Assembly: GCA_015521185.1 (NCBI GenBank)
Contig: WAOS01000050.1
Coordinates: forward strand, 1-32,067
Direction: 5' to 3'
Length of the DNA stretch: 32,067 nt
Source of the DNA: Desulfurococcales archaeon
Lineage (GTDB): Archaea > Thermoproteota > Thermoprotei_A > Sulfolobales > Acidilobaceae
Both the position numbers and the translations under genes were made by a program. Under the pieces are notes generated by a model. The model saw only the letters and a list, made by a program, of their open reading frames with translations, was not told where the DNA came from and searched no databases. Positions 1 to 32,067 of the stretch are shown here, in pieces; positions within the stretch are counted from its first letter, which is position 1, and every line of letters starts with the position of its first letter.

Positions 1-2
1 AG

Positions 3-125
3 TCAAGAGCGAGCATGCTGGCGCTCGTACACCTCTCCCCCGCCAGCCTGGAGGAGGCCAGGAAAATCCCTGGCACGCCGGGGCCCGTTGTTCTTGTAGG
101 GGAAGGATATAGTGTGGCGCTCTAG
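3..125 (+). CDS. 3' end of a protein-coding gene truncated by the window edge, product unknown
   Basis: Frame 3 is open from the window start: ...[40 protein letters not shown]. It ends at the tag at 123-125, overlapping convergently with the eIF5A stop. Confidence 0.45.
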
Positions 126-526
126 CCCGAGCTGCGGACGCGCACTATCTTGGGCCTGCCCATTATCACCCAGTACTCAACTGTTACGCCGGGCTGGAGC
201 TTCTCCGCGAGCTGGGGGTCGTCGGGCTTCTCGATTTCGAAGGTGTCGAAGGTCTCCATGTCCATTATCTGGAGCATGTCGCCCATGTCGGCAATCACTT
301 GGCCAAGCCTCTTCTCAATAACGGGCACCTGCACGCGCGTGTCTACAGGGGCTACTAGAGTCTTCTTGACCCCGCTGAACACGCCGATAGCGACGACGTG
401 CGCCTTAGCGCTCCCATGCTTCCCCGTCTTAGCCCTGGTTATCTCGACTATCCTGCAGGGCTCGCCGTCTATCACGATATAGCTCCCCTTCTTCAGCTCT
501 CCAAGGGTAGCATAGTTCACGCTCAC
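122..526 (-). CDS. eif5a: Translation initiation factor 5A (eIF5A/aIF5A)
   Basis: 134 aa with the hypusine loop signature [22 protein letters not shown] and a [18 protein letters not shown]-terminus. Confidence 0.96.
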
Positions 527-569
527 GCCTCTCCACCCAATAATATGGCCGCTAGCGGAGGGGTAGCCC

Positions 570-1538
570 TTAAATATGGCTACCCTCGATGAGGGAACGA
601 ATCTTCCCCCTAACCTTCCCGCCCAGCGGCTCGCCTTTCACCCGGGAGGTGAGCCGGCAGAACGAGCACTCCCCGCCGTAGCTTATGAGGCCGCAATGCC
701 TACAGGGCACGGGCTCCCAATCCTCTCCGGGGTAGCGGTCCGCGTTTCTCGCGAGGCCCCTGACGAGCTGGAGCTTTATGCCTGGATGGCGGCTCTCGAG
801 CTTGTTAATCATCTCTTTGAGGTGGAAGTCTAGGCTCGTAAGCCGGGCGTGCGGGCACTCCTCGTGGTAGAAGGGGAGGCCGCGTAGGAGCGCGTAGAGG
901 TAGCTCTCCTTCTCGTACACGCTGTAGAGCGGCTTCACCCTCGAAACCGCCAGGCCCTCAATGCTAGGGGTAGCAGGCTTCTGCTTCCTCAGGTCTTCGA
1001 GGTTCTGGGTTAGGAACGCCTTGAGAGCGTAAGCCGCTATATCGTCAGCGTTATGCCCAGTGGCGACCCGGTCCGCTCTTGCTTCAATGGCAAGAGCGTT
1101 CAGGAGGTACCTCTTGACTATCCCGCACACGCTACACGCCGGCCTCCTCGCCTTCATAGCGAGCCTCGGCACCCCGTCCCCGAGTAGCTCCTCAACGCTC
1201 AACACCAAGAGGGGGAGGCCCAGCTCGTCTGCGAGCCTCTCGCTAGCCCTCCTACTCCTAACACTGTACTCGCCAATGCCGAGGTCTATGTGGGCTAGGA
1301 CAAGCCCGAACCCTAGCCTCTCCCTTAGCCTCGCTAGGACGCCTGCAAGGGTGGCACTATCCTTCCCACCGCTGATCGCGGCGACAACCTTCTCCCCCCT
1401 CCTTATCATATGGTGCTCCCTGACAGCCCTCTCAACCTTCCTCTCCACAAACTCTAGGAAGTGCTCCCTGCAGAGCCGGAGGCGCGCGTATCTCACCTCA
1501 GCAACTGCAGGGGCACCGCACAGGCTGCACTTAGCCAC
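570..1538 (-). CDS. TtuA/Ncs6-like tRNA 2-thiolation ATP-pyrophosphatase (PP-loop)
   Basis: [11 protein letters not shown]-loop, N-terminal CSLCGAP...C..H and C-terminal CRHCG...CSFC zinc motifs, central [12 protein letters not shown] and TGHNADD. Confidence 0.9.
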
Positions 1539-1749
1539 CGCTCAGCACCCTCACGACCACTATCGTCTCCCCGTCGCGAAGCCTATCCCCGGGAAGGAGG
1601 GGCTTGCCATCCCTTAGGATAACGTAGGACTCGTCGTCAAGGCCTAGAGACCTTATCAGGTCTGAGACGCGCTCAGCCTCCACAGTCCTCGTCTCCCCGC
1701 CGGGGAGCATCCTCACTGTAACCCTCGCCAACCATATGCACCCCGCCAC
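1531..1749 (-). CDS. MoaD/ThiS/TtuB-like beta-grasp sulfur carrier (ubiquitin-like) protein with C-terminal GG
   Basis: 72 aa ending ...[14 protein letters not shown]. Overlaps the start of the downstream TtuA-like gene by 8 bp on the same strand. Confidence 0.88.
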   Translation of the reverse strand: MAGCIWLARVTVRMLPGGETRTVEAERVSDLIRSLGLDDESYVILRDGKPLLPGDRLRDGETIVVVRVLSGG

Positions 1750-1860
1750 GTTTAGAACGCCGGGAGCGCTTATACCTAGAGGATAGTCTATACTATATTC
1801 CGGGGCCGCCGTGACGATAGGACCCCTCCGACCCTCTCTCCGCGCTATGGGGAGGGCATC

Positions 1861-2928
1861 CTAGGCGGAGCGGCCTGCCGAGCCGCCCAGCCTCCTCGAG
1901 ATAATATCCACAAGTCTCGCGACGAGCTCTTGGGCGTCGCTGGGGCTGGCTTCAACCACGATCACGTGGCTCTTCCCGCCGACCCTATAGCCCGACTCCT
2001 CCAGCGCTCTCCGGACCGGTGCAAGGTCCCTCGAGACGCTCCTAATATATGCGAAAGTCACCCCGCTCTGGGGCATAGTGTGCACGAGAGCCACTATCTT
2101 CTGCGGAGCGCTCGATGCGAGCCTCCTCCCTATGGCGCTAGTAACGTATGCGTCGTAGACCAGCGTGTAAACGTCTAGCAGCGGCCCAGAGTAGGCCCTC
2201 TCGAGCCTGGAGAGAGCGCCCTCAACTATTCTCTCCGCCTTCTCTCTGTTACTCCTGGCGCAGCCGAGAGAGTACAGGCCCTCGAGGCCCTCCTCAGCGA
2301 GTATGCGGGCCGCGCTCCGCAGGCAATTATAGTCTAGGACCCTATAGCTGGAGTCCACTAGGTCTACCGCCTCCCTGAGATCCAGGAGAGTATACCCGGT
2401 GCCCTCCACTAGCCTCCTTGCGATCTCAATAGCGGGGTGGGGCCTGTTGGAGTCGAGGAAGGGTGCTAGGTCCCCGATTATGCCGAGCGCCATGAGCTGC
2501 CTCTCTATTGGGCCGGGATCCTTGAAGAGTATCCGGCCGACTAGGAGGCTGCAGGCGGGGTACTCGTCCTCGCCGCCTAGCCCGGCGGCGACGGGATTAC
2601 AGTACTTCTCCACGCTGCTCGGGGGCTCGACTTTGTGATGGTCGGCTACCCCTAGCCGGTCCGCCCCTACTAGGGAGGCGTAAGAGTCGTATTCCCGCCC
2701 CGGTATTCCGTAGTCTAGCACGAGAACCTTCCCCTCAACCTCTACAGGCAGGGCGGCGGAGCTGTAGAGCCCTATCCTGGGTATTTCTAGCCTCCAGGGA
2801 GCCTCTAGGGCTCTCAGCGCTAGGGCAGCGCTAGCGGCGCCGTCAGCATCCCAGTGGTAGATAAGTGTGCCTCTCCTGCCCTCCAGGTGGGAGGGGATCC
2901 AGGAGCAGATCCTGTCGAGCATATGCAT
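1861..2928 (-). CDS. DHH-family phosphoesterase (RecJ-like/nanoRNase-like)
   Basis: HWDADGAASAALALRAL, VLDYGIP and GVADHHKVEPP motifs of the DHH superfamily. Confidence 0.85.
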   Translation of the reverse strand: MHMLDRICSWIPSHLEGRRGTLIYHWDADGAASAALALRALEAPWRLEIPRIGLYSSAALPVEVEGKVLVLDYGIPGREYDSYASLVGADRLGVADHHKVEPPSSVEKYCNPVAAGLGGEDEYPACSLLVGRILFKDPGPIERQLMALGIIGDLAPFLDSNRPHPAIEIARRLVEGTGYTLLDLREAVDLVDSSYRVLDYNCLRSAARILAEEGLEGLYSLGCARSNREKAERIVEGALSRLERAYSGPLLDVYTLVYDAYVTSAIGRRLASSAPQKIVALVHTMPQSGVTFAYIRSVSRDLAPVRRALEESGYRVGGKSHVIVVEASPSDAQELVARLVDIISRRLGGSAGRSA

Positions 2929-2983
2929 GACCCCTCGTGGAAGGGTGGGAGCCCGCGCTGGGCTCCCTAAAAAGTGTGGTTTC

Positions 2984-3901
2984 CTAGGATAGGAGTGAGT
3001 CTACCGGTATCTCCGGGGGCTCCTTCTCGAGCGCCTCTAGATCCGCGCCCTCAACCAGCTTGGCCTCCGGAGGCAGGGGCTTGCGCTCTTTGAACTCCTT
3101 CGGAGGCTCGGCCTTCCTAGCTATCTTCTTCTTCTTGTACAGGCCCATCCTGTACTTGATCAGCGCGCTCCTCAGCCTCTGGATAGCGGCTGCGGGGTCC
3201 ACCATCTTCGGGCACACGGCGCTGCAGCTAGCTGCGAAGTGGCAGCTGAAGGGGCCCTCCTCGGTGTCAACGGCTTCGAGCCTCTCCTGCCACGCCTCGT
3301 CTCTCGGGTCGGCGACGTACCTCCACACGTAGGTGAGCGCTTGGGGCCCTAGGAATCTCTCGTCGCTCGCCGCCACCGGGCATGCACTGTAGCAGAGGCC
3401 GCAGGCGATACAGAGGGTGTACTCGTATAGCTCGCTGTGCTCCTCGGGCGTCATGAGGAACTCCATGTCTCCGGTCTCGAGCTCCTCCTTGTTCTTTCTG
3501 ATGGTGTATGGCTTAACACTCCTGTGCTTGTCGAAGAACGCTGTGAAGTCGGTTAGGAGGTCCCTCACCACTGGGTGGTTCTTCAGGGGCTCTACTGTGA
3601 CCACGGGCCGGGCCTCGCTGGCCACCTCTGCGACCTGCGTCTGGCAGGCTAGCCTGGGCATACCGTTGATTATCATTCCGCAGCTCCCGCAGACCCCCAT
3701 CCTGCAGCTGTACCTCAGCACTAGGGTGTGGTCGAGCTCCTCCTTGATCTTCAGCAGAGCGTCGAGCACGGTCATGCCCCTGTATGTTTCAACCTCGTAC
3801 TCGTCCCACCAGGTCTTACCAGTCTCGGGGTTGTACCTCTTCACGCGGAACACTACCTTCTTGGGCGGCTCCTTTGTTGCCGCTTTCGGGTCGAATGTCA
3901 C
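2984..3901 (-). CDS. sdhB: Succinate dehydrogenase/fumarate reductase iron-sulfur subunit
   Basis: 2Fe-2S motif CRMGVCGSCGMIINGMPRLAC, then CIACGLCYSACP and CHFAASCSAVCPK clusters. Confidence 0.95.
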   Translation of the reverse strand: MTFDPKAATKEPPKKVVFRVKRYNPETGKTWWDEYEVETYRGMTVLDALLKIKEELDHTLVLRYSCRMGVCGSCGMIINGMPRLACQTQVAEVASEARPVVTVEPLKNHPVVRDLLTDFTAFFDKHRSVKPYTIRKNKEELETGDMEFLMTPEEHSELYEYTLCIACGLCYSACPVAASDERFLGPQALTYVWRYVADPRDEAWQERLEAVDTEEGPFSCHFAASCSAVCPKMVDPAAAIQRLRSALIKYRMGLYKKKKIARKAEPPKEFKERKPLPPEAKLVEGADLEALEKEPPEIPVDSLLS

Positions 3902-3917
3902 TCCATGCTCACCCCCA

Positions 3918-4280
3918 TTAGCCTAGAGGCTTAACACCCACGACAGTGTATGTCGCGAGGCCGGCGAATATGAAGAACAAAATTACTATTATAGCGGTTA
4001 TGAGGCCCTTATACCTTCCGCTAGTCCACTCGAGGAGCACGTTCTTCAGACCGTTGAATCCGTGCAGGAGAGCAGCATAGGCGAAGATCAGGAGTAGGAC
4101 CCCGTACGCCGTGATCTCGTGGTACACTAGCTCCGGCGCTAGAGTGTCGGCGAAGCTCTCAACACCCCTGAGCCACGGCACCCTCACGAGGAGGTGCCAG
4201 GTCAGGAGGAAGATCAGGAGTATCCCCGTCACGTACTGGAACCAGGTCTGGATTACGCTCTTCCTAGGCACCACGACCAC
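3918..4280 (-). CDS. sdhD: Succinate dehydrogenase membrane anchor subunit
   Basis: 120 aa, three hydrophobic segments, HGFNGLKNVLLEW motif, located between sdhB and sdhC. Confidence 0.8.
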   Translation of the reverse strand: MVVVPRKSVIQTWFQYVTGILLIFLLTWHLLVRVPWLRGVESFADTLAPELVYHEITAYGVLLLIFAYAALLHGFNGLKNVLLEWTSGRYKGLITAIIVILFFIFAGLATYTVVGVKPLG

Positions 4281-4284
4281 CTCC

Positions 4285-4764
4285 CTAGCCGAACACTATG
4301 TAGCCGGTCAAGACCCAGAGCACCGCCCAGAGGGCGAACACGAGGTAGAGTAGCCTCCTCTGGCATGCCTTTAGGCTGGGCGCGAGGTACGGCGGCTTGG
4401 GTTTCTCGGGCTTCCCAATGCAGACCCCGAAGAACTCGGTTAGTATGAGGCGTATACCGTTTAGCCCGTGGAACCATGCTATGCCGGCGAAGAAGAAGAA
4501 GTAGAGGGTCACCGCTGTTATGCCGTGCGCCTTGGATATCTCCTCGACCCAGGCCTCCCATCCTACCCTCGCCGGCGTCCCCGTGACGAAGATGTGAGCC
4601 ATAATTATTAGGGCCATCAGTACTCCCGTGACCCGGTGGAGCACGAACGCGACCCTCTCCGGGTTGTTCTTTATCTTGAGCACCCACGGGTTTATGCTCG
4701 CGATCCACCCGGGCCTGTTCTCGAGGGCCCTGGCCTTGACACGCTCCTCTCCCATATAGACCAC
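4285..4764 (-). CDS. sdhC: Succinate dehydrogenase cytochrome b556-type membrane subunit
   Basis: AFVLHRVTGVLMALIIMAHIFVTG and WFHGLNGIRLILTEF, typical SdhC motifs, next to sdhA. Confidence 0.85.
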   Translation of the reverse strand: MVYMGEERVKARALENRPGWIASINPWVLKIKNNPERVAFVLHRVTGVLMALIIMAHIFVTGTPARVGWEAWVEEISKAHGITAVTLYFFFFAGIAWFHGLNGIRLILTEFFGVCIGKPEKPKPPYLAPSLKACQRRLLYLVFALWAVLWVLTGYIVFG

Positions 4765-4767
4765 CCC

Positions 4768-6531
4768 CTAATACTTCCTCTCGACGGGCTTCCACGTGTT
4801 TATCGTGACGGGCCAGTACGCGATCCTGACCTCGTCCTCGCCGCTCCTTATGATTAGGCTGTGCTTCAGCCAGTTCTCATCGTCTCTCTTCGGATAGTCA
4901 AGCCTGTAGTGGGCGCCCCTGCTCTCGGTCCTGTTGAGGCCGGCGGAGACCGCTGCCAGCGCCACGTCTAGCAGGTTAATGGTCTCTATAGCGGCCTGTA
5001 GGTCGGTGTTGTAGATCCTCGACTTGTCCTCAACATACATTTTCTCCCTCGCCAGCTTCCTCAGCTCTAGTATAGTGCTGAGAGCCCGCTTCATGCCGTC
5101 GCCTGTCCTGAACACGTAGAAGTCTTCTCCCATCGTCTTCCTCAGCCTGTTCCTAATCTCGTAAGCGCTCACACCGCTCTCCCTCTTCAGCCAGCCCCAC
5201 ACCCAGTCCTCCTCCTTCTGGTGCCTCTCCGGGCTGACCGTCGGAGCATCGCGCAGGCGGGCGGCGTACTCGGCGGCAAGTATACCCGTTATTCTGCCGC
5301 TCGTCAGGCACTCGGCTGTGCTATTGCTCCCGAGCCTGTTAGCCCCGTGAACGCTCGCAGCCGCGACCTCTCCGGCCGCGAAGAGCCCGCGGATCCAGCG
5401 GCCCTGCTCGTCTAGGACCCTGTAGTACTTGTCGGTGTGGATCCCTCCCATCGTGTAGTGGGCTACCGGGCGGACCGGTATGGGCTCCTCCACAGGGTCT
5501 ATCCCAGCGTATCTAATCGCTATCTCCCTAACGGCTGGCAGCCTCTCGTTAATCTTCTCCTCCCCGAGATGCCTGAGGTCTAGCAGAACGTAGCCGAGCC
5601 CGCTAACAGGGTCGACGAAGCCTCGTCCCTCCAGAATCTCCTTCATCTCGCACCTAGAGACTATGTCTCTCGGCGCCAGCTCTCCCTTGGTAGGGGCGCA
5701 GTCCTTGCGGAGCATGAAGCGCTCTCCCTTATTGTTGAGGAGGTAACCGCCCTCTCCACGGGCACCCTCTGTTATGAGGATCCCGCTAGGCACGAGGCCG
5801 GTCGGATGGAACTGTATGAACTCGGGGTCCTTGAGCGGGACGCCTGCCCTGAGCGCCATAGCGTAGCCGTCTCCGGTAACCGTGTGGGCATACGTGGTGA
5901 AGTTGTACAGCCTACCGCCGCCGCCAGCCGCTATTATACCGGCCTTGGCCTTGAAGTAGTATAGCTTGCCGTCTCTCATGTTGATCGCATATAAGCCCTT
6001 GAAGGTTCCCTCCTCCACGGCTATGTTGGTTACGAACCACTCGTCATACCTCTCCCAGTTGTCGTACTCGAGGAGCTTGTTGTACAGGGTCTGCATCTCG
6101 AAGAAGCCGGTCTTGTCTGCTGCGAAGGTAGCCCTGGGATGGCTGTGGCCGCCGAAGGGCCTCTGGGCTATGCGGCCGTCGGGCCTCCTGCTCCATGGGA
6201 GACCCCAGTGCTCTAGGAGCCTTATCTCCTCTGGCATGAGCTTGACGAATAGCCACACCGCGTCCTGGTCGGCGAGGAAGTCGCTGCCCTTCACAGTGTC
6301 CCAAGCGTGGAGGGCGAAGCTATCCCCCTCCTCCGGATAGAGAACGGCTGCGGTCCCGCCCTCAGCGCTCACGCTGTGACTCCTCATGAGGTGTATCTTG
6401 CTGAGGAGGCCCACGCTTACCCTATCACCGTACTTCCTCTTGATCTCGATTGCCGCCCTCAGGCCGGCTATTCCCGACCCAACAATTACCACGTCGTGCT
6501 CAATTGTCTCGACTAAGGGCAACCCGCACAC
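4768..6531 (-). CDS. sdhA: Succinate dehydrogenase/fumarate reductase flavoprotein subunit
   Basis: FAD-binding VVIVGSGIAGLRAA, RSHSVSAEGGTAAV, GGHSHPRATFAADKTG, PVAHYTMGGIHTD, ANRLGSNS. Confidence 0.97.
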   Translation of the reverse strand: MCGLPLVETIEHDVVIVGSGIAGLRAAIEIKRKYGDRVSVGLLSKIHLMRSHSVSAEGGTAAVLYPEEGDSFALHAWDTVKGSDFLADQDAVWLFVKLMPEEIRLLEHWGLPWSRRPDGRIAQRPFGGHSHPRATFAADKTGFFEMQTLYNKLLEYDNWERYDEWFVTNIAVEEGTFKGLYAINMRDGKLYYFKAKAGIIAAGGGGRLYNFTTYAHTVTGDGYAMALRAGVPLKDPEFIQFHPTGLVPSGILITEGARGEGGYLLNNKGERFMLRKDCAPTKGELAPRDIVSRCEMKEILEGRGFVDPVSGLGYVLLDLRHLGEEKINERLPAVREIAIRYAGIDPVEEPIPVRPVAHYTMGGIHTDKYYRVLDEQGRWIRGLFAAGEVAAASVHGANRLGSNSTAECLTSGRITGILAAEYAARLRDAPTVSPERHQKEEDWVWGWLKRESGVSAYEIRNRLRKTMGEDFYVFRTGDGMKRALSTILELRKLAREKMYVEDKSRIYNTDLQAAIETINLLDVALAAVSAGLNRTESRGAHYRLDYPKRDDENWLKHSLIIRSGEDEVRIAYWPVTINTWKPVERKY

Positions 6532-6660
6532 CCACCACTGCTCTAATAAGCTAGCCTATGCACTATCTCCATATAAATACACACGCACTTAAACCGCCTG
6601 CCCGGACCGGCACCTTTATTTAATATTCCTTGGCGACAGCCTCGTACTCTGGGGGTAACC

Positions 6661-7233
6661 ATGCTCAAGTATAGGACTAGGAAGACGGTCCGCACAGACC
6701 TCAGCGCCTGCGTCGAGTGCCTATTGAACGCTGACAGGTTCCTGGGGAGAAGCAGTTACGTCGATAGTATCAAACCCGTGGCCGAGGGCGTCTACCACGT
6801 AAGGTTCCGCTGGAGGAAGTGGGGTATGACCCGATACTACGACGTAGTCTTCCGTGTTAGGAGGGAGGGCGATAAGATTGTTTACGAGAGCGTTGAGGGA
6901 AGCAAGTACCCTATGAGGCTCGAGTTCACGCTCGAGAAGAAGAACGATAATACTGTGGTCAGCGTGGAGGCCTCAATGGAGGCCGGGCTCATGGCCGACC
7001 TCCTAGGGAGGAAGGACTACGCCAAGTTTATTGAGGAGCTAGTCGAGACTGGGTTCGTCGCTATGGCCCAGAGATACAGTGAGAGAGTGGGGGCTCGGGA
7101 GGCACCTGCGAAACCATCGTGCGCTCAGTGCCTCCTGTACGATCCGGACAGGAAGTACTGCTACTACCTGAGGAGGAGCGTATCGGGCGAGAAGCCGCCG
7201 TGCGAGGGGAAAGCGTTCATCCCAGCCCCCTAG
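6661..7233 (+). CDS. Hypothetical protein: possible SRPBCC/START-like N-terminal domain with C-terminal four-Cys motif
   Basis: ORF preceded by a TATA-like tttatttaatatt (~6612-6626). C-terminus CAQCLLYDPDRKYCYYLRR...PPCEGKAF. The fold assignment is a guess from the beta-rich pattern. Confidence 0.75.
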   Translation: MLKYRTRKTVRTDLSACVECLLNADRFLGRSSYVDSIKPVAEGVYHVRFRWRKWGMTRYYDVVFRVRREGDKIVYESVEGSKYPMRLEFTLEKKNDNTVVSVEASMEAGLMADLLGRKDYAKFIEELVETGFVAMAQRYSERVGAREAPAKPSCAQCLLYDPDRKYCYYLRRSVSGEKPPCEGKAFIPAP

Positions 7234-7961
7234 GGCTTCACCGTGTAGTAGAGCCTCCTCCTCTTTCTCCCCTTACTCTCGAGCTTCAACATTACTATCT
7301 CGCCTATCTCGCACGTGTTCCTCACGTGCGGACCGCCGTCGGCCTGCACGTCTACCCCGGGTATTTCAACAATCCTGATCTTCTCCGTGCCTGGAGGGAA
7401 CCTCTCAGCGAGCTTCACGAGCTCTGGCCTCTCCTCCAGCACGCTCCTCGGGGCCCAGTAAACCTTCACTTCCAAGCACTTCTTAGCAATCCTGTTAGCC
7501 TCCTCTACGGCCCAGCGGAGGGCGCCCTTCCAATCGTCTACCGTCGAGAGGTCGAAGTCATCCTTAGCCTTGTCCGGCTCTATCATGCCGCCGGTAACCT
7601 TAGCACCGTACTTGTTGTAGAGGAGAGCCGCAATTATGTGGCTGGCAGTATGTAGCCGCATCATCCTGTACCTCCTCTCCCAGTCAATCCTCCCCCTAAC
7701 CTTCTCGCCCGGCTCGAACCTGCACCCATCCTCTATCCAGTGATACACGACACCATCCTTAATTGTCACGTCGACAACTCTAGCACTGCAAGACTCCCCG
7801 GAGAGAACACCCGTATCGTTCGAGAGACCGCCGCTCGGCCTAGGGTGGAAAGCTGTCTGGTCCAGTATGACCGCGTTCCCCTCCCGAGCCAGGACTGTAG
7901 CGTCGAACTCTCGGAGATAGGAGTCTTCCTGGTAGAGGAGCCTAGTCTTTCCCTCAGTCAC
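7230..7961 (-). CDS. alaX: Alanyl-tRNA editing protein (AlaX family)
   Basis: FHPRPSGGLSNDTG, RLHTASHIIAALL (HxxxH) and VQADGGPHVRNTCEIG (CxxxH-type zinc editing site). Confidence 0.93.
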   Translation of the reverse strand: MTEGKTRLLYQEDSYLREFDATVLAREGNAVILDQTAFHPRPSGGLSNDTGVLSGESCSARVVDVTIKDGVVYHWIEDGCRFEPGEKVRGRIDWERRYRMMRLHTASHIIAALLYNKYGAKVTGGMIEPDKAKDDFDLSTVDDWKGALRWAVEEANRIAKKCLEVKVYWAPRSVLEERPELVKLAERFPPGTEKIRIVEIPGVDVQADGGPHVRNTCEIGEIVMLKLESKGRKRRRLYYTVKP

Positions 7962-8002
7962 CGGGGGATCACCATAGTAGTGGTGCTGGGCGTTACTGAG
8001 GC

Positions 8003-9817
8003 CTAAATTATGGCCGCAATTATTCGTACGGACGCCAGCACTATGAGTATGTTCAGGCCGGCGAAGAGGAAGCCCGCTGCTATGCTCCCCTTCACAGTCT
8101 TCCCGGCTAGGAGGCTTATGAAGAACGTGTTAAGCACAATACCAGTATAGGATATGCTCTTCAGTATTGGAAGCATGTCCTCGCTCACCGGCTGTATGGG
8201 GAGGCCGAAGCCGGCTGCCTGCGCCCCGCTGGCTATTGTTGCCGCGACGCTCGTGAACTGTGCGAGGACCATCTCGTGGACGATCGTGAAGCCCAGGACT
8301 AAGCTTATGATTGCTATTAGTGCTCCCAGCTTGAACCCTAGGCTCCTATCCTCTATTATCCGGGCCACGCTAACCGTGTCCTCAGTGAAGCCGGCGAGGA
8401 GGTCCAGGCTTCTGGGATCAGCTCCGTAGCGGTCCGCAGTGTCTAGGAGCTGGAAGTAGAGGTTTGCCAGCCATGGGAGGCGGAGGCCCTTAATAGCGTC
8501 CTTAATGCTTATCCCGAGGCTCACCCTCGCAGCAATAACGCGGATAAGACTGTTCATCCTAGAGGGCAGCTGGAACCTCGTTAGGCCCACGATCGCCTGC
8601 TTGGGAGTCCTCCCCTTCTTCCCCTCCTCAGCAATGTATCTCGTGACTGTCGGTATGCTATAGAAGGTCTCGTCAGCCTCCTTGTACCAGCTGCGGAAGT
8701 ATATCCCGAACCCTATCGCTGTTATCGCCATGAGGAGGCCTGTGAACTCGTACTTCTCTATGCTCGCGTAGAGGAAGTACCGGTCCGGGACTATGAAGCC
8801 CGCGACTACGAATATGAAAAGCTCTAGTCCGACGCCTGCTAGGAGCCATCTCCTGGGCGGGGACTCGGCGAGCTCCTCCGGGTATACACTCTGGACGACG
8901 AAGAGCATTATGAGGAAGCTTAGGAAGGGCATTCCGATGCTCGCCGTGTAAGCCAGTGCTAACCCTTGGTTGCCGGCGAATAGCGCCCCTATTATTATGA
9001 GGGCGAGCGGTATGACGACGAAGAGCATGACCTCGAGGTTGGTTATTGTGCTGAACCTCTCGATAAGCCTATTTATCCTGTCCTCGAGTATCTTCATGAA
9101 GAAGCTCGTCTTCTCCAGGAGGATCCTATACTTGTCCCCGCCGGCCCTCTCCCCGGCGACCAGGGTCTGGTAGAACTCTCTCAGCTGCATGCTAGGGTGG
9201 AACCTGCTGATGTACTCGAGGGCCTCGGTATAGCTCATAATGTAGAAGAGCCTTATCTTCTCTATGAAGTGTATCTCCCTCTTGAACTGGCGGAAGAAGT
9301 CTATGCGGAGAGCCTCCCGGAGGGCCCTCTGGAGGGGCAGGTTAAGGCTGGCGGTCAAGGTCATGAACATCGAGATGAAGGGGAGCTCCTTCTCTATCCG
9401 GAACTTCCTGTTGCTCAGAAGCAGGTTGGTCTTGAGGTTCACGCTGAGAACCGTTAGTCCCCCCACAACTAGTAGTGCTACGGGTAATGCTAGAGCTATG
9501 AAGGGGTTTGCATAGAGGTTGACTACGAGGAGAGCGCCAACTGCGAGGAGGATGACTCCCGCTAGCATCATGATGTAGCCTGCGAGAACGGTCGTGGCGA
9601 GCCTATCCACGTCTATGACGGTATCCGCCATGAAGGCCTTCTTCATTAGGTCAGCAGTTATTCGGGCCCGCAGGGAGCGTGTCAGGCCCGCGCGGCTACG
9701 CCCAGCACCTGCCTCTCCCGGTCTCCGGAGGATGCCCTGCAGTATCGGGAGCCGCTTGCGCATGCGATCCCCTCGCCACCGCGCCGGACCGGTCGTGACG
9801 CGTTCTCCCCGGAACAC
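8003..9817 (-). CDS. FlaJ/TadC-like type II/IV secretion system F-domain membrane platform protein
   Basis: ~600 aa with multiple TM segments and two repeated T2SSF-like regions (PFISMFMTLTASLNLPLQRALRE... and TPKQAIVGLTRFQLPSRMNSLIRVIAARVSLGISIKDAI...). The true start may be ATG at 9763 (MRKRLPILQGI). Confidence 0.85.
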   Translation of the reverse strand: MFRGERVTTGPARWRGDRMRKRLPILQGILRRPGEAGAGRSRAGLTRSLRARITADLMKKAFMADTVIDVDRLATTVLAGYIMMLAGVILLAVGALLVVNLYANPFIALALPVALLVVGGLTVLSVNLKTNLLLSNRKFRIEKELPFISMFMTLTASLNLPLQRALREALRIDFFRQFKREIHFIEKIRLFYIMSYTEALEYISRFHPSMQLREFYQTLVAGERAGGDKYRILLEKTSFFMKILEDRINRLIERFSTITNLEVMLFVVIPLALIIIGALFAGNQGLALAYTASIGMPFLSFLIMLFVVQSVYPEELAESPPRRWLLAGVGLELFIFVVAGFIVPDRYFLYASIEKYEFTGLLMAITAIGFGIYFRSWYKEADETFYSIPTVTRYIAEEGKKGRTPKQAIVGLTRFQLPSRMNSLIRVIAARVSLGISIKDAIKGLRLPWLANLYFQLLDTADRYGADPRSLDLLAGFTEDTVSVARIIEDRSLGFKLGALIAIISLVLGFTIVHEMVLAQFTSVAATIASGAQAAGFGLPIQPVSEDMLPILKSISYTGIVLNTFFISLLAGKTVKGSIAAGFLFAGLNILIVLASVRIIAAII

Positions 9818-9923
9818 TTTTGTCCCAAGAACTAATAAGTCTGCTAGGGAGGCGACAGTTTATCTAGGCTGGCCTGCATCCTAGCGTAGGGTAGAGGGGA
9901 GCACGAGTAGAAAGGGTGGTTAC

Positions 9924-10391
9924 ATGTATACCGCGCCTACCGCTCTAATATCGCTAGTAGTGCTCCTACCAGTCCTAGCAGGCCTCGCCGCAGTCTACTA
10001 CAGCCACGTAAACCTGGCTCTGGCCACCGAGTGGCAGTCTGAGCGTGCCAGGGCAGCGAGAATAGCGGCTCTCATTATTGCTGGCGAGATAGCTCATAAC
10101 GCCACTCTGCAGTCCAAGATTAACTCTTCAAGCCTCACCCAGGCGGATCTCGAGTGGCTATCCCGTCTTGCTAGTACAGAGCTGAAGCGCGTTACAGGTG
10201 TACCCTACACTGTGGACGTATACATTTCAGCTTCCCGGCCAGTCGTCGTGCTGGGAGGCGGGGGGTACCTGCCCAGCCAGGAGGCGGTGGGGAGCTGGTC
10301 CTACACTCCTGGGGCCAACCCTAGGAGCTGGCACTACGAGGCGGTAAGCCTTCCCGGGGGGCTGGTGGTGGTAGTTGGGGCGGGCGTCTAG
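9924..10391 (+). CDS. Small N-terminally membrane-anchored protein, putative pilin/pseudopilin-like
   Basis: ATG with upstream gggtgg; N-terminal hydrophobic helix ALISLVVLLPVLAGLAAVYY; first of a tandem co-oriented cluster. Confidence 0.7.
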   Translation: MYTAPTALISLVVLLPVLAGLAAVYYSHVNLALATEWQSERARAARIAALIIAGEIAHNATLQSKINSSSLTQADLEWLSRLASTELKRVTGVPYTVDVYISASRPVVVLGGGGYLPSQEAVGSWSYTPGANPRSWHYEAVSLPGGLVVVVGAGV

Positions 10392-10815
10392 GAGGGGCAT
10401 AGTCCACATTATAGACGTTCTAATAGCGCTCGGAGTCATAGCCGCAGTAGTGATGGCAGGCGTTAGCGTGATAGTGGCTAAGCTCAACACCCGCCCCCAG
10501 AGCATGCCGGATCCCACCGGCCTCGATAGGTACATATCTGAGAGGCTTGGAAGCGGCGACTGGATCCCGCTGGTGGCCGAGGGCAGATCGTCGGAGATCC
10601 GGGCAGAGATCGAGAGCCTATACCAGGGATCTCCTCGCCCCGTCTACGTCGCTGTGTATATCTACGCGATTAACCCGTCCCTCGGAACCATAGGCGTCGT
10701 CGACAGCAGCGACCCCGGCCTGTACTCATCCTACGCCGTTCTGAGGTACTTCGTCCCCGTCGGGGGCTACTATGGAGATGTGAGCTACGTGCTGGAGGTG
10801 AGGGTCTACTGGTGA
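10375..10815 (+). CDS. Putative type IV pilin-like protein with class III-type signal (SRRGIVHIIDVLIALGV)
   Basis: TTG start overlapping the upstream stop. RRG followed by a hydrophobic helix. Confidence 0.7.
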   Translation: MGRASRRGIVHIIDVLIALGVIAAVVMAGVSVIVAKLNTRPQSMPDPTGLDRYISERLGSGDWIPLVAEGRSSEIRAEIESLYQGSPRPVYVAVYIYAINPSLGTIGVVDSSDPGLYSSYAVLRYFVPVGGYYGDVSYVLEVRVYW

Positions 10816-11591
10816 GGAGGGGCATAGCATACGTCTACCTATCGCTACTCGTCGCCTCAGCCGTAGCCATAGGAACACTCGCCGTCATAGCAGTGTATAT
10901 GAGCAGCCCAACAAACACGAGGGCCGCGCCAGAGTACGTGGACTTGCAAGCCAACATCACGGGAATGAAAACTGTGGCTCACTACTGCGTGGCCAAGGCC
11001 AGCGTTGACGACGCGATAACGAGCCAGCCAGACCCGGGCTACTCCTACGAATTAACCGGCCAGTACGCGGTCTACGCTAAGAGCAGCAACAGGCAGCCAC
11101 AGCGCCGGGTCGAGTGCTATAATATGGCTAAGACCGACGGGTCCTACTACCAGAAGGTCTGGGGGATCGATGTCTTCGTAAGGGTCAAGCCGGAGAGGAT
11201 AACGCTGACCGAGAGGTTCGGAGGCGCGTACCTAGACGTGGTTTTCCGCGCATACACGCTTCCGAAGGTCTACGTTAACAATAGTCTGGGCGTCGCAGAC
11301 TTCAAAGTGAAGATCTACTACAAAGCTGTGGTCACAGCATCGGACCCTAGCGGGGCCCGGGTGCTCGAGACCAGCGTCCCCATAAGGTTTGCCGAGTCGA
11401 CCCTCAGGGCTGGGCAGACAGTGAGGGAGTACCCAGTTAAGGTCAACGTGAGCGACGACCCGAACTATGACTGGGTGATTACTACGAGCTTCGTCCTAGA
11501 CCCGACAGGGCCGGACACCTACACTATCACAATAGACCTGTACCTCTTCAACGGCGCGCGTGACACTATCGAGGTGGAGGTGCGCTGGTAG
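10812..11591 (+). CDS. Putative type IV pilin-like protein (MRRGIAYVYLSLLVASAVAIG)
   Basis: GTG start overlapping the upstream stop by 4 bp. RRG plus hydrophobic N-terminal helix and beta-rich C-terminus. Confidence 0.72.
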   Translation: MRRGIAYVYLSLLVASAVAIGTLAVIAVYMSSPTNTRAAPEYVDLQANITGMKTVAHYCVAKASVDDAITSQPDPGYSYELTGQYAVYAKSSNRQPQRRVECYNMAKTDGSYYQKVWGIDVFVRVKPERITLTERFGGAYLDVVFRAYTLPKVYVNNSLGVADFKVKIYYKAVVTASDPSGARVLETSVPIRFAESTLRAGQTVREYPVKVNVSDDPNYDWVITTSFVLDPTGPDTYTITIDLYLFNGARDTIEVEVRW

Positions 11592-12187
11592 TGAGGCGCG
11601 GGATAACGATACTGTCCGACGTCGTGATGATCGTGGCACTCCTACTCATTATGAGCGGCCTATGGATATACACGGCAACATTCTACAAGGAGAAGAGAAC
11701 GCTTGAGTCCGTGGCTGCAGAGGAAATACTGACCCTCTACGGCACCATCGAGCAGGTCCTAAGCGACCCCGGAATGTGCACCTCCACAAGCCTGAGCATC
11801 CCCCCGGGCATAAGGATATACGTTGCAAACATAGAGGCAGATGGCCGGACCGGCACCCTACTAATTGCAAAGCCTTCCGGTGCTAGGATCGAACTGGGAG
11901 CAGTCCGAAACTTGCTAATCAGCCTCGGAGCGCCCAGAGAGGACGCATACCTCATCTACTCCGGCGGCGTCCTCCAGGGCGCGGGCCTAGTTGTGTGGAA
12001 CACAAGCGTGAGGGGCCTGGAGCCTGTTGACGCGTCGATCAGCGGGGGAACCCTGGATCTGGGCGGTGTAAACTGGGGCGGGAGCGATACGCTATTATAT
12101 TACAATTACAAGGATACTATTGTGAGAGTATGCTCGCGCTGGGACAATAACGCCCGCTCCACGGTGCTCGTGCTCCCCCAGGACTGA
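11591..12187 (+). CDS. Putative type IV pilin-like protein (MRRGITILSDVVMIVALLLIMSG)
   Basis: GTG start overlapping the upstream stop by 1 bp; same RRGI N-terminus. Confidence 0.72.
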   Translation: MRRGITILSDVVMIVALLLIMSGLWIYTATFYKEKRTLESVAAEEILTLYGTIEQVLSDPGMCTSTSLSIPPGIRIYVANIEADGRTGTLLIAKPSGARIELGAVRNLLISLGAPREDAYLIYSGGVLQGAGLVVWNTSVRGLEPVDASISGGTLDLGGVNWGGSDTLLYYNYKDTIVRVCSRWDNNARSTVLVLPQD

Positions 12188-12201
12188 AGGGGTGTCAGTA
12201 G

Positions 12202-13029
12202 GTGAGCGAAGTCGTCCTCCCGAGAACACTGCTCGCCGTGGCTATACTTGTAATAGCAGGGATAGCCGTGGGAGGAGCATACTACTTCTTCTTCAGGGGG
12301 CACTCGGCTCTAAACGCGCAGGCAATACAAGACATATCCTCCAGCCTAGGCGAGGCGGCAGGATCTGGAGAGGGCCAGAGTGAGCCCATAAGCTTCTCTG
12401 GGGGGAGTGTTTCCGTGGTTTATGAGACCCACAACCTCAGCATATACTACAATCTAAGCGAGACCCTCGGTAGCTTGCCGGGAGTGGGCGAGGTGAAGCC
12501 GATTATCTATGAGGCTAGCGTTAGGTTTCCAGTACTACTCATAGAGCCTGGCGGAGAGGTTGAGACTTACAACGACACGGGTCCAATACTTGGCGTTGCA
12601 AGTGCAGACCAGGGCCTAGCAGGCCTGGACAAGCTGGTCTACGCCTATAGCGACGGCCAGAAGATACTCGTTATCCCCAGACTAGTAATCCTGTACAGCG
12701 TTGACGACACGGAGGACAGGGTCAACCTAACAATTGTTGTGCCAAAGATGAACGTGACCTGCTCGACAGGGCAGTGCACAAATCTTAACGGCAAATACGC
12801 GATACGCGTGACAGCCAAGATCGTGGACGTACTCCCCGCCCCGTACGAGCCCTACAATCCCCTAGCGGAGGGGAGAGACATAGAGGCGAGCTTCAACGCT
12901 TCAGGCCCGACAATCATACCGGCCAACATGTTCGGTAAGGCGCCCATCACTAGCGTCGGCCTCGAGTACACTGTGAGCATAGACATCATGTATCTCTACT
13001 ACGATATCTACCTCGAGAGAGTGGGATAA
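12202..13029 (+). CDS. N-terminally membrane-anchored extracellular protein of the pilin-like operon
   Basis: GTG start; TM LLAVAILVIAGIAVGGAYYFFF followed by a beta-rich domain with N-glycosylation sequons. Confidence 0.72.
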   Translation: MSEVVLPRTLLAVAILVIAGIAVGGAYYFFFRGHSALNAQAIQDISSSLGEAAGSGEGQSEPISFSGGSVSVVYETHNLSIYYNLSETLGSLPGVGEVKPIIYEASVRFPVLLIEPGGEVETYNDTGPILGVASADQGLAGLDKLVYAYSDGQKILVIPRLVILYSVDDTEDRVNLTIVVPKMNVTCSTGQCTNLNGKYAIRVTAKIVDVLPAPYEPYNPLAEGRDIEASFNASGPTIIPANMFGKAPITSVGLEYTVSIDIMYLYYDIYLERVG

Positions 13030-13481
13030 TGGAGGAGGCGGTCGTAGAAGCAATAGTGCTCGTAAGCCTCATAGCGATAAGCACTGTGCTCGGGAGCTAC
13101 ATGGTCTACAGTAGCGTTCTCTCAGCGAAAGCGCTCGACGAGGAGAGAACGAAGAACCTAGCCCTAGACATAGCCTATTCCCTAGCGAAAGCGTGTGGAG
13201 AGCTCTACAGGCCCGACAAATACTCGGGATACACGTCAACGCACGCCTCTGTAGCGCTAACGGGTAGAGAGACCGTTAGGATAGATGGGTACGGCATAAT
13301 AGTGAACCCCGACGGTCCGGGCAGGCACGTGATTCAGAAGAGCACCCTAGAAGACCTGTGTAGCCGCGTAGCGGGCGAGCAAGTCAGCATAGAGCTAGTC
13401 CCGGGCACCAGTGTCGGTAGCACCCTCACGTTCCTCGTGGCCAGGAACAACAATACAGTGAGAATAGAAATATCCGGGTAG
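13029..13481 (+). CDS. Small N-terminally membrane-anchored pilin-like protein
   Basis: ATG at 13029 overlaps the upstream TAA stop (TAATG). TM AIVLVSLIAISTVLGSYMVY. Confidence 0.7.
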   Translation: MEEAVVEAIVLVSLIAISTVLGSYMVYSSVLSAKALDEERTKNLALDIAYSLAKACGELYRPDKYSGYTSTHASVALTGRETVRIDGYGIIVNPDGPGRHVIQKSTLEDLCSRVAGEQVSIELVPGTSVGSTLTFLVARNNNTVRIEISG

Positions 13482-13490
13482 CACAAGGAA

Positions 13491-13499
13491 ATTTATAGG
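13491..13499 (+). promoter_or_regulatory. Putative TATA box for the E1-Ubl-E2-JAMM cassette
   Basis: aaggaaATTTATAGGc, A-rich BRE-like upstream, about 55 nt before the E1 TTG start and downstream of the preceding stop. Confidence 0.5.
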
Positions 13500-13550
13500 C
13501 TCTCAGAGAAATTAAACCTGCGAGGCCCCGCCCCCGAGGGTGAGGAGCAG

Positions 13551-14405
13551 TTGTCATCGCGCCCGATAAGGCTAGTAAGGATTGAGGGGGACCTGGACGA
13601 GGACCCATCATCCCGCCAAAGCCTGCTCTCGGGGTGGCGGCAGGACCTGATAAGGAAGAGCAGGGTCCTTGTCGTGGGGGCAGGGGCCCTGGGGAACGAG
13701 ATAATAAAGAATCTCACGCTGCTCGGTACAGGGCACATCAGAGTTGTGGACTTCGACATTGTAGAGGGAAGCAACCTTAGCAGGGCCGTCCTTTTTACGA
13801 AGGCAGACGCGAGGAAGAAGGTTAGGAAGGTCGACGCTATTAGGAGGGGCGTGAGGAGGCTGGACCCGTACGGCTACATAGAGATCGAGGCGTATCACAC
13901 CGATATTATGGATCACGGGCCGGAAAGCCCCATATTCAAGGGCGTGGACGTCATATTCACCGCCCTCGACAACCTAGAGGCTAGACTACACGTAAACGCG
14001 ATAGCGTACACCAAGAGGATACCCCTCATAGATGGCGGGATGGACGGCGCCATGGGCCACGTCCAGGTAGTCATACCGCCCTACACGAGCTGTCTCAACT
14101 GCAGCGTCACAGACAGGGACATGAAGGTGCTCAGCGAGAGGCTCAAGTGCGAAGGGATGCCCCTAACCATAGGGCAGCCGAAGACACCTGCGGTAATAAC
14201 AACTACGAGTGTGATAGCCGGCATAATGGTTCACGAGTATATCAAGATAATTCATGGTCTCGAGAAGTTCAAGCGCACGGGTAAGTGGGACGAGCGCCTC
14301 GGGGAGCCCCTGGCCGGGAAGAGGCTGTTCATAAACCTGGCGAACAACGTATTTATCAAGTACAAAGTGCCTATCTCGAGAACCTGCCTCCTACACGAGC
14401 AGTGA
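13551..14405 (+). CDS. E1-like ubiquitin-activating enzyme (ThiF/UBA3-like)
   Basis: VLVVGAGALGNEI (ATP-binding), VDFDIVEGSNLSRAVLF, FTALDNLEARLHVN, PLIDGGMDGAMGHVQVVIPPYTSCLNC, candidate catalytic C200 (LKCEGMPLTIG), then TPAVITTTSVIAGIMVHE. TTG start with ggtgagg SD. Confidence 0.93.
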   Translation: MSSRPIRLVRIEGDLDEDPSSRQSLLSGWRQDLIRKSRVLVVGAGALGNEIIKNLTLLGTGHIRVVDFDIVEGSNLSRAVLFTKADARKKVRKVDAIRRGVRRLDPYGYIEIEAYHTDIMDHGPESPIFKGVDVIFTALDNLEARLHVNAIAYTKRIPLIDGGMDGAMGHVQVVIPPYTSCLNCSVTDRDMKVLSERLKCEGMPLTIGQPKTPAVITTTSVIAGIMVHEYIKIIHGLEKFKRTGKWDERLGEPLAGKRLFINLANNVFIKYKVPISRTCLLHEQ

Positions 14406-14418
14406 GAGGGAGCGGGGC

Positions 14419-14426
14419 CTATATAG
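14419..14426 (+). promoter_or_regulatory. Putative internal TATA box upstream of the ubiquitin-like gene
   Basis: gggcCTATATAGgagc in the E1-Ubl gap, ~30-40 nt before the Ubl start. Confidence 0.45.
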
Positions 14427-14455
14427 GAGCCCGAGGTTGGGAGCCCTAGTGGGGG

Positions 14456-14710
14456 GTGAGAGGCTTGAGAATCAAGGTTGCGGACGTCCTCTCAAATAAG
14501 GTGATAAGCATAGAGGTCGACCCGAACGTTACGGTCCGGGAGCTAATCGAGGCCATAATAGAAGCCCTGAAGCTCCCCAAGAATTACCTCTACAGTCTAG
14601 TCTACGCTAGCAAGGAGATAGGGCCGGACAAGTACGATATGACTCTCCGCGACCTGGGCATTAGGGAGGACGACGAGATACAGATAATCGGGAGACCGCA
14701 GGGTGGCTAG
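14456..14710 (+). CDS. Ubiquitin-like (beta-grasp) protein with exposed C-terminal Gly-Gly
   Basis: 84 aa; LRIKVADVLSNKVISIEVDPNVTVRELIEAIIEAL...TLRDLGIREDDEIQIIGRPQGG*. Lies between E1 and E2. TTG at 14465 is an alternative start. Confidence 0.9.
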   Translation: MRGLRIKVADVLSNKVISIEVDPNVTVRELIEAIIEALKLPKNYLYSLVYASKEIGPDKYDMTLRDLGIREDDEIQIIGRPQGG

Positions 14711-14751
14711 GCCCCGGGAGGAGCTAGCCCCAGGCTGAGGGGTGCGGCACG

Positions 14752-15294
14752 GTGGTCTTTCTCCCGCTAAAGCTCGTGCTGAAGAGGCTGGAGAACGAGG
14801 AGGCAGAGCTGAGGTCTCTCGGCTACGAGTTCACGGCCGAGGAACTCCACGACGGCTCGGATGGGAAGACTATTGAGCTCCTAACCATCAATGGGAGGGA
14901 GAGGCTGAACGTCATCAAGAGGTATAGGGTAACGATCAACGCTCGGGGCTACGAGCGGAGGCCGACAGGCGAGATAGTGCCCCGCTTCAGGCACGAGGTC
15001 TACATATACATTCTCAGGCACTACCCCTTCGTGGACACGAGGAGGTACGGGGCGCCGGTCCGTTTCCAGTGGATAACCCCGATATTCCACCCGAACATAT
15101 CGAACGGGATAGAGGCTGGGGGCCTAGGAATAGTGTGCTGGCACATCCTGAAGGAGTGGATCCCCAGCTTCACACTTCCGAAGATAGTTGAGGCTCTCAA
15201 GAGCCTAGTCGAGAATCCCAACCCCGACGACGCCCTGATCTACCCTGAAACCCTCGAGGCCGCCAGGTGGTTCGCGAGGAGGAGGCCCTCATGA
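14752..15294 (+). CDS. E2-like ubiquitin-conjugating enzyme (UBC fold)
   Basis: FQWITPIFHPNISNGIEAGGLGIVCWHILKEWIPSFTLPKIVEALKSLVENPNPDDALIYPE matches the canonical E2 HPN...G.(I)C..IL...W.P..tl..v..sl..l...PNPdD order. Active-site Cys is C129 (TGC at 15136-15138). Confidence 0.92.
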   Translation: MVFLPLKLVLKRLENEEAELRSLGYEFTAEELHDGSDGKTIELLTINGRERLNVIKRYRVTINARGYERRPTGEIVPRFRHEVYIYILRHYPFVDTRRYGAPVRFQWITPIFHPNISNGIEAGGLGIVCWHILKEWIPSFTLPKIVEALKSLVENPNPDDALIYPETLEAARWFARRRPS

Positions 15295-15758
15295 TGGAGC
15301 CCTCCAGCGCCCACATGCTCTACGAGGCCTTCATGAAAGCGTATGAGCACGCGAGTAAGGGCGCCCCGCTCGAGGTAGGAGGGTTCCTGCTGGGATACCT
15401 GGGAGAGTGGGAGGGAGAGTACTATCTCCTCATAACGCATGCCCTCCCCGTCCCGAGCAAGAGCACGAGAGTGACTGTCCAGCTCCTCAGCGACAATGTT
15501 GTCGAGGTCGTGAAGAAGATCAACGATATCAAGAGGAAAGAGGGGGTCTACATCGTTGGATGGTACCACAGCCACCCAGGATACACGTGCTACCCCTCCC
15601 GCCTCGACCTCCACAGCCACAGCACATACTTCAGAGAGCCCTACCAGGTCGGCCTCATCATAGACCCCATAAACGATCAGCACTGCGTCTTCAAGGCGGA
15701 AAACCCGTTAAACTACAAGCTCATACCATTCTACGTCTGGAGGAGGAAGGAGAAGTGA
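15291..15758 (+). CDS. JAMM/MPN+ (Rpn11/JAB-like) metalloprotease, putative deconjugase
   Basis: Catalytic EVGGFLLGYL and JAMM motif HSHPGYTCYPSRLD (HxH-x7-SxxD, 15567-15608). ATGA overlap with the E2 stop. Confidence 0.93.
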   Translation: MMEPSSAHMLYEAFMKAYEHASKGAPLEVGGFLLGYLGEWEGEYYLLITHALPVPSKSTRVTVQLLSDNVVEVVKKINDIKRKEGVYIVGWYHSHPGYTCYPSRLDLHSHSTYFREPYQVGLIIDPINDQHCVFKAENPLNYKLIPFYVWRRKEK

Positions 15759-16006
15759 GAGAGGACGAGGGGATCAGAATAGTACGGGCGCCCCCGCCCA
15801 GCCCGGAGACGGGCTACGAGCTCGTCTACAAGTTCGAGGTCGAGGGCCAGCGGAAGAGGTGGAGAATGAACCCTAACCCTCCCGGCGAGAAGATGAGCCT
15901 TATCGAACTACTGAAGACGCCCGGCCTAAACATTATCGTGGCTAGTATCATAGGCGGCCTGGCAGTGCTAGGCTACGTCCTCTACCTGTACTTCTCCATG
16001 AGATAG
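15755..16006 (+). CDS. Small tail-anchored membrane protein of the ubiquitin-like cassette
   Basis: GTG at 15755 overlaps the JAMM TGA (GTGA). 83 aa with a single C-terminal TM: GLNIIVASIIGGLAVLGYVLYLYFSMR. The ORF track gives this frame from an upstream start at 15407. Confidence 0.82.
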   Translation: MREDEGIRIVRAPPPSPETGYELVYKFEVEGQRKRWRMNPNPPGEKMSLIELLKTPGLNIIVASIIGGLAVLGYVLYLYFSMR

Positions 16007-16060
16007 CCCCTGGGGGCCCCGCAGGATTCATCGCAATCCTTGCTGCTCGTATCGCAAGAG

Positions 16061-16068
16061 TATATATT
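16061..16068 (+). promoter_or_regulatory. Putative TATA box for the 950-aa surface protein
   Basis: gcaagagTATATATTtcgaaa, ~60 nt before the ATG at 16127. Confidence 0.5.
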
Positions 16069-16126
16069 TCGAAACCCACATACAATCTACGGGAAATAAT
16101 CCTGTTCTCGGAATGGGTGGCTAAAC

Positions 16127-18979
16127 ATGCATAAGCAGGTAGCCTGGAGAGTGTTATTCGCACATATGCTAATCCTTGCGATACTGATCGCGGTGGCGCC
16201 AACGCCCGCCTATGCTGAGGACATTACAATACTCACTGCTGAGAGTCTCCTACAGCCCGGAGGATACATCAAGCTCCTTATAACAGGGTTCCCGTCCAAC
16301 TCGACAGTGTACGTGCTGCTCGACAACGGGACACTCCTCGGGCTCCTAGTGACTGACGACCTCGGGAATGCTGAGGGTAACATTTCGATACCGCCGTACA
16401 TACGATCTGGTGACCACGAAATCGTGGCTATATATGCCAACGGCTCGGCCCTGTTCGTGGCCAAGGATGTAGTGACTATTGAGCCGGTTCCGCCCGAGCC
16501 TTCCTACAAGGTCGAGGTAGTGCTCGGCTCGAGCATCCCCCTGGGGGAGGAGACAAACTACTACGTAAAAGTGATAAGCGTCCCCGACGGGGCGCCCGTC
16601 GACCCCGACAGCTTAACCTGCAGCCTGTATAGTTCCAACGGCACAGTTCAAACCCTGATCCCTACCAGGATAAGCCAGGGCCTATACACGGGAGTGTTCA
16701 CCCCCACAGATCCCGGAGGCTATGCTCTAGAATGTACAGCCACAATAGGCCCTGTAGACGCAACGGGAATAGCGGGGGCCCACGTCTCGGCAGCGGAGAG
16801 CCTTATATTGGAGAACCTAACGCTAGCCCTCGACAAGCTCCTATCGATAGAGGCGAGCGTCAACCAGACGCTAAACAATACGTTCTGGATTCTCACAAAC
16901 ATATCCGAGGCGGAGAACAATATCACGAGCCTGCTGGAAAAGATCAACGCGTCAATCATAGAGAGGATTAGCACTGGAGAGGCGAACATAACGGTCGCTA
17001 TCAAGGACGCGAAGTCTGGGGTGGAGAACAACCTGACGGGCCTCATAAACAGCGTGTACCTTCTTGTTGAGAAATCTAACACGAGCATACACACCGCTCT
17101 CTCAGAGGCGTTCGAAGCCCTCAACACTAGTATAGCTAAGGTGAATGGTAGCGTTGAAAACCTGTCGATAATAATTGAGGACGACTACAATGATATACTC
17201 CTAGCAATCGACACCAGCACGGAGCTCGTGAGAACATACGTGAAGGACAGCGAGTCCAACATAACGGGCGAGGTAGAAGCGCAGGCCCAGTACCTAGCAG
17301 ATCTCCTATCGGAGTACAACTCAACGCTATACCTGCTGATTAAGAGCGAGTCGGGAGCTATACAGGAAGTTATCAGGGCCAGGGTCTCCAGCGCCGAGCA
17401 GAACCTAACAGCAAGGCTAGAGGCCCTGCAGGAGAGCATAGCCGAAGCTATATCCCTGGTTAGGAGTAGCAACGAGTCTCTGAGCACCCTAATAGTGAAC
17501 GAGACGGGCCGGCTCATGGCCTACATTAATGAGAGCTGCCTCGAGAAGCTGGGTAACCTAAGCGTGACCCTGGAGACTAATGTGACAAGCCTAATACAGT
17601 CGAGCTACAAGAATATAATGGACAATATTAACACTACTAGGGACGACATGGAGGCGTTAGTAATAAACGAGGCCGGCACCCTTGTCGCACTCATAAACGG
17701 CCTCAGCGGTAAGGTAGACGCTAACACGCAGCTCCTATCAGACATAATCGCGAGCGCCAACCAAAGCATACAGGTACTCATAACGCAGAAGGCCGACACG
17801 CTGCTCCAGGCCATAAGCAACCTGGCGGAGGACCTAGACGAGACTAACCAGAGCCTCCGGGACCTCATAAAGGAGCGGGCAGCCTGGATACTGGCGAACG
17901 TATCGCAGTCCTACGACGGCATAACAGGCCTCATACAGTACGAGTCGACAACCATAGTGGGAGAAGTTAGGAACTCGACAAGCTTCCTGTCCAGCGCTAT
18001 ATCGCTGGCAAAGCAGGAGCTAGAGGGCAACATCACCATGAGAATACAGGCCTCCCAGAACGCGATCATCCTAGAGATAGGGGACTCCGAGAATGAGGTG
18101 CTAGCGGCCATAGCGAGCGCTAACCAGAGCCTCCACGGGCTCGTAACAACCGAGACGGACCGGGTGATCGGGAGCATAACAGCTGCTCGCGCAATAACCG
18201 GGGCCCTCATAATGAATGTGAGCCAGAGGCTCGAGAGGAACCTCTCTGCTCTCATCATGGACGAGGCCAACCGAACCATATACAAGCTCGACATTGTCAA
18301 CGCCAGCATAACTAGCCTGCTACTGACTAGCGAGGGCGAGATAATAGCTAACATTAGCAACGGGACCATAAAGCTCCAGGCCCAGATAGGGAGGGTCGCA
18401 AGCAACCTAACAGACCTCATCCTAGGCCAGACCGGGGAGCTATCGAGCATGATAGCATCCGTCAACATGAGCCTCACAGCACTCATAAACGGTAGAGTCG
18501 CCGAGCTCCGGGGCGAGCTCGTAGGCGTTATCAATAGCTCGGCGGCGCGGGTACTGGAAGCGTTATCAGCTGGCTACGAGGAGCTAAACGCCACAGTCCT
18601 AAACGCGGAGGCCCGTATCCTCTCAGGTATCGACAGCCTCAACGCCAGCATGAGCCTAGAAGGGGCCAGGCTCGAGTCCATAATAGTCAACAGGAGCGGG
18701 GCAGTAATGGCCCTAGTCAACACGACCAATAGGACGCTCGTCCTGAGAATCGCGGACCTAAGCAACTCTGTAGCCGCTATCGGTAGCAGCCTAGACGCGA
18801 AGCTAGACACGGTGCTCAGCAAGCTGTCCAGCATGGAGAACAACATGTCCGAGCAGATAAGGAGGAGCACGGACGAGGTCAAAAGCGTGGCCTCGAACTA
18901 CGGCGTCTCGAGCACCACCGCAAGCGTAATCACACTACTAGCGGTCAGCGGCCTCGCCATATTCATGAGGAGGAGCTAA
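16127..18979 (+). CDS. Large surface stalk protein: signal peptide, two beta-sandwich-like domains, ~650-aa hendecad coiled coil, C-terminal TM
   Basis: Signal peptide LILAILIAVAPTPAYA|ED. Long low-complexity helical region with 22-residue periodicity and many NxS/T sequons. C-terminal ASVITLLAVSGLAIFMRRS. Confidence 0.88.
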   Translation: MHKQVAWRVLFAHMLILAILIAVAPTPAYAEDITILTAESLLQPGGYIKLLITGFPSNSTVYVLLDNGTLLGLLVTDDLGNAEGNISIPPYIRSGDHEIVAIYANGSALFVAKDVVTIEPVPPEPSYKVEVVLGSSIPLGEETNYYVKVISVPDGAPVDPDSLTCSLYSSNGTVQTLIPTRISQGLYTGVFTPTDPGGYALECTATIGPVDATGIAGAHVSAAESLILENLTLALDKLLSIEASVNQTLNNTFWILTNISEAENNITSLLEKINASIIERISTGEANITVAIKDAKSGVENNLTGLINSVYLLVEKSNTSIHTALSEAFEALNTSIAKVNGSVENLSIIIEDDYNDILLAIDTSTELVRTYVKDSESNITGEVEAQAQYLADLLSEYNSTLYLLIKSESGAIQEVIRARVSSAEQNLTARLEALQESIAEAISLVRSSNESLSTLIVNETGRLMAYINESCLEKLGNLSVTLETNVTSLIQSSYKNIMDNINTTRDDMEALVINEAGTLVALINGLSGKVDANTQLLSDIIASANQSIQVLITQKADTLLQAISNLAEDLDETNQSLRDLIKERAAWILANVSQSYDGITGLIQYESTTIVGEVRNSTSFLSSAISLAKQELEGNITMRIQASQNAIILEIGDSENEVLAAIASANQSLHGLVTTETDRVIGSITAARAITGALIMNVSQRLERNLSALIMDEANRTIYKLDIVNASITSLLLTSEGEIIANISNGTIKLQAQIGRVASNLTDLILGQTGELSSMIASVNMSLTALINGRVAELRGELVGVINSSAARVLEALSAGYEELNATVLNAEARILSGIDSLNASMSLEGARLESIIVNRSGAVMALVNTTNRTLVLRIADLSNSVAAIGSSLDAKLDTVLSKLSSMENNMSEQIRRSTDEVKSVASNYGVSSTTASVITLLAVSGLAIFMRRS

Positions 18980-20140
18980 GGCTAGCCTAAGCAGGGCCCT
19001 TGCAAGAGCTTTTTCCCTCCAGTCCTCATCGCTAGCGAGAGCACTAAGCTCCTCCTCAATAACGCGCCTAGCCCTCCGGACCGCTTCGGGGCCGCCCAGA
19101 ACAGCTCTGGCCCCGAGGCTCGGGAGCACAACCCTTAGCTCGTCTCCCGTCTCCATCCTCGCCATCGACCCAGGCATAAGGCGGGCCACGCTCCTGGCAG
19201 CCTCTACTATTCCAGCTATGGGGGCAGCGCTCAGCTCGTCCCTAACTGCGGCCCGGACCGCCCTACCCCTCCTAGCATACCATATACTTTCGATACTAGC
19301 GCCTGACCAGCGGTAGATCGGTACAGCCAGCGAGATCTCCCTCTCCACGGCTCTCCTAAGCCCGGGGACAGTGTTGTCATATACTATGACAGCAACACTC
19401 TCGGCCGAGGCTAGGTCCTCGTGGCGGAGGACAACAAGCATGCCCGGGATATCACCTATAACTCTCCGGGCGACAGCCTCGATGAGGGGCGATTCAACCC
19501 TAGTTATGTGTCTCTCCAGGAGGGCGTCCCGAGTGGGAAGCCTCTCAGCCTCGACTACCCGCCAGGCCTCCTCCGCGCTCCTATACACGTCCTTAGCCTC
19601 CTCAACGTTCATAGGCGGCTCGAGAGGGCAGTACCCTCTGGGGAAGCATAGCTCCCTCCTTATCCGTGCCTCGAGCCTCCCAAACACGCTGGCCTTGCCA
19701 GGCCATAGCTCTGCAGCGAGTCGGAGGGCCTGGAGCCTGTCGAGGGGCCTGGTGAGGGCCCACTCAAGCCTTGTGCGGACCGCCTCCGTGTAGAGTACTG
19801 CAGCGTCGAAGTAGTAGAGCCTCGAGGCTGCCCACTCGGCCGCTGAGGCGAGAGCCCTAGCAGCCTCCCGCCCGGCAGACTCGAGGACCTCTTCCAGCCT
19901 AGCAGCAGCTTCCAGAGCACTCGCCGACTCCTGTAGGACTCTTAGGGCCCCCGATAGATCGCCGCTGAGAGCTCGCTGGGCCGTGAGTAGGAGCTCTCTA
20001 ATGCCCGGGTCTCCCGATAGAGCGGACAGCTCGAGGGCCTCCCTTATCGTGGCTCCCGTCCTAGCCAGCGTTGAGGAGAGCCTGCTAAGGGCTATAAGGA
20101 GCGACAGGAGGCTGCGCTCCCCGTAGAGGTCCTCACTCAC
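18938..20140 (-). CDS. Hypothetical protein, third gene of the RING-like operon
   Basis: Long ORF; likely GTG start at 20140 near the end of the upstream gene. Alpha-helical, Ala/Arg/Leu-rich. Overlaps convergently with the 3' end of the 950-aa protein gene. Confidence 0.75.
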   Translation of the reverse strand: MSEDLYGERSLLSLLIALSRLSSTLARTGATIREALELSALSGDPGIRELLLTAQRALSGDLSGALRVLQESASALEAAARLEEVLESAGREAARALASAAEWAASRLYYFDAAVLYTEAVRTRLEWALTRPLDRLQALRLAAELWPGKASVFGRLEARIRRELCFPRGYCPLEPPMNVEEAKDVYRSAEEAWRVVEAERLPTRDALLERHITRVESPLIEAVARRVIGDIPGMLVVLRHEDLASAESVAVIVYDNTVPGLRRAVEREISLAVPIYRWSGASIESIWYARRGRAVRAAVRDELSAAPIAGIVEAARSVARLMPGSMARMETGDELRVVLPSLGARAVLGGPEAVRRARRVIEEELSALASDEDWREKALARALLRLALAPPHEYGEAADR

Positions 20141-20924
20141 CTCCCCATAGCACCCCCTCGATCTCCTCGAGGACCCGGCGGAACCTCTCAACGATCTCCC
20201 TATCGGTCCGGAGGCCCGCGAGCACGAGCGACAGTCCCCGGCGGACCGCTGGATCCCGCGATCCCTCCAGGAGGGACTCGACCCCCTCGATGCTCTCCTC
20301 GAGCCCCCGAATCCTGGCCTTGAGAGCCTTCTGGCTGGGTATGTAGACGGTTATCGTCTCCCCCCAGGGAGCCTCGACAGTTCTCGACAAGAGCGTGACG
20401 ACAGGGTAGAGGTAAACGCTCGCCCTGTAGAGCATCCTAAGAGCCTCCTCGAAGCCCGCTAGCTCCACGGGCCTCCTAGACTCGATGTCGTCGAGAACCA
20501 TTATCCCGAGACTCCTATACTGCTCGAGCCTAGAGTTGTAGTAGAGCGCGCGGCTCAGGGCCCTACGCGGATTAGCAGGGCTCGAGAGCAGGTCGCGGAC
20601 GCTCCGGAGAAAGCCGAGGTATACCGCCCTCACCTCCCGCCTGAAATAGGATATACCCTCGGGACCCGTCTGAACACTTCTAAAGGCCTCGAAAGCCTTC
20701 GCAAGAGGAACCCCGCTGCTCTCCCGGGGCGTGACTACGGTGACTAGTCTCTTCCTCTGGAGCGAGTCCAGGAGCTCACGGACGCGCTGCGCGTCGAGCC
20801 CGAGAGCCTCGGCGGCGCGTTCCACGTCTACGAACGCCTCGCCCTCCGGACCGATCTGGAAGAGAATGTATGAGAGGAGGAGGTACTCCTCCCTAGTCAT
20901 GCCCATCCAGAGCTCCTCGCTCAT
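20133..20924 (-). CDS. Hypothetical protein with possible N-terminal winged-helix domain
   Basis: EEYLLLSYILFQIGPEGEAFVDVERAAEALGLDAQRVRELLDSLQRKRLVTVV resembles a wHTH. ATGA-type overlap with the upstream RING-like gene. Confidence 0.75.
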   Translation of the reverse strand: MSEELWMGMTREEYLLLSYILFQIGPEGEAFVDVERAAEALGLDAQRVRELLDSLQRKRLVTVVTPRESSGVPLAKAFEAFRSVQTGPEGISYFRREVRAVYLGFLRSVRDLLSSPANPRRALSRALYYNSRLEQYRSLGIMVLDDIESRRPVELAGFEEALRMLYRASVYLYPVVTLLSRTVEAPWGETITVYIPSQKALKARIRGLEESIEGVESLLEGSRDPAVRRGLSLVLAGLRTDREIVERFRRVLEEIEGVLWGGE

Positions 20925-21238
20925 GCTCGCACCTCCGCCAGCCTGAGGACCTCAGCCACCGGCATCTTCCTGCCGCAGAAGAAGCATACTGCCTCCTCTA
21001 GAGGCATCCCGCTACTCTCAGCCGCAGCACGGAGGCACTCGAGATGGTACATGCTCCCGCAGTACGGGCACATGACGACCCTTCCCCCAGCCAGGATGCT
21101 TCCCTGACATATGAGGCACTTATCCGGCAAGGACCCGCCCAGCCTCACCTTGAGGCCTCTACTCCTCCTCGACTTTCTCTGCGACCCGCTGAGGATTAGC
21201 CTGGCGATTGCTCGGGTGTTGCAGGCTACCACGGGCAT
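20921..21238 (-). CDS. RING/PHD-like (C4-H-C3) zinc-binding protein, candidate E3
   Basis: CLIC-x12-CPYC-x4-H-x2-C-x16-CFFC (20975-21118). The start is placed at ATG 21238 (MPVVACNTRAIARL) because the ORF-track ATG at 21283 falls on the putative TATA box. Confidence 0.8.
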   Translation of the reverse strand: MPVVACNTRAIARLILSGSQRKSRRSRGLKVRLGGSLPDKCLICQGSILAGGRVVMCPYCGSMYHLECLRAAAESSGMPLEEAVCFFCGRKMPVAEVLRLAEVRA

Positions 21239-21282
21239 CCCGTGATCCACCGCCGGGATGGGAGCATAGTGGGCCGAGGGCA

Positions 21283-21290
21283 AATATATT
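21283..21290. promoter_or_regulatory. Putative bidirectional/shared TATA element
   Basis: ggcAAATATATTgtgg sits between the divergent RING-like operon (-) and the membrane protein operon (+), at plausible spacing for both. Confidence 0.4.
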
Positions 21291-21336
21291 GTGGCGGGCC
21301 GCCTCGTCTATTTCCGGGCCCGAGGGGTCTCACGGC

Positions 21337-22593
21337 TTGAGGCTTGAAGCGGGAGGAGCGCCCCGCCAGCTGGTTGAGAGGGCTAGGAGAATTATAGCCC
21401 CCATAGTTGATAGTGTCCAGAGTAGGCTGGGCAACAAGTACAGCCCCGACTACTACCTGAGCCTAGGATACATACTTGTCATAGCCTTGGGCCTCCACAT
21501 ACTGGTAACCCTAAGATACGCTCCGGAGGCCGGGATAGCCCTCTCCAGACTCGTGGGGACCCTCGGGCCCACGCCCCTAGTTGCGGCTCTCGAGATCCTC
21601 GCCCTCGTTGCCGTCGCAAAAGCGTTCGCAGACGGGTGGAACCTTTTCCCCGATAAGAGACTAGCATTCACATACTCCCTCTACCAGGCCTCGACGACTC
21701 TGCCATACCTGAACCTGCTCTACATAGCTCTCTCCAGCATATCCAACGGACCGCGCGGGATAAACATTAGAGCGTCTAACCTCGTTGTAGCCCTCGTCTA
21801 CCTAATAGTGAGCCTAGTGATCGTCGGAATAGCCAGCGGGTCCCCCTTCGCAATAGTAGAGGTATACAGGGCTAAGCGGACCGGCGCATTCACTAGGGAG
21901 AAGCTGAGGCCCGGCGACCAGCTAGTCTACGGGGAAGACGAACTCATACGCGTTGTCTACATTGGTAGGAGGGACAGGCCAGCGACGCACGTTCTGACGA
22001 ATAGTAGGGCGTGGAAGGTGAGGGCTAAGAGCGGTGAGGGAAGGCTCGAGATCATACTACAGCCACTCGAGCCCGTGGAGGACGCTCTCTCAATAACACT
22101 GGGGGGCACAACAGTCTACACCCTAAGGCTTAGGCCTGCCCACCCGGTCCGCTACGCCAAGCCCGATACCGAGATACACCTCGAAGTAATAATGCCTGGC
22201 GAGGGCGGGAAGACCATAAGGAAGATAATCATTCAGAGGCCCGGGGGAGTGAGCCTAGAAGACGTTCTCAAGGACGTGCTCCCAAAAGACACTATCATAC
22301 AGCGCGTCCTAAGAATCGAGGGCGGCCAATACGTTCCGGTGAGAGATATCAGCAGTGAGAGGATAAAGCCCAGGACACTCAACAGGTTCGTAGTCGAGAC
22401 CATACCGGCTGCGAAGCCACTGGAAACTCAGCCGCCCAAAGCGAAGCCCAAGGCGCCTAGGGCTGAGGGTATTCCAGCAGCCGGAGCAGTTGATATCCCC
22501 ACCGCCACGGAGGCTCCCCAGAGGGCGGGGCTCGTTGAGAAGGTGAAGAGACTCATAGAAGAGTACCGGGACCTGAGGGAGGACTTATGGTGA
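21337..22593 (+). CDS. Multi-pass membrane protein with C-terminal cytosolic beta-rich domain, unknown function
   Basis: Several TM segments (YILVIALGLHILVTL, PLVAALEILALVAVAKAFA, LVVALVYLIVSLVIVGIA), then a soluble domain. TTG start at 21337 preceded by gaggggtc SD. Confidence 0.78.
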   Translation: MRLEAGGAPRQLVERARRIIAPIVDSVQSRLGNKYSPDYYLSLGYILVIALGLHILVTLRYAPEAGIALSRLVGTLGPTPLVAALEILALVAVAKAFADGWNLFPDKRLAFTYSLYQASTTLPYLNLLYIALSSISNGPRGINIRASNLVVALVYLIVSLVIVGIASGSPFAIVEVYRAKRTGAFTREKLRPGDQLVYGEDELIRVVYIGRRDRPATHVLTNSRAWKVRAKSGEGRLEIILQPLEPVEDALSITLGGTTVYTLRLRPAHPVRYAKPDTEIHLEVIMPGEGGKTIRKIIIQRPGGVSLEDVLKDVLPKDTIIQRVLRIEGGQYVPVRDISSERIKPRTLNRFVVETIPAAKPLETQPPKAKPKAPRAEGIPAAGAVDIPTATEAPQRAGLVEKVKRLIEEYRDLREDLW

Positions 22594-23996
22594 CCGCCGC
22601 TATCGTCGGGGACAGGGACTTTATAGAGAGCTACCGGCCAGCCCTAGAAGGCCCCCTAGTGATAACTCGGGCCGCTTGGCCAGGCCTAGAAGGTGCCAAC
22701 ATCATCGAGCTAAGGACTGCTTACCCGCCCACCGCCTACCGGGGAGACGTTGCGAGGGACCTCGCCGGTAAGATAGCGGAGATCGCTGGGGGCGCGAGCC
22801 CCGAGGTACTCATAGTCGAGATGAGCAGTATCGAGTACACGGTCCTCGGGCCCGCCCTCGCAATGCACTGGCAGCCCAAGCTCCTAATAGTAGAGGTCGG
22901 CAGGCTTCACCCCGCGACCATTGCAGCGCTGAAAGAGCTAAGCCTTCTCTCCTGGCGGACCGCCGTCGTAAGCATATATCAGAGGCTGGCTCCGAGGAGC
23001 AGAAAGCTCCGGCCCCTCTTCCTGGACGCCTCCCTCCGTTCCGCCGGAAGGCCAGGCTTCTACTCTCTCAAGCTGAAGAGGCTGAAAAGCTACATGCGGG
23101 CCTGGCTCTGGTACTACGAGGCTAGGGACACGATAGCTGAGGCCCGGAGAGGGGGAGTACCGGATTACCTCCTCATAGACCTGGAGGGTAAGCTGGCCGA
23201 GGCTGAGAGGCTCTTGAAAGGGAGCGAGTTCACTATCGTCTACCCGAGCATCTACGACATTAGAGAGCCGCCTCCCGACGAGCTCTACAATAGCGCCCCC
23301 ATACTAATGCCGGCGGGAAGCTACGAGCCCCAATCCTCGGCGTGCTACGCTAGCATAGACCTTGTGAGGGGAGGCCTGATAGGCTCGTGCGAGGAGAGGG
23401 AGGATCTCAGCGAGGAGGCGATATATCTATGGGTGGTTAAGCTTCACCCGCTACCCGTGTGGAGGGGGAGCCTTCCCGGCCACCTAGCAGAGACTTACGC
23501 GTCGTACAATAGGGAGGCTCGGGAGGCCCCTTACAGGCTCCACGCCTGGCAGCCCAGCAGGCTCCTACCCGGAATGGAGGCTCCGTGGCACGTCATCCCC
23601 CTCTATAGTCACGACGAGGAAGGGCTCAGAGCGACTGTGAGAGCCCTCGAAGAAGACCTCCGTAACCTACGAGTGCTGGCCAGCGTAGCTGTGGAGTGTA
23701 GCGACGAGGAGAGATGTGCTGCGGCCGTGGAGAGCGCTGGAGAGGTCGTTGCTCGCGCAGTGAGAGACGTCCTAGAAAGGCTCGACGACTATAAGGCTCT
23801 CGTCACGCTCTACAGGAGCGTGACACGCCTCCTAGGTGAGGAGAAGGCGATCCTCGGGAGGAGTGTCTCGAGAGAGGAGCTACAGGAGAACATAGCGCTG
23901 CTGGCCTGGATCCTGCAGGCAACTCTCGGCCTTGACCCGGAGCTCGCAGATCTCCTAAGCCTTAACGCCGGCGAGATAGCGGAGCTAGTAATGTGA
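22587..23996 (+). CDS. Hypothetical soluble protein, coupled to the upstream membrane protein gene
   Basis: 469-aa ORF overlapping the upstream stop by 7 bp, no family recognised. Confidence 0.75.
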   Translation: MVTAAIVGDRDFIESYRPALEGPLVITRAAWPGLEGANIIELRTAYPPTAYRGDVARDLAGKIAEIAGGASPEVLIVEMSSIEYTVLGPALAMHWQPKLLIVEVGRLHPATIAALKELSLLSWRTAVVSIYQRLAPRSRKLRPLFLDASLRSAGRPGFYSLKLKRLKSYMRAWLWYYEARDTIAEARRGGVPDYLLIDLEGKLAEAERLLKGSEFTIVYPSIYDIREPPPDELYNSAPILMPAGSYEPQSSACYASIDLVRGGLIGSCEEREDLSEEAIYLWVVKLHPLPVWRGSLPGHLAETYASYNREAREAPYRLHAWQPSRLLPGMEAPWHVIPLYSHDEEGLRATVRALEEDLRNLRVLASVAVECSDEERCAAAVESAGEVVARAVRDVLERLDDYKALVTLYRSVTRLLGEEKAILGRSVSREELQENIALLAWILQATLGLDPELADLLSLNAGEIAELVM

Positions 23997-24001
23997 GGAT
24001 T

Positions 24002-24118
24002 TGGTGCGGCCGCCGGGATTTGAACCCGGGATCGCCGGCTTCTCCCTCCCGCGCAGCAGTGGGCCCCCGCAGGGGGCTTGGAAGGCCGGCGTCCTAGTCC
24101 AGGCTAGACGACGGCCGC
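24002..24118 (-). tRNA. tRNA-Gly(TCC) with a 38-nt intron at position 37/38 (24041-24078); CCA encoded
   Basis: Reverse complement GCGGCCG TC GTCTAGCCTGGACTAGGAC G CCGGC CTTCCA [intron] A GCCGG CGATC CCGGGTTCAAATCCCGG CGGCCGC A CCA. All arms pair once the intron is removed. Confidence 0.9.
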
Positions 24119-24181
24119 ACGGCCAGGGGAGAATGTCTACGGCCCGCAGGGATAAAAATTAGCTGTCCCCCGGGAGGAGCT

Positions 24182-24604
24182 CTACGTTAGAGTCGCTGTA
24201 CCCTGTATTGTCCCGGCGCTCGTGTCTATGATTATCGTGTACGTGTCCGCTTCGCCGAGCTGTGCGTTGGAGAAGGTTGCAACCACCTTAGTCTTAGTCT
24301 TACCGGGGAGCTGGGTCGGGTTTATGGAGTCTGCTGTAACCAGCTTCCCCGTATCATCCTTAACCCTTACCGAGTCTATAGTCACGGTCTTACTCGTGGG
24401 ATTGTCAATGTTGACCTCGAGAACCCAAGTATTATTGGTCTGGTCATAGTAGATTATGGCGCTTCCCTCCTCTATCATAGGCTTCTTCATACCGCCAACA
24501 GCGCCCATCATATAGCCTATGACTATGACGGCTATCGCTATTCCGGCCACGGCGAGGATCAAGCTTACGATTGGGCTCCCTATCTCTCCCTTCCGCGCCC
24601 TCAC
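24182..24604 (-). CDS. Archaeal type IV pilin (class III signal peptide)
   Basis: VRARKG|EIGSPIVSLILAVAGIAIAVIVIGYMMG followed by an Ig-like beta domain. The ORF track starts at 24661; GTG at 24604 gives a short typical class III leader. Confidence 0.82.
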   Translation of the reverse strand: MRARKGEIGSPIVSLILAVAGIAIAVIVIGYMMGAVGGMKKPMIEEGSAIIYYDQTNNTWVLEVNIDNPTSKTVTIDSVRVKDDTGKLVTADSINPTQLPGKTKTKVVATFSNAQLGEADTYTIIIDTSAGTIQGTATLT

Positions 24605-24704
24605 CAAGAGGTATGCACCCCTCCCTTCCGCGCCTAGGGCTTCTAGTCCCACCCTAGGCACACTATTCCGAGCGTTACTATTCTAACATCGGCTGATAAA
24701 TAGA

Positions 24705-26573
24705 TTACTTCTCCCCAGACTCTTCATGTATGCCGCTCGATATGTCTAGGATCCTAATCCTCGGCTTGGCCGGCTCCTCGGGAGCGGCACTCGCGGGGCG
24801 CTCCTCGCGGGCACCGGCAGCTATCGCTTCGCCGCGGAGGCGGGCCTCGACCTCTGATATGTAGCTGTAGGCTTTCTCCGGGTCCTCCATGAATAGCCAG
24901 AATACTTTCGTTACCTCCGCGTAGTCGAGCAGGGGAGTCTCGGGGTAGTTGTCTACGTGCTCCTTCAGCCTCTGGAGGAGCGCGACTCTCCTGCCATACT
25001 CCTCTAGGAACTCTGCCTCGGTCCACCCGCGGAGCTCCATTATTCTCTTGGCAGTGCTGCTCCAAGCTATGTCCTCGACACGCTCGAAACTGTCTGTTGC
25101 GAGATTGTACTTGAATAGCGGCTTAATCTCGTCGGTGTCCTGGGAGGGATCATAGTTGTAATCGTATATCCCGGTTACTCTCCTTATAGGTACGGCCACC
25201 CTCCGCCCATCCTTCTCTATTTTACGAGTGAAGCGGCCGGTCGTGACTATTACTTTGAGGGCTGTTAGGAGGCTCTTCTCAACGCTAATAGGCGGGCTCG
25301 TAAGCCTCGCAATCATAGCCTGCGGGCTCTCAGCGTGGAAAGTCGTTATACCGCCGTGGCCCGTAGCTATCGCTTGGGCCCACACCTTGCCCTCCTCTCC
25401 TCTCACCTCCCCGATTATCACGTAGTCCGCGCTCTCCCTGAGCGCGTGCTTGACGAGCTTGAACATGTCTATGCTTCCTCTCCCTTCAATAGTTAAGGAC
25501 TCCCTAGTCTTATGCTGGATCCAGTAGGGATGGCTGAGCCTAAGCTCTGGGGTATCCTCGATAGTTACGATAGTCGCGTCCCTAGGGATGAAGTTTGCGA
25601 TAGCATTCATAACACTAGTCTTACCGCTACCCATCGGGCCCACAATCATTATGCCCTGCTTCGTCTCAACCGCCAGCATGAGCCAGGCCGCCATCTCCGG
25701 GCTTATAGCGTTCTTCTTCATTAGCCTCGTTATGCTCCAGGCCTTCTCCGGGAACTTCCTTATGACAATAACGGGGCCCCTCGTCGTAGTCTCCCTGCTA
25801 TACGCAACCGTGAGCCGGTGGCCCTCTGGCAGTTGCAGGCTAGCCAGGGGCATGTAGAGGCTCACGCTGCTCCCGGTCCGCGCGACATATTTCTCTATGT
25901 ACCTGTTAACGTCGTCGTCCGACTCGAACACTATGTTGGTCTCGAGGCTCCCGAGCTCGCGGTGCACAACCTTTACGGGGACCCCGACCGCGGGCACCTG
26001 GATATCCTCGATGTCCGGGTCTCTAACGAGAGGATCTAGGACGCCGTAGCCGAAGAGCTCTCTCCTGACAAGATACTCCACCTCCCTGCTAAGGTTCAAC
26101 CTACCGAGAAGCTCGTTGAGGACCTCCTCGTCCTCAAGCGCCCTAGCTATTAGCTCGCTCTCCGTGAGGAAGAAAAGCTGGGTGATCGCTCTCTCCAGCT
26201 CGCTTAGCGTATCCTCCGTTAGCTCGGGATCCCTCACTATGTATCGCTTGTCCGACGTGATCAGGACCTCCGGAAAGGGCGCGCCTGGCGGAACGTATGG
26301 TCCTCTGACTATTTCTGCGCCATCAACACTAACGGGCCTAGCAGTCAGTATCTTGATGCTCGGGAGCCTGAAACCGCCTGCCTCCTCGGGAGGCCGCTTC
26401 TCCGGCTTTTTCCTGCGCTCCTCCTTCTTTTCTTCCTTCTTAACGCTTAGCCTAACGCTTATGACGAGCTCTTCCGGGGCCTCGACGCGGATTATCTTGA
26501 CGCGCTCCTCCTCTTCCTCCTTCCTCTTCCTAGTCGGGAAGAACCTCGGCAAAAGGGGCCACCAGCCTCCCAC
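24705..26573 (-). CDS. Type II/IV secretion/pilus assembly ATPase (TadA/FlaI/GspE-like)
   Basis: Walker A GPMGSGKTSVMNAIANF, TIEDTPELRL, ADYVIIGEVRGEE, ATGHGGITTFHAES. Confidence 0.95.
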   Translation of the reverse strand: MGGWWPLLPRFFPTRKRKEEEEERVKIIRVEAPEELVISVRLSVKKEEKKEERRKKPEKRPPEEAGGFRLPSIKILTARPVSVDGAEIVRGPYVPPGAPFPEVLITSDKRYIVRDPELTEDTLSELERAITQLFFLTESELIARALEDEEVLNELLGRLNLSREVEYLVRRELFGYGVLDPLVRDPDIEDIQVPAVGVPVKVVHRELGSLETNIVFESDDDVNRYIEKYVARTGSSVSLYMPLASLQLPEGHRLTVAYSRETTTRGPVIVIRKFPEKAWSITRLMKKNAISPEMAAWLMLAVETKQGIMIVGPMGSGKTSVMNAIANFIPRDATIVTIEDTPELRLSHPYWIQHKTRESLTIEGRGSIDMFKLVKHALRESADYVIIGEVRGEEGKVWAQAIATGHGGITTFHAESPQAMIARLTSPPISVEKSLLTALKVIVTTGRFTRKIEKDGRRVAVPIRRVTGIYDYNYDPSQDTDEIKPLFKYNLATDSFERVEDIAWSSTAKRIMELRGWTEAEFLEEYGRRVALLQRLKEHVDNYPETPLLDYAEVTKVFWLFMEDPEKAYSYISEVEARLRGEAIAAGAREERPASAAPEEPAKPRIRILDISSGIHEESGEK

Positions 26574-26673
26574 TCGAGTGCCACTAGCACACCATAAGGG
26601 CGCTAACCCTATTTTACTCTAGGGTGTCCTCCGCCGGCTGACTTAATGATATCTAATTTGCTGTGCAAGAAAG

Positions 26674-26681
26674 AATATATG
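26674..26681 (+). promoter_or_regulatory. Putative TATA box for the 1422-aa ORF
   Basis: aagAATATATgc. Places the TSS near 26705, favouring the ATG at 26751. Confidence 0.4.
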
Positions 26682-26750
26682 CTGTGATGCTAAGTGTTTT
26701 GTCGTAGAGCCCACACGTGTGGGATAGTGGGACATGGGGTGTTCCCGCTC

Positions 26751-29700
26751 ATGGCGCGGAGCCCAGATTATAAGAGCCTGCTCGTTGCTGTTATGCTAGC
26801 TCTCCTCGTCACAGGCCCCTTCCTCTTCTACCCCGCTAAGGCGTACACGCCAGGCGAGACGGAGCTCTTAGACCTCGATCTAAACATGCGTATAGCCAAG
26901 AGCGTCTCAGCGAACCTCTCCAAAACGCATCCCTACATAAGAACATTGGCCACGCTAGCTGAGATGGCGAGAACCCTAAAAGAGGCTCCCAGAAGCAGCG
27001 GCCTGGAGGCGGAGGATTCTAACTTAACATTTAATCTCAGCAAAGTCCGCCTCCCAGCTCTAGCGTTTGAGGGCCTAAGCGATGGGGGCGCTGTAGCGGA
27101 GTACGCTTACAGGTATATTCTCCTCAGTAATGAGCTCGACTTCGATAATCTAGCGATGAACTACTCTATAAACTGGGAGGACGACGGCCCAGTAACGTAT
27201 AACCCTGGCCAGCCAGAAACCAGTGTCTTCGGCGGGGGATTCGAGCATAAGGTGGTCTTCCACATCCACATAAACCAGCCCCAGCTGAATATTGATCCGG
27301 GCGCCGGCAACGCCGGAGACTTGGCGGAGATATTTAAGGAGCACACTAGCTACGACGTGTACTTCCTAAACTACAAGAACGAGGGCGGAACGTTCAAGGT
27401 CAGCCTGGAAAAGCATGTTGATGGTGACGAGGTAACTATACGAGACTACAGCCTGTACTACAGCGTAGTCGTCCAGGTGAGCTATGACGAGAAGCTTATG
27501 AACGCTCTCGACGCTATAAAGCCGAAGGACGGTAGCTACGTATACTTCGCTATTGCTAACGTTAGCTTCACGGTTACCTACCAGCCGAGCGAGGAGGTTG
27601 TCTTATCGGAGTTCTCAACGTGGGATTCCGAGGATAAGGTTATTGATATCTCTAATATCGTGTACGCAGCCCTCGATAATCTCAAGTCCCAGATTCTAAG
27701 CTCCCCCGACAGCCTGCTCCCCGAGGAGGTCAAGCAGTCGCTTGCCAGCGCGGTCGACCAGTGGAAGAGTAGGAGTTACACTGTGACGACGAAGCACATT
27801 CTTACAAGGGTAAGCTTCACCTGGACCATACTAGATCAGTACGAGGTTTATGAGAACGGGTCCAGCCTGGGAGGCGGCACCGAGATCGTGCTAGCGGACC
27901 ATAACACGACCGAGATAAACAATGACATATCCGGCCTCAAGCAGAGAGTGCTTAACGAGGCAGACAGCTACCTGTCCCAGTACTATCCCGGCGGTATAGC
28001 TGCTCTCACAGCCGATGCTAGCGGTGTGAGCCCAGTCCTCCTCTACGAGGACTCAGGCGCTATTGAGGACCTCCCTGTCGGTGCTATGAGCCCTGTCAAG
28101 CCTGTGACAAACCTCAGCCTGCTCTTCACTCCGTACCCTGTTAAGAACTCTCAGCTCAACGGTCAGAAGAGCACTGTCAAGATTACCCTAGAGGAGAAGG
28201 CTGACTCCACGGACGACTACGAGCTTAGCACGAGCGACTTGATTGCTACTGCCCATTATGAGGATGAGTATCAGGAAGGCAATACTACCTACACGATAGT
28301 GCACAACTATACCCTCTACTTCAATATTAGTGTTGACGTTGAGGAGCTTGATCTGAAAGTCCTAGCAAAGGTCTACGATATACTCGTCTGGGTCGACGTG
28401 AACCCGGAGATTGTTGCGAAGCAGGTCGAGGCTGTAAAGGTAGGGAGTAGCAGGCTGGTGCCTGCCCTGGCGCCTCTAGGTGGTAGCGGGCTGCTGAGCA
28501 TGATAGAGGGTGGAGCGGACGAGATAGGGATAGGGAGTGTGGCAAACGCCGTGAGCGCGCTCGAGAGTATGGCTATCAACAGCAACTTCAACTGGGTCCT
28601 GCCAACCTACTTCCCCGTGCCGATGCCTCACGAGAGCGTCAAGGTCTTCGCGCCCGGCGAGTACATCGGGGCATACTACATGACTAGCAAGATAAAGCTC
28701 GAGGGAGGGTTCCTAAGCAGGATTGGGAAGCCGCTCTTCAGCGTGATGTACGAGAAAGTCTCTATGTCGTTGAAGAGCTACGGGAGCGGCCCCGGGGACG
28801 ACCCAAACGTTGGAGTAGTCTACATGAGCGCTGGCAAGATCAAGAGGAGCACTAGCGACGAGCTTAGACTATACAGCCTCGGCTTCGGCGTCGGCGAGAT
28901 AAGAGGCAAAGTAGTGGGACCGAGATTCTACCTTACCCCGAGCGGGACCGGGCTACCCAGCGATACTCCTCCAGAGCTCGTAAGCGGGTTCCTCAACAGC
29001 TCGATAGTCCAGTTCCTAACCGGGGACAACTTCATAACAGACCTCCTAGACGATATCCTCCCAGGCGAGATATTCACCGCTGCCAGAGAGATAGTCGAGC
29101 AGATGAGGGACAACGGCCTCTACCCGCAGGTAACCCCCTACTTCGGCGGCGAGGGAAGCGTGTGGGCCTACTTCATGTTTAGCCCCAAGAATACTGGGAG
29201 GTTCGTCGCGAACAAGCCCGGCGACTACCTGCTCAAAGTAAACTCCCAGTTCAACATGCTGCACGTCAGAATCTTCAAGGTCCCCATCCTAGGCATACCA
29301 ATACCCATACCCGTGTTCATAAGTAAGGGTGAGACTCAGGAGACCGTGATACACGTTAGACAGATAAAGGCTCTGCCATTGCTGGTCAACTACGTTGTGA
29401 AGCCTGCCTCTAGCAGCAGTAGTGGAGGCGGCGTGATAAAGCCCCTACTTGTGAGGCAGGGCTTCAGCAGTGACAGCTATGTCGGTATCTACGCCGTGCC
29501 CGTCTGGGTAGACCTGGACGGTGCCACCCCGATAGCGCCGGTACTATTCAGGGGTCACTACGGGACGGGGGCCAACGCTACTAGCCTCACAATAGCGGCT
29601 GTCAGCCCGAGAGGAACAATAATAAGCGGTGTAGACGTGCGCTTCTTCGGCGTGCCGCTAAGCTTTATCAAGATACCGCTGAACAGCCTAGAGAGGATGA

Positions 29701-30962
29701 CTCCGGGACCCGAAGGATCAATACTGCTCCTCCCAGCCTGGAAGCACGGCCAGACAGTTTCAACGCTAGGGACGAGCGGGGCGCCTACAGTTATAAGGCT
29801 AGCGAAAGTGAGAACGTTCAACCTATTCTTCTACGACGGCAAACTAATAACCTACACTGGAGTATACGATCCTCACAACAAGATCCACTACTACCTGAGG
29901 CAGGCCGAGAAGAAGATTGACGAGATAGCTGGTATGGTGCAGGAGAAGCTCGCGATGGTCAACGGCACCCTGCTAATGGTGATAGGCAAGGTCAACACTA
30001 TCGAGGGTCTCCTGTCTCTCATCAACAGTACCGCAGGAAACATTAACCAGATACTCATGCAGATCAGCCAGCAAGTGGTCAACGAGATAATGAACGCTAT
30101 GGGAGCTATGATAAAGCAGATAGTGGGCCAGTTCGTCGCTAACGCTGTCGCGGCTGTCGTGGGAGCAGTGCTGCCGGACCCCACCGGGGTGATATCCGGC
30201 TACATACAGGATATCATACAGAACCTCCTAAGCAACGCTATGAACCAGATCATACCGGGAGAGGGCAGCGGGCAGATCAACATAACCGATCTTATAACTA
30301 GGTACGGCCTGCAGGTGCTCACTTTCGTAGCGCTCAAGGCGGCCTACGACATGATAGGCTACCAGGGCCTCCTAGGGCTTCTAGAGAATGTTAAGAGCGT
30401 CGCTCTCAAAGGAGTCGAGATGATTAAGAGGATAAACGGCGCGATAGAGTACATACTAAGGATCGTGAACAACACCGTCGAGATGAGCAAGTACAAGCCA
30501 ATACTACTAAGCACTCTCCACGTGTACAGCTTAGGAGGGAACGAGATACCTAGCGCGGGTATCCTGGCTAAGCTTGCAGGCTCTAGCGGCGAGAACCTCC
30601 TCCTACCCATCGACGCGGTAGAGTCCAACGTGACCGGAGGCGCAGTGCTATACACGACGCCGTACAGTACGCTGACGTTCATACTCCAGATTATTACTGG
30701 GGCGGAAACGGGAGAGTACCCCAACATAGCTGTGAGCATCCAGGACGCACTACTCTATGTGGCTGCTTGGACCAACTTCATAGCTAGCCTGCTCGGGGAT
30801 AACGCGCAGGGACTCATAAACGTGTACAACACGCTAATCCAGGTCAGCGGGCAGATAACTCTCACGCTAGGAAAGGTCCAGGAGTGGGTTGAGGTGCCCG
30901 GCGTCGACACTCACACTATAATACTGCCCACCGTATCAATCGTGCCTCCCAGCCAGATCTAG
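26751..30962 (+). CDS. Very large secreted/surface protein, possible S-layer or filament-associated protein
   Basis: Signal peptide MARSPDYKSLLVAVMLALLVTGPFLFYPAKA|YTPG. Long beta-rich body, C-terminal helical segment (KKIDEIAGMVQEKLAMVNGTLLMVIGKVNTIEGLLSLINS...). The ORF track starts at 26694. Confidence 0.85.
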   Translation: MARSPDYKSLLVAVMLALLVTGPFLFYPAKAYTPGETELLDLDLNMRIAKSVSANLSKTHPYIRTLATLAEMARTLKEAPRSSGLEAEDSNLTFNLSKVRLPALAFEGLSDGGAVAEYAYRYILLSNELDFDNLAMNYSINWEDDGPVTYNPGQPETSVFGGGFEHKVVFHIHINQPQLNIDPGAGNAGDLAEIFKEHTSYDVYFLNYKNEGGTFKVSLEKHVDGDEVTIRDYSLYYSVVVQVSYDEKLMNALDAIKPKDGSYVYFAIANVSFTVTYQPSEEVVLSEFSTWDSEDKVIDISNIVYAALDNLKSQILSSPDSLLPEEVKQSLASAVDQWKSRSYTVTTKHILTRVSFTWTILDQYEVYENGSSLGGGTEIVLADHNTTEINNDISGLKQRVLNEADSYLSQYYPGGIAALTADASGVSPVLLYEDSGAIEDLPVGAMSPVKPVTNLSLLFTPYPVKNSQLNGQKSTVKITLEEKADSTDDYELSTSDLIATAHYEDEYQEGNTTYTIVHNYTLYFNISVDVEELDLKVLAKVYDILVWVDVNPEIVAKQVEAVKVGSSRLVPALAPLGGSGLLSMIEGGADEIGIGSVANAVSALESMAINSNFNWVLPTYFPVPMPHESVKVFAPGEYIGAYYMTSKIKLEGGFLSRIGKPLFSVMYEKVSMSLKSYGSGPGDDPNVGVVYMSAGKIKRSTSDELRLYSLGFGVGEIRGKVVGPRFYLTPSGTGLPSDTPPELVSGFLNSSIVQFLTGDNFITDLLDDILPGEIFTAAREIVEQMRDNGLYPQVTPYFGGEGSVWAYFMFSPKNTGRFVANKPGDYLLKVNSQFNMLHVRIFKVPILGIPIPIPVFISKGETQETVIHVRQIKALPLLVNYVVKPASSSSSGGGVIKPLLVRQGFSSDSYVGIYAVPVWVDLDGATPIAPVLFRGHYGTGANATSLTIAAVSPRGTIISGVDVRFFGVPLSFIKIPLNSLERMTPGPEGSILLLPAWKHGQTVSTLGTSGAPTVIRLAKVRTFNLFFYDGKLITYTGVYDPHNKIHYYLRQAEKKIDEIAGMVQEKLAMVNGTLLMVIGKVNTIEGLLSLINSTAGNINQILMQISQQVVNEIMNAMGAMIKQIVGQFVANAVAAVVGAVLPDPTGVISGYIQDIIQNLLSNAMNQIIPGEGSGQINITDLITRYGLQVLTFVALKAAYDMIGYQGLLGLLENVKSVALKGVEMIKRINGAIEYILRIVNNTVEMSKYKPILLSTLHVYSLGGNEIPSAGILAKLAGSSGENLLLPIDAVESNVTGGAVLYTTPYSTLTFILQIITGAETGEYPNIAVSIQDALLYVAAWTNFIASLLGDNAQGLINVYNTLIQVSGQITLTLGKVQEWVEVPGVDTHTIILPTVSIVPPSQI

Positions 30963-31568
30963 TCCCCCCACCTTTTCCAGGAACACTAGGAGATCCCTTA
31001 TGAACCTCTCAGGATTATCGAGATACATGGCGTGGCCCGCGCCCTCGTAAACAACGAGCTCTGCGCCCAGCTTTTTCGCCAGCCTATCATGAATCGTCCT
31101 AGGCACGAAGTCCCTGGCCCCTCGTATTATTACAGCTGGAGACCGGACCGCCCTAAGCATCCCCCAGACCGGATCGTCCTCCCTGAGAGCGGGGCTAGCG
31201 AGGAACAGGCCCCGCGCGCCATACCGCGCGGCATAGTAGAGCGCTATCCTGCCCCCGAGGCTCGCGCCAACAATGACTGGCCTAGTGTCTCGGAGGAACC
31301 TCTCGCTTACTGCTCTGGCGAGCTCCGTGTTGAGCCTCCAATCCCTCGACCTCTTAGTACAGCTAGTGGACCTTCCATAAGGCATATCGGGGGCCGCGTA
31401 GCGTATCCCCCTCTCCTCCAGCGCCCCGAGCACCCCGGCCTCCGCCCAGGTCTTCCCGCGGAAGCTATATCCGTGCAAGAGGAGAACAGGAGGGTCCACA
31501 CCATCCTCATAGAGCACCTGGCACTCTACTCCCCCGACGCCGTGAAGCGCCTCCCGCAAGCCCGCCAC
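30936..31568 (-). CDS. Alpha/beta hydrolase
   Basis: VLLLHGYSFRGKTW oxyanion region, VIVGASLGGRIALYYAARYG nucleophile elbow, C-terminal GAGHAMYLDNPERF. Confidence 0.9.
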   Translation of the reverse strand: MAGLREALHGVGGVECQVLYEDGVDPPVLLLHGYSFRGKTWAEAGVLGALEERGIRYAAPDMPYGRSTSCTKRSRDWRLNTELARAVSERFLRDTRPVIVGASLGGRIALYYAARYGARGLFLASPALREDDPVWGMLRAVRSPAVIIRGARDFVPRTIHDRLAKKLGAELVVYEGAGHAMYLDNPERFIRDLLVFLEKVGGLDLAGRHD

Positions 31569-31663
31569 CTCCCCCGGTCACTATGAATATACGCACACGA
31601 TAAATACGGCGGTCCACAACCTAGTCGACACGAGCCACACGTTCTAGTGCGAGGTGACTGGCC

Positions 31664-32067
31664 GTGCCGGAAGATATCCTTGAGAAGCTTAGGGAGATAG
31701 CAGAGAAGGGTGTAGAGGAGGAGAAGAAGTATGCAGAGCGCCTCCGCAGCCTTGCGAGCAGGATAAAGCACCCGGTCCTACAGGCTCTATTCCTAGCCAT
31801 AGCCCACGATAGCGAGAAGCACAGTCTCATCCTTGACGCGATAAGGAAGTATCTAAGCAGTGAGAGGCCCCTCCTCTCCAAGGAGGAGCTAGAGGAGATA
31901 AGGAAGGAGATAAAGGAGCACGTAAAGGAGGAGGCGGAGGCGATAAAAGAGCTTACAGAGCTCCTAGATAAAGTCGAAGACCCCGCCCTCAAGCTCCTAA
32001 TAAGTGCGATGCTAGCAGACGAGAGAACCCATCACGAGCTCCTGGCCAACATACAGAAGATCATAGC
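31664..32067 (+). CDS. Ferritin-like/rubrerythrin-type helical protein, 3' truncated by the window edge
   Basis: GTG at 31664 with gaggtga SD: VPEDILEKLREIAEKGVEEEKKYAERLRSLASRIKHPVLQALFLAIAHDSEKHSLILDAI...MLADERTHHELLANIQKII. Carries E..H/DE..H pairs typical of ferritin-like bundles. Absent from the ORF track. Confidence 0.65.
   Translation, partial: MPEDILEKLREIAEKGVEEEKKYAERLRSLASRIKHPVLQALFLAIAHDSEKHSLILDAIRKYLSSERPLLSKEELEEIRKEIKEHVKEEAEAIKELTELLDKVEDPALKLLISAMLADERTHHELLANIQKII

Follow-up and report, generated by a model that had tools for sequence, protein, structure and literature searches.

We have asked here whether a small cysteine-rich protein encoded near an archaeal ubiquitin-like conjugation cassette could act as the E3 of that cassette. 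The window, by which we mean the whole 32,067-nucleotide stretch of DNA analysed, comes from the genome of a hot-spring archaeon of the Desulfurococcales (a 1.05-Mb bin, 77% complete) and carries the E1, modifier, E2 and protease genes of the cassette within an island of pilus-related genes. Complete prokaryotic E1-E2-E3 ubiquitin-like systems are few, and that of Candidatus Caldiarchaeum subterraneum is the only reconstituted archaeal one that we found; its E3, the small RING finger protein srfp, is required for ubiquitylation in the reconstituted system (PMC5654768). The cassette and its larger surroundings are listed here, with G004 denoting another species of the genus.

8003..9817, minus strand: type IV pilus membrane platform protein, TadC/PilC type (Pfam T2SSF 1.2e-9)
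13551..14405, plus strand: E1-like enzyme, ThiF family (Pfam ThiF 4.2e-50)
14456..14710, plus strand: ubiquitin-like modifier (Ubl), 84 aa, ending RPQGG with no extension after GG; 85% identical in G004
14752..15294, plus strand: E2-like enzyme (Pfam UQ_con 2.5e-9; alignments)
15267..15758, plus strand: JAMM-type deconjugating protease, GWYHSHPGY...D (sequence, with weak family-level matches to NCBIfam desampylase, 2.8e-7, and PADLOC JAB, 3.5e-9)
16127..18979, plus strand: coiled-coil surface-type protein of 950 aa, lying between the cassette genes and those of the minus-strand operon; 35% identical in G004
24705..26573, minus strand: type IV pilus/secretion ATPase, TadA type (Pfam T2SSE 2.2e-30; homologue near a Calditenuaceae cassette)

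The protein of interest is encoded on the opposite strand to the cassette, 5.2 kb from the end of the JAMM gene (15758) and 5.6 kb from that of the E2 gene (15294), in agreement with the roughly 5 kb given in a first-pass annotation of this DNA. Its gene and those that follow it are arranged as listed below, with residues numbered in the longest open frame.

18938..20191, minus strand: protein of 417 aa, family unknown, encoded third in the minus-strand set; 30% identical homologue at the same place in G004
20133..20924, minus strand: winged-helix protein, 263 aa (Pfam MarR_2 3.7e-5, below its cut-off); 40% identical to the protein encoded next to the RING gene in G004
20921..21238, minus strand: gene of the RING-like zinc protein, 105 aa when read from the likely ATG (scores exceed the Pfam cut-offs of both Prok-RING_1 and PHD)
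20975..21118, minus strand: RING-like domain, C56 to C103, ligands C56, C59, C72, C75, H80, C83, C100 and C103
21140..21184, minus strand: basic linker preceding the RING (SQRKSRRSRGLKVRL), from the sequence; the G004 homologue is basic too
21282..21290, minus strand: putative TATA-like element AAATATATT of the minus-strand operon, from a reading of the sequence

The frame at 20921-21283 remains open up to 21283 and encodes 120 aa. It contains, letter for letter, the C4HC3 motif that had been described for it, C56-L-I-C59, x12, C72-P-Y-C75, x4, H80, x2, C83, x16, C100-F-F-C103. This is the single match of its kind when the window is read in all six frames. Shuffling the residues gives an expectation of 0 matches per window, and the motif never arose in 200,000 shuffles of the RING protein itself. 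Judged by sequence conservation the frame is a real gene, with an intact homologue in G004 that shares 48% identity and all eight ligands. The true start is probably the ATG at 21238 (M16), because this matches the start of the 106-aa G004 homologue and leaves the TATA-like AAATATATT about 48 nt upstream, whereas the alternative TTG start at 21283 would fall within that element. With M16 as the start, the N-terminus that had been called Ala/Val/Ile-rich shrinks to a short MPVVACNTRAIARLIL stretch, although the basic region described with it (SQRKSRRSRGLKVR) is real and is conserved in kind in the G004 homologue.

The protein scores above cut-off with Pfam Prok-RING_1 (PF14446; 33.6 bits against a cut-off of 29.1, over profile positions 5-37 of 54) and with Pfam PHD (27.6 bits, cut-off 24), and its core is predicted to be a cross-brace RING fold. 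The AlphaFold model, built with 18 sequences, has a pLDDT of about 80-87 over the RING, and its best PDB matches by Foldseek are E3 RING domains (TRIM37, RNF165 and EL5) and no zinc ribbons, which answers in favour of a RING the choice of fold that the first-pass annotation had left to structure prediction. The individual comparisons (TRIM37 3lrq, prob 1.00; 1iym, TMt 0.72, rmsd 1.9 A; 5ulk, TMt 0.72, rmsd 2.2 A) carry weak E-values of 0.01-0.1, as is expected of a domain of only about 50 residues, and the fold assignment therefore leans on sequence and model together. PHD fingers and RINGv (MARCH) domains share the C4HC3 ligand order, although the model is closer to E3 RINGs. We reject a PHD finger, in spite of the passing Pfam score, since there is no Trp two residues before the seventh ligand (E97-A98-V99-C100), and a RINGv domain, since its C3-x-C4-x7-H spacing is absent (C72-x2-C75-x4-H80). 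The canonical eukaryotic RING orders are C3HC4 and C3H2C3, whereas that of the window RING, C4HC3, is the prokaryotic RING order according to a review (PMC11354881). Within Prok-RING_1, the planctomycete members that adjoin related E2s are longer, at about 270-280 aa, and have a membrane segment at the N-terminus, whereas the window protein is 105 aa long and bears only the RING.

Profile alignment identifies the window protein as a homologue of srfp, an archaeal RING E3. A profile of the window and G004 proteins aligns with srfp homologues, drawn from the Caldarchaeales of the examined phylum and not including the Caldiarchaeum sequence itself, with an hhalign Prob of 97.4 and an E of 1.1e-11 over 55 columns that span the whole RING (31% identity, all eight ligands aligned); the ligands are identical in the G004 homologue, and they are in register with, and identical to, the eight of srfp. 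The Caldarchaeales homologues read CPVC-x12/13-CPFC-x4-H-x2-C-x10-CPIC-K, as in L151:1480-1713, which lies directly after E1. The window protein resembles srfp in being a small stand-alone RING with the same C4HC3 order, near-identical spacing up to C83 and a CxI/VC first loop, and in being encoded with E1, E2, Ubl and JAMM. It differs in lying 5 kb from the cassette, in an operon of its own on the other strand together with a winged-helix gene, and in the C6-C7 loop, which is x16 rather than about x10; the cassette's E2 is also of a different type, with extra segments.

The residues through which srfp acts are only partly retained. I30, W58 and R69 of srfp are important for ubiquitylation, which suffers when W58 or R69 is mutated, and PY67/68 and PS103/104 of the E2 contact the RING (PMC5654768). 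I30, a hydrophobic E2 contact between the first and second ligands, corresponds to I58 and is kept in both species. Trp58, in the C6-C7 loop, is not kept (Ala87 in the window RING, Leu in G004), and neither is the linchpin Arg69, which is Gly104 in both; we set Arg69 at the position after the last ligand on the basis of its distance from W58 and its description in PMC5654768, and of the next two residues Arg105 is not conserved and Lys106 is. On the other side of the putative interface, alignments place in the window E2 an HPN motif, the catalytic C129, loop 4 (Y91-P92-F93) and loop 7 (W136-I-P138-S139), the two loops being the positions that match PY67/68 and PS103/104. The E2 interface expected of an E3 is thus present in its isoleucine and in the Y-P-F and W-x-P of the E2, but not in the Trp and Arg of srfp, and with these two missing the ligase activity of the window RING is a prediction. 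The lost linchpin may point to a docking factor with weak activation, to a contact supplied by a partner, or to a stand-in such as the conserved Lys106.

We consider it likely that the window RING serves the E1-Ubl-E2-JAMM cassette of the same locus as its E3, and in broader terms it is probably the cassette's RING E3 or E2-docking factor, acting with the winged-helix protein in a pilus-linked locus. The E1 would charge the Ubl at its GG end, and the Ubl would be handed on to C129 of the E2; the RING would then dock on the E2 via I58 and the C7-C8 loop and carry E2~Ubl to the substrate, from which the JAMM protease would take the tag off. The winged-helix protein, the start of whose gene overlaps the RING gene, would probably form one unit with the RING and supply target or DNA binding. 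Candidate targets would be the pilus or surface proteins encoded in this island.

The association with the winged-helix gene bears on both this proposal and its main alternative. The RING, winged-helix and 417-aa genes form a three-gene minus-strand set in that order, the winged-helix start overlaps the RING stop (ATGA), and this overlap of RING and winged-helix genes is seen in both species. G327, an archaeon from a different family, has a 434-aa ORF (L052:5396-6700) about 1.1 kb from the JAMM gene of an E1/E2/JAMM cassette. When 601 ORFs are compared with the winged-helix profile, the N-terminus of this ORF scores best, and its C-terminus contains a C4HC3-like finger. Each half is weak alone (hhalign Prob 8-23% and 11%), although both halves together with the position suggest a natural fusion of winged helix and RING. 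The cassette loci of the Calditenuaceae hold winged-helix proteins of 346-361 aa, which rank 3 and 4 of the 601 ORFs with the same profile and are better candidates than the 280-aa protein directly after their RING, for which homology to the window's winged-helix protein found no support (Prob 1%). For the third gene, comparison of the 417-aa protein with a 379-aa protein of G088 gave a suggestive motif and homology without significance. In the Smc5/6 complex, Nse1 likewise combines a winged helix with a C4HC3 RING, as the possible G327 fusion would, and Foldseek lists Nse1 for the models of both the window RING and the Calditenuaceae protein, although no sequence homology is seen and the likeness is an analogy only.

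C4HC3 RINGs can be non-ligase scaffolds, as in Slx1, and a non-catalytic RING that together with the winged helix regulates the pilus/Ubl island through DNA or protein binding, with the cassette using its E2 alone or an E3 encoded elsewhere, is an unlikely reading. The missing linchpin and Trp, the strict pairing with the winged-helix gene and the basic linker are all consistent with it, as are the Foldseek matches to Slx1 and Nse1, both of which have C4HC3 RINGs. However, the E2-contact isoleucine and the E3-docking loops of the E2 are kept, srfp homologues elsewhere lie directly after E1, and RING relatives track the E2 and not merely regulators, as the distribution described below indicates.

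G004 is collinear with the window over a 16.5-kb block from TadC to a 469-aa gene, interrupted only where a contig ends within JAMM. In a set of 60 relatives, the RING, E2 and winged-helix genes are each confined to the window's genome (G000) and G004, and three other genomes of the genus are without all of them. Of 214 genomes from the order, three carry the E2 (G000, G004 and G088), and strong matches to the RING protein occur only in two of these, so that its distribution follows that of the E2, a dependence that the first-pass annotation had proposed to examine; no RING was found in G088, which is 77% complete and in which the contig is 5.6 kb. A close form of TadC (68% identity) is likewise limited to G000 and G004, and the island therefore appears to have been gained or lost as one within the genus; since one whole island is common to the two species, their RING/E2 co-occurrence is not independent and alone proves little. 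Two small RING-like proteins, weak matches from two genomes of another family of the order (L011:1474-1791 and L012:1507-1782; CAIC...CSIC...H..C...CPYD; E 2e-4 and 6e-4) were set aside, as they have other neighbours and no E2 nearby or elsewhere in the genome, and a weak match in G001 (L164) has a different, zinc-ribbon-like Cys layout.

In the phylum (398 genomes), a RING-family model that also picks up canonical srfp RINGs has a match in 41 of 52 E2-positive and 26 of 346 E2-negative genomes (Fisher p 5e-28, shared ancestry ignored), and in 24 genomes a match lies within 10 kb of an E2, with a chance of about 3% each. This co-occurrence is strong but does not represent independent events, because the p-values ignore shared ancestry and the matches are mostly from Caldarchaeales. 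In four Calditenuaceae genomes (Caldarchaeales) the same E2 type is accompanied, about 3 kb away, by a 99-108-aa RING-like protein, CPVD-x11-CPTC-x4-H-x2-C-x10-CWKC, in which the second ligand position is Asp; hhalign profile comparison with the window/G004 pair gives an E of 2e-6, and its model, although weaker, also has RINGs nearest. A wider search found related E2s in Lokiarchaeota, Micrarchaeota, Thermoplasmata, Methanomassiliicoccales and Planctomycetes, and the RING-family model found RING-like proteins near those of Lokiarchaeota and Planctomycetes (Prok-RING_1), with further matches in Micrarchaeota and Thermoplasmata. The suggestion that the window protein is a candidate E3 thus gains support from homology, model and distribution, with catalysis as its predicted part.

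Upstream of the cassette are six pilin-like genes and the TadC/PilC-type gene (window 8003-13481), and downstream are the 950-aa coiled-coil protein, the RING operon, two conserved genes and the TadA-type ATPase. This position between pilus genes, together with the pilus ATPase and platform genes that likewise flank the Calditenuaceae cassettes, could fit a RING that is not an E3 but recognises Ubl conjugates, or serves as a Ubl/E2 adaptor, and takes tagged proteins to the pilus/secretion machinery; we think this quite improbable, as pilus genes are near just 5 of 80 related E2 loci and RING genes are more widespread there. That the protein is a plain zinc ribbon or a chance cysteine motif with no tie to the cassette is so improbable that we dismiss it, for although short Cys-rich proteins are common in archaea and weak zinc-ribbon Pfam matches are seen, the motif has zero shuffle matches, a RING family scores above cut-off, the model is a RING and the protein is conserved across species.

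Returning to the window RING as the E3 of its cassette, we regard this Desulfurococcales locus as a second archaeal type of system: its E2 belongs to a class of its own, its RING lacks the residues that canonically support catalysis, it comes with a winged-helix partner, and its genomic setting ties it to pili. The open-licence literature searched contained no report of such a cassette being linked with pilus genes in two lineages. A more speculative extension, possible though doubtful, is a two-subunit RING and winged-helix E3 (perhaps fused in one lineage) that lacks the usual linchpin and serves a separate archaeal Ubl branch dedicated to type IV pilus/surface machinery; such an E3 would be the prokaryotic equivalent of Nse1 and other ligases that combine a winged helix with a C4HC3 RING. 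The protein set is probably heat-stable and suited to testing what a minimal RING needs, and the locus hints at the targets of early ubiquitin-like systems.

Several further observations were made at these loci. The Calditenuaceae E2 carries the Ubl as an in-frame N-terminal fusion (...RPVGG, then E2; L057:9755-10576, also L055, L056 and L058), and the Ubl may therefore need JAMM cleavage for its release. Lokiarchaeota E2 loci encode up to three proteins with multiple membrane spans and a C-terminal RING-like finger, mostly C8 (L062:5947-7014, 11034-12017 and 12336-13385), and in many Caldarchaeales cassettes srfp is followed, at a distance of about 2 kb, by a second protein, a membrane protein of about 230-260 aa that bears a RING at its C-terminus (L139:952-1704 and similar). 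A known defence system was rejected for the window, as PADLOC returns generic E1 and JAB matches only, with none for the RING or winged helix, and PHROGs returns none. Rfam places a tRNA at window 24005-24118 (minus strand, 45.4 bits) that is absent from the ARAGORN output; being 114 nt long, it probably bears an intron.
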